From Amphirosellinia nigrospora (taxonomy: Eukaryota; Ascomycota; Sordariomycetes; Xylariales; Xylariaceae): a stretch of 64,000 nucleotides of DNA. Shown here in pieces: positions 1 to 64,000 of this stretch. The notes below the pieces were generated by a model. It had not been told where the DNA came from and ran no database searches. It saw nothing but the letters and a program-made list of their open reading frames with translations. The translations under genes were made by a program, and so were the position numbers. The first letter of the stretch is position 1. Each line of letters begins with the position of its first letter. The stretch covers positions 558,001 to 622,000 of the forward strand of contig SCHM01000001.1 in the NCBI GenBank assembly GCA_004123355.1. The letters run 5' to 3'.

Positions 1-849
1 ATCGCAGAAGTCAACAGAGAATCGCTATGTGGGCGACTAAATTATAGTATATCCAGTAATTACATTTTACGGCCTTAGTAGAGTCCCTCCAATGCCGCCA
101 CCGCTCGTAGCCTTTGTCAGTCTAGCCTGTGTCGCCGTCCATCAGATGGATTCGATGGTGCAAGCTTCCAATGCGAACAGCTTCTCAGGGTTTCTACTCA
201 ACACATCGGGGAATGACGCTGCCGGCATCGTGGCCAGGGCCGGGGTAAGTTTACGGTTAATGACAGCGTGGACGCTGACTGTCGCCTTTAAATTCCGCTC
301 CGTTGATCTTAGGTTTCTAGCACGAGTTATCAGGAGCAAATGACTGTTGCGAGAGCAGCGTATCTTTCTATTTGAAGACGCATTTGAAGTTGGCACCAAG
401 AGGGAAAGCCTGGCGAAGCATGAGAGTAGTGACAGTGGCCGTATATATTACATTCTCTATTGCTCGTTCTACGTTCAATACTTATTCGGTCTAAAAACGG
501 GAATGTTTTGAATAAAAACACTAATTAGGGCGATATTGTAGGGGACTGCCACATGTGAAGCTAAGAGGTCCTCAGAATAAAATCACACACTCCTGTCAAC
601 TGTGAATACAGAAACACTCATGAGCTAGAGACGACCTGACATTGGCAAGTGGATGATAAGAAGGCACCCGTGATCGATTGCTAATAATTTCGACTTTTGC
701 TCAAGAAGTAAAGACAGTAAATTATTCATATCCCTCTTTTATTGAAGCGAGGTTCAAACTACGAACAAGACCAACTGCCCTGATGTTCGCTTGGCAAACC
801 TTTAGAGCAAGGCGAGCAAGTGAGAGTCACCATTTATTTTCCAATGCTC
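1..849. other. Left-edge intergenic DNA, no gene assigned
   Basis: I see no conserved coding sequence here. Two short overlapping open frames near 92-400, one on each strand, have no recognisable motif. The minus-strand frame is followed by a stop and a short Gly-rich stretch, so a decayed exon is possible but unsupported. The stretch ends at the target duplication of the inverted-repeat element. Confidence 0.5.
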
Positions 850-858
850 CAAAGCTCT

Positions 859-909
859 CAGGTCTGATTTCGACACATGAGTTTTCACTATCTACACATG
901 AAACTAGCC
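859..909 (+). repeat. Left terminal inverted repeat (51 bp)
   Basis: Base-for-base reverse complement of 1187-1237. It begins CAGGTCTG and ends AAACTAGCC, and is preceded immediately by the 9-bp target duplication at 850-858. Confidence 0.95.
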
Positions 910-1186
910 GTTTTAAGCAACAGAATTGCCACACTACCTACTCTTCGCATCAGTCCTATAGCTTTATATCATATACTATACAAATTTAAATATTTAAAAA
1001 TAGCAATAAATATAATTATCATAAAACGGTTAAATTGTAATTTTCTTTAATTTTTAAAAAATGTTCTATATATAAATATTTACGTTCGAAGATAACGTGA
1101 TTTGTAAATCAATGTAGGCCTGCACTCCTCGAGGCCTTGCAATCTAACATGATTGATTGGCCTATCGCGGTGTGATTACTGAATGC

Positions 1187-1237
1187 GGCTAGTTTCATGT
1201 GTAGATAGTGAAAACTCATGTGTCGAAATCAGACCTG
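1187..1237 (-). repeat. Right terminal inverted repeat (51 bp)
   Basis: Exact reverse complement of 859-909, followed immediately by the second copy of the 9-bp direct repeat at 1238-1246. No mismatch is seen between the two arms. Confidence 0.95.
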
Positions 1238-1246
1238 CAAAGCTCT

Positions 1247-1689
1247 GTCAAGGGTAGCTCTGGATCTGGTCCATGTGGGGCACTAGACGCCTAAGAGACC
1301 AGACCTTACTCAAAGCAGAAAGACTCCACCCAATTATTTCCTCTCATTGGCTCAATTGGGGATAGGCCATGAAAAAGCTATAGCGCATTTGGCACAGAGC
1401 AAAGAAAAATTTCGAGGCCTCGAAATTCAGCAAGCTCGAGTTTTGGTGCAATTGGCAGTGACTTCGACGGAACACGGGATTGTTACCACCACCACCACAT
1501 TACACCAAGCAACAGCGGCCTCCTTCTCCCCGGCGGCAATTAGATACGTCCAATTCGAGTGCGAGAGGAATTTACCGAAAACCCCAATTCCGGAGAGAGA
1601 ATCGCTTCGTCCCCAGCGCAGCTAGCAGACGAGCTCCGATAAACAACACAAGAGGTTGCCGGTCAGTAGCGAGCGAAACCGAACCAAAA
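1247..1689 (+). promoter_or_regulatory. Upstream region of NHP2
   Basis: A 443-bp gap between the MITE and NHP2. The NHP2 frame happens to stay open upstream to about 1480, but that translation is Pro/Arg/Ser-rich and unlike NHP2 N-termini, so I treat it as 5' UTR and promoter. No specific factor site is claimed. Confidence 0.4.
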
Positions 1690-2490
1690 ATGGGGTCTAC
1701 CAAGCCGGAGAAGAAAGAGAAGAAGGAGAAGAAGCGCAGCGATGCGGACGGCGTCGGCAAGGTGAAGAAGGACAAGAAAGACAAGAAGGAGAAGAAGGAG
1801 AAGCTCAAGAGCGCCGTCACCGCCGCCCTCGAGGACGGCCAGGAGCCCGCCGGCGACTCGCCCGCCGTGGCCGTCGAGGAGAAGACGGCTACCGTGGCCC
1901 CCGTCGTCGGCGCCCTGGTGCCCTTTGCGAAACCCCTGGCCGACGAGAAGGCTACCAAGAAGGTCATGAAGAGCGTGCGGAAAGGTACGGGTAATTCGTC
2001 TTTTTCGTCGCGTCCCCCTTCTACATCTCCCTATTCCTCCGTCCCACAACCATGAAAGGGTTCGTTCCAACTAACACATCGCTTCTCCCACAGCTGCCAA
2101 GAACAAGACCCTCAAGCGCGGCGTCAAGGAAGTCGTCAAGTCGCTGCGGAAATCGCCCGCCGGGGGCCGGGTAACACGTCGTTCCCGGGCGTCGTCGTGC
2201 TCGCGGGCGACATCAGCCCCATGGACGTCATCAGCCACATCCCCGTGCTCTGCGAGGACGTCAACGTGCCGTACATCTTCGTCGCGTCGCGCGCCGAGCT
2301 CGGCGCCGCCGGCAGCACCAAGCGCCCCACGAGCGTCGTCATGGTCACCGAGAAGCGCGTCGGTGGTGCCAAGAAGGGCGGCGACAAGATCGAGGAGGAG
2401 GCCGGCGAGGAGGACTTCGCCGACGTCTACAAGGACCTCGTCAAGCTGGTCGAGAAGGAGACCAAGGCCCAGATGAAGCTCATTGTATGA
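1690..2490 (+). CDS. NHP2: H/ACA ribonucleoprotein subunit NHP2 (L7Ae family), one frame break
   Basis: NHP2 is a core protein of H/ACA snoRNPs in the nucleolus, needed for rRNA pseudouridylation. Exon 1 (1690-1984) encodes a Lys/Glu-rich tail starting MGSTKPEKK, typical of fungal NHP2. The intron 1985-2093 (GTACGG...CACAG) leads into the conserved KAAKNKTLKRGVKEVVK block. The L7Ae RNA-binding core follows: AGDISPMDVISHIPVLCED, then YIFVASRAELGAAGS and TKRPTSVVMV, ending KAQMKLIV. Between LRKSP and NTSFPGVV, in a G/C run at about 2159-2172, the frame changes as if one base were missing. No intron fits there, so I treat this as a sequence error rather than a dead gene. The family assignment is secure. 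Confidence 0.93.
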
Positions 2491-3026
2491 ACTGATCAAA
2501 AGAGAAAAGGGGGATGAGCTAACTGATTGCGTCGGATGTATCCTGGCGTTGCGGGTGAGCGTCGATATGAAGCTATATCACGGATAATGCAGTTCTGAGA
2601 TTCAGTCATGCCAGCTGTCTTGATAACTGCACACATACCCAATGCGTGATTGGGCGAACTGCCTTTCCGTTTTGCTCCAAGTGGGAACACCATCAGTGTA
2701 TCTATACGCACTATCTTGATACTGGTCACAAATACGTGGCCATCGGCGTTTCGGGGTCATGATTAAGTATCTTTTTTCTAGGCATGGGGCATGAATATAT
2801 ACTATGCAGAATCATGTGCACGGGAATTGGAACATTGAATATTGAGTGATTCAAATTATATTTTAGTTGACTAACGAGCAGTGTGATCTAACACTCTCTC
2901 TGTGTGGTCGATTCATAGCCGACCACATTTTCCACAAGTACACGAGGAAAAGCTAGTAACACAGTCCAATATCTTGGATTATATCATTACATCGTCAAAT
3001 TAGACAGACCGGCACCGACTACTTCT
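2491..3026. other. Convergent 3' region between NHP2 and the DUF1761 gene
   Basis: A 536-bp gap between two genes that point at each other. It is AT-rich and non-coding and should hold both 3' UTRs and poly(A) sites. No repeat or RNA gene is seen. Confidence 0.5.
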
Positions 3027-3831
3027 TTACTCGAAGGGGTTGGTACGGGTTCCCCACCATGTGAGGAAAACGGATAGGCCAAGTGTCTCGATAACCTTGG
3101 CCACGACGCTCACAGCAACGGTATCGGCGGCGCGCTTCTCGGTAAAGAGCTGGCTGAGGTACTGGAGGGGCATAATGTGTCAATTTTGGTTTCCTGCAGT
3201 GTTCTGCTCTTATAGCCACTAGCCGCTGTTGCATGACTTGGAAATCGTGGTAACGGGTTGACCCTGATTAGGTTTAGGAATAGAAGATAACTTACGGTAG
3301 GAGCAGAAGTAGCGAGGAAGATCAGAGAGCCCAGGTATGCGGCGCCCTTGTAGCTTAAAGTGCCAGTGGCATTGATGAGAGCACCGACACCGTAGGCCTG
3401 TAGCGCGGAGCCGACGAGCGATGTGCCCCAGGCGACGGCGGCACCCGAAGCCTCCTTTGATCGAATGAACTCTTCCTTTGTGTTGGCGAGCTTAGCTCGC
3501 TGGTAGGTCTGGCCAAAGAGGGGAGAGAGGACTAATTGCGGCATGTTAGTGGGTTGAAACCATCAATGAAGGGAACCGAAATTCACGTACCAGCTAGCTC
3601 AACACCGTGGTTGAAGATGGTACGAGGGCGATAGCCGAGGGCTTGACGGGAGGGAGGTCTGGTTGATACTATTAGCAATCTAGTTTCTAAAATGAATCTC
3701 CAGGACCAATGCAGCCGTGTATGTCAGATTGGCCAGCACCCCCAAACGGAGTTTTCATTGAAGACTTTCGCGTACTAAGAAAATGAAGCGCTAATTGAAC
3801 AAACGCGGGAAAACGTACAGTGAAGAGACAT
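3027..3831 (-). CDS. DUF1761-type small integral membrane protein
   Basis: Four exons reconstruct a clean 153-residue frame: 3819-3831, 3591-3668, 3296-3531 and 3027-3161. The tiny first exon encodes MSLH and splices (GTACGT...TAG) to SRQALGYRPRTIFNHGVELA. The rest reads LSPLFGQTYQRAKLANTKEE, a hydrophobic stretch GAAVAWGTSLVGSALQAYG, a second (YLGSLIFLATSAP), and a C-terminal helix ending FLTWWGTRTNPFE. The length, helix pattern and the final TWWG-TNPF motif match the fungal DUF1761 family as I remember it. The function is unknown. There are no frame breaks. Exon choices rest on phase agreement and consensus splice sites; the 13-nt coding first exon is the least certain part. Confidence 0.82.
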
Positions 3832-4925
3832 GATTGTAAATGTTACGATTGTAGTTTAGACGTGGGATGCTGGACGAGTTGATAGATGGTTGGTTGAAGC
3901 TGATTTGTCTTTGTAGATGATATGGTTTAAGGTTGTTTTGAGGAGTGGTAGTAGATTTATAGGAGCTACAAGGTACCAAGAGAGAGCCGAGGGCGATGAC
4001 GACAACAGCTTCAATTTTTTTACTGAAACCAGGAACAATGGAATAATCCGGAGGGGAGGCTCCCTAACGCGCTACCTACAGTACCTACCTAAGGTAGGTA
4101 CCTGTTGACGGACCCTACTGGTGTCTCAGGTTTAGATGCTAAACTAGTCCTCTTTGCGGTAACACTTGGTTTCTTTTACATCATATAACTATGATCGTGA
4201 TGTATCTCTACTGATGTATTTGGTGGGAGGTGGGAGACTTTTCGGGCGTACTATGACGTATGAGACTTCTAGACAGCATGAGCTAGCGGGGCCGCTTGCT
4301 TTCCTACTCCCACTCCCCATGTGTTCGCAACTAGGTACTGCAGCTGTGGCTGGAGTCGCTTTAAATCGGCGCTATATCGACTACCTCTACCAGGCGCAAA
4401 ACTGTCTCACATGTCGTAATTACCCTAGGTAATTTAGTTCACGGCAATAATTGCAAAGAGACTCTTATTATGGGCCAGGTTTATCGTTAACTCATATCAG
4501 TAAGGTCGTTGACGTTGTTCTTTTTATGTAGCTGTCTGATAAGGTAGTCAGCGACAACTCTTCATTGTGTTAAGGACAGGCTAGGTAGTCAGAACCCCCG
4601 ACATTTCGCCTCATCTTATTGATGAATAAGGTTAAACTCAAAACGTTAATAATCTAAGCTTGAAAATAAGTCTGAGGTTGGCCGAGTGGACATTTCTGCC
4701 CCATCAGGTGAAAAAATGAAGCCCTAGTTTCTACCTATGCTCCCGTATGCTGCGTTGACCTATGTCAACTCCCTTACGCGCCCGGATAAAAAGATCACGA
4801 CATTCATACCAAATATCAGATTAGATCGGTACGTCTGGTGAATCGTACGACGTGACCGCGTCAATTAACACCCTAGTTCATTATTAAACATATGATATCT
4901 AGTATTTGTTCCCGTTCTAACAATT
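3832..4925. other. Intergenic region, 1.1 kb
   Basis: Upstream of the DUF1761 gene and downstream of NEM1. A palindromic TACCTACCTAAGGTAGGTA block lies at about 4082-4100, one of many AGGTACCT/TAGGTA-type motifs in the intergenic DNA of this window. No coding sequence is recognised. A TGGCCGAGTGG at about 4680 resembles a tRNA A box but no tRNA can be folded. Confidence 0.5.
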
Positions 4926-6587
4926 TCATGTCACGTGCTGTCCATCTTCGCCTCCTCTCAAGGCTAACAGCGCTCTCACGTCGGACACGTATTGCAGCCC
5001 TTCCAGAAATGGAACCAGATGCAGCAAGTCATTATCTGTCGGATCACTGATCCATCCTTGGATGGGGATGGCATTGTCTGGGTCTGGTTAGCAAAAGACG
5101 CGGCGACGAGATGGGCGACATATAGTCATACCTTGGTGGAACATGTAGCTTAGGGGGCTGTTATCAAGAATCATAACCTTGCTGAGATCCGGCTCGATCG
5201 AGCTGAGGTCCTTGATGAACGCCCCATGTCTAAATGTACAGTGTTGCCTGTAATACCGCCCTGAGAAAAACTTCCTTTCGGATTCAAGCCAGTCAATGAC
5301 CGGGTCGGCGTACTCCTGTACAGATGCCGTAAAGACAATCAGGTTGAACCATTTGCAAACCTGTAGCACCAGAGTTAGCCACGCACCAATCATTGTCCGA
5401 CGCTCACAGCATCGAAGGCACCTCACCTTTCGCAGAAATTCATCGCAGTGCGGCCGCTTATGAACATAATACAAGATCGGATGCTGAGGTCCCAGCATCT
5501 GCTGGCCCCCACTTCCCGTGTATGCTGTGTTCAGCCGCACTTCGACCATGTGTCCCGAGCCCATCCGGCCGCCCTTGGACATGCTGTGTATGAGCGTTTC
5601 GTCCAGGTCTAGTATCAGGGTCTTTAGTTGCTTTGGATCTTGTGGTTCAAAGGGGACATATGACGGTTGGCGCCTCGGTATGAGAGGCCGAGGAGGGGCG
5701 GGAGTCTTGGGATACTTTGTTAACGCGCCGTGGGGAGAAGTGGGAGACTTGAGGTGAGCTGAGAGTTCTTCCGTCGCATCACCACCTCCGGCAGCGTTGG
5801 TAGTATTGGTCGACTGGGTCTTTCTGTGCTTCCTATGGCGCATGGCATCATCGTTGTGAAGCTTAATCCGAATTGACCTTCTAGATGGCCCAGTCTCTTC
5901 GGCCGGTTGCAGGGACTTTGATCGGGCATGCCGGCGACCACCTTCAGCCCTACCGCCCACATCGGATTCTGAATCGGAGGAAATGCCTGAAGATGATGAC
6001 CCTGAGGAACCTGCGCGCTGTGGTGCCCCGTGTCTACGTTGATTTCGCGCGCTCCGACTACTACGGCCTAACACTGTCTCTTTCTCATTCCAGGCCACAT
6101 CCTCCTGATAGTCGGCAGCAAGCTTGCGCGCATCCCCGCCGTAAACACCAAAAAGATTCTTTAGCTGACGCAAGGGAGCGAAGTTCCCATTGGCGTCATA
6201 TAAACAGGCAATTAGATATACGCCGGGAGCAGTAATGGTAGATAAAACCCAGCGTATCGAGTTAATGAAACTGCTTGCTATGCGCGCAGGGTACAGATGC
6301 CAGGCACGGCCCCGGGTTCCCTTCTCATTGGTTTCTCTCTTCTCTAGCAGGGGTGACGTCTCGTTAGCGCTCTCGGAAAGGGTATTGTCGGCAGCTGTTT
6401 CGAACGCATGGTCGTTGCGTTCGTTGGCGGGCGCAGCTGTGTCTCGAGTCGCGGTTGCGTCGGGAGAAGCGACGCCTTCGCCGGAGGGTGCAACGGCCAG
6501 GCCGATGTGGCTGAGGGAATTGGTTCGGGAGGGCGCAGGGCTTGATGCAGGAGACACTCGCGCGGATATGATGTTCAGGGAGTTCAT
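4926..6587 (-). CDS. NEM1: Nem1-type nuclear envelope phosphatase (HAD/FCP1 fold)
   Basis: The catalytic subunit of the Nem1-Spo7 protein phosphatase of the ER/nuclear envelope, which activates the phosphatidate phosphatase Pah1. Exons 5427-6587, 5132-5360 and 4926-5083 give 515 residues without frame breaks. A hydrophobic segment near residues 110-135 (AGVYLIACLYD-like) is the membrane anchor. A long Ser/Arg-rich linker follows, then the phosphatase domain with the DxDxT motif in LDLDETLIHS. Further conserved blocks are YVHKRPHCDEFLRKVCKWFN, TASVQEYADPVIDWLE, MILDNSPLSYMFHQ and NAIPIQGWISDPTDNDL. Both introns are in the expected places of the family. The N-terminal 100 residues are Ser/Ala/Glu-rich and poorly conserved. 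Confidence 0.93.
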
Positions 6588-7684
6588 CTTCCGGGTGGTC
6601 GGTCAATCCATCAAGGCTCGTCGGAAATCTGACAAATGGGAACAGCACGAGACGGCAACGGTAGAAGAAACGGGAGCTGTGGTATGACAAGCGTCGACGG
6701 CGAGCAGAGGGACGAGAACGAGGCGGGAGATTGAGGATGGATTCCGGGTTCACGGTTCGTCTTTGAAGCAATCCTCGGTCGGGGTACGTTTGGAGAGCGA
6801 ACAGCGAACGACGAATGGCGAATAGAGAACGGTACAAGCAGAAAACGGTGGTGGGATGGTGCCGGGCGGACGACTAATGGCAGCGGCAACAACGCTTGCT
6901 CCTCTATCTACAATGCCGGTCTCGCTATCGGGGATGGAAACGGTAGTCTATTGTCTTTCGTGGGCGCTAATCCATGACATGGAGGCAGAATGTTTACTAC
7001 GACGTCGCAAAACGACCTGGTATGCTGTAGTACTACCGACTAGGTATTTAAGGATACCTGGTAGGAGGAGACCACATGGGTTACCCGCTAGAGTGGCATT
7101 TTTCAGTGCGTGCTGTAACGCGTTAGCTGCCGCTTGCCGGTTCCAATACTGTCCGGACTGAGATGCCGGCACGTAGAAATAGGCAGGTATTTATCTCTCA
7201 ACAGCGGGCATATACGCTACAAGAGGCCCTAACTTGGCCCCTAACTGAGCACATACGAGCTCCTTAGTCAGTATCTACTAAGTAGATTACTCGACTGGGT
7301 TAGCGTGGTCCTAATTTGGCTGGACGCGGCACAAGAAAGAAGTTGGAAGCACAAGCCCATGCCACTTAACTCAGTCGAACTTTGGTCAATTGAGTCACAC
7401 ACTGCGCAACGCTTGACTGAACCTTCAATTTCTTCTTGATACCTACGGCTACATCTGTATGGCCTACCAATAAACTCTCGGCGACTACTTACAGACACGT
7501 GTTATCATCCGACGTACTCATTGCGACGCATCGAACGTGGGGCCGCTGTGCGCATCCCGCCCGACCATCGTGAACTGCGACAAACACCCCTCCAAAATAT
7601 TTCAACCCTCGACCACCACCACCACCACCACCACCACCACCACCAACATTCGTGCAGTCTCTGTCGACGTCCCCCGCGCGCACG
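6588..7684. promoter_or_regulatory. Divergent intergenic region NEM1/GCD7
   Basis: A 1.1-kb head-to-head gap expected to contain both promoters. Overlapping open frames in 6600-6890 are low-complexity shadows. A run of about a dozen ACC triplets lies just upstream of GCD7 (7611-7645). No specific factor site is claimed. Confidence 0.45.
7611..7645 (+). repeat. (ACC)n microsatellite
   Basis: Perfect ACC trinucleotide run followed by AAC, in the predicted 5' leader of the eIF2B beta gene. It is probably length-variable. Because it could be read as a Thr tract, it is a trap for start-codon prediction. Confidence 0.9.
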
Positions 7685-9116
7685 ATGGCCACCCTGAAAG
7701 GGGGCTATGCCCGAGCCTCGAGAAGTTCCTTGACACCTTGAAAAGCCGGCCCGTCGAGGCTTCCGTCGAGCTCCTTATCTCGTAAGAAAACACCCCCACA
7801 CTTTGGCTGGACATGGCATTATATGTTGCGAGGGGGCCCGCAACTGACTCTATGCTCCCCGCGCAGCCTTCTTAAGAGGCGGCAGATTAAGGGCTCTGAG
7901 GCCTGCGCCACCGCGACCGCCCACATTCTTCTACAAGTTGTCGCCAGGGACAAATGGGTCAACGTCGATCAGCTTCTCGGCCGCATCCAACTCATCGGCA
8001 GGAAGCTTGTTGCCGCCCAGCCTCACGAGCTCGTCATTGGGAACATCGTGCGGAGAGTGCTCGGTCTGATTCGGGATGAAGCCTCCGAAGACCGGAATGA
8101 TGCCACCACCGACTCGCCCCGCGCCGCCTCTCCTCACCCGCCTGCACCCCGAGCCATGCGAGCTCTCCTCTAAAGCCTGTGCGCCCCGGGATGCTTTCCT
8201 CGCTCGGGTCACTTGCTCGGACGCAATCTATGTTTAACCTGCTTTCCGACCCCAGCGTGTTGCCGTCGATGGGGTCAAACACATCAACACCCGGCCAGCT
8301 TTCGGGTGCCTCGACCCCAATTCTGAACCCTCAGGCTACCAACGTGGCCGCTCTCCGCTCCGAGGTCATCGATGGAATCCAGGAGATCATGGATGAGATT
8401 AGAATGGTTGACGAACAAGTGCAGACCTATGCCGACATCTTCATTCACCCAGGAGACTATATACTAGTGTACCAACCGTCGAAAACAGTACAAAAGTTTC
8501 TTACACGAGCTGCTTCAAAGAGAAAGTTCACCGTGTTCCTCGTAGGAGATCCGTCGTCGGCTACCAGTTCGGATGAACAGTATGCATCGCTGCATAAGTC
8601 AATGGCGTCAAACGGTTCAAGTATCATCACCGTTTTGAACGCTGGCCTGATGGCATATATGTCCAGAGTTGATAAGGTTATTCTAGGCGCAAGGGCTATA
8701 ACTGCGCAAGGTGGTGTCCTTGTTGATTCCGGCGCCGCGGCTATCGCGCGAGCCGCCCGAGAGCGCCGAAGGACAGTCATTGTTCTTGGTGGCGTGTATA
8801 AGCTAAGTCCCGAGAGCAAGCTCCTACCAGAAAGTCAAGTCGAATGGGGTGAACCGTCCAAATACGTTAGTTTTGCAGACGGATCCATGGTGTCGCATGT
8901 CAAGGTAAAAAGCGCCATTTCCGAGTTTCTCCCCGCTGATCAGGTCGATACCTACATTACAACCTGTAAGTTTTCCCTAACAGGCGGTGTGAGAGGCACA
9001 ATGCTAAATTTCTATATAGCGGCGCACATGCACAAGACAACTTACACACAATCATCACGGATCACTATAAGGAAGAGGATATCGACTTCGATCTGTATGG
9101 AAAAGCGCCGCGCTGA
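7685..9116 (+). CDS. GCD7: eIF2B beta subunit (GCD7), three frame breaks
   Basis: A regulatory subunit of the guanine-nucleotide exchange factor for eIF2, acting in translation initiation and general amino-acid control. Exons: 7685-7781, 7867-8965 and 9020-9116. Conserved blocks are LEKFLDTLKSRPVEASVE, LLKRRQIKGSEACATATAH, LVIGNIVRRVLGLIRDEA, SMFNLLSD, VDKVILGARAITAQGGV and the C-terminus DHYKEEDIDFDLYGK. The only suitable start, ATG at 7685 (MATLKGG), is out of frame with LEKFLD. A second break lies at about 8145-8165, before SSPLKPVRPGMLSS. A third is at the start of exon 3, before GAHAQDNLHTI. Each break is what a single missing base would give, and two lie near G or C runs. Since this is an essential gene in fungi, sequence error is likelier than loss. 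Confidence 0.93.
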
Positions 9117-9769
9117 GATACCTAATCGCATAGGATGCGAAAATAGTTGTGCGGTTCTCTCGTAGAATTAATCAGCGGTCGAATCTGGTGATAACCGCAT
9201 ACATTGGGCGCTCAGTAGGTGACCTGAGAGTCATCTAATGTCCTAACAGTGACAGCTACTGTATGCTCAGCAGGTGACTCTTGGATGGCGTTAGAAAATA
9301 TGTGAGCATACCCGTCTAAACGGCAATGGCCGCGTCACCCTGCAGGACTCGCTTTCACAAGCCTAGATGATAGGCTAGTTAAATTAGACCGGGGCCCGAC
9401 TCTGGGGTGGCCCGATCAATCGGAATCCGCCTCCACCTCTAGGCCACCATCAGCCGTTTTCTAAACTGGGGTCTGTTAGCAGGCAGCCATCTTTGAGCTT
9501 CGCCAGCAAGAGGGAGGCCCCCGCGTCGCAGGACTCGCTGCGAAATGATGAACAACCTCAATAAGCCGAGGCCAGCATTTAGCTTTACACAGATACTACA
9601 AATATATCCTTGAGCCAACCCATAGGTCTGGTGTACTCCTGTTTCTCCTCTTTCAGTAACAACAACCTGTGACCTGTCAATTGCCTTCACTTGGAGTACA
9701 AGGTAGATTCGTTAATAATCCGTTACCGCAGCTCACAACAAACCACGCGTTTGGGCGATTATCATAGCC
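9117..9769. other. Intergenic region, 0.65 kb
   Basis: No conserved coding sequence is seen. It holds the 3' end of GCD7 and the upstream region of the next gene, whose start is itself uncertain. Confidence 0.4.
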
Positions 9770-12061
9770 ATGGAGCCCATGACGGCGCAGACTGTCCACC
9801 GCCGCCTTATTCAGAGACGGATATCTACACTCATTCACATGGTTCATCCAATCGTCAAGCAAGTGGCGCAGACGACGATGCGTCGATCGCACCATCGTCT
9901 TCCCCTAGCAACATCATTTATACTCCCCCAGAGTCACCTCGTGATACACAGTACAGCTTCGCGGGACCCAGCAACGATCAACATACGACTGCCTCTGCTC
10001 AGGCGTTCTTTGATTCTCGCCCTCCGAACCGACAGCCTGGCCCGAACATCACTATCGATCTTGAGGTCTCACCAGATGCTGTACCATCCGAGTTCCCGTA
10101 CCCGAAACGGCCCTCGATCGTGATATAACTGAGCAGGACTGGGAAACATTTATCAACTACCTCATCCCCGAACATGCCGCTAGGGCAAACTCACATATTA
10201 TAGACCGGAAACTGAAGGCTTCAGGGGACCCCCAGCCCTCTACCGGTGATGACGTCGCCGAGGACCAGCCTAAATCATCAGCAAATGTGCCCATCAACCC
10301 ACAAGACATAGAAGCTGTAATCCGCGAATGGAACCACGGATTTTTTGAACCTAGGGGTGTGATCATACGCCACACACACCCGGCTCAACCCGCAGCAGAA
10401 GAGCAGACACCGGAAACCGAGACGCCCCGGGCAGCTTCAGCAGATGCCCGAGAAAGCCAGAGCCCACCCCAGCAATCAAACAGTGGCGACAACAGCCGGG
10501 TAGCTGGTGGAGGAACGCGTTCGGCTCTGCGGACGGCAACAATGGGAGTCTTCGCGTTGGGCCTATACACATCGAGGGCGACCGTGTGGCACTTGGTTCA
10601 ATGTTCGAAGCGGATCGCAACGGAGTTCGTTGGCGTGGGGGGCCTAATGGCCACCCGATGTTCGAAGCCATTCTAACGGCGTTCTTTGGGGTGGACAACC
10701 TGGCCCTAGTGCAGGACCTCCAGGACATCAGCATCCGTTCGATCATCATCGTGGTCACCCTTGGGCCGGCCCTTTCGGTGGACGCGGGCGCGGGCGCGGC
10801 CATGATCGCGGCCATGAGCATGGACACGGACGGAGGGATCACTCGCGTAGCTCGACCAGCTCATCAAGCTCACACTCATCCTCGGATTCAGACTCCTCCG
10901 TAGGTAGTCTCCCGGACTGGGACGATCTCAAAGACACGCAACTGCCGGTGACCAAGCGCTCGGTTCAAACCTGGCTGTCGCACCCGGACCAGCCCGTCAC
11001 CAAGGAGATGGTCAAGCAAGCGAAAGCTGAAATCAAGGCCGCCAAGAGCGCGCCGCCTCCCCCGCACGACCCGACATGGGACCAGGCGAGAGAGTCCCTG
11101 CGCCGCGAAGTCAAGGACCAGCTCATTGAAGAGGCAGCAGAAGGCCACGAAGAGAGCGACACGTAAGGAGAATCGCCAGCAGAAGCGGGCCGCGCGACAA
11201 GAACGACGCGAGCGCAGGCGTGCAGAGAGACAGGATCGTCGGGGGACCGCACAACACGCCGTGCGGAGCGCGAAGCCGAACGCCATGCTCGCCGGCATCG
11301 CCATCACCATCCCGTCCCTCCTATCCCTCCAGTCGGCCCATGCCCGGCGCCCACCCGGGTGCGCCCGCTCCTCCCCTCTTTTCTGGTGGACCTGGAGGAT
11401 TCTTTGGTCGAGGCTCTTTCGGTCGGGGATCTCCTTCGCCTGGATCTGGACCTGAAGGACCCCTCCATTCGGTTTTGGATTCGGCCGCGGCCGAGGTTTT
11501 GGCTCACATCGTGGTCGTGGCACGCCGGACACTGGGCAGCCCACGAGCAGACGATGAGAATGGCCGCCGAAGAGAGGGAGAGAGCACTCGCGGCGGCGGC
11601 GGGACCGCGACAGGGCGTTCGCCCAGGCGCAGAGAGACCGCGAAAAGGCCGCCGAAGCAGCGAGGAATCCCGTCGGGTCGCGGCCGTATCGGCGCAGCGC
11701 AGTCGCGCGGAGGCGGACAGAGCGCGAGATCACGCCCTATCCACCGCCGCCGAACAACGGGCAGCGGCGGCGCAGGAGGCGCGCGCGCGGTGGCCGAAGC
11801 TGGGTCGCGCGCGCCGCCGACGCGAAACTAGCCGAGGCGCAGGCCCTGGAGTCGCAGATTTCCGCAAAGGCCGGGCAGATCCAGGCTCTCGAGGCGACCC
11901 TTGGGCTGGAGCAGAGCGACGACGAGAAGAGCAGTAGTAGCAAGAAGCTGCGAGAGATCGAGCAGCTGGAAGGAGAAATAGAACTCCTCGGGCACCAGGT
12001 CGAGGCACTGAGGTTCGAGGCTGATGAGGAGATTGTGCGACGTCTGGCTCGGGGCCTGTGA
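9770..12061 (+). CDS. Unidentified low-complexity, coiled-coil protein, many frame breaks
   Basis: I do not recognise this family. Successive reading frames join into one plausible protein. A PPPPYSETD (PPxY) motif lies near the start. A conserved-looking segment DITEQDWETFINYLIPEHAA follows, then INPQDIEAVIREWNHGFFEP and VGPIHIEGDRVALGSMFEAD. Next come a His/Gly/Arg-rich tract (HGHPWAGPFGGRGRGRGHDR, about 10750-10810), a Ser/Asp run, a Lys/Arg-rich region and a Gly/Ser/Pro tract. The C-terminus (11811-12061) is an acidic coiled coil ending VRRLARGL. Most frame changes (about 9800, 10110, 10500, 10720, 11290, 11465 and later) go in the direction of one missing base. The start at 9770 is inferred because the downstream frame lacks an ATG. 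A PPxY motif suggests WW-domain or ubiquitin-ligase contact, but that is speculative. Confidence 0.6.
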
Positions 12062-12732
12062 AACGGAATTAGGTAGATTGGAAAAGCGGGCGTGACATCA
12101 TGGTGTAGACTTATTAACTCTCTATGGAGAGGGCTGGCTATCTTGGTTGGATTACAGTATTTCCCCTTGGCTTCGTTATGACACTTTACCCATCTCATTG
12201 GTTGTCCGATGCCTGTCTGTATGGCGGGAAACCATCCGGCGCTCTCGCGTCATGCAACACATAGTATGTAGCTAGCAAATAAATACAAAAAAAAGTTTTA
12301 GAAGACTTTACGTCGTAACAATCATGCCATTGTCCTTTTTGGTTTGTCTTGACCGTCCCTATCTATCGGGCTATGCTGAACACATGCTATGTATGATATA
12401 ACGCAAACCCTCTCCAGCATTTTTATATGGTAGCCGTTCGTCAGATCTAACCCAGCCATGTCCAGGACTCTGACAGACAGGCCAATTCCACAGTGATAAG
12501 ATGAGAAGCTCAAATAGTCTATACTCTTGATCATCTCTGGCTCTCCCATCCGGCCGTCCTGGCTGTCATCGCTTACTTGTCCCAACTGGACTCGCCTCGG
12601 TAGCCTCGCACTTCTCCACAGTCCTTCTTTTCCGAGGTCTCAACCTCTTGTTGTATGGTCGAAGGTTCAATGGTGCTCCCGACGACGGCGACGACGACGA
12701 CGACGACGATGAAGGCGATAACAACCCCCTCC
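12062..12732. other. Convergent 3' region with (GAC)n repeat
   Basis: A gap between the stop of the unidentified gene and the stop of NAA10, which face each other. A (GAC)n-type run at about 12677-12711 lies just past the NAA10 stop. The long Val/Asp/Arg frames across it are repeat artefacts. Otherwise it is AT-rich and non-coding. Confidence 0.5.
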
Positions 12733-13530
12733 CTACGAGTGCTTGCTCTCGTCTTCTCGACGAGCGCCTGCACGCCAAGACCGCGGCCCACCTTGACCTT
12801 CTTCAGGTCCTTCTTCGGGTCCTTCTCCCGCGTGGGGAGCTCTTCTTGCTACGACCTCGCGACGGGTTCGCCCTCGTCTCGGCCTCATCTTCGGCGGCGG
12901 CGCGCGGGCCTGCGCCCGGATGGCGGACAGGTCCAGACGCATGCTGAAGGCGTCCTCGCGCGGCGTAGTACGACGCCTCCGTCTTGTCCTGTCGAAGCCG
13001 AGCGTTCGTGTACAGGTGGATGGCGGCCTTGTTGACACGCGCACGTGCAGCGACACGTACTGCGCGCCGAAGGTCTCGACCATGGCGAGTTCTAGCGGAT
13101 ATAGTCAGTCAGCGGATACGCCGCGAAGGAAGGAGGAAAGAAAGGGGAACAAGAGGGACAAAGGGGGGAAGGGTACGGGTAGGGAGATGGGAAAGTGAGA
13201 GAGGGAGAGAGACGTACGACTCTGGCGCATCAGCTTCTCGGCGATGCCCAGGCGGCGGTGGGTGCGCATGACGGACAGCGAGGTGATGTGGCCGTGCTGG
13301 ACGCCGTCGGCGGGCTCCTCCTCCATCTTGGCCAGCACGTAGCCCACGATCTTGGGGTAGTCGTAGGGCGTCTTCTTGGGGCGCGACACGTCGACGGCGA
13401 CGTAGCTGAGCTGCGGCCACGACAGCGCGTGGTACAGGTAGTACTTCATGAAGTAGTTCTCGGGCAGGTTCTCGAGGTTCGCGTGCTGGATCAGCGGGAT
13501 GTCCCGCGGCTCGAGGCGGCGGATGTCCAT
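12733..13530 (-). CDS. NAA10: N-alpha-acetyltransferase catalytic subunit NAA10 (ARD1), many frame breaks
   Basis: Catalytic subunit of the NatA complex, which acetylates N-termini of nascent proteins at the ribosome using acetyl-CoA. Exon 1 (13218-13530) encodes [40 protein letters not shown] and the acetyl-CoA loop RRLGIA in the GNAT domain, all cleanly. The intron 13092-13217 separates it from exon 2 (12733-13091), which starts [20 protein letters not shown]. In exon 2 the conserved text is scattered over three frames: [34 protein letters not shown], then a Lys/Glu tail [15 protein letters not shown] and final DESKHS. About eight losses of one or two bases would restore it. This GC-rich 350-bp stretch is the most damaged in the window. 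Confidence 0.92.
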
Positions 13531-14362
13531 CTTCGACGCGGAGGGAGCCGGATCAGCGGCGCTCTATGTGTGGCGGTAGCTGTAGATAGGGATTTTGGCC
13601 CCGATGCCTTGGCTAATGCGGCGTCTGCACAAAGCCGTTGGTTGTTCCGGACGGGGGGCCTGCGCCGATTGCTTTTGCCTATGTCGATGCCGATGCCGAT
13701 GCCGATGCCGTTTTCGGGGGCGTAGGATTCGCCTGAGTTGTGTTTCGGGTGTTGAGGTTGAGGTGGAGGTGGATATAGACCACCAAGGTACTGTACCTAA
13801 GGTAGGGGACGGGACCTGCAGCAACAGACAAGCGCACGATTGGGAAGGGTAGGCGGTTAGGCGAAACGGGCGAAACGTTGGATGGCGGGTTAAATTCCGC
13901 CGAGACTTGCCTCGTTCGATGCTCACTAAAAACTCCGTGCCAGCTCCGTGCCCGCAGCCAGCGCAGCACAGCACAGCACCCCGCCGAGTTAAATTTAATT
14001 TAGCGCGGGGCAACTCACTCACCCTCTCGCCCACGTGCCACCGATTTGCGATATGCCTCAGTGCTGTGCGTCTGTACTTTATACCTCTACTACCACTCGG
14101 GTTGAGCCGAGATTGGTTGCGCATGTTCGGCTTTGCATCATGGGGATTGGAGGGATTAGGGTACCTAAGTATGTCAAGCTAGTGACGAAGTATAAGTATG
14201 TAAATATGGTTTAATCCATGCTCTATTGACCATGGTATTCTCATTCTATTACTATACATTCTTCATATATTATAAATCCCTCTTCATTCTACTACCTCCT
14301 GCTTCGTTCCTCTTGCTGTATACTGCTATCTGTATAGACGTGAAGACTTGAACTGGATAGAA
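13531..14362. promoter_or_regulatory. Divergent intergenic region NAA10/SDR
   Basis: A head-to-head gap of 0.83 kb. It contains about five tandem GATGCC hexamers near 13684-13709 and a GTACCTAAGGTAGG block near 13792. The long open frames over the hexamers are repeat-driven and not conserved. Confidence 0.45.
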
Positions 14363-15362
14363 ATGGCGCGGACACTGGAGGGCAAGCTCGCCATAGTCAC
14401 TGGCGGTTCACGAGGCAAGTACCAAGACAAGACAAGATGCGGACTCGAAAACCTCGGAGGGACTAACGTCCCATGATAGGAATCGGCGAGGCTATTGCCA
14501 TCAAACTTGCCTCGTACGGAGCCAATGTAGTATTAGGCTACACCTCGGCGTCCTCAAAGGCAACCGCAGAAGCCTTGGCCAAGGACCTAGAATCGCAGCA
14601 CAACGTCAAGACACTACCCATCCAGGCGGACCTCGGTACCGTTGAAGGCCCCAAGACACTGACCGAAGCAGTCAAGAGCAGCAAGGCCCTTCTGAAGCCC
14701 GACGGCTCGTTCCAGATCGACATCCTCGTCAACAACGCCGGCGTGGCGCACAACAACCCTCTGCCGGCCGTGACGGTGGCCCAGTTCGACACCAGCTACC
14801 GCGTCAACGTGTTGGGGCCGTTGCTCCTCACGCAGGCTGCCGAACCGTACCTGCCGCATGACCGGTCGGGCCGCATCGTCAACATCTCCAGCGTGAGCTC
14901 TTCCGCCGGCTTCATCGAGCAGTCCGTCTACGGCGGGACCAAGGCAGCTCTGGAGGCCATGACACGCACGTGGTCACGGGAGTTGTCGGAGCGCTGTACC
15001 GTGAACGCGATCAACCCGGGGCCCGTCTTGACCGAGATGGTAAGTTCGAGTCTTGCGCCTCTTTCCCTATAGGTTGTCGTAATCTTCCAGGGGCTAGATG
15101 CTGACATGTTTAAAAACAGTACGCCGGAAACACCCCTGAATTCAAGAGGGAAATCAAGGGCTGGTTCGAACACTCGCCTCTGATGCGTGTGCGTCCCGGC
15201 ATCGATAGCCAAGAGCTGATCGACGACGCACCGACGAGCGGCGGCCGGCCGGCGTACGTGGGCGAGATCGCCGGCATCGTGGCCATGTTGGTGGGCGAAG
15301 ACGCCGCGTGGTGTACGGGGCAGGTCGTCTGTGCCAATGGCGGTATGTTGATGTTGCATTAG
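14363..15362 (+). CDS. Short-chain dehydrogenase/reductase (3-oxoacyl-reductase-like)
   Basis: A cytosolic-type NAD(P)-dependent oxidoreductase of the classical SDR family, 284 residues with no frame break. Exons: 14363-14414, 14480-15039 and 15120-15362. The cofactor motif TGGSRGIG is formed across intron 1. NNAG, the catalytic Ser in NISSVSSSAG and YGGTK (the YxxxK pair) follow, then NAINPGPVLTEM and a C-terminus with CTGQVVCANGGM. Intron 1 uses a GC donor (GCAAGT) with a normal TAG acceptor; no GT donor restores the SRGIG motif. The substrate cannot be told from the sequence. The closest families are fungal 3-oxoacyl-[ACP] reductase-like and polyhydroxynaphthalene-reductase-like enzymes. 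It is not in a visible biosynthetic cluster, since its neighbours are housekeeping genes. Confidence 0.92.
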
Positions 15363-16216
15363 TTATTAGGGCAAGTGACCATCATACGTTAGAGTATTCA
15401 GTGCCATGGTAGCCACTTCTAGGCATTGCCACCGGTTCGGATTTAGGAGCCAGCGCTCACCTTGGCCACTGAGGGATAATCAAGAAGCCCCAAGATTTTT
15501 ATTGAAGTTCTTAGTTCAGATACTGTAATGTGATTATGCAGAGCTCGATGTTTAGCTCCTTATTAAGTATCTCTAGCAAACTGACTGGACTTCACAATGC
15601 TCCTATCCATAAATCGGTTTCCCAACCTCCTATACTCGCCTTTACATAACAAATCGTCATTAGTAGAACAGCCTTTATTTCTGTTCCTCAGAAATGAAGT
15701 AATAGTTCAACATTTTGAAGAGAGGATACGCTTTTCTGATACCCAATCTAATTCTTCTAAGAAGGTTAATGCTCGGATCCTCGATTAGTTAGCTTTAGTA
15801 GACGATGCGCTGTTTGGTATGCACACAAGACCCTCTCTATTAAAATAGTTCCTCTCTCGGATGTATAATGCAGCAAATATGAAAAGAAAATTTTTGTCAT
15901 GTAAGAGCCTCGTTGCTACCTTTCTGTACAGTTAGTTGACTCCTTTGCCTGATTAGGTAAGCTGGGCAGTCCCGCAAAATCAATGGATTTCTAGGTAGTG
16001 TGTGCCCCTCCATTGCGGCAACTGCGCCGCCAAAGGCCATGCCACCTCAAATAATAATTCACGGCATGAATAAGGAAAACAACAAAATTCTTCTATTATT
16101 TCTCGCCACATACTAGATAACTATTCTAAGAACTGTAGAATTTTCTACCAGTAAATCTATTCTCCTCTCATCCTCATCAAAAGGCTCATTCATAGACGTC
16201 TCACATCCCTCTCACC
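15363..16216. other. Intergenic region, AT-rich
   Basis: No coding sequence is recognised. A 63-codon frame at 15597-15788 has no ascomycete-like features. It is the upstream region of LTO1. Confidence 0.45.
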
Positions 16217-16845
16217 ATGAACACCTCTCACGACCCTTCGACGACTTACTCAACCTCGAGGAGGAATACTACAAAGAAGGATACGACGAGGGGCTGAGAG
16301 ACGGGGCCGAATCCGGGCGCGTGGAAGGGTACTCACTGGGTCTGCGAAAGGGCTTCGAGAAGTTCGTCGAGGCCGGCCGGTTACAGAGCAAGGCCGTCGT
16401 GTGGGCGAACCGGATACCCAAGTATCAGCAGAGAAACCACTACCACCACCATCAAGACGGCAGCACCATCTCGAAAGGAGAAGAACAGGGCGTTGCTACC
16501 GAAGTAACTGATGAGATCAAGACAAGGGGGTCTGAGACGGCGAGGGATAATGCACGGTTGCCGCCTATTCACAGTAACCCCCGCCTGGAGAAGAACATTG
16601 AGACCTTGTACGGCTTAGTGGAGCCCGGGACGCTGTCTACGAATAACGACGACGAAGCCGTCAACGACTTTGATAGCCGGATGAAGGGCGCGCACGGGAA
16701 GCTAAGGATCGTCGAGCGGGCGGTCGGCGAAGGGACGACTAGCCGCAGTGTTAATGCTCTACCACCGCCCCCAAGTAAGAATGAGAATATAGAGGAGGTT
16801 GGGAAGATACGTTCCCCGACCGGGACGAAATCGACAGATGTTTGA
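16217..16845 (+). CDS. LTO1: LTO1/ORAOV1-like protein with deca-GX3 motif, one frame break
   Basis: Lto1 together with Yae1 forms an adaptor that recruits the ABC protein Rli1 to the cytosolic iron-sulfur assembly machinery. The N-terminal part reads LLNLEEEYYKEGYDEGLRDG followed by a continued series of Gly every four residues (deca-GX3), up to GLRKGFEKFVEAGRL. That is diagnostic of the Yae1/Lto1 family. The C-terminal 130 residues are polar, His- and Ser-rich and lineage-specific. The ATG at 16217 starts MNTSHD and is out of frame with FDDLLNLEEEYY. A missing C in the CCC run at 16234-16236 would give DPFDDLL, as in homologues. Single-exon gene. Confidence 0.88.
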
Positions 16846-17138
16846 GTAGATGCGTATTTACTGGAAAAGGCGCTGCTGTGAACTGGGATATTATGAGAAG
16901 ATACCCCGCCATCCCAGTTAGGAATGTTGGTATTTTCTTGATACAACAGCCAGTCATAGAACGCCGCATGGATATCAAATAGCTAGACATTATAACTTGA
17001 AGAAAGAAAAAATAACTCAAGGAACGCCTGGTGGTGGTATTGTTATAAAGCCCGAATTTCTTCTGGGTTAGGGAATCTAGGATGTGAATTTTCTTCATAT
17101 GTACAAAGCGATTCTGTCTTCTTACACGCCTTACTCGT

Positions 17139-18010
17139 CTATTGGAAACTTCGGCATGGGTATCTGTCAATCAAGAACGGTTAGCAAACCATACGTATAT
17201 ATTCGTCATAACCTGGTCGTCCCTGGGTCGGCGCAACGCAGGAAGAGATTCACAATGAGGCGACTTACTCTCCGTCGGGATAGGAGCTCTCCTCGGTTAA
17301 ACCGTATTTGTATGCCGCCCACTTTCCATCGGCCTTCTTCCTCTCGCCGCTCGGTAGGGGTGGCAGCCCATCGACCAAGAGGTCCCCAGTCGCCGCAGCA
17401 GTTGTGTTCTTCTCAAAGTACGCGGCCAGACCACCGGACTTTCCCTCCTCGGTGGCCGCGACGAGCTGCTTCGCACCGGCGTCGCCGATGAGCTCCTGCT
17501 TCGGCGCGGTGGCGCTGCCGACGCTCAGGAGCGCCACGGCGTCGCTCTGGTTGACGAAGCTCAGCTTCGGGTACGACCGCCGCACGTCGCGCTTCCAGTA
17601 CGGGTTGTCGGCGATGTCGCCCGCCGGCAGCGTCACGGGGTCGTCGTAGCTGAGCGGGTCGAGGGCGCCGGGGGTCGGGTTCCGGAAGAATGGGTTCAAG
17701 GGAACGCCGGACGAGCGGTTGGGGTCGACGGCGAAGACGCGGCGCACGCGGTCCCAGATGCCAGTTGACTCGAGGGTTTGTTTCTGTCGTTGCCGATCCA
17801 TGCATTAGCCGGTATGTCCCAGTCAATGAACAGGCACGGGCGAGGCTCGATGTCGCTAGTGAGGTCTTTCGTAGCCAGTGGCAGGGCCTCGGACGGATAG
17901 CGTGGTCGTTGTAGGCGATTGACAAAGACACGGGACATTGAAGGGGAAATACATACCTGGCTAAGAGGTATGACATTCTTGGCCACTTTCGCTACCGCTT
18001 TGGAAGCCAT
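17139..18010 (-). CDS. NADH:ubiquinone oxidoreductase 21.3 kDa-type subunit (complex I)
   Basis: A fungal accessory subunit of mitochondrial respiratory complex I, 197 residues, clean frame. Exons: 17957-18010 (MASKAVAKVAKNVIPLSQ), 17269-17783 and a 25-nt last exon 17139-17163 (YPCRSFQ). The body contains GIWDRVRRVFAVDPNRSSG, PLSYDDPVTLPAGDIADNPY, WKRDVRRSYPKLS and LPPLPSG. This matches the 21.3 kDa subunit described from Neurospora as I recall it. An alternative 3' end without the short last exon would stop at the E-stop at 17265; the GTAAGT donor and phase agreement favour the extra exon. The assignment is from memory of the family, not from a search. Confidence 0.86.
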
Positions 18011-18686
18011 ATTGGCGGTATGAAGAGGGGAGATTGGTGTTGGAAATGTCGTTGATGTGGTTGGGTGAGGCTGTTGCGAGGTCCAAAGGTCCAGCTTCGG
18101 CCGGCCGACAGTTTCCCCGAAGTATTGCCGCACTGTCTAAGGTTCCAAGTGACATCTCCTTCAAACCACAGTCATAGATATAATTAGTATAAGGACTTCA
18201 AATAAGTACTTTAAATAAGCATTTCATGTGCCTTAATTGTGCACACTTTAGTTCATTTGTGCGGGTAAGATAGTTCTACACGTTGTCCTTCGTTCCTGGA
18301 ACATGCGACAGCCTCATCTTGACCCGAAGTTCCTTACTCACCACTTTCACATGACTACCCCTCGTTTTTTCAGATTATGGAACAAAAAGGTCTATATAAG
18401 TTTTACAGTATTGTATAATATTGCACGAGATTCCGCTCATCGGCTGCATTCTCGCTTACCTATTCCGAATAACATGTCGCGCTTTAGGAATTGCTGACTT
18501 CTTCGCCCAAGTATTTCAACGAGGACAACGCTGTCGCAACAAATCCCCATTTTTGAGACATAAGAACTGATCAACAAAGGAGTTTGGATTATATCATCAT
18601 GTGCTCGTTGCACGCCGGTCTATTGATGTACAGGGTTTTGTCTATAGCAAGCACACTGCGTCTTTCCCACCATCGACGAACCGACT
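18011..18686. other. Intergenic region
   Basis: A 676-bp gap upstream of the complex I gene and downstream of QCR8, both on the minus strand. AT-rich, no coding sequence or RNA gene recognised. Confidence 0.5.
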
Positions 18687-19403
18687 TTATTCCGAATCAG
18701 CAAACTCCTTGCGGCCCTCCTTGGAGTTCAGGTAGTGGTTCCTGGAAGACGTTTAGTTAGACGGGGTAGGGTGCATATTATTCCTAGGTTGGTGGCTCCA
18801 TACCTCTCAGTGGCCCAAGACATGGTGTAGTAGAAGAAGACCAGGGGAGGCGCGATGTAGAGCACCTGCTTGCTAAAGCGGCGCCAAGTGTTGAAGACGG
18901 CATCGTGAGCAGCGCCGGCGAAGGGATTCTGTCTGTTCGGGCTCATCGAGTATGTGATAATGCCCCTCTGCTTGAAGCTACCTGTATACGACACCAGTTA
19001 ATCTCGTGATGCAATCCTCGTGCGGCCCAGTCTCGTGGCAGATTTTTGCTTCGAATCGTTTGCGATATGCTCCCGCGGTTTCCATGACCATCTCCTCACC
19101 CTCCTCCGCCCGCCCAATATCGTAACCGGCCATGTCGGTCCATCGTTTGATTCCGTTTTACGACCCCAGAAAAGGAAAAGACCGGAGTGCACTAACCGAA
19201 GTTGCCCCAGTGGCCGAGGTATCTGTGATGAGGTTGTTAGCAGATGACAGACAGCTAATACCCAACAGCAAATGGATATGCCAGGCCCATCTGCCGAAGA
19301 CATGTCGAAGAAAAGCCGCAGCCAACTTGGGAGACACTCACTTGCCATAGCGACCGAGAGGAGCATCGCCACCACCACCTCGTAGAGCCTGAGTGGGACG
19401 CAT
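18687..19403 (-). CDS. QCR8: Cytochrome bc1 complex subunit 8 (QCR8)
   Basis: A small subunit of ubiquinol-cytochrome c reductase (complex III) in the inner mitochondrial membrane. Four exons: 19342-19403, 19197-19222 (only 26 nt), 18804-18981 and 18687-18741. They give 106 residues: MRPTQALRGGGGDAPLGRYG, then YLGHWGNFG, then QRGIITYSMSPNRQNPFAGA, the membrane helix KQVLYIAPPLVFFYYTMSW and the tail LNSKEGRKEFADSE. All junctions keep phase with consensus sites. The length and single C-proximal helix are standard for the family. It shares a short divergent promoter with PHB1, another inner-membrane gene. Confidence 0.94.
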
Positions 19404-19835
19404 GGTGACAGTCGGGGTATAATTGACAGGTTTGTGATGTCAATTGGAAAGATGGCGTTTAGAATAGTCGTACGGGAGTAATGGAGTCAGTCGAACTCAC
19501 GACGTCGAAATTGAAGGTTGCCGGTTGGCTCCAGCTTGAATGACGCCTGTCCCGAAGGCGACTAGCGCCCGAGCTGTGAACTGCGAGCTAATGGACCCGC
19601 CTAAAAGTTAACCCGTCAGCGGCTGTCATAGGTCCGCCCGCTGTAGCTTCTAGGTGGGGGTTGTAGGTACCTCGAGAATGTAACTCTTAGGATATTCAGT
19701 CCCAGCAGATCTCGGCACCACCGCAAACCAGACAGCCTCAAACCGCCCCATCTTTTGCCGACCCAAGCGCTTGTCCTGCGCCGGAAAACCCAGAGAGAAA
19801 GCGAAGGGATATAGGTCGAAGCAACCGAACGCACG
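19404..19835. promoter_or_regulatory. Shared divergent promoter QCR8/PHB1
   Basis: A 432-bp head-to-head interval between the ATGs of two nuclear genes for mitochondrial inner-membrane proteins. It must hold both promoters, so co-regulation is plausible but inferred. A GGTACC-type motif lies near 19665-19672. No factor site is claimed. Confidence 0.55.
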
Positions 19836-20857
19836 ATGGAAACATTGATCAGGTCAGCTTCACGACTTGCCGTGCCCGCCATCATCGGCGTCGGTGTGCT
19901 GCAATCCAGCATCTACGATGTGCGCGGCGGCACAAGGGCTGTTATATTCGACCGAGTGCAGGGAGTGAAGGAAGTCGTCATCAATGAGGGCACACATTTC
20001 CTGATACCGTGGTTACAGCGCAGCATTCACTTCGACGTGCGGACAAAGCCTAGGAATATCGCCACCACCACCGGTAGTAAGGATCTGCAGATGGTTAGCC
20101 TGACGCTCAGAGTCTTGCACAGGCCTGAGGTCAAGTCTCTACCTAAGATCTACCAGGTATGTCCTCATTCCTGCAGTTCCGGGATTTCTTTGTAGAGACA
20201 GGGTCGTATTATGGGTTTGGGCCGTGGTGAAGGAAGGGGGCCGTAATACTACAGGAAGATGGAATATTACAATCAGACGAGAAAAATTGCGAATAGGCAG
20301 TCGTTACTATGAAATTCAGGGCTAACATATATACACAGAACCTCGGTACTGACTACGACGAGCGTGTCCTGCCCTCCATCGGCAACGAAGTTCTCAAGTC
20401 CATCGTCGCACAGTTCGACGCCGCAGAGCTCATCACACAACGAGAGGCGGTGTCGCAGCGCATCCAGGCTGACCTAACGAAGCGTGCCGCCGAGTTCAAC
20501 ATCGCTCTCGAGGACGTGTCCATCACCCACATGACCTTCGGCAAGGAATTCACCAAGGCCGTCGAGCAGAAGCAGATCGCCCAGCAGGACGCGGAGCGTG
20601 CCCGCTTCATCGTCGAGAAGGCCGAGCAGGAACGCCAGGCCAATGTCATCCGCGCCGAGGGCGAGGCCGAGTCTGCCGAAACCATCTCCCGCGCCATCGC
20701 TCGCCATGGTGATGGCCTCATTCAGATCCGTAAGATCGAAGCCTCCCGCGAGATTGCGGCGACCCTGGCCACAAACCCCAATGTCTCCTATCTCCCTGGC
20801 AGCAGCAAGCAAGGTGGTAGCGGAAGCAACATCTTGCTATCGGTTGGAAGAGCATAA
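19836..20857 (+). CDS. PHB1: Prohibitin 1
   Basis: Phb1 forms ring complexes with Phb2 in the mitochondrial inner membrane and acts as a scaffold and chaperone for respiratory proteins. Exons 19836-20156 and 20339-20857 give 279 residues in a clean frame. The N-terminal hydrophobic anchor (LAVPAIIGVGVLQSSIYDV) is followed by the SPFH/PHB domain: GGTRAVIFDRVQGVKEVVIN, FDVRTKPRNI, TGSKDLQMVSLTLRVLHRPE and DERVLPSIGNEVLKSIVAQF. The helical C-part contains AVEQKQIAQQDAERARFIVE and ends NILLSVGRA. The intron (GTATGT...CACAG) falls after KIYQ. A very strong family match. Confidence 0.97.
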
Positions 20858-21477
20858 AATTCGGGGGACAGGTGAAGATAGGGGAGTTGCCATGGACTTG
20901 GGAGGATGGGTATGAGAACCCGCACACCAGACGGGATGTATATTAAAAAGGTATCGCCCGATTCTCCGCTCGGGATTACGATTAATGTGTGCTACTACCA
21001 CCGCTTTGAAATCGCTGTGAGAACCTTGGTCTTTGATGCTTACCTTGCACGCTGGCATTTCCATGTTCGCCCAGTACTATCTTTACTTATCATCATTGAA
21101 TGTTTAACTGTAAAAAGCCCATTTCTTGATCATAGTAACGGTAGCCGCTGGTGCGTACTCATCCGGCGCCATCACTCGCCATCTGTATATTCGTTAAGTG
21201 ATCAGGTGAAGTTCCAACAGATCCCCTCTAACACGCCTCTATTGCTGAAAGATTTTGTCATGTCCTTGACAGAAGCAAACATGTAACATCTTTCATGGAA
21301 CCCGAGCCCTTACAAGAGCAAGCCATCAGTAAGTCACTATTTCTCGTCGTAGTTACGGATAGCTCTTTTGATGTCTATTAGCCATCTATCCCTAATATGT
21401 AGATCCGTTTCTATGCACGGATATATATGCCAGGAGCAAGCGATATGTTGTATGAAGTAACATCAATCATCAAAGTG
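20858..21477. other. Convergent 3' region PHB1/REX3
   Basis: A 620-bp gap between two facing 3' ends. No conserved frame; the 126-codon frame crossing it at 20906-21286 has no recognisable motif. Confidence 0.45.
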
Positions 21478-23489
21478 CTAATGCTTCTTGGTCTTTGCGC
21501 CTCCCACGATTGTCCAGTCCTCACTAGGGGCCAGCAACTCTCCCGTATCGCTCATAGCCCAGCCCTTCATCTGCATTGTCTTCCATTCGTCTCTGATCTT
21601 GAGCCGAACGAGATCTCCTGCTGACCGCGCATCCTCGGCACTGTCGTGGCCTTCCGGAGACCCTTCCGTGGGGTCTGCCTGGATCTTTCGACCAAGCTTA
21701 ATTTCCATGAGATACTTGAGGCCATTGCGCATGGGAAGGCCACGTGAGTGTGGCCAAAGAAGTACTGTATCAATACAAGTCGGGTGTATAATACGTGCAG
21801 CATTCAAATCATTCTCCAGTCCATGGCCAATCAGGGGCGTCTCTGCGCTGATGATGGTGCATAGTAGGTCCCGAGCGATCTTTGGCGACGCAGCAATTTT
21901 TAGCCGTCGTTCAGGCTGCGCAGTAGGATCACTAGTTGGTATAATGGTAGGGCGGTGATCGAACCCGACTTCACATCGCTCGGCTGAAGCCATGTCTTCT
22001 GGCTTTACACCAGAAAATCGAGTATTAAGATCCAAGACTTCACCTACGGGCTGAACCAAAATGTCGAGAAGGATATCGCCAGCTGGCCAAGATACGAGAG
22101 TCAATCGAATCAGCTCTAGGCCATATACAGTATATCCCATCTCACAGTCGAAGGACACAGCCCGATCCGTGGGCACTTCAGGATTGGTTGGTGTATTTAC
22201 GAAGTTAAGAACAGCAGCAAGTCTCTTGGGATCCGTTGTCTTGAAAACGTGGTGCTGCGCTGTCATGCAGCCGCCAGCCTCGTCATCGTGGCTTCTCTGG
22301 CAGCATTTGAACCTTCGTTGAGACCTGGAGCGATCAAGAAAGTAGGGCTTCCCAGGGTGATAGGTGCAAGGGCCGTTGGATGCAAGAGCGCCATCCACTT
22401 CTCGACGACCAGGGAAGACCTGGAACCGTCTTGTACACCGGTCACATGTTTCGGTGTTTCCACAAGCCCTGACCCCTGCCTCGGCGGCCTCAATGTCGTC
22501 TTTGGATGGTATCTTGGAAATATAGCCATGCGCCTCGAGTGGAGCTAGATCGTACACCAGTCGAGGTAGGAATTTAACCTCCTGAGGGAGAGTAAGTCCA
22601 GTCTCAATCGATTCTACTGCTGTTGTTGAAGTTGACTCTTCTGTGCTGCCGGGGTTGGTGCTTTGCACTGCCTTGGATCGCTCATCTTTCCATTGAGCAA
22701 TAGCCATCTTTTTATATGTCAAAATCTTGTTTCGTATTGAAGTGTTATAGATAGAAGTTTTTTTGGTGGCTATTTCTTGCTCTTCATCGAGTTTTTGACG
22801 ATGAGCTCCTGCTCGGATAAGAGCCACTTCTTCTCTGCACCTTGAGCTATCTTCTTCAACTCATCATTGAGCCGTGGAACTCCTTGTGCAGGGCTTTTAC
22901 CAAGGCCACCCGGGTTTGGTGACTCGCTGGGCCTTCTTGAGAAGTCGATTGAGTGATTCGGGTCCTTTTCTGAGTTGTTTTGGTTGGGTTATGGATGAAC
23001 GACTCAGTGAATCAGCGGGCGCTGTAGAACCAGAAGCTGTTACCTGCTGGCGCTCAGCTTGTTGGTTAATTCGCTTGCTTGTTTGAATTGGTGGATGGGG
23101 GACTATTGGCTGAATACCAAGCGAACCACCCTTTGGATGATTGCGGATGTACTAGCTGGAGGTTCTTTTCTTTGTCCGGCGGGGGGTATTTTAGGAGAAC
23201 CAGCCAGGACCGAAGAAGGCTGAAGGGAGACAGCAGTGCTATCTACATCGAGCTTTATTCGCTTCCTCTGTAGCTCCTGGTTAGGGGAGTTCTTATTGCC
23301 CTCGCTGGGGCGGGCACGAGACGCAGCTGACGCCCTAGACGAATCTTGATTATTCAAGACTTCACTGTTGGCAGTTGTATTATCACTCCCTCTCTTGTCG
23401 CGGGCATGACTGAAAAGGCACTGAAATGCAGTACAGCTATCGCCTGCGGGACAGGGTAGGTTCTTCAGGGCCGCAAGCGTATTTGCCAT
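21478..23489 (-). CDS. REX3: RNA exonuclease 3 (DEDDh family), four frame breaks
   Basis: A 3'-5' exoribonuclease; yeast Rex3 trims small stable RNAs such as RNase MRP RNA. The start ATG at 23489 reads MANTLAALKNLPCPAGD with a Cys/His segment CTAFQCLFSHARD, resembling a CCCH-type finger. The C-terminal exonuclease domain has all three DEDDh blocks: FDCEMGYTVYGLE (Exo I), GHGLENDLNAARI (Exo II) and HDSAEDARSAGDL (Exo III with His and Asp). A CCCH-like zinc segment lies between (CGNTETCDRCTRRF, CKCCQRSH-like). Four frame changes, at about 23104-23113, 22912-22922, 22871-22877 and the five-base A/T run 22792-22796, each fit one lost base; the protein is continuous across them. Single exon, about 670 residues. 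Confidence 0.92.
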
Positions 23490-24863
23490 ATTGAAAGTGC
23501 AGCTGATAGTCGAGGCTTGTTAACGAAATGCCAGAATAAACAATACCGGCAAGCAGAAACGCTTTAGATGTGACCAGCTTCAATTGTGGCTGGAATATGT
23601 GGCTACTCCACATTAGATTTGAGATAATAGGTACGTTGTCACTTTAGAGACCATATACCGCAGGATGAGCGGTGGAATGCGTCAAAGATATGACGACCTT
23701 CGGGAACTGTTATAAAAGAAAAGAGTGCTTCCCATCCCTATCTTGTTTTCAGGTGGGGCGAGCAGGCGACGCAAAGGTTGAATAATTGCCTCGCCTCGTC
23801 AAATCGGATAGGAATGATAGGTGGTTCCCTTTCAGCCTTGCTATCATTCCTATGACACGTAGCAGCAGGCAGGTATGAAACATGAGAGGCTCTGGTGAAT
23901 GTGCAAGGGAAGGCGATACAGACACGCTGGTGGTCTACATCCATGATACATCGGGTATGTTTCAAAAGACGCTCGGACCAGACCTAGCCTTGCAGAGGTG
24001 GTACCTACCTAGCTGAAGTCACCAAACTTACTTCAGCTTACATAAGGCCAAGCTGAATATCAGCTGCAATTGTTAGTAGATCTCGTGGCCGTGATTGATT
24101 TGGCAATATACGTCTGCCTGTTGGGGAATGTTGTAGCTATTGTTGCGCTACGAACACTACATTTAAGTTTAAACGCCCCCAATGATAGTGTATATCCATA
24201 TAAGGTATATGGATTATTTGCCGATCAATACTACCTACTAGGTAGATTGCCTATTGGTTTATTATATCCGGTCGTCTTCGCTCAATTAGTGTCCTTCACT
24301 CTTATACATACAAACTTGGATTCCTGGTATTGTTTGTATTCTTTCAGCATCATCTGTCTTTGCACATAATCTCTTTATCCAAGCAACCTGTGGCTAAAAT
24401 TACCATCCCTCGATTCATTTCCACCAAGTGCATAAATAGTTGAAAGCCCTCATTGCTGAAGGCAACCTCCTTAGATACGCAGCTAGGTACCTATTCGTCA
24501 TGACTTTGATTAGCTGCCCCTTGAAGTCGTAATTAGTTAGCGGTGCATCCACACTAACGGTACAGAGTACACTGCCTCAAGTCCAGACGCCGCCATCTAT
24601 TTGGCCTTGGCAATACCAAGCTGCGCACAGCTTACGGCCTGCAGCTGACCCGGGCATGCGGGCGGTTCACATGTCCGCCGGAGTTAAGACTGCTGACACC
24701 ATCAATGCGCATACGATACTATAGGTATACTAACACTGCTTCATAGACCGAAACGTCTCCCTCGTTATTTCTTTTTCTGTCCTTTTTTTTGTCGTTGTTT
24801 TTTCTTTCTTTTAATTTTGGACGATAATAGAATATATGAGGCTATTTCTCGGCGTCAACAATC
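23490..24863. promoter_or_regulatory. Divergent intergenic region REX3/esterase
   Basis: A 1.4-kb head-to-head gap. It is AT-rich with several TAGGTA/ACCTACCT motifs (near 24002 and 24230) and a T-rich tract near 24765-24800. No coding sequence is recognised. Confidence 0.45.
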
Positions 24864-26334
24864 ATGGAATACGACGGCGGTGACTTATCCGCAAATCACC
24901 TTTGCGTCCTGGTCCACGGAGTATGTCCCTCCCCTCTGGGCACCTAAATAACCCATCACACGGCGCAACCACCCACATTCCTCTGCCAAGTACTAATTTT
25001 GCTAACTGCGACAGCTATGGGGCAACCCAAACCACATGAACCAGGTTGCGAGAGCCATTCGGGACGCTCATCCTAAAGACCAGCTCTATCTCCTGCTTGC
25101 GAAGCGCAACAGTGGTAACTTTACATATGATGGCATTGAACTGGGTGGCGAGAGGGTATGCCTTGAGATCGAAGAGGAAATCGAAGCCATCCGCAGGAAA
25201 GGCGGCAATATCACGAAACTCAGCATTGTCGGATACTCCCTGGGTGGACTGGTCGCTCGTTATGCGATCGGCCTTTTATACGCAAAGGGTGTTTTAGACA
25301 AAGTCGAACCAATCGTATGCAGCCAGAGCCTCAACCTATTTAGACTAGCAGCCACCACTAACATGACGTGTACAGAACTTTACTACTTTTGCGACGCCGC
25401 ATCTTGGTGTTCGAGCGCCTCTGCAAGGTTGGTACGATCATGTCTGGAATAGGTTGGGAGCCAGGATATTATCCGAATCAGGCCGCCAACTCTTCATCGT
25501 CGACAAGTTCCGCGACACAAACCGCCCACTTCTCTCTATTCTCACCGACCCCGATTCCATATTCATTCTAGGTCTAAAGAAGTTCAAACGTCGAACATTA
25601 TACTCCAACATCATCAATGACAGAACCGTCATCCATTATACCTCGATGATAACAAAGACGGACCCTTACACGGACGTGACCAAGATCAAGGCGAACTACG
25701 TTCAAGGATATGAGGATGTTGTCCTGAACCATGAACACCCAGTCTCGCTGCTTCCGCCGGCTGGCCCCAAATCAACAATTAGCTCAGTGGCTTCTGACGG
25801 GATATCATACATCAAGAATGGACCATATATACTCGCACTTGCCATCTTCCTGCCTCTTGGTATTACCGCCTTCTTGCTCAACTCAGCTGTGCAAACGGTC
25901 CGAAGCTCACGGCGAATCCAACTCCACGAGAAAGGACAAGCTGGAATACAGATCGAGAAGTATCGCATGCCGCTTTGGATAAAAGAATTACAAGGCACAG
26001 TCGAAGACGTCTACGAAAACCTCAACAATTCGCAGAAGCAAGCCTACCTGACATCTGCTGATGAAGGCTTCGACGGCGCTCTGGACCCTGCAGAGTCCGA
26101 TATCACTGATCTCGAGCGTCAGCAGTCACAGCCGCGCTCGCCGACACTTGCACTAGCCCTTGTCAGTTCGATATGATCACGACTCTAGATAGTGTTGGCT
26201 GGCGCAAGTATCCAATCTGGATTCATAAAGTGCGGCACAGCCACGCAGCGATTATTGTTCGTTCAGACAGGTCAAGTTTCAGCGAAGGACTTGTTGTAAT
26301 GAAACACTGGCTAGATAAGGAGTTTCTTGTATAG
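24864..26334 (+). CDS. ROG1-type serine esterase/lipase (DUF676), one frame break
   Basis: An alpha/beta-hydrolase of the DUF676 family; yeast members (Rog1, Lpl1) are lipases. Exons: 24864-24920, 25015-25314 and 25376-26334. The first splice joins LCVLVHG to LWGNPNHMNQ (oxyanion region). The nucleophile elbow is GYSLGG in LSIVGYSLGGLVARYAIGLL, and TTFATPHLGVRAPLQGW follows intron 2. A hydrophobic segment YILALAIFLPLGITAFLLN is a likely membrane anchor. The open frame stops at 26176. The conserved C-terminus (WRKYPIWIHKVRHSHAAIIV, then VVMKHWLDKEFLV, stop at 26334) continues in the next frame from about 26160, as if one base were lost. The true product is therefore about 50 residues longer than the frame suggests. 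Confidence 0.9.
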
Positions 26335-26740
26335 GTGGGAGGTGATTGCTTTGGGGTTACGTGTCTAGGCATATCGAGGCGTTTAGGTAAAGAGCATTAT
26401 AATGTCTCCAGGGACGAGAGGGTACCCAGGTACGTTGGCGCACACATATAATTTTGTAGAATGTATAGTAAGGTATAAATACACGTATATGTAATCAGCG
26501 TGACATGTCATATTCTCCATCTACAAACATATAACAGGTATGCCAGTCAGCCGCCACCAAGGCACCCATTTGCTTTTGGCGCCATTCCAAGACATTTGGA
26601 TGCGCCATCGATAGGGAGGGAGAAAAAAATCTTTCTTTCCACGCTTCAAAACAACGCCATAGACACCAAGAGGGTGTGTGTGAGAGAAAGACCATCAGAA
26701 ACTGCGAAGAAGCCGAACCACTGCGTACTATTAGACGAAA
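26335..26740. other. Intergenic region
   Basis: A 406-bp spacer between two genes on the plus strand. No coding sequence or element is recognised. Confidence 0.45.
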
Positions 26741-27796
26741 ATGTCGCTTCGGAGACTTTGGGCCCAGGCTCCCTACACCCCGAGGACAGTAATGCCACGG
26801 AGGTGTTTAACAGTTGGTCCATCCCAGCCCTCTCACGCAAGGGCACAAATTCCGTATAGAGATGCAAATTTACGGCCCGGGCCACGGAAATATTGGAAGC
26901 ACCAGCAGTCATCTAAGACTTACTCCAACTATACGCCCAAAACCCATCACAGCACACACTACCCATATGGCCAGCCGCCCAAGTCACCCATGAGTCGGTT
27001 GAAAGATATGGCTATCGGATCAGTCTTGACCATTCTTGTGACCGTTGGCTACTATTACAACGTCACCCCAATGTCAAAAAAAGCCCAACGCCGTCTCATC
27101 GCCCTACAATGCGAAGACCTATTGATGCAAGCTGAGCACAACGATGACGGCAGCCCGGAGTGCAGAGAATATCCGTCGCCTCTTCGAAGAGCGTACGATG
27201 AAGATGTACTTTTGGGTCCAATGAACTGTAAAAAATGTCAGCGAATCCCAAATCAAAACTTTGGGGCGGCTGCCTCGATTTCCGGAGGGCAAGTTAGTAT
27301 TTCTGAGTTTTATTCCTTGACTTGGCAAAACCTTTTCTTTGATCTACCATACCTATGCTCATCAACACCCCGAAACGTTCTGGTAATGGGTCAACGGTTT
27401 TTTTTTTTTTTTTTTGGCTGTAAACGGCAATAGTTTACAGCGAACGCCATGGTTCCGAAACGATCGAAGAGGGTGACACCCTAGTTCTTTTGTCGCCAGA
27501 AACTAGATCCCATGACATAGCAGTTTCTGTCAACGACTACGAGGTGAATGTTTTTGCTGGCCATCAAAGCGATACTTTGGGGGCCTCTCCCAAGATGCAA
27601 GAGATTGCTCGTCGCTTAGAGGTTATAGTGAGAGGCTTATATAAGGAAGGCGCGATCGATCCCAACAAACAGATTTATCTAGTAAGGGTTCTCGGACTTA
27701 TTTTATTCTTGTTTCATAACGTCTCAGAGCAACGATCCAAAATGGGTTAAGATGATGTCTCTAGAGACTTCTGGAATTTCCCAAGTCACCCTCTAG
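26741..27796 (+). CDS. Predicted mitochondrial single-pass membrane protein, unknown family
   Basis: I do not recognise this family. The 285-residue model has an Arg-rich, acid-poor N-terminus (MSLRRLWAQAPYTPRTVMPR) like a mitochondrial presequence. One hydrophobic segment follows at about residues 88-108 (MAIGSVLTILVTVGYYYNV). Next are an acidic region, a short Cys pair (CKKC) and a mixed C-terminal domain with DIAVSVNDYEVNVFAG and MQEIARRLEVIVRGLYKEGA, ending SGISQVTL. Exons: 26741-27288, 27441-27681 and 27728-27796. Intron 1 contains an 18-base T run. It is best read with a GC donor (GCAAGT at 27289) and TTTACAG acceptor; a GT donor three bases downstream (27292) leaves the wrong phase. 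The gene is probably real, from its open frames and splice logic. Confidence 0.6.
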
Positions 27797-28436
27797 ATTA
27801 TGATAACTGATTCGAGTCTTGCAGTTTATCATCTTGCGAGATGTCATGTACATTTTTGAATGGCGATACCAGCTAAGAGAAGTGTCTATAAGCACCTAAC
27901 AAGTGAAAGAGTATTCTTGATTTCTTTGGCAATGTTGACCATATGAAATTTAGCCATATGTGCATACGACAACTGATTTATGTTATTGGAATACTTTAGG
28001 TAAGTTTTTTTCTGTAATAAAAGTCATGCCTTATATATTTAGGACGCTAACTGAGTAACCCTAAACCTGGAATGTTCGGATATCTGAAGGTAAACGACAA
28101 ATAGACAGGTACAACCCGAGCGATACATCGTAGAAATACATTTCGCTTAGTTCAAGATGCAACAAATGGTCGCGTGAGGATTAACTATACCTATTTTATT
28201 CGAACTTGGAAGTACTTGTTGGATACGATGCGGGAAGGTTCGACGTCATGGAAGTTCTAGACCACGAGCTTAGTGGGTCGCAATTCAGGAACCAGCAGCC
28301 CACCCGCGCACTAATCTTGACGCGGCTCTAAACTAAACTCGATCAAGTAAGGAGATGATTAGCTCAAGGTTACAGGGCCAAGCGAATCCTTATCCAGCAC
28401 TGACAGGGCGTTGACGTCCGGGCCTCTGTTAAGGTT
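27797..28436. other. Intergenic region
   Basis: A 640-bp AT-rich spacer upstream of NTH1 with nothing recognised. Confidence 0.45.
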
Positions 28437-29767
28437 ATGCCATCTACCACCTCGCCAACCACGACCACAATTCTCGGCATTATGGCGGGCTCACCACCGC
28501 GGCGGATCACACGGTCGTCGCTGGCTCGATTTGCATATCCGGGCACGTCGCGCACCGCCCGCGTAGGAAAGCCACGAGACCATCATTCATCCAGCCCCGA
28601 TATCGAGGACGCGATACCCGATGTGACGCCCTCCTCGATACGGAAGCGAAAGCGAACCACGACCGTGTCCGTCCCCAGAGCTCCAGCATCACGAGCCGCT
28701 CGTGGTGTCAAAAAGGAGCCCGATACCAGGATCGAGGACGACCCCGAGGTCAAGATAAAAGTCGAGTCCGAGCATGTCGCGATAACAACAACAAAAACAA
28801 CAGACACAACGTCCGCCAAACCACCAAAGCGCCAGCGCAAACCCGCCCGCAAGACGACCGATCCGTCGACGGGGGAGTCCACCATCAGCCCACCGACCGA
28901 CTGGGAGGAGATGTACGCCGTCGTGCGCTCGATGCGCGCCGAGGGCGGCGCGGCCTCGAATGCCCCGGTCGACACGATGGGATGCGAGCGGCTCGCGCTG
29001 ACGACGGCGTCGCCGCGCGACCAGCGCTTCCAGACCCTCGTGGCCCTCATGCTCTCCTCGCAGACGAAAGACACGGTCAACGCGGCGGCCATGCACCGTC
29101 TGCAGACCGAGCTGCCCCCTCACGCGGCCGGCGCGCCGGCGGGCCTCACCCTCGAGAACGTGCTCGCCGTCCCCGCGGCGCGCCTCAACGAGCTGATCCA
29201 CGCCGTGGGCTTCCACAACAACAAGACGAGGTACCTCCAGCAGGCCGCGGCCGTCTGCCGCGACGCGCACGGCGGGGACATCCCGACTCCATCGCCGGCC
29301 TCGTCGCGCTGCCGGGCGTCGGCCCCAAGATGGCGCACCTGTGCCTCTCGGCCGCCTGGGGGCGCACCGAGGGGATCGGCGTCGACGTCCACGTGCACCG
29401 CATCACGAACCTCTGGGGCTGGAACGGTAACGCAGGGTCCAAGAACCCGGAGGACACCCGCGCGAAGCTCGAGAGCTGGCTGCCGAGGGATCGGTGGCGC
29501 GAGATCAACACGCTGCTCGTGGGGCTGGGCCAGACGGTCTGCCTGCCCGTCGGCCGTCGGTGCGGCGACTGCGAGCTTGGGCTGAGGGGCTTGTGCCGCG
29601 CCGCCGAGCGGAAGAAGGTCCTCGAGGGACGGAAGTCGCGGGAACGCGTCGTTGTTGATGTGAAAGGGGAGGCTGTCGTCAAGATTGAGGATGAGAGGGT
29701 TGAGGAGGCTGAGAAAGAGCTCGTCGTTAATGAGGTGGTCAAACGCGAGGAGGCTCTTGACGATTAA
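28437..29767 (+). CDS. NTH1: Endonuclease III homologue NTH1, one frame break
   Basis: A bifunctional DNA glycosylase/AP lyase of base-excision repair (nucleus and mitochondrion). The first 170 residues are a basic, Thr/Lys-rich tail. The catalytic domain includes [15 protein letters not shown], the helix-hairpin-helix [10 protein letters not shown] with the catalytic Lys, and [10 protein letters not shown] with the catalytic Asp. The C-terminal iron-sulfur loop is [19 protein letters not shown] (C-x6-C-x2-C-x7-C). An acidic tail follows. The frame changes once, at about 29281-29286 between DIP and [11 protein letters not shown], consistent with one missing base in a CCC run. Start: ATG at 28437 or 28482 ([11 protein letters not shown]), both in frame. 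The latter may be the main start and the former could add a targeting segment. Confidence 0.95.
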
Positions 29768-30592
29768 TCCGGATCCATTAAACTACACCGACTTTAGAGA
29801 AGGGGCAAGATCAGCTCTGGTCGGACCATTAAGCCACGGTGGATACATTTTTGTTTTTGTTTGGTTCTATCATGTGTATGTATATATAGAGATACCCATT
29901 TAGTTGAAACGAATCACACGTACACATATCCATTTTGCATATTCGAACCGAAGATGATCAGACAAACAAGGTCTGCTCTACGTAAGCATTTCCGAAGAAT
30001 GATATTGTCATCTATAGACAGGATAGCTATGTATACAGTACAGACGACACCAACTTGCTTGATTTCCCGCTTAAATCCCTGATCTGATCTACTCTGTTCC
30101 GGGTAGGCCGTATTGTGATGGTTCCCGGCAACTTAGAAGGCGAGGCGCCGCAAGGCGGGCCATAGTGTAACTCCCAGCAAGTCAGGGGACATGGGAATGG
30201 AAAACCCGGCAATTAATACGTAAACCGGGATGGAGGAATTGCATATGGAATGGGCTAGAAAACAATGCCCACATGCTCAGTTGTAGAATCCCACGACGCC
30301 ATACGCTTGTTAAATGAAACGAGATGCTGATGGTGATGATTTGGTGAGAGAGGCGTTATGTTTCGTAATCCCCTGCACCTCGAAGGGCGAAAGAAACTGA
30401 TGAGGTCATGAAGTCTTGTGGCCACATTGTGGACACACAGACTCTCACCAGGACAGAATATGGTCGACCGTTAATACCGTCATAATCGTAGTTCGCTGGC
30501 CTGTGGGCACGGGATGAGTTCGCGAGAGGTGGAAAGCGGAGCTGAGATATGGCTGGTAGGTAGGTAGGTCGGTAGACGGGGTCGGTTGTGGG
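29768..30592. other. Convergent 3' region NTH1/AN1 gene
   Basis: An 825-bp gap between facing 3' ends. No conserved frame; a GGTAGGTAGGTAGGTC run near 30553-30570 lies just beyond the AN1-gene stop. Confidence 0.45.
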
Positions 30593-31045
30593 TTATATGC
30601 CCCGGATGACTTGTGTCCTCTCGGCCTCGAGTTGTGCGGCGTTGCGCTCGTGTGACTCCTTTTTGCACTGAATAAAGAACAAGACAAGCCAATGTTAGCA
30701 AAGAGATGTAATGTAATATATGCCATGACTCGTGACTTCAGCGTAATACATCGCTCTCGGAGAGATACTCAGCGAGTCCAACAGCCACCACTGCGTAGTG
30801 TCTTGAAGTGACTCGCTGGTGCTACTGCTCTCTATCGAGGCGCAACGGAGTGTGTTGTTGTTATTGTTGTCAAGGGCATCTGCAGCAGACTGCGTGAGAC
30901 TTACGTCTTCGAGACCCGTGCACTTGTGATCCTCCAAGAGCCGGTGCTTCGCGCAGAAGTGGCCGTCGCAGAACCCGCAGTCTCCCACGATCCGTTGCGC
31001 AGCGGTCTTGCACTCCTTGAAGGTACAACGGGGCTTTACGGGCAT
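30593..31045 (-). CDS. Small AN1-type zinc-finger protein (71 aa)
   Basis: Two exons, 30905-31045 (47 codons) and 30593-30667, separated by a 237-nt intron (GTAAGT...TTCAG). The AN1-type finger is made by C-TFKE-C, then CGFCDGHFC, AKH and LEDHKC in exon 1. The conserved C-terminus CKKESHERNAAQLEAERTQV is in exon 2. AN1 proteins of this size act in stress and proteasome-linked responses (yeast Tmc1 and relatives); the role here is inferred from family only. It is easily missed because neither exon is long and reading into the intron gives a longer false frame. Confidence 0.88.
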
Positions 31046-34000
31046 ATTGGCGGTTGTTTGAGTTCGTGGGGGAGGTGTAGGTGGAGAGTCGAGGTGAGCC
31101 CCGTCGTCGACGTTTATTAATAGGGTCGGCTGGTTATTGAATAGGGTGTTACGGTTTCGTGATAGGACGACCACGTGGTGAAGGGCGAGGTCAAAGGGCC
31201 ACCGGCGGTTACTCGTCTTTGTGATGGGGATTGGTTTGTTCGGGTGTCGCTTTAGTTGGTGACTAGAAGCGAGGTAACAGGAAGGGCAGAGAACAGTCAA
31301 CCCAGAACTATATCAAAGAAATAGGTGTCAGCAGGGCCGGTTCTTTTTGACGTGTTATTCAAAAAGGGCAAATGACACGATGACTAAATACCCTGGTAGG
31401 GCTGATGTGTACAGGAGTACACGTATGTAGGTGTGTTTGTATGCTGTCTTTACAATGTTGGTAGACACGCTATCAACTGCAGACGGCAATGGATTGTGAT
31501 CTACTGCATAGATACGGGAGTAGAATGTACCATCACAGTCCTCTGGGGATGGCGCATGGGATGGGATGCAAGGTCGCGAGATAATGAGCTATTGGGACTT
31601 AGGTAACTTACATGAAGGGTTTCGGTTTGTTGCAGGACCGAGACAGTGCAGGTGGTCTTGTTGGTACGATGCGGGCAGTATGGGGGGAAGAGAGGAAGGG
31701 AAGAAACAAGTCAATAGAGCGAGGAACGAACTTCAGTTAAGTAAGTGTGTTTAAAGAGACGGGGGAATAGACGGGAAAGCGGTTGTAATTGTTGGTTCGT
31801 TCTGGTGCTGCTAGTCTAGTAGGTTAGTCGTCAGGTCGTTCTGCGTATGTAGGTAACGAACGGGTCCGGCCTGGCCGGGTCAACTGACTCCGTGACTTAG
31901 ATACGGGCGGCAATGTGTGGAAGGATGAAGAACCTCTTGATACATGTAAGTAGCCAAGTACAGCATCCGGGGTTGGTTGAGTCAGTCGTGTTGAGGGAAT
32001 GAGAAGGAGCCAAGTACCTAAGCTGCTGTCATAAGACTACCTCCAGTATACGGTGGACTAGATACATGTAAGTCTATGTACGCTAGTATAGATAGATAGA
32101 TTGGTGATTGGGTGCTCCTGTTGCTAATTGCTAATGCTGGTCTATTCTACTGTAGGCCCCTCTAGATTAGCGCTGTCTACGGATGACAGGTGAGGCAAAA
32201 GTCGACAAGTCAACTTTGACCGTCTGACGATCTACGTCTTGGTATGCGCGGGCCAATGCAAGTACAACGAATGACCCGGGGCGGCGCAGGGACTCCAACG
32301 ATGTTCCTTGTCTCGATGGGGGTTGGCGTCTACCTGGGATGAGGATGTGTTATACATACTAAGTAGTATGGATATGTGTTGCGACTTGGGTCCAGGTTAG
32401 TTAGCTTAGCACCGACAATAAGTAGCAATTGGCCGAATGTGGGCAGGCGAACAAAAGGCTGGAGCCACGATGTTGAAGTTATTGCCGTTCCCCGAAGAAG
32501 AGATAGCGCAAGGGCGATGGCGCCGATGACGACGTTATGTCGCGAGGCTCCGAAAGCGGGAGGCGGATTACATACAGTAGTATGTGTTTTTCTTTAGGAT
32601 TTGGCCACAGCGGGACTTGCTAGAAAGGATTCTAGATGGAGATAGCACTTAGTACAAAATTACCTACCGCATGTACAAACATCTTGTTTGTCACTGCGTC
32701 TGCGCTCGCGCTCGCGCTCGTGCTCGTGTTCCCCAATGCAGAGCCTAATACCTATTTAGTACTATCTAGGTACTGTATGTACAGTTTAGATAAACGCCTA
32801 CATATGTGGAGACGATAAGCGCTGGTTCGCTGCAGCTTAGAGATGGAGATGGAGCAATACAAGAGTGCCAGGTGCAGTAGCGTATGCTCTACACGACATA
32901 CTACCTAGTAGGTATGTACAGCTAAGTCAAGGCAGAAACGGCTTCCGTCAGCCAATTCCCCCGTTGCGATTGGGAAAATAAATCAACACCCGCAGGGGTC
33001 CCATCGGCAATACGGAGCAAAGCAATGACCTCAATTGGAAGTGCAGGATCGGAGAATGATCCCAACCGACCATGCCGTCGTCGCGTACATAGTGTACGTG
33101 TACCAGTCAGTCAGTATATATAAAGTATTACATAGAAATGATGTGTTCGCATTTCTTTTGGGAGCGGCCTCTCCACATGCCCAGCCACTAAATTGTTCGC
33201 TTCCACATGACAAAGCACTTCGTAGTCAAAAAGGTAATACGGGAGTTATGCCTCGAAGAGTGGGTGAATTCAAACGAGAAACGGCAAGTACTGACTCTGG
33301 CCAAATATGAAGCGGTGTAGGTACATATAGTATGTGCAGCATCGTGCCTGCGGCTGTGGCCGCTTATAGTAGTCGGCCCAGCGGTCGATTATAACTGGGA
33401 AATCAGATCCTTGATGCAGACGTCAACTTAGCATAGTACTTTTATGGTTATTCGTGTCCTTGTAGAGGTGGCCCTCGCCGTTCCCCGAATCGCCGGACGT
33501 GTAGGCGGTGGTCGTGTGCATGAGTCCTGGCGCTTGTCCACTGCATTTACGGCCGGTCGGTGTCATTGATATACTCGAATGCCTCATGATAAGAAGGCTG
33601 CTAGTTTCCCTCACAGACGGCAGGGCTTGCTTAGTCGTGCATATTGTCTCACTATTGTCATAGAGCGGAATGACCTGCTCGCAGCGGATAGCTAGCTAGT
33701 CGGCTATTCCGCAGAGAAAGACGGCAGAGATGGCAAATGATAGTCGCCAAGGGTCTTGGGTAGCGAGGAATGGCTAGTGGTCCGGAATTTTCGAACCGAG
33801 CGAGTCGTTTGAATTTTCGCCGCCGGGAATCCGACCTGACCGAACCGGATCGGACCGGAAGATTTGGTCCCCTGGGTTTGCTAGATGCAAACATCTGCCC
33901 ACAACCAGCACATTTACCAGTTGAGGCTATTTCGTGGCACCATCTGACTTGCCGCGAATTCGTTGGTAACATGCATGTCCAAGTAAGATTTGAAGAATAT

Positions 34001-35053
34001 ATGTAAGCTGCTGGATCAAAAAAAAAAGTCAGATTGTGACAGTGACTACGAAAGGAGGAAAATTGGAGTCCGGGGCGTTGCCGTGTACAGGGTCCGCATC
34101 GTGGCTCGAATCACGATAGCAGCCGACATTCTAGCCCAGTGACGATCATCAGACGCGGCCGCTTCTGGCGCTCAGGTGCGTGCTCCCCCGATTAGGTACC
34201 TAGTGCATGACATGACTAGGTAGGGAGCGAAGCAATCAACAGGAACCTATCAATATAATCACAACAAGTTACGTGGTAACAATTAGTCTCAGGTCGTTGT
34301 GTCTAGTCTAGACAGGATCGTTATCCCAGATTGTATAACCGATCAAAGACGCCTCTCGACAGTGGTCGAGGCAGGCCGTATTGGCTACTTAACCTAACCT
34401 GTGTAGCAAGATGTGTGTCTGTATCTATGGTAAGCGCCTCAATCTCTGCACGATGTAACGTCAAGTCTAGGGAAGGCTGATCCGGTGAACAGCAGCCCAC
34501 TCAGATGATCAATCCATTATCAATAGATGTACAATATGCGGTACAGCCTAGGTGGTAGGTACAAGACTCATGTATTACAGCAGATAGATAGAAATAGGAT
34601 TATCTATTTCAGTTGTGGCACCAAGAGGAACGCTGGGTCCAGACCCAACGTCTTCAACTAGCTCTCTGCATGCAAGCGTAAGCAGGGTCTTCACCTCAGG
34701 TCCAGTCCCGCCAGCGCTTAATACCTTATGTAAGTACGTACTACAGTATACTACCTACTTGAGTAAGTTGAATGCAAGTATGCATGCCCCGAATTACCGT
34801 AAATGGCACTACAATGAAGTGGGAGTCGTCAGTAGGTAGCCTGGGATTTCGAATTGCCAATCCCTGGCTATCTTAGACTTCAAGTCATCATTTCCAGCCT
34901 CCCTCAGTGACGAATATAGCTCCAAAAAAACCTCGAGGCATCATTACGACACGCTAAGCCATCCATACCGGTTTTTGCATTTCTTCACATTCCTGCTACT
35001 AATACAAAAATTGGGAGTATTCAGTTCACTTTTTCTCTATTTTTCTTCTCGTT
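31046..35053. other. 4-kb gene-poor region
   Basis: The longest stretch without a recognisable gene. It lies between the 5' side of the AN1 gene and the 3' end of the formaldehyde dehydrogenase gene. Frames up to about 100 codons are present on both strands but lack motifs, start context or plausible splicing. Short TAGGTAC/AGGTACCT motifs and CTCGCG-type repeats (32703-32727) recur. It might hold the AN1-gene promoter, long UTRs, a non-coding RNA or a decayed locus; I cannot decide. Confidence 0.45.
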
Positions 35054-36468
<1,415 letters not shown>

Positions 36469-37922
36469 ATTGAATCGTGTATGGGGACAGGTGTAAAGTG
36501 TAAAGACGAGAGATTGTTATAATGGGTTACAAATAGGGACGGTGGGCGGGAGGGTTGAATTTATTCTGTCTCGTGTTGCGCAACGAGAGCTACAAGTCGG
36601 CCGTTTGTTAGGAAGGGAGGCACCAAGAGAACCCCGCCTGGATATTGGCATGCATCGAGCTGCGCGGTCGCGCGAAGGTGGGGGGGCCGGCAAATCACCC
36701 ACCACTCCCCAACTATCTTTGATGTCATCTTGACTACCTACTTAGCTTGAGTGGCTGTCATTGTCTCGCCTTGACGTTGCGACGCCGGCTCTTTTGGAGC
36801 TTAGAGGTTTGCTGCAGAGGTATCGTGGTATTTGTAGGAAACGATTATCCAACAATACCTGAGCTTCCCGACTACGTGCATATCACGATGATGCCTCGAG
36901 CATACTTGAGGAACTGTGAAGCCTCGTTCGACTTTTGACGGTGGGTTCCCACGTTAGACATCGGACACTAGTGTTATTGCGTTAGTTATACGCGACGATG
37001 GAAACTAATGGAGATTTCACGGGTAGATAGATGGAGGAATCTCGGGATCTTCTTACGGGCCAGCCGGTAATGAATGCCATGACAATATCAGTAATCGGTG
37101 CGACTCGAAGTATTGGCCTTGGCTGAAAAGCTGTTGCGTTAAGGCTTTGGAATATGGCGCTTTGCAAAGGTGCTTTGTCACATGGACGGCATAGACGGCG
37201 TTTTATGCCGACGTTGATGATAGGTATTTGAGGCTAATTGCCGTGACCAATGGAAGCGCTACTGGATTGGGGCCTAAGTAGTTGCTGGTAAGGTATTCAG
37301 TCGGTTGGCTGTCCAATTATAAGGGGGTGAGAGCTCTAGATTGTGCATCATGACAGAGATAAAAACATGAAGATGATAGAGAAGGTAGCGGTTTAACTTA
37401 TAGGCACACCACAAGTCATTCAAGGTATAAGTTGTAGGCTATGCAGCTCTTACAAAAAGGGGACCTTGAGGGCTTCTGATGGATGTATTGCTTGACTTAC
37501 ATGTGAATTCATCATTCACTGTTTATATTCCTATGTAGGTAGTAAGTACCTACACAGGCATTTACCCGCACCTAGTCCTCTGTAGGTACACTGTATCTCT
37601 ATGACTTACTTGGCTCGTGCGTATTGCAGCTTCTAAGAGTGGGTCTGACCCGACCGCGTCTCTGGGGTAGCTTCATGATGGCCCGCGTGAATTTTGGAGC
37701 CATTGAAACAAACTCACAGAGACCTACCTGGAGCATAACAACGAGCAAAACATCGCACCTGCACTCTACACATCCGTGAGACTTGCGCTTGTGCCGTTAC
37801 ATTTTGTACCGTATGGGATTTAGGTCTTAGGACTTGGGTCTACCTTGTAGCGCCCTCTGATCGCACGTTCCAGTCGCACAAATCAGCTTCGCGCTCTCGA
37901 GGCGCACTTGTACAACATCATC
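36469..37922. promoter_or_regulatory. Divergent intergenic region SFA1/NUP85
   Basis: A 1.45-kb head-to-head gap containing both promoters. No coding sequence is recognised; TAGGTA-type motifs occur near 37540-37590. Confidence 0.45.
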
Positions 37923-40900
37923 ATGTCTTTCAGCTGGTCTGAGCTGGGCTCCTCCTCACCCGCCACCCCCGACAGGAGCGCCAGAAAGCCTTCGAATGCT
38001 TTTGGTTTCAGTGCAGACCATCCATCGACCACCCCGCCGGACCACCTCCCTCATCCGCCGCGTCCACCGCTACATTCACACAGGCGGCGATCCCTCGCCA
38101 TCCATTTTACAGGGTTCGATGGGTTACTCGGGCAACAAGCCAAAACCCCCAATTTCGGGAAACCTAGTATGAGGACCTCCAAGTCCAGCTCCAAGGGTAG
38201 CAATGTTCCGCTTGGCAGATCCATACGGGGTTCTGTTAGACAACCATCCAGTCTGAGTAGGGAATATCATGGCGAAGACAACCAAGACGAGGATAACGAC
38301 GAGAAAGAAGAACCATATGACCTTCCCCCAAATCGTCCAGGAACCTTTACGATGAGCTTTGACGATACAACCGAAGGCGAGGACACGGAGGGCGACACGA
38401 TCGGTGCCCAAGACGACGAGGATAACGAGGATGATGGCGACAGCGATAGCAATGTCGATGATGATGATGATTATGACGACGATGAGCGAGGATCGGATAT
38501 CGAAGCCATGATGGAGGATGAGGTTGACATTGACGTTGAACAGGACATACAGAGAGAGATCGCAGAGACACACTCCTTTCAGGACCCTTTTGAAGCCGTC
38601 TATGAGGAGGATCTCATGATGCTTGCAACACCAGCGGCCGATGCACGTATCCAGAGAGAGGCTGACGACATATACCGCGCTTCGGCTATGCGCTCCACCA
38701 TGACTCGGCAGAAGGAACTCAAATATGCGGTCCTTGCGAAAGACCTGTATAGTCATATGGGCTTTGCAGCCACCACCGAACCCGACAATGTTCTTCTCCA
38801 GACTGAGGACATTGTGAACAGACTCTATGACGAAGGTGTGGGCACCGAAGATGATGAGGAGAAGCTCGACAGCACCTTGTCACAAGCATGCGTCAAACTC
38901 GTTAATGATGTCTGGACACCGCATGTGGAAAGCCTGCCTAGATCCCGCGATGAGCACTCAGCCAAGGTTGGGCCAGTGGCCAACCCCAGCTTTTGAGAAG
39001 GCTATGTATCTAGCCAACCTCATCTTTCGCATTCATCACACACCACCAATCCGAACCGAATTTGGGGCGTCGAAGGTCCCGCTTCTCCCTGAAGTTCTAT
39101 TCAGATGGCAGGAAGACGAGCACAACTTGGATATCAACCAAATTGACCTTATTCTACGACATCGGCCGTCCCGGCCGCTCATGGCTTATTCTGGCAGGCA
39201 GTCTTTAATACCCTTGTCCGTGGTAATGTCAATGGGACCGTTAGGTTATTGAGAAATGCTGCTTGGGAATCTGTCAAGAAGACACCTCGAAATGAGGCAG
39301 CATATATTGGCCAGGCTCTAGCAAATATAAAGCGTGCTGTCGAGGACCTTTGTCAAATCATGGAGATCTGTCCATCAGTCAGCAACGGCAGTTGGGACAT
39401 TGGAAACAGTGATTGGACCTTATTTCGTTTGAAAGCCAAGGCAGCCCAGGAGGCTCTTACTAGTTTTGCAGAAGGCAAAGACCGATCCAATTTCACTTCA
39501 AACCGATTCACCGACTCTCAAATCTCTAATTCATCCGGAGGCAAACCGTCCCTAACTGGACTTGCACGAAAGGCCGAAAGCCAAATTCCTTGGGATGTCT
39601 ATGAGAATTTACAATCTCTCTATGCTATCCTCACAGGCGATCCTGAAGCTATTCTGGCAGCTGCACAGGATTGGTGTGAGGCGACCATCGGTCTTTTCGG
39701 TTGGTGGGATGATGGTCACAACAAACGTAACCGAGGGCTATCACACTCCAGGTTAGCTCACTCGGTTTATTCTGTCGCAACCGATGAGGACTTTTTCGGC
39801 CGTCTTGCTTTGGCTCTACATACTGCGACAGAGTCAGACTTCCATTTTAATTCGGCAGATGCTGTCGAAGTGTTGCGTCTGCTTTCGAGGGTAATGTCGA
39901 GGGTGTGATCGGATTTCTTCGTCTGTGGTCACTTCCCATCGCAACATCAGTAGCTGAGATCGCTTCCCTTGGACGGTGGCTACCGCCTCCCGAGCCCCAG
40001 AATCTCATTAGCATGAGCGAGTTCGACATGGAAGAGTTAGAAGTATTGGGTATGAAACAGAGTGCGGGTCCAGACGATAAGGACGGTATCAAAGACTCTA
40101 CTCTTATTCATTATGCCCGCGGCTTAAGAGACCGTAAACACGTGACTGGCTTGACGCATCGTGGCAAAGTCTCTCGAGATGGTTGGGAGATGGCCGTCCA
40201 AGTTGTAGGGCGGATGGACTCCCATGAACGCTCCGAACAAATGGTCCAAGAGCTTCTGCAGAATGTCCTTAGTACAGTCGATGAGAATTCCCGTGTCACA
40301 GTAGACAAAATGTGGAGGTTGTTAAACGATCTTGGTATGATCAATTTTGCCGAGGACACAGCAGAGGTACGTCGTCGCACCCCCACAGTTTACGAACGTT
40401 ATTAACAAGTAACAGACCTTTGGTGACATATTAGCCAAGGACACTTTCCGCTTCGGCGAGGCACTTTGGTATTATGCCTTAGCCCACCCCCCGGTAAAGT
40501 TCGAGATGTTCTCAATACGTTGATGTCAATCTCTCTCGTTGAATCTACCGTGTACCCTCCGAATGGCGAACTCGATGACACTCTACAAGGGCTACTAAAA
40601 GAACGAACAGCGACGCTCGAAGCTTTCGCTAAACAAGACCTCGAAGCTGCAGAGCTCCTTGCTAAAATGCTTAGCGGATACGCAACACTTAGGCAATTTT
40701 ATGAATGTCGTGATGGAGGTAGTAGACCCCGTCAGAAGTCGTTACTTCGCCGCGAGCGTGCCGCAGCCGCTTTGTCAGCCGTGATTGCTAGTGCCGACGA
40801 CAACATTCGAGGAGGCTTATACGATGACACTCGTGATGCCGTGGTCAGCGAGGACTTCTTGCTGGCATTACTCGGCGAATTTTCTATTTTCGTCGGTCAG

Positions 40901-41304
40901 TCGCCCCCGGTGATCACTCTTGAACAGATTGATACCCTGCTTAAGGCCATCGAAGACATCCAGACCGTCGGGAGTAGGGTTTACGATGTAGCAGACGAGT
41001 TCTTCAAGCTAGTCTTGGCATCAGGACACGGGAAAGGTTCCACCCGGCTAGCCTCCTAGGCCAGTCGACCCCGTCATTGGGCGGCAGTTTCGTCATGACA
41101 GGGAGTTCCATGATTGCTTCTCAACTGCATAAATCCGTATTAAAAAGCGGCATGGTTAAAGCAGACATCAAAAGAACTTGGGATTGGAGAAGCACGGTGT
41201 ACTCTACCACCAGTTCTAAGGATGTGCTTAAACAGCTAAGATTAGGTCTCACCAGGGACCTAGCTAACCTTTGGCTTGAGCAGGCTGATAACGTCATTAT
41301 GTAA
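37923..41304 (+). CDS. NUP85: Nuclear pore subunit NUP85, several frame breaks
   Basis: Nup85 is a scaffold nucleoporin of the Y-complex (Nup84 complex). Start ATG 37923 (MSFSWSELGSSSPATPDRS). Residues about 120-210 are a long Asp/Glu tract, then a large alpha-helical domain. Recognised blocks include FEKAMYLANLIFRIHH, GLFWQAVFNTLVRGNVNGTV, IPWDVYENLQSLYAILTGDP, FRFGEALWYYALAH and the C-terminal SFVMTGSSMIASQLHKS. The single intron is 40367-40415 (49 nt). Frame changes occur at about 38985, 39170, 39890, 40492 and 41042. All but the first fit one missing base; the first fits one extra T or two losses. The open frames taken separately would look like five unrelated small genes. Identity is from memory of fungal Nup85. 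Confidence 0.83.
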
Positions 41305-42186
41305 ACTATAATAGCTATCAGGGGGGATTGAAAAAGTTCCGGCGGAGATCATCATGGCGTTAGTGGCGGGAAGCATGCACTCGCCGTGTTATAATACTAG
41401 AATAATTGGTATTTGAGCACCGATATACTCGTAGCAATTACTAGATGAAAAGACCCTTTCGCATGCTCTTCTTCACCGTATACGGTCCCCCGCCGTGAAC
41501 TGCCCTATCTCTACCAGATGACACCTGATACCTCACATATATTGTACAAATAGATACCTGGGCGTCCGTTTTCGTGTTGGATTTCCGTCACCTGCACACT
41601 CTACATATTCAAACTTGTCTATAAGTAGGGGAAATTTTTTTATGCTACGTCAGATTACTATTCAAGCATCTGTTCAGGTACTGCTATGTATAGAGCCTTG
41701 GTATTATGGATGAGATTTTACATCCCTCATAGAATCATGATTAATGAGGCGTAAACATGTTGATACGTAGTTGAGAGCTCTTCATATGAAATCATATCCG
41801 TATCGCAATTTTCAAGCACCTCAATTGTTAAGAAACTGCACTCTATTTCCTAGGGATCATCTACTGAATCGTTCTCGTGATTGCCTAATGAGCTGAAGAT
41901 ATGAACGTAACCCGCCCCGACAACTATACCCATGTTTTTGGGATGCAAAATAGTTCGAGGGACTCTTCCTTATTAGTTTCCTTTTAGACGTCTTTGCAAC
42001 CCCCATTTTCCGCCGAACAATTGGCAGTGCTGACCTTTTCCACAGGTTCACCTATGATTATATTTTTATCACTACCAATCATTTTGCTGCGCAAAATCTT
42101 TTTTAATTCACCACCAGCTTTATGAAGGGGCGTTATATTCCCATTTTATGTTACGAAGCCTATCCGCTCAACTCGCTAGCGTACAC
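41305..42186. other. Convergent 3' region, AT-rich
   Basis: A gap of 0.88 kb between the NUP85 stop and the stop of the small minus-strand gene. No coding sequence recognised. Confidence 0.45.
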
Positions 42187-42523
42187 TCATGACTGTCGAG
42201 CACTACCACTAGGGTTCCGCGGCCCATCAACAGCCCGTTCCACGTGTCCCGCGATGCCGTCCTTGCTGGCGTCGAACTGTGACCGATCATGCCCTCCTTA
42301 CTCAGCGGACCGCCGATCTTCTCGCCGATTTTACCGACGGCGCCTTCGGGGTTAAAGGGCTTGCCGATGCCCCTCGGAGGAAATTATTGATGGTTTCTAG
42401 AAGCATGTTGATTAACGTTTGTTCAAACGTAAAGGTGGGAATGATTCGATTACCTCTTGTGGGATCGGGTTCGTGGACTTATTCGCGCCATTTTGTCGCG
42501 ATGGAAGTGGTTTTATCCGTCAT
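42187..42523 (-). CDS. Small glycine-rich hypothetical protein, frame breaks
   Basis: I cannot name the family. Two exons, 42454-42523 and 42187-42396 (GTAATC...TTCTAG), give about 93 residues when frame breaks are bridged. The start reads MTDKTTSIA. The body is repetitive, IGKPFNPEGAVGKIGEKIGG then PLSKEGMIGHQFDASKDGIA, resembling small fungal proteins built of Gly-rich PF(N/S)xEGxIG units. The C-terminus is polar. Breaks occur in exon 1 (an A run, one extra A or two losses), at about 42373-42378 and near 42275; the last two fit one missing base each. Codon pattern and repeat periodicity support coding, but the evidence is modest. Confidence 0.45.
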
Positions 42524-44971
42524 CGTGAATTATCCAGAGATTTGGATTTTGTTTGGGAATGGAATAGTTAGTGCAGCAGTAGGTCTGCGAATGTAAATGT
42601 TTATAGGATGGTGTAGGAAAGTAAATGAAGTTTGTTTAAATATTATACATTGGATGTAATCGCATCATGGTCGCTGCGTAAGCTGGGTACATACGGTGAT
42701 GTCATGATCTTGAGGTCCATAGCAGCCCGCCACCAGTAGCTTCCCTTAGACGATGACACGGCCATCCGATTCAATTTGTTGCACAAGCAATTCTTCTTTT
42801 TGATATATAGCTCTTCAAATGTTCGGGTCATCGATATTTATTTATGGAGCAGTAGATAGATTGGTATGACAACACCACGACGCCGAGACAAACACATCTC
42901 GGGCCCCTCTATACCCCGCTATAGAAATGAAATTATTATATTGTTACAACGGAATTATAACGTCGGCTTCGTTTTTACTTACTTTGATACGTTAGTTTAA
43001 CTGTAAGTTAGCTTATACTTATCATGTTTGAGGTACACATTAGACAGGGAGCCTCTTTGTCTACAGGTGTGTTAGTTGTGTGCCTTGTGACAAACAGATA
43101 AATTTTATATTGAATTGATTTCTCATAAGCACCCTGTGTTATTACTCTAGTTGAACTACGAGGTGCCGAACATAGAATTGTTAGATGTTTGGGCCATAAT
43201 TATAGTCAGCCTCAACTTCTAAGAGGTTCTTGGTAACATCTCGGCTTGCTTCGCCATAATAGTGTAGATTAAGAAGCGCGATTATGTTTCAATTTATACC
43301 CACTTGAGTGAAATCTTTGGTGCCTGATCCCGCAATAGTTGAAACGCAATATCTAGTTTATATTTCCAGATTGGGTAGTTAGGAAACAGCACAATTCAAG
43401 GTTACGGCAAACGCCCGCCTCAGCCTTCAAGTTTATAACGCAACTCAAGGGGTGAGCAAGGAGTTTACATTTCCGGTTCTATCTTTCTCTATACGGTCGG
43501 GGACAGCCTTGATAGATCCTTTAGCGAGCTATGTAATAAGGGCTCCGACTGAAAACAGGGGCTTTTCTTATGCAGCGCGAACTGTGACACTAGGAAGCTA
43601 CCCTTAAAGGCCGGTCCGGTTCTTCTAAAACCCTTTCCTAGATCTCGGAGTAACTTTTGACCTCATGTAATTACTGTCATAATAACCCGGCTAGAACACT
43701 CTCATCTGATTGTCCCGCATATGTGTTTGCAGCTTCTGAAAGTCACGATCTTGATCATAGGTTTTCTTAAGACCCACCTTAGCTCGTCTTGGCTCGAAGC
43801 ATCACTATATTTGCTAGACATTGGTATCCTTTCAGTCTTCATATCATCTTTTACAATCGTTTCGTAGGCTAAAACATTTGCAGCTGTGAGGTCAAAGATA
43901 ATGTCTTACACGGCAGAAACATGCAGTGTTCAACAAGAAATGTCGCGAGTGCAGCCAAACCAATAGCAGTCTCACATTTAAGCGAAATGTTAGTATAGAG
44001 ATCGTAACGTGCAAAATTAATTGCTACTAGGGAGCAGCTAAGACTATGTTTTGGCATGGCTCTTACATGCTCGACTGACTGTTTAAATTCACCCCGTTTG
44101 CTGCTGGTTAATATAACCAACTTAGCAATGACACTTTGAAAAGCATGAAATCCTTATGAATCATATCTAGCGGTATATTAGTTTGGCGTATATAAAAAAA
44201 CATTAAGTGTCAAAATAGACATGTTGGCGTCTTAAGGTATACAACAAAGAGGTTTCCGTACGTAGCTAGACTAGGTTCTATTAAATTGGCATCATTGTTC
44301 GATAAAATTATATAAAACTTTCTCTCTCTAAAACCATTGGTTTTCCAAAATAAACTATAGGTATAAGGCAGATGAATTCATTCTTTTCTATCCAGTTATG
44401 ACCAATTTTCTTTCCTTCCTTAGGAATTTGTATAGCTTGATGCTAATACAACTATGAATTTGATGCGAAATAGCTGTGACTCCTTGGTTTCACCGTGCTC
44501 ACACTATTATCTTTCATTATTGGCTTAGCTTACCACACATAGTCTGGCTATTTGCCTCCTGAATGTTGTAGGCAGATTTATTTTAGGCAGCCTAGACATA
44601 TTGTGTCTTGTCTCCTTTGTTGAAAGTTTAAGAATTAGACATGATTAACTTCCCTTCTACGCAGAACTGAATGTAGGTCTTGGGCGGTAACCCACATGTT
44701 CGTCTACGTAATCGTCGCAGTATGTCTTAGTAGGCAAACGTTATTGCTCATCAAGGTGGTACACCTTATTCCTGCGTGGCTTATGTTTGGCAAAGTTTAA
44801 ATTATATAACTATGACCCCGTCTCTGTCTAATGCCGCCACAGTCCCCGCACACTCGTCTCTTCGATATCAAATACCTCACGGTTACCGTTGAAGGGTCTG
44901 CCTGATTCGTTAATTTGTCGTTGACGCAACATACATCTACCCCGTCATAACGCGCATCTGAAGGTAAAAAG
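42524..44971. other. 2.4-kb AT-rich gene-poor region
   Basis: Strongly AT-rich, with many stops in all frames and no motif-bearing reading frame. It could be a relic of a transposon degraded by repeat-induced point mutation, or simply the promoter region of the orphan gene. I see no terminal repeats. Confidence 0.45.
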
Positions 44972-46055
44972 ATGGCACGCATTTCTCAGCTGTCTTCTAA
45001 TTCTTCTGCCGCTATTGAGGCTGGGCGACGGTTCCAACTTCCACCGGGAACAGAGAAGAGAACGCAAGGCTCGACGCTTTTCAGCACCACGGCAAAAGAA
45101 TTGGTCTCAAGCATACCCTTCCGATGGCGGGCGGATCAAGTCAAGATTTTTGAAGACTGGGTCCTTTATAAAGGGCCAAACGGTGAGTAATTCTATGTTC
45201 GGACCTATTTTCTTCTTAATCAGGAGGCTTTTAGAGCGCAAGTTCTTCCTTGTAGGCCAAGACGGTGCGCAAAAGCTTCTAAACCCCGTACGAATCACGC
45301 TGGAGATGGCAATAACTAAACATAAGTGTTTTAGTCATGTCGGCCGATCTCCTGCCGCTGCTGAGAGCGTTGGATCTTGATGGATACGAAGACGTCAAGA
45401 ACTATCGCGGGGAATGCGTTCATGACCTGATCATTGTGAAAGTGCGTAGAAAGCTCACGCGCACCAAGAATACGGAAATGGCGACGGAGGTCGACAGCAC
45501 TTATGATGCATCACGATCGAAGAGCACACAGCTTGAAGATACATCAAGTGTAGTGTCGTCGCCACGTTCCAGCGCCTATGGAAAGATAAGTCAGCCGGCG
45601 TATACTCAAAGCACCACCTCGCCTATTAAGCACGAGCAAGAGGATGACTCTGAGTTTCTCAACCAGACCCATGTGGCGCCTGGGGGCTATCGTTACAAAA
45701 TCAAACCGAATTCCGATGCAGCTCCCACTTCGGTACAAACACCTCGGCTATCGAGCTATCAGGAGTCCTTGCTTTCGAGAGCGTCGGAAAAGGAGAATGC
45801 TACTACCACGCCTCGTTCCTCTCCTTCATCCGGTATATTTTGCGCTCGCGGGCCTTTGATAATAGAAACACGCGAGACAAAGAACAACTCCAGGCTGGCA
45901 TGGATAAGCTGAAGGCTGCGATGAAAGAGCTTTCTTTCTTAGTTTACCAGCTGCCGGCTGATAAGCCAACTTCTATTTTGGATACTGCAACTCATGACAC
46001 TGAGCTCGAGATTGACTATCTGGGGGAATTGGTAAAAGAGTATGTTCGCGATTGA
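44972..46055 (+). CDS. Orphan protein, three exons, one or two frame breaks
   Basis: I do not recognise it. Proposed exons: 44972-45182 (MARISQLSSNSSAAIEAGRR to ...YKGPNG), 45256-45287 (32 nt, QDGAQKLLNP) and 45335-46055. The third exon begins MSADLLPLLRALDLDGYEDV, followed by a Ser/Thr/Gln-rich middle and a helical, charged C-terminus KDKLKAAMKELSFLVYQL-like ending ELVKEYVRD. A frame change at about 45836 fits one lost base. The junction into exon 3 is also one base out of phase, so a second break or another acceptor is needed. It sits between two gene-poor AT-rich stretches, a setting typical of young or mobile-element-associated fungal genes. No transposase, integrase or nuclease motif is visible. 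Confidence 0.5.
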
Positions 46056-46877
46056 GAGGTAGATCAACTATGTCGCCGAACAGGCTGATCGGGAGTATTG
46101 CCACACGGACAAGCCACAGGACATAGTCACAGGAGCCACACAGAGTCCTGGAGAATCCTGGAGGCCGACTTCACTTCGATCATTTTCGTGTGCTGAGACA
46201 TAGACATGTTGGCAGAATAGCATTGATTAGAGGAGTTATACCTTCGGAGGCTTGCGAGGAATAAAAGGTTCGAGAACTCGCCTATAAAGTGAAGACATGG
46301 GCGAGGTTATGTTGAACTCGGGATTGGGAAACCAGAGCCCCTGGAGATCCTAAAGAGATTATTAGCTGAGTCCGAACTCAAATTTTGAAGCACTTGAGCT
46401 CAAGCCCTTGTTACAAGCATCTTCATGTTACTGTGAACGTGGGACACTTAAGAAGAGAGTGTTAATAAACTAAATGTGCAGAGCGGCCTGGCGCTGGTGA
46501 CGATCTATGGAAAAGCACTCCGTCTTGCCAAATTAGACCAGGCCTTAGTGCATAAGATGATTCTTTACGGAAACTTTCAACTGCTCACTCCATTGATTCT
46601 ACACCATTAGTATTTACTTGCTACCTGAAGTAGTGCCCTGTGTGTTGGAAGGGGGCAAATTAGGCGAAGAAAATAGGGGGAATTGATAGGGGTCCTGTCA
46701 TGCACAAACACTAGATTTCCTTATTTTATTTTGCTTATACACTTAGCTATACGCTACTTAAGGGACATTTTCTTGTTTATACCCTACCTCCTATTTTATC
46801 TAAAAACCTAAATTTGGAGACACAGACAACTGACTGATACGCAAATATTTTTTTAACCCTATTCAAATAACTCGTTA
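46056..46877. other. Convergent 3' region, AT-rich
   Basis: An 822-bp gap between the orphan gene and the end of threonine synthase. No coding sequence recognised. Confidence 0.45.
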
Positions 46878-49228
46878 CTATATCACTATTGCTGATCCCC
46901 TTTCGCCCACAAGGTCTAACTCTACCTGCTGCTTCACAATACGGCCAACCTTTTCCCACGAGTTTTCTACGAACGTAACTCGCTTCTCCTTGTGCAGGAG
47001 ATCCTTAAACTCGACGGGAAGCACCTGTTCGTCGAAGTTGAAATCAGACTCGCCTTTAAGTGCAGACTCGACGGCCCTGAGAATTTAGCGGGGTGGGCTG
47101 TTGACAGAGAGATATGGTTCACATTGGCACCAGGTCCCGCGAGTGACCTTATCGCTGCCGCGACACCGACTGCCGAGTGCGGATCGAGGACATATTGTGT
47201 CCGTTGGTAGCATGACCGTATCGTCTCAAGTGTCTCTGGATCGCTCACGCGCTCGCTTTCAAAGGTCTGTCGACCAGCTTGCAATATGTCCTGATGCACT
47301 GGACCAAAACCGCCAGACCTCTTTAGTGACTGATACCAAGTCGTGACCTCTTGCCCCGCTTGTTTCTTGTTGAATTGGTCATCCATCCCAACAGTCGAGG
47401 CGAAGCCTAGGTAATATGAGTATCAGTACACATTATAGATGAAAGTATGTAGGGCCGTACCTTCTGCTAGGAACCACATCAGTCTTTCGAAATTACTGGA
47501 AACAAGTATATCCATGGCGGGGCTTAGAGTTTCCTTGCAACCGTCCTTATGTACATGCGCTTCGTCGGCATTCCCGTTTGCGGCAGGTTGTTTCTCGTAG
47601 CGACCCGTTTTCCAGAATCGGTATAGGATATCGTTCCTACACCACAAAGTGTCAGCGACATCAGCACAAGATTTGCCTCCAGATCGGGTGCTGGGACATC
47701 CAGAACCTGAAAGGATCGCGCCCCCTCCCTCGATAACTTACTCATTTGTTGCCACTAGCAGCGCATCAGAATCATAATATCGATAGTTTGGAAGGCAACT
47801 ACATACCGACTAATTTGTCTACTGGCAACCCCATCCTAGTTGCAAGGTACCCCGCGAGAATGTTACCGAAATTCCCGGTCGGCGTCACGAACCGGACTTT
47901 ATCCCCTATTTTAAAGGAGGTAGAGGTTCTCGCAAGGGAAAAATAAGCGTAGAAGTAGTAGACAATCTGCGCGAGTATCCAGTATAGAAAGTTGATAGAA
48001 ATTTACAGCGCCAAGTTTGAGTACTTTCATTGGTGGCTGAGTCGCTGAAAAGGGCTTTGACAATATCCTGCAGGTGCTGTCAGTCTACTAGCCCATTCAT
48101 TTTCATGCATCCATCTTACCTGACAATCGTCAAACGTCCCGGTGACGGCAATGTTATGCACGTTGGCATCAAGACACGTCGTCATCTGAGCCTCTGGATC
48201 TGTAGAGGATACTGAAATAGTTCCAGAATGTTTTCAACCGGTATTCTATCTCTTTTCGTTATACTTGTATTGGTAGATACGAATTTGTGACGTCCGGTAT
48301 TTGAGGGACTAGAGCGGGTCTACTTACAGGGCTGACGCGGTCCTTTGGGTGCAGTATGAATACGGACACACCTTTTTACCTCTAAGCCCATAAATAGCTG
48401 CCGAGCCAGTCTAGTATATGGTTAGAACTATGGTGAAATGGAGGGTTATGTCTTGGTGTAAGTACATCACCGCTGGTTGCGCCAACAACTGTTAAGTGAT
48501 GTCGATCTATTATCATTCGATTAGCTCTCGCTCGTACCGGCTCGTGTTATTTAGGTGAGAGATTGGTATTAGAGGGGCCAGGTAATAAAAATGGCCACAC
48601 CTTTCCCTTCCTTCCCCTTATTTCTCCGCACGAGAAAGTATTCAAATAGGTTTCCGAGGAATTGCAAAGCGCCTAGAACACTATGAGCTCGGGAGAGTCA
48701 AGGGCATTCGCACTAAGACGCACAATCTTGAAAGAATAGCTTGGGCCGTGGAATAGCTCAAGAAGATATAGGTTGTTGTCTTGTAGGTGGCTAGGGGGGC
48801 AACATTGTCGGCTCGAAAGGTGGAATAGCTTCTCTCAATGATTTCTTTTAGGTCGTCGGCTGGGATCTCATCGGACGATATATACAGACTGAAGATGCGG
48901 AAGGCCAATTCAGTATATGACAGGTCTTTCCATTCTTGCTAGTGACCAATAGTTAGCTAGCTTCATCACGAGGGCTTATACACTGGTGAAATACCCAATT
49001 GGTGGCCGAAGGTATCTGGTGAGGCAAGAACAGGCCACCATCTGCGGCGAGGCCTTTGAGGACGACGGTCTCGAAGGAAAGCTTGAGGCATAATTAATTA
49101 GCACGAGGGTCCCAAAAAAAAAAGAACTCGGGTGGACGAATGTATACACATACGCCATAGTCATCGCCTCTTGTTGAAAGGTAGGACTGGGAGGCTGTGT
49201 GATTGTCGCTTGCTCTGTCTTGATACAT
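46878..49228 (-). CDS. THR4: Threonine synthase, 11 exons with a 13-nt microexon, frame breaks
   Basis: A PLP enzyme converting O-phosphohomoserine to threonine. Exons (high to low): 49154-49228, 48995-49081, 48938 to about 48727, 48601-48672, 48466-48506, 48328-48410, 48120-48199, 47817-48067, 47742-47754, 47461-47636 and 46878-47406. Motifs: SYLSTRGDDYG, LKGLAADGGLFLP, ELFHGPSYSFK (PLP Lys region), VVGATSGD joined to TGSAAIYG, VTPTGNFGNILAGY, DILYRFWKTGRYE and YVLDPHSAVGVAAA; the C-terminus is FVENSWEKVGRIVKQQ... The 13-nt microexon supplies VATNE between DKLV and NDILYRF. Several breaks (near 48785, 48730, 48665, 48390, 48190 and 47060) fit one missing base; one near 48000 fits an extra T. 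Divergent from LYS2. Confidence 0.96.
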
Positions 49229-49763
49229 GTTGGCGGCGAACCGTCTATTTCTTCTCCTATAAGTACAGGCGGTTAGGTATACGGTGTCTGTTAAGGAAGA
49301 TTTCAATATAAATTATGCCCTCCAATGACCAATAGCCCCTGGCTAGTTAGGTACCTGGCTCCTACATCGGCTGCCTGCCCCTCCGGAACATGATCACCCG
49401 AACCGAAGCTGGGGAGGAAGCAGGCGAGGTAGGTAGGAACCAACTTCCTAAATAGGGATTTCCCTTTTGGGACACGACCCAGAGGTCAGACCCGCATTAG
49501 TATTATTCTTGGGCCAATTCTAACCCTTACAACCCAACACTGATTTTGTTGTAATGACTGAATGCACTCTCAATTCCGCGATCGGACCTAGACTTCTCCA
49601 AAAGTTTCGTCATGGTCAATTCCAAGCGGCTGGAAATCTATATATTGCCATGCGATAGAGATAGTGCTGCCCAGAGTATACACCTATACTAGCTATTTCG
49701 GTTGACTGCCGAGCTTTGGATGCGTGGCTCAAGGACCAATTCAAGACTACAATTGCTCGCATC
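49229..49763. promoter_or_regulatory. Shared divergent promoter THR4/LYS2
   Basis: A 535-bp head-to-head interval between two amino-acid biosynthesis genes of the aspartate and alpha-aminoadipate routes. A TGACTGA at 49555-49561 is one base off the TGACTCA site of Gcn4/CpcA-type general amino-acid control factors; this is a weak match. GGTACC and TAGGTAGG motifs lie near 49350 and 49430. Confidence 0.5.
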
Positions 49764-52700
49764 ATGGCTCAGGCTCAGTCTCAGGCTCAGGCTCAGTCTC
49801 GGGCTGGATTACCAGACCCGACTGCGGATCTGCAATGGTCAAATTTTGTAGGCGCAATTCACGACATTTTTGGCCAACAGGCCGAGGCACACCCGGACCG
49901 CGTGTGTGTCGTCGAGACGGCCTCGTCAACGACGCCTGAACGTCGCTTCACCTATCGCGAGGTCTACGAGGCCACCAACACCCTCGCACACTACCTACAT
50001 GATTCCGGCGTCACCAACGGCGATGTGGTCATGATTTGGGCCCATAGATCTGTCGACCTCGTCGTCAGCTTAATGGGCACTCTGGTACTTCTCCCTCCTT
50101 GCCCGTTTCTGTGCTTTATATAGACATAATGCTCATCATGCTCTACCTGCCAGGCCGCCGGCGCTACTATGACTGTCCTGGATCCTGCTTATCCCCGGCA
50201 CGCCAGCAGATCTACCTCGAAGTATCCCAACCCCGCGCTTTGATCAGGATAGGGAGGGCCACCGATGAGAACGGCCCTTTGGCCCCCCTGGTCCAGAAGT
50301 ATATCGACGAACAATTGCAACTAAAGGCTGAAGTGCCTGAGCTCCGTCTCCATGACGGTGGTTTGCTCTCGGGTAGCAGCGGCCACGACATCTTCGAAAA
50401 AGCCAGGCAGTCGGCTACTGTCCCGCCTCCTGTAGTCGTTGGTCCTGATTCTAATCCCACACTATCCTTCACATCAGGTGCGTATGAAAACCTCTCGTAC
50501 CTGATCTATCAATTTCCTTGTTTTGTATAATCTCGCAGATGCCCTGAATGTGGAGTTTGGTAATGTTGGTTAACATATTTCTATCCACGTAGGGAGCGAG
50601 GGCCGACCCAAGGGAGTTCTCGGCCGCCACTATAGTTTGACGCGGTACTTCCCTTGGATGGCCAAGCGCTTCAACCTCTCTGCAGACAGCAGATTTACCA
50701 TGCTCAGCGGTTTGGCCCATGACCCAATACAGCGCGATGTGTTTACGCCGCTCTTCATGGGCGCCCAGGTAAGTCGTTTGAGTGTTCTATTCCCCTTTTG
50801 ACATGCCTCAAACGTAAATTACCTTAATGCGCTGCTCCCGCAACTGCTACAAGCTCCCGAACCGCTGGGAAATTATTGTTGTGAGTGGGAAAGGTTGACT
50901 CCAGTGTTATATGTAGTTGCTCGTCCCCGCCAAAGAGGACATCCAACACGAGAAACTTGCCGAGTGGTTCCGCGAACATAAACCTACTGTCACTCACTTG
51001 ACACCCGCGTAAGTACTCCTCGTAACAAATTACTTCTTGTTTTTAGAGAACGAAGTTTCCTGTCTAGGATGAAGAGAGTGTCTAGAAGGTTCTGAAACAC
51101 ACAAATCGGCATTAAATAGTAATTACTGACTTCGAGTGTTGTAGAATGGGGCAAATTTTAGTCGGCGGCGCCACTGCCGAATTCCCGAGCCTTGAGCAGG
51201 TCTTCTTTGTTGGTGACGTCCTGACAACGAGAGACTGTCGATCTCTCAGACGCTTAGCAATCAATGCCACTATCCAGAATATGTTTGGCTCAACAGAGGT
51301 TAGTTACTTGAGGGCTTTGTTTCCCTCTTGCCATGTCTAAAAGGGGTAACTCTCACCATAAGTGAATATTGCTAACTCCGTATTATAAATAGACCCAGAG
51401 AGCAGTCAGCTACTACGAAGTTCCTAGTAGAGCCAATGATCCCGACTTCCTAGATAAGCTCAAGAAGGATACCATCCCGGCAGGCCGGGGCATGGAGAAT
51501 GTTCAACTTTTGATTCTCAACACAGAAGACCATACCAAACTATGTGGTATCGGCGAAACAGGAGAGATTTGGGTCCGGGCCGCGGGGCTCGCCGAAAGTG
51601 CGTACCCTCGCAGCTATTTTCTTCCTGTTTCGGCAACTTTCAGAGCATGATATATCCTTTTTGGGGTGTGATATCTTCTTGAAGCTTCTGACACCCTCAC
51701 TATTCACACTATAATCAGCAATAGCTAACTCCTAGGGTTGTAGTGTATCTCGGGGATTCGGCTCTTAATGAGAAAAAGTTCGTGCCGAATTGCTTCGTTG
51801 ATAACCAGAAGTGGGTCGAACAGGACAGGAAAGATGCCAACGACGAACCTTGGAGACGCTACTATAAGGGCCCACGCGATCGAAGTGCGTAATCCTCGCA
51901 GCTATTTTTCTTTCTGCTTTGGTACCTTTCAGAGCACGATGTTTCCTTCTTGGGACGTGAAAATGTCTCGAAGCTTCTGACACGCTCACAATTCACGCTC
52001 TAAATAGCAATAACTGACTCCGAGTGTTGTAGTGTATCGAACCGGCGACCTTGGTAGATACTTGGAGTCGGGAGACGTCGATGTAATTGGGCGTGCTGAC
52101 GACTCACAAATCAAGATCCGGGGTTTCAGAATCGAGCTAAATGAAATTGATAGCAACTTGAGCCAGCACCCCCTTATTCGCGACTGCAAAACGCTTGTCC
52201 GGCGGAATCGTGACGAAGAACAAACCCTGGTGAGCTACATCGTTCCCGAAGCAGCAGAATGGCGGCGTAGAGCCATGGAAGACATCGAAGACGAGGGCAT
52301 CAAAATGGGTCCGGTAACAGTCTTCCAGAAGAAGTATCGAATGATGCAAAAGGAAGTACGAGAACATTTGAAGTCGCGCTTACCGGCATATGCTGTTCCA
52401 ACCATATACCTAGTATTGGACAAGCTTCCTCTTAACCCTAATGGCAAGGTGGATAAACCTAACCTTCCTTTCCCTGATGTCGCTGAGCGTGTCGAAGAGG
52501 CCTCTGAGGAAGACATGAAGAACTGGGAATCACTTACTGAGATGCAGCGTACTGTGGCCCAGAAGTGGGCTGACCTTGTTCGTGGTCTAAATCCCAAATC
52601 CATCCGGCCAGAGGATAGCTTCTTCGATCTCGGCGGGCATAGTCTTTTGGCGCAGCAGCTACTCTTAAACTTCAGAAAGGAGCTGCAAGCTGACCTGACG

Positions 52701-54152
52701 ATCAACAATCTGTATAGTTCAGCGACCCTAGCTGGATTCACTGCTGAGGTAGAGAAGCAGCTGAAAAAGGCTAGCGGAGTCCCTACTGAGGAGAGCGAAG
52801 AAGGCGATCCGGTTTATGCGCAGTCTCTCGACGCATTATTAGCTAAATTGCCTACGAAGTATCATACTGCGGACTTGCAGTCACTGAATAGCTCAGGGCA
52901 GCTCACCGTTTTCCTCACTGGAGCAACGGGTTTCCTGGGCTCGTATCTTGTGAAGGACATACTTGAGCGCACACGACGCGAGATCAAGCTTATCGCTCAT
53001 GTTCGAGCTGTCAAGGACGCCGCCACAGGACTGGACAGACTCAAAACGCGCTCTTGGAGCTTATGGGCTATGGAAAGACGATTGGTTGCCTAGGCTAAGC
53101 TGTGTAATTGGCGATCTTTCACAACCCAACTTAGGCATGAACGAGTCAGATTGGCAGAGAGTGGTAAATGAAGCTGATGTGGTCATCCACAATGGCGCGA
53201 CAGTTCACTGGGTGAAGACATACCAGGACATGATGGCATCAAACGTCCTTTCTACACTAGATGCCATGGCGTTGTGTAATGAAGGGAAGCCTAAAATCTT
53301 CAGTTATGTGAGCTCTACAAGTGTCCTCGATAATGACCATTATATCAAGCTATCGTCGGAACGGGTCGGAACGGGCAAGGCGCGATCTACGAGAGCGATG
53401 ACATGGACGGTAGTCGACGCGGCTTGGGGACTGGATACGGCCAGACCAAATGGGTGTCGGAAAAACTCGTACGCGAGGCTGGAAACCGCGGTCTGATAGG
53501 ATCTGTGATACGCCCAGGTTACATCTTGGGTGACATACTGACGGGAGTCTGCAACACGGACGACTTCTTGATACGCATGTTGAAAGGTTGTGTGCAGCTA
53601 AAAGCAAGGCCTCGAATCGTTAACACGGTGAACGCCGTTGGCGTCAACCACGTTGCGCGCGTAGTTGTCGCATCAGCTCTAAATCCCATTCCTCACGGTG
53701 TACATGTCGTCCACGTTACCGCCCATCCGCGATTCGCAATGAACGAATACCTGTCCATCATGGAATACTATGGCTATAAAGCACCTGAAGTCAGCTACGA
53801 CGACTGGAAGCTTGAACTGGAAAAGTTCGTCTCGGCTGGTACCTTGGAGAAGGATCAAGAACAGCATGCCCTCATGCCGTTATTCCATTTTTGCATGAAT
53901 GATCTTCCGGCGAACACGCGCGCGCCATTCCTCGACGACCGCAACGCGGTAGCGGTGCTCAAGGCGGACGCAGAGAATTGGACAGGGCTAGACGAGAGCT
54001 TCGGCCATGGAATCGGCAGAGACGAGGTCGGACGATACCTTGGGTATCTCGCGAAAATCGGATTTATTGCTCTACCGTCTGAGAAGGGAAGGCCGTTGCC
54101 TGAGATACTCGTAGATGCGCAAGCTGTGGGTGGACGTGGCGGGGTCGCGTAG
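49764..54152 (+). CDS. LYS2: L-2-aminoadipate reductase (LYS2), three frame breaks
   Basis: An NRPS-like enzyme of fungal lysine biosynthesis that adenylates alpha-aminoadipate, loads it on a carrier domain and reduces it with NADPH. Start ATG 49764 gives a Gln/Ala repeat then [13 protein letters not shown]. Exons: 49764-50084, 50154-50477, 50593-50768, 50917-51008, 51145-51298, 51393-51597, 51744-51884 and 52033-54152. Adenylation motifs: [33 protein letters not shown], then [13 protein letters not shown]. Carrier: [15 protein letters not shown], Ser being the phosphopantetheine site. Reductase: [20 protein letters not shown], and YGQTKW with the Tyr/Lys pair. About 1,177 residues. Breaks at about 50190 and 53378 fit one missing base; one at about 53043 fits an extra A. 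Introns 3-7 are mutually similar (see separate entries). Confidence 0.97.
51009..51144 (+). repeat. LYS2 intron 4, member of intron family
   Basis: A 136-nt GT-AG intron. Its 3' end TGACTTCGAGTGTTGTAG differs from that of intron 7 by one base over 18, and 29 of the last 32 bases agree. An internal TTAGAGAACGAAGTTTCCT matches the corresponding part of intron 7 with few differences. Confidence 0.8.
51598..51743 (+). repeat. LYS2 intron 6, member of intron family
   Basis: A 146-nt intron starting GTGCGTA. It aligns with intron 7 along its full length, by eye at roughly 75-80% identity, sharing CTCGCAGCTATTTT, CTTTCAGAGCA, GAAGCTTCTGACAC and the GTTGTAG acceptor. The exon bases next to it (CGAA before, TGTAT after) are also shared with intron 7. 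Confidence 0.85.
51885..52032 (+). repeat. LYS2 intron 7, member of intron family
   Basis: A 148-nt intron starting GTGCGTA and ending TGACTCCGAGTGTTGTAG. It is the best match to both intron 6 (whole length) and intron 4 (3' half and an internal block). It lies 141 bp downstream of intron 6. Confidence 0.85.
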
Positions 54153-56019
54153 ACCTCCAAAATATTTGCTCTACTCGAGACATGATTGTGAAGCGTGATA
54201 TTATAGGTTCTGGTGGTGTTAGGCTATTCATTTGTCTGCGTCTCTATATAGAGTTGCGTTCCAGCAAGATACACGGCGCATTCGAGGACTTGGTTCCACT
54301 AGAGAAAAAAAGTAGTCTAGAAGGCACCTCAAAACGGAAATGCGAATGTTATTATACAATGATGTATCCAGTTTGCATTATTAGCTTTTGATTTCCAGGA
54401 CAGATGGCTAGAATAATCAAAGCTGAAAATCTCAGATATGAGGTATGATAAATTAGAGTGTCCCTATTGGGAGTGAATCCGTCTTCTACTAATACATACA
54501 TACATTTAGTTAGTCATTCTTGTACACTATCAGAACTCAGGATTCGCTATGCCAGGGAACAGTGAAGTCCAAAGGGGGCGTAAAGATATATATGTCTTAT
54601 CCCGCCACCTCTCTCTTTATGATTGCCATAAAGCTGTATATCTAGCTCTAAAGGATATATATATGTATACATAGGTATATACAACACGGAGAGTCGGCGC
54701 AGTTACAACAACAAGAGGTGATGATCAAAGGGGTGATGAATCAGCGTTACGCGCGATGCAACGTGGACTAGAAGGCCTACGGGTTTTATTTATCTACGCT
54801 CATTAATTAATTACTTAACACCATCTTGTTTTGAAACTGATCGAACTACATTCGTTTAGGAAAAAAAAAAAAAAAAAAAAGGAGACACAACTGAGACGCT
54901 AGGTAGGTAATATGAACTTATATAGATATTTCAAGCATCTACCAGAAAACGTCTGCCTACCGACCCTACAGGGTGACTGAGGAAGGGACCGGCGTTCGGT
55001 ACCAAGGACAACGCGGCGAGATGAGTATATCCCAACAACAGCCTACGCATAACTGCTTCTAGTATAAGGGCATGGCAAGACTCTAAAACAACGTATTTAT
55101 TTATTCATAAACATCAAACTGCGCGTGCTCTCCCTCTAAGCGTAGCTGTGATGTGTACTGTATGTATTGTATTGTATGGTGCATGAATTGTCGTATTCCC
55201 CAGACTTCCACTTGTCTACCCCGCCCGATTCCGACCTGCTATATCTTCCGGTAAAGTCGACCAAAATGCTCTTATAACTGAATTCATCGCAGATGTGGTA
55301 GTGGTTGAGAGAACCAATACACAGACTTCCTTTGCCATCCGAAAACGCCTATACGATGCCAACGAGTATGTGAAAACAAATGCGTCGCCTATCAAATCCG
55401 CCCAAATCAGATAGAAACAACCTAGGGAACATAACGTCATCCCCGGTTAGTCAGGATCTACTGACAATAGAACAAAGAATTTAACCCATTATTAGATTAC
55501 TAAGTCCTTTGTAGTCGAGGCACCTGACAAAAGCGTTGACATTATCGTCAAATCATGAAAATTCCGTCAAATCGTTAGACGAGCAGGCCGTGTAGGTATT
55601 GTCTTGAAATATGCATGTGAAGAAAAAGAAGAAAAAAAAGTGAAGCCGTAATTGTAGATATTGAATAAAAGTCTCGTCATGTCCTCGATAGACTGTCCTC
55701 CTTTGCGCATAGAACGAACATCTGTCTTGCGAGCGCTACAGGAGTAGCTAAGAGCCGAGATGCGTAAACAAATGGCGCATCCAAAGGTAAACCGAAAACA
55801 CTGTGCGATATTAAACGCAACTAGCGCAAACCACGCTGGGATAATAAGCGTGGAACAGGCGCAAGGAGCGATTTGCCGCGGACAGTTGATCTTATAGCTC
55901 AGGTATTGAATAGGCAGCTGAGAAAAGGAAGAGTGTGTTTGTTACCACAACACAATTCAATTCCTGAATGCCACGAGACCGGTTCGTTGTTACAGATCCA
56001 GCCCGATTCAAGTTGCTAC
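54153..56019. other. Convergent 3' region, 1.9 kb, with poly(A) tract
   Basis: A gap between the LYS2 stop and the stop of the NYN-domain gene. It contains a run of about 20 A (54860-54879) and AT-rich simple sequence (54650-54680). No conserved frame is seen. It is unusually long for a region between two 3' ends, so a non-coding or lost gene is possible. Confidence 0.45.
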
Positions 56020-58018
56020 TCACGCCAGTGAAGGATGGAGATCCGCATTAAGCTCCTCGAGGAAATCATCTAGGTAAATGATACGAAAGCGGCTCCCATG
56101 CTTGCTCCTGAAAACGGGGTTCATCCAGGCCGAGGAGATAGTCGCCTTCCAAGTGACCAACTCCAGACTCCAGCCCTGAGACAAGGCACGGTTGGCGTAT
56201 TCCAGAAAGCCATCTGAAAACTCTGCCTGTGCGGCGTCTCCGGTCGCGAGGATCATACTGCCAGGTTCTTGCATGGCGTCTAAGATGCTATTCATCATAT
56301 TCAGATGCAGAATCTCGTCGACACCTGCTCACCATTTCTGGTTTCATAGCTGGCTCTAGCTGTATCCTCAACTGACTCATCGCCACTGGTCACCAAATTA
56401 GACTGGGAAGAAACGCTGGGCCCTTGCACAGGTGCCTTGCGTCTCCGCCCAATCTTGACAGGTGAGACTTTCTGCACCCGACTCAGGATACTTGTTTTTA
56501 CCCTTGTTTTTCCGCATCGACGAAATGTTGAGGCCATTGCGTCCGGCTAACAATATGGCTGGCGACAGAGCTTGCGAGAACTTTCTTCTTAGTTGTTCGA
56601 TTCCGCTCCATGATAGAAGCCAAGACCTTGAAATTGAAAGCTGGTGCGCGGATGCGGCGCTCCACGGGGATATTCTGTGAGATCTTCCACGAGTTACAGA
56701 ACCCAATATGAATGTTGGACATGTCGACAAATATATGTAAGGGTTTCACGGACCCAGTGGAATTGTCCTTAGCGCTATAAGGGGCCAGCTTAAGCATAAA
56801 ATCATGATACACAGTATCATATTGGCCTCGTTGAGGTGTTGCTGCAGAGATATCCGTAGGCTGGTCCAAGACGCTGAAGTTGTCCTCATCACTAACCATG
56901 GGAATTATTTCAGATATGTGAAACGCCGGATGCTTCTTTTTCAACGCCTCGGCTTCGTCAATGATAGGAATCACATCCGGGTAGCCATGTCGTCTGGCCG
57001 TTTCCTTAGCCTTTCCTGGCGTGATTGCTCCTTTGATGTAGAATTCGAAAATCCGCTCAGGGCCCCAGAATGGTTTTGCTTTGTCGACTACCTCTAAAGT
57101 AGGAGAGGGAGATTGTTGAGATCCCGGAGTGGAGGGAGGGGCACTCTTCGCTGTCGTCTCTGGGGCCAAAAAGCCTCTAACTATGCCATGCAGTGATTCG
57201 GCGGTGGGGATTATCTCGATGGTTGGGATTCTCTCCCCAGTTGTACAAACGGACAGGGTGTCGAACTCCGATGATTTATTAATATCGCGACATACAATAG
57301 GGCGCGAACCGTGGCCATTTTCCTCGTCTTCAGAAAACGAGAATGTGATCGGTGAAAGGAATGTAGGTCTTGCGATAGGATCATTAGATCTGTATGTGGG
57401 GAAATACGTAGATTGAGAGCTAAAAGCTGTTTTACTGTTGACGGGGGTAGACAACGACGAGTGGAGAGTGGTTTCCCCGTCGGAAGAGAAGGAATCATCA
57501 CCAGTTAGGATGGTAGGGGGGGTATCGGCGCCCAAGGAGTGCCAAACCCAGAGGAAAAGCGAGAAGATGAAGTAGAATTCCTCGATTGACTAGGTGACCT
57601 GATCAAGATGATGTCCTCATCGGAATAGGCAGACGGTGTGCCGGCCGAGACGAAGTCGCCATCAGGATGCGTAGATTTGGCCAGCTGACTGAGGTTGCTA
57701 CTCGTGAGAGTTGCAGAAACTCCAGGTTCAGTATATGCAGTGCTACCACAAATGTTAGAAACAATAACATGTTAAGATAAAGTGGCGGGGAGAATTGTTG
57801 AACAACAACAATGAACTACAGGAGATTGTGATGAATATGACTGACCTCTTGCCAAGAGTAACGCTGGGGCTGAAGACTGTCAGCAACCCATCACCCAGAT
57901 GCGGGATGGAGGACCGTTTCTTAGTGACCCGAGAGCCACCAGGGCCCGGTCGCTGAGGAAATGCCATCATCTTCATCGCCGGCGACAGCGATGGTACGTT
58001 GGCGGGGCTGTCAGGCAT
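56020..58018 (-). CDS. NYN-domain (PIN-like) protein, three frame breaks
   Basis: NYN domains are PIN-like RNase folds found in MARF1/limkain-type RNA regulators. Exon 1 (57846-58018) starts MPDSPANVPSLSPAMKMM. A 103-nt intron (GTCAGT...GGTAG) leads to exon 2 (56020-57742). A Ser/Pro-rich N-terminal half is followed by the NYN core. This has LHIFVDMSNIHIGF with the first acidic residue, then the second half EILHLNMMNSILDAM, SMILATGDAAQAEFSDGF and GWSLELVTWK, ending FRIIYLDDFLEEL. Between them a basic segment KVSPVKIGRRRKAP interrupts the domain. Frame changes at about 57522, 56503 and 56318 each fit one missing base. The target RNA is unknown. Confidence 0.86.
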
Positions 58019-60185
58019 TGAGAATGGTTTCGCGGGTCTATTTGGCTGAGGATGTAGGACTGGCTGGAGGGTGGAAATTTTTCTATAAGATGTGCCTCGT
58101 CGGGTGCAAAAGCCTCAATAGATTGCATCATGACGGCCATACCAGCAAAGAAGGAAAATAACGAGAACAGGGTCACCAATAAACAGTGATAACAATGAAA
58201 CTGTCGGTCAATTGTGACCAACAATTGCAGCAGAGAAAAGGACTTTGTATCAAAATCCCAGAAGTGGCTATTAAGAGGTCAGTTGGGTTCCAAGATTACA
58301 CATCCGCTTGAATGCCGAGTAGTCGATCGTGGGGTTGGACGAGAAGAGAGGAGCTGGGCGACAAAGGCATCGGGACGAGGTGACTGGGTGAATGATGCAT
58401 GGAAGAGGTAGGGGGCATGGGACAAAACCTACTGGAAATAAATAAAAGGGCTAGGTACGAGAGGTGGGTAGGAAACGTATGGGATGGCAGAAGAGACTCA
58501 TATTCAGGCCGTGTGCACCTTGTTCGAAGTGATCAGCATCAGCTGTCGACAATAGTTCAACCAATGCTCGACAAGGGGCAGGTGAATAAGCCGCCGTCTA
58601 GCCAATAGGTTGGATTGAATAAGAGAGTCGGAAAGGTTGAAGAAAGGATAAAAGAAGATGAACCAAGTGTAGGTAGTGCTGTGACGCAGTGGTAAAAAGG
58701 TGGCGGCGTATGTAAGTTCGAATGCGAGAGTAGGAAGGCTCTCAAAGTTGTAGGTGCATGAACGGACTGTCTTGCGAGGAATGCCACAAAGTGGAAGCTG
58801 TAATCACCAAGGACAAAGAACACGGAAGCCAAGCCACGGGCTGGAGTAAACAAGCGTGGATGAATTTGACCTGACAATGGATGGCAGCGGTGACAGTGGC
58901 GGCAGAGAGGGGAGGGGAAGGTGAGGAACTGTGCAGCACACAGGCACAGGCGTACAGGACGGGTGGGCGGGATGTGTTGGACGTGGAGGTAGGTAATTAA
59001 TTGAGGGCATGGAATTTCTGGATGGGCAATCCGCAAAGACGGGGAATGGCGAATGTGGACGATTATACAAAAGCGAGCTGGAGGCTGCGAGAGTCCTGAG
59101 GCCACGCCGAGTTGCGCTGGCTGGATGTTGGAGTCAGATAATTAGTCAACCCACCACACTTGTCGTCATTCATTCGGCCGCGGGGGATTGGCTAGCACAC
59201 GTGCAGGTAGACTAGGTAACTGCTGAGGTACCGAGGTACCTTCTACGGAAGGTTAACTTGAACGCAAAGTCACAGGTAGGTTAGGAAGTAGGTTAGGTAG
59301 GTAGGTACGTTAACGAACCGCCAGCGCCTCATTAGGATTGGGGCGTACTTAGGTGCATGCGGGAACAGGTGTACATATTGTGGGGCCAGCTACCTAGGTA
59401 CATTCATTTCCTTCCACCTAAAGTGCAGCATATAAGTAGGTATGTCCTATTGAAGTAAGGACTTAGTTAAGGAGCTCAAGTTTGTACCTCTATCTAGATG
59501 CTTCATGGTCTGGTCTAGATGCTACTTAAATAAACGTCTTAGATATTACCATACCTAGTGATTTAGCAGAGATCCATATTCTGAGTACATACTAAGGTAC
59601 CTACCTCACAGGTATGTTTGTACATGCTCTTGGTGCCTGATGCCCAAGAATAAATTGGTATCAACTGTCCAACTAGATATTGCATGATGCAAGCAATAGC
59701 TAGGAGAGGTAGCCTGTCAATTATATGCCCAGGTCTGCGCAGGTGGGCTCAGGTGGACTAATGGCAGACGTCGATGGGTGTGGTGCCATTGCCTAGGTAG
59801 GTAATTTCCCCACATAGTTCTCAACAAGTGCGTGATGGCCCCCGGTGCTGTAACACGTCAATCTATGCACCCTGCCCCTCCAATATCGTCACTCAGCACC
59901 GGGCAGCAGTAGACCAATCGCTTAGAGCTCTCGGTTCTGGAGGGTTTATAGAATAATTTATGACTACTAGTACATTGAGCCCCCGAGGACCTGCTTCATT
60001 ATTTTCAACTCCCTTCGGATTGTATGTATAAAACACAACAGCATGAACCAAGCATAGGTTCCTTGCCTCAGCCATATTGACATCTGTAAACTCCGTGCTT
60101 ACCCAGCCTGCCGATTAACGCCGTGAGCCCGAGTCGTAGCTGCCATGGTCCAGCCTATTCATCATCTTTCGATCCTTCTGATCCA
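58019..60185. promoter_or_regulatory. Upstream region of the NYN gene, rich in AGGTACCT motifs
   Basis: A 2.2-kb gap upstream of the NYN gene and downstream of RSC1, both on the minus strand. A minus-strand frame of about 180 codons (58557-59105) is Pro/His/Leu-rich and pyrimidine-driven, which looks like a 5' leader or promoter rather than a gene. The part 59210-59820 is dense in TAGGTA, AGGTACC and CCTAGGTA motifs. Confidence 0.45.
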
Positions 60186-63100
60186 CTATGAAGGGCGCTG
60201 GTTCTCGAGAGCCTTCTGGACGGCATCAATGTCCTTATCCTTGACACTCCATCCGTCGTAACTCGCCTTGAGCACGTCTGCCTCGTCTAGAATACTCTCT
60301 GCCCAGCCCAGGATAACCTTCGCTGCCAAGTCTACCTGTTGTTGCTGCCCTATTTGCCCAGCTTCTTGCTCTAAAGCTTGTCGCTTCTTCTCTTCCTCCT
60401 TGCGCATCTCGTCTCTTGCCTTGCGCTTCGCCCGGCGATCTTCCAACTCACGCGCCCGGTCAGCGAGGTATCGGACGCTATGTCCGAGGTGCGCGTACTC
60501 CTTGGCCACGCCACGGTGCGCTCGCTCGAGGGGCGGCTGTGTAAAGAAGAGGACATTGCCTGCCTCATCCCGTAGGAACTGCTCGCGGACGTCGGTGGGG
60601 ATCGCGGCGTTCGTCGCATCGTCCAGCCTGTACACCTCGATAGGGCGCGGTGGGTTGTACGCGTTCGCCTGTACGTGTCCCCGGGACTTGGCACCGGCAC
60701 GACAGAGCCGCGGGCAGGCGAAGGCGCTAAACGCTGAGACGGGTCATAGGGTATAATGGGGTTGGTCATCTGGTGTGGAGGAGGGATATGGTGAGGTTGA
60801 GGAGGCATAGGGACGGGTGTGGGATTGTACTGCGTTGCATATCCATTATACGTTGGGGTATGGTGAGCCTGATGTGGTGGATGCGGTTGGTACTGCGGAG
60901 CCTGGGGTGTCATCTGTGGCGGCGGCACATGTGCCTGTTGGAATGTGTGAGTACCGTACTGTGGAACGGGGACCGGGGTAGCACTGGCGCGCGGCGCATA
61001 GTGAGCTGAATAGGCCGGTGCCGTATGGCCATTCGTAGGTGCTGGCTGAGCTGGCATGGTTGAGAAGTGGCCCGTGTTGCCCATGCTGATGTCCCCTTGG
61101 CCGTCTCCAGGACGAGTGGTCTGCATCATGGACGAACGGCGGAGTGGTTCAATGTGTCCTGGAACAGCAGATGTTGGTTCAGGTGGCGGGGATTCCTACG
61201 GCATGATATGGTCAGTTGTTGATTGTTGACGCAGGTAATCGATAAGAATCGTTTGTGCTGCAGATGTCGGAACAGTGGGATGGAAGGAATGGAAAAGTTC
61301 ATTAACCAAGATACCAACACTCTTCGTGCTTATCGGATGGAGATAAGCCCAAACTTTCAGTACCTAGGTAGGTGTCTACCTACGACAAAGACCTGGTGTA
61401 GGTGAACCAGAAACTTTTTGGTTTGTTTTGGTTGCTTCCTTAAAAAGGGAAATAAGAGAGGAAAAAGGGATAACGTCCGCACGTCAACTATGTACTTACG
61501 TTAGATTCCCTCTCCCGGCAGTGCACGGCTCCAATGAGGGCGGCGCATTTGGAGCTCCCATGTCGGCTTGGGGAGGCCGTCTGTGGGTGTGGCATCATAC
61601 CGGAGGAGATGTTGATAGGACTTGGATTCTTTTTTAGCTGCCGAGGAATGTCAAACAAGTCCATCTCGTAGTCTCTTTCGCGGACCTCATCCGGTAGACA
61701 GCTTGTCCACGTTTTGATCTTATTAAGCCTGTGGTTCTCCTCGTTATACGCGATTTGCAGACGTAAACATCTTTGTCCCTCGGGAACCCGCGGGGTCTGC
61801 CTTTGTCAATCGCGTCACAACATGACGAAACACCGATCTATAACCTCATCAATCCGGTGATCTCGATATTGCCCGTCTTGACTACCTCGCTCTCTAAGAA
61901 TACTTGTGTGACGATGGACAGTCTGCTCTGGTCGGTAGTACCCAGCAAGCATTTACCCATTGCTGCCCCTGGCGGTCCTGCCAAGTCCGGTAAATCTGGG
62001 CGATGATGGGCTTTGCCAGATCATTCACATTGGTTATATGAACCCAATCGCCTAAAATTGCCCCGGTTAGTCATACACCAGACATGCGTCAGAGGATCAA
62101 AAAGGATGGGATGCTAACCAACTCGCCAGATCTCGCCCCTATGATGGATCTCTGATACGGGCCGTCGGCCATTCTCATCCTCGAAATCATTGTCTGGCCT
62201 CGTCTTCCCTTGCTCTACAACTTCGCGAGCATGGTTCTGCAACAGCACCGCGTCCTTATACAATTGACTCGTCTCAATATTGTATTCCTTGGCATTTTCG
62301 AACATCAAATCGATATCTTGCAGGGCCTGATCTACGGTCTGGTACTTCTTTCTCTTGTACTTCCTCTTAATGATATCAAGAGCTATCGGGTTGGCAATGG
62401 TGGTATAGTAATCGGGGTTGCTTGTCTTGTCGGGTAATTTTTCGAAGGGATAGATCAAGAGATTGCCATCCGGATGCTTTAGCTTGCGAAGCCCCTGGAG
62501 CAAGCCATAGATTCGTGCCTCGACTGGCGTGAAAACTTTGGGTGGGCGGCCGCGGAGCTTCTGGGACTCGCCAGCGCGCGAACTAAAGCCTCGACCGGCA
62601 CGACCTCTGCGTCTTCGACGGGCCCTGCCGTTGTCGTCATCGTCGTCATCAGAAGACTCTTCATCATCTTCATCATCCTCGTCGTCTTCTTCGTCTTCGT
62701 CCTCGTCCATATCTACGTCCTCTTCCTCGTCCGGGGACTCGTCCGCCTCAGGTATCTCACCCAAATCAGGAAGAACGGCTTCCTCGGCGGTGATGGTCTC
62801 ATCGTCAACCAACTTTTGCAGCTCTTCCTGGAAGACCTCACGCAAACGAAGTGCGTCCTTAAACACTTGGGAGGAAGGTCGGTTATAGACTTGGGCATTG
62901 TGGCTAATCAGAGCAACATCTCTCACAAATTCAGAAAAGGCAGTGTACTGTTTTTTGAGCTTCTTGGTCTACTCGGATGTTGGCATGGTGGTTAGCCGAC
63001 TTGTCACGGACTTGGTACAACGTGCCATAGGCCTACTAAACTTACGCGGATTGTGCTAAAGGCAGTGGGTTCCTTGATGATCTCGTGATAGTCGGGCATG

Positions 63101-63775
63101 AGGCGACGGTTGGGATGCGCTGGAATGGAGAGGCGATAGGGTTGCCACTACCATACACGGAGACATTAGCAGGCTGGGGCGAGGACAAGTATACAGTCAG
63201 GCCGAGGGTATGATTGAGAGTCGATCTACTCACTCGGCATCTTTGATCGTGGTGAGGTAGTTGGCAACATTTTCAATGACGGTCAACATGTCGTTATCGA
63301 GCCGGCTTGGTGTCGGTCGGTCCTGGCTGTCCCGGGGTTCGCCATCGGCCTCTTCATCGCCATCCGCGTCTGCGTCTGCATCTGCATCTGCGCCTACGTT
63401 TGCGTCTTTTTCTGCATCCGCATCCGCACCTACCTCTACTGTTACATCGGCTTCCGCCTCGGTGTTGGTGTTGGCATTGGCGTTGATATTCGCATCGGCG
63501 GCAGTCTCGTTCTTCGAGTCGCGCTCGAGTTGCGCGCTCCGGTCGAGGGTTTGCGCCGTTGCGCCGTCCGGGATAGTGGTAGCAGCAGCCGCGATTGTTT
63601 TGCTCGTTCCTTCAGCCTGCTTCGTATCCGCATCCACATCCTCATCCTCGTCCACCTCTACGTCCACGTCCATGGCTTCTTGAAGTGATGGCTTGGCCTC
63701 GATTGAATCTTGTTCCGCCGTGGGTGTTGCGGCAACCGAGGCCGTGGCCTTGTCGCTAGGCGTGGGATCGGCCAT
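60186..63775 (-). CDS. RSC1: RSC1/RSC2-type chromatin remodelling subunit (bromodomains, AT-hook, BAH)
   Basis: A subunit of the RSC nucleosome remodeller. Exons: 63234-63775, 63046-63147, 62119-62968, 61500-62051 and 60186-61195. An acidic N-terminus with Asp/Ala repeats precedes bromodomain 1 (MLTVIENVANYL, RLMPDYHEIIKEPTAFSTIR, KKLKKQYTAFSEFVRDVALI). An Asp/Glu run and an AT-hook (RGRPPK) follow, then bromodomain 2 (FEKLPDKTSNPDYYTTIANP, IALDIIKRKYKRKKYQTVDQ, MFENAKEYN). The BAH domain starts RVGDWVHITN and continues QIYRTWQDRQGQQWVNACW. The tail is Pro/Gln/His-rich and ends with RPIEVYRLDD and helices. The BAH exon (61500-62051) and 60690, 63100 contain breaks fitting single lost bases. 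The whole architecture is that of fungal Rsc1. Confidence 0.91.
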
Positions 63776-64000
63776 GTTACTGTAGTAATTGGAAAAATCC
63801 GGGGGAAATCTCCTCTCGCTATTTATGTTTACGCACAGCGAAGCATTGCTGGTCCGCTTGGGCGTATTGAAATACCGACGCGAGCTTCCAACGCGATTTG
63901 GGAATTAAAAGTCCGGTTGGGGTAGATTTGGAGGACTCCTCACGGGTAGGTTCTTTCCGCCATGGGTTTCTGCCACATGGGGCTTGACAAGCCACATTAA
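63776..64000. promoter_or_regulatory. Upstream region of RSC1, cut by window edge
   Basis: Only 225 bp are available upstream of the RSC1 start codon. No other gene start is recognised before the window ends. Confidence 0.4.

Follow-up and report, generated by a model that had tools for sequence, protein, structure and literature searches.

The LYS2 gene in the stretch of Amphirosellinia nigrospora DNA analysed here (64,000 nucleotides of contig SCHM01000001.1, hereafter the window) raises the question of why several introns of a single gene resemble one another. An earlier note on this DNA had proposed that the gene was colonized by one family of introner-like elements, or that its introns were copied or converted from each other. 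Such elements are established in fungi (van der Burgt 2012 via PMC8469720 and PMC3443670; Collemare 2015, PMC4457414), and the bulk origin of new spliceosomal introns is unsettled. In the 2022 survey PMC9860276 the ascomycete introners are described as outliers that lack target duplications and terminal repeats, which has made their mechanism hard to test so far. Xylaria is not named in the main text of that survey.

We refined the edges of the seven LYS2 introns, all on the plus strand, to 50085-50153 (intron 1, 69 nt), 50478-50592 (intron 2, 115 nt, canonical GT..AG), 50769-50916 (intron 3, 148 nt), 51009-51144 (intron 4, 136 nt), 51299-51392 (intron 5, 94 nt), 51598-51743 (intron 6, 146 nt) and 51885-52032 (intron 7, 148 nt). 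Once the introns are removed the reading frame is continuous from exon 3 to about 53040 and the spliced product aligns with homologs, a Xylaria castorea protein being the top match of the C-terminal part (80% identity). The frame is broken at about 50190 (within 50150-50220) and then near 53040 and 53370 (within 53030-53400). Single-base errors of the long-read assembly are one likely cause, and a broken gene is also conceivable. An Rfam search of positions 50700-52100 gave no match.

All 21 pairs of LYS2 introns were compared, using 300 dinucleotide shuffles per pair with the splice ends held fixed. Introns 4, 6 and 7 are related beyond chance. Introns 6 and 7 do align over their full length, as had been claimed, sharing 119 of 146 aligned bases (z 60), and the claimed kinship of intron 4 with intron 7 was borne out too (z 28; z 6 between introns 4 and 6). 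None of these three scores was reached by any of the 300 shuffles, which places them well above random sequence. The similarity proposed for introns 3 and 5 was recovered weakly (z 4, 2 of 300 shuffles) and lies mainly in the first ~47 nt of each intron. Introns 5 and 7 as well as 3 and 7 were weaker still (6 and 7 of 300 shuffles), and for the other 15 pairs the observed score was reached by at least 23 of 300 shuffles. The similarity of intron 1 to the other six introns stayed within the shuffle range, and no family was found for it.

At least five of the seven LYS2 introns turned out to be repeated introns, drawn from three families which we term A (introns 4, 6 and 7), B (intron 2) and C (intron 3). 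The idea of colonization by one family therefore has to be given up, and the membership of intron 2 in a repeated family had been missed. We regard families A, B and C as introner-like elements of a Xylariales fungus with near certainty. None of the three was found described in the open-licence papers that we searched.

Family A is the largest of the three. It consists of canonical U2-type introns of about 146 nt, with a GTGCGT donor, a CTGAC or CTAAC branch site and a TTGTAG acceptor, which multiply through the genome. We searched 48.1 Mb in 11 contigs. When intron 7 was used as DNA query, 40 of 132 genome candidates were scored, itself included, most of them full length and the 39 others 77-89% identical; intron 6 gave 40 scored of 43 candidates and intron 4 gave seven matches, each counting itself. 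A 21-mer from the 3' end of the family, allowing up to 3 mismatches, matched the genome 251 times compared to once for the reversed pattern, the number 251 being a count of recognizable 3' ends and not a census of the family. Adding exon bases left 225 matches against none in the control, and a 29-mer from the 5' end gave 29 against none. In 53 of 61 aligned copies GT and AG lie exactly at the padded edges of the family. Searches with introns 4, 6 and 7, by profile and by DNA query, thus located family members elsewhere in the genome, and with its many 3' ends and splice-site-exact edges the family bears out the introner-like nature that had been suspected for these three introns.

Within the window the family A profile detects five copies. 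Three are the LYS2 introns, namely 4 (diverged, E 1.8e-21), 6 and 7 (E 9.5e-49 for intron 7, which was part of the profile). The other two lie outside LYS2 on the plus strand, one at 45183..45334 (E 1.7e-21, GT..AG at the profile edges) and a diverged one at 27689..27826 (E 1.5e-13, 5' edge uncertain). No copy was found by the profile in 80 kb taken from five contigs as 16 stretches of 5 kb chosen without regard to matches, so the window is richer in family A than average. Two of these 16 stretches are extremely AT-rich (L072 with 10.6% GC and L067 with 25.5% GC). A viral-contig scan for the 3' end of the family gave no match.

We read 74 copies of family A, which are those closest to the query introns or near them and not a census. 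For the tests 60 were kept; the other 14 scored low, matched only in part or lacked GT/AG at the edge of the profile. Median identity among the 60 is 74% pairwise and 85% to the consensus, and since even the closest pair is only 95% identical, the copies read are not brand new. The family A copies are spread over 56 distinct loci, each fetched with about 3.1 kb of sequence; 11 of the 56 hold at least two copies, always on the same strand.

Family A copies sit in sense orientation in coding exons, and their removal neither adds nor loses exon bases. When 60 nt of flanking exon is taken at either end, the reading frame is open in 54 of 60 copies after splicing and in none of the 60 when the intron is retained, compared to 39 of 60 for the antisense strand and likewise 39 of 60 for splicing with one extra base. 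According to the longest open frame, phase 1 applies to 32 of 53 copies, phase 2 to 11 and phase 0 to 10. From the 50 spliced peptides outside LYS2 we submitted 30 to Pfam. Matches were obtained for 18 at E<=1e-3 (14 of which reach Pfam's own cut-off) and for 21 at 0.01, the match spanning the splice junction in 17 of the 18, while the antisense peptides of the nine copies without a sense match gave none (0/9). Judged by these frames, family A is probably removed as one canonical intron, restoring both the frame and the Pfam domains. The insertion carries no target-site duplication: the 3-mers flanking the intron are equal in 2 of 60 copies and the 4-mers in none. We infer that the introns were gained at empty sites.

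The flanking exon bases are far from random. Family A prefers YA|TS sites, above all a T just downstream: 52 of the 60 copies have T as the first base 3' of the intron, compared to seven with A, one with C and none with G. On the 5' side the adjoining base is A in 57% and G in 22%; one position further upstream it is a pyrimidine (C or T) in 75%, and the second downstream position is occupied by G or C in 79%. The most frequent junction is A|T (33/60, all other pairs together 27/60). As a control we took 66 introns that open frames predict in this genome and removed from them seven family copies (six A, one B); in the remaining 59, an automatic set in which false introns may persist, the first downstream base is T in 11 (13 of 66 before removal) and the preceding base is G in 28. 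The difference in downstream T between family A and control is highly significant (Fisher p 2e-14). All six dropped copies with an AG edge are also followed by T. Among the first 100 listed of the 225 genome pattern matches 99 end in NAG, and the 66 further family A matches among those 100 are followed by T in 43 cases, C in 10, A in 9 and G in 4, so that the bias is lower in these yet clear.

A T that was present before insertion is supported by homologous proteins at six of nine T-bearing junctions tested. At the junction of LYS2 intron 7 the homologs carry Leu (96), Met (19) or Ile (4), i.e. codons with T at that position in all 119 that have a letter there. The solved-structure homologs listed show Ile or Val, again T-carrying codons, in 5/5 at the L043 junction, Ile in the one homolog shown for L047, Ile or Val in four of five for L014 (Tyr in the fifth), Trp in 3/3 for L053, all variants of one protein, and Ile in 5/5 for L044, all copies of one protein. 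The three junctions without support are those of L050 and L056, for which the homologs are distant, and that of LYS2 intron 6, a clear exception where the T is not ancestral: 106 of 118 homologs have Gly and the protein here has Met. LYS2 intron 4 is followed by A, so its junction is uninformative on a prior T.

These exceptions also bear on two other explanations of the data. The T and A flanking family A could be needed for splicing or be brought in by the element, instead of reflecting a choice of target. The replacement of Gly by Met at intron 6 would fit a T carried in by the element, as would the distant homologs of L050 and L056, which lack the T. The homolog codons at the six other junctions have a T in place already, and the ordinary introns, only 11 of 59 of which are followed by T, argue against a splicing need. 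Flanks and intron relatedness are weakly correlated (permutation p 0.04-0.16 for two bases on each side, 0.68 further out), and inheritance of the flanks along with the copy was rejected on this basis. We therefore consider a T that is required or brought along unlikely. The intron 6 junction matters as well for the proposal that the LYS2 introns were copied or converted within the gene, by local duplication or gene conversion and with no genome-wide element involved. Among the 60 family A copies the nearest relative of intron 6 is indeed intron 7, and the six exon bases TGTATC directly follow both introns (51744-51749 and 52033-52038); together with the Met codon they are possibly the scar of copying between the two sites. 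Against such an origin stand the hundreds of family A end matches elsewhere in the genome and the fact that intron 7 is nearer to copies elsewhere (up to 89% identity) than to intron 6 (80%). Moreover, 11 of the 13 same-locus pairs contain no copy whose nearest relative is its partner, introns 6 and 7 and one pair in L030 being the exceptions. As same-locus partners are this rarely nearest relatives, loci must have been hit more than once independently. Local duplication is thereby refuted as the general source of family A, and we regard copying within the gene as a highly improbable account of LYS2. Returning to a choice of target by the element, we tentatively suggest that fungal introners can select sites by sequence without target duplication: family A might integrate flush at pre-existing YA^TS sites of the coding strand, where a dedicated or co-opted activity would cut or join. 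If so, the integration enzyme or the reverse reaction of the spliceosome should be recognizable by its preference for A^T.

Family B was found through a search for a repeat element published for Xylariaceae (PMC12403724), which yielded 183 matches compared to 84 in the control. The 5' end of the family resembles 5'-NTIRE-10 (GUAUAAAAAC) as given in PMC12403724, a likeness that is partly due to selection since the family was found via that element. A profile of six copies, built with intron 2 left out, matches LYS2 intron 2 from end to end (E 6e-10), and one B copy used as query hit 19 other places, two of the entries being one copy. The intron is preceded by G in 15 of 16 aligned copies; when those chosen for their G are set aside, the count is 10 of 11. 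The downstream base is T in 9 of the 16, that of the L055 copy being unreliable due to a shifted 3' edge. For eight B copies we compared the frame with and without this G: it is open with the G kept in seven and with the G removed in three (four with the G kept only, three either way and one in neither case). We therefore read B copies as canonical introns and not as two-step stwintrons. One locus, L082:129-400, is perhaps a true two-step stwintron, with a B-like 5' end ahead of another, similar donor (GGTATGTATAAAGA).

Members of different families also occur side by side. On the minus strand at G000 C4:3684435-3684689 (L095 and L089) a complete B copy begins immediately where a complete A copy ends, not one exon base separating them; apparently one introner inserted exactly at the end of the other. 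At L055:1808-1923 a B copy shares its locus with an A copy, so the proximity of two families is not unique to LYS2.

For family C two near-full-length relatives of intron 3 were obtained with this intron alone as query, at L016:2038-2196 (E 3e-10) and L025:623-777 (E 6e-9), and the reversed control over the fetched loci gave no match. The seeded genome search with intron 3 returned only itself, the relatives having come from profile searches over the fetched loci. Both begin with GTAAGT after an A, one being followed by T and the other by C. Both are near family A copies, but so are nearly all fetched loci. Intron 5 could be a decayed copy of family C, given the resemblance of its beginning to intron 3 and an E value of 0.012 against a C profile built without it. 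The C profile also matches weakly the 3' halves of A copies in L050 and L055 (E 0.014 and 0.034), and families A and C may share an ancestor.

We also assessed whether the ends of the introns can pair. In the family A consensus CTCGGAGY lies immediately inward of the donor, and ACTCCGAG overlaps with the branch region. Pairing of the two ends amounts to -18.1 kcal/mol in a consensus of 38 copies, a value that 5 of 2000 shuffles attained in one run and 1 in another, and to -14.4 kcal/mol in wider consensuses of 53 and 60 copies, with 64 of 2000 as good; for the family B consensus it was 50 of 2000. A near-terminal inverted repeat is thus suggested in both families. In single A copies the ends pair slightly better than in control introns (-10.0 vs -8.6, p 0.016), a control that still held some family copies. 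Pairing declines with distance from the consensus (rho 0.62), as expected from neutral decay. Covariation of the repeat was considered and rejected, as the pairing of a copy's own ends equals that across copies, which is decay without compensation. The near-terminal stem appears in the minimum-energy fold of all nine near-consensus copies chosen and is complete in none of the three LYS2 copies. Whole introns were not more stable overall than shuffles (12 copies, z -2.05 to +1.87). A conserved RNA fold, which had been suggested as a point of comparison, was not found in family A and was rejected.

Taken together, we consider it probable that LYS2 was repeatedly struck by introner-like elements of families A, B and C. 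Their spread may have been RNA-based. What moves would then be the excised intron RNA, whose ends the near-terminal repeat perhaps keeps together. This RNA would enter transcribed DNA or transcripts in sense orientation, either reverse-spliced at an R-loop or captured at a break, and the machinery or the local break chemistry would favor NA^T. An RNA-based, transcription-linked route has been favored for fungal introners by earlier authors as reported in PMC8469720 and PMC3443670, and here it fits the seamless insertion, the sense orientation and the repeated hits at the same loci. The preference for YA|TS is not a prediction of reverse splicing at ordinary exon junctions. Because the near-terminal repeat proved weaker on checking, we hold the RNA route less firmly and put it somewhat short of an even chance.

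Two DNA-based routes have to be weighed against it. Helitrons are rolling-circle DNA elements whose insertion, between A and T, leaves no target duplication. Spread of family A in this manner would account for A|T as the commonest junction and for the lack of duplication, and a 3' end of ...TAG with a T behind it is reminiscent of Helitrons. At the 5' end, however, family A has GT and not TC, the consensus fold has no 3' hairpin, and most sampled copies lie sense in coding frames whereas DNA transposition predicts intergenic copies, so a Helitron-like spread appears improbable to us. Alternatively, family A could be a non-autonomous DNA transposon carrying both splice signals, comparable to the algal introners with terminal inverted repeats (TIRs) and target-site duplication (Huff 2016, via PMC9860276 and PMC12403724). 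Repeated introns are common ground, and some of the algal families have TIRs according to these sources. The inverted repeats near the ends of the A and B consensus, whose significance varies with the consensus used, and the sequence preference at the insertion site would suit a transposon. Family A differs from the algal elements described there in that it shows neither target-site duplication nor a co-opted splice site, both splice sites being inside the element, and the restoration of frames on splicing leaves no room for duplicated exon bases. All multi-copy loci (11 of 56) carry their copies on one strand, which also speaks against a transposon, although selection against unspliceable antisense copies would give the same picture. 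A transposon origin is thus about as improbable as the Helitron-like one, and RNA-based insertion is the reading that we follow.

The fungal introners with which families A, B and C are best compared are of a known kind. As described in PMC8469720, PMC3443670 and PMC4457414, the introner-like elements of Dothideomycetes are many similar canonical introns, longer than ordinary ones, seamless and in genic sense orientation, sometimes two per gene, which decay into ordinary introns. All this resembles the families found here; the lineage is another, and the likeness is one of description. A clear difference is the target: according to PMC8469720 on van der Burgt et al., the Dothideomycete elements favor AG/GY sites, whereas family A favors YA|TS and has no downstream G in 60 copies. 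The stable whole-intron fold described for them was not clearly seen in the 12 copies of family A either.

Closer in lineage are the sister stwintrons and cropped sister introns of Hypoxylaceae and Xylariaceae (PMC8469720, PMC12403724), which belong to the same fungal order. By these accounts they share with our families seamless insertion and the absence of target duplication; they also have near-terminal inverted repeats by both splice sites, which are suggested in A and B. Unlike them, A, B and C are read as single canonical introns. The hallmark of a [D1,2] stwintron, an internal intron splitting the donor after its first G, is not seen in family A, where the preceding G (22%) is not fixed. 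Published Xylariales stwintrons are described in PMC12403724 as without exon bias, in contrast to the strong bias of family A and the G preceding family B.

What is new is therefore the target preference of family A, which differs from that of published fungal families, the assignment of introns 2 and 3 to a second and a third family, and the abutting A and B copies. With at least five of seven introns from three repeated families, LYS2 illustrates that the ordinary-looking structure of a housekeeping gene can largely be built from introners. With its strong insertion motif and hundreds of end matches, family A offers a testable handle, as any proposed machinery must prefer NA^T, and the T preference of this largest family is a clue to the birth of new introns. 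A fourth repeated stretch of about 120 bases was noticed at L021:2698-2821, L050:170-289 and L030:2424-2508. It is not clearly an intron and is possibly a small transposon or another intron family.
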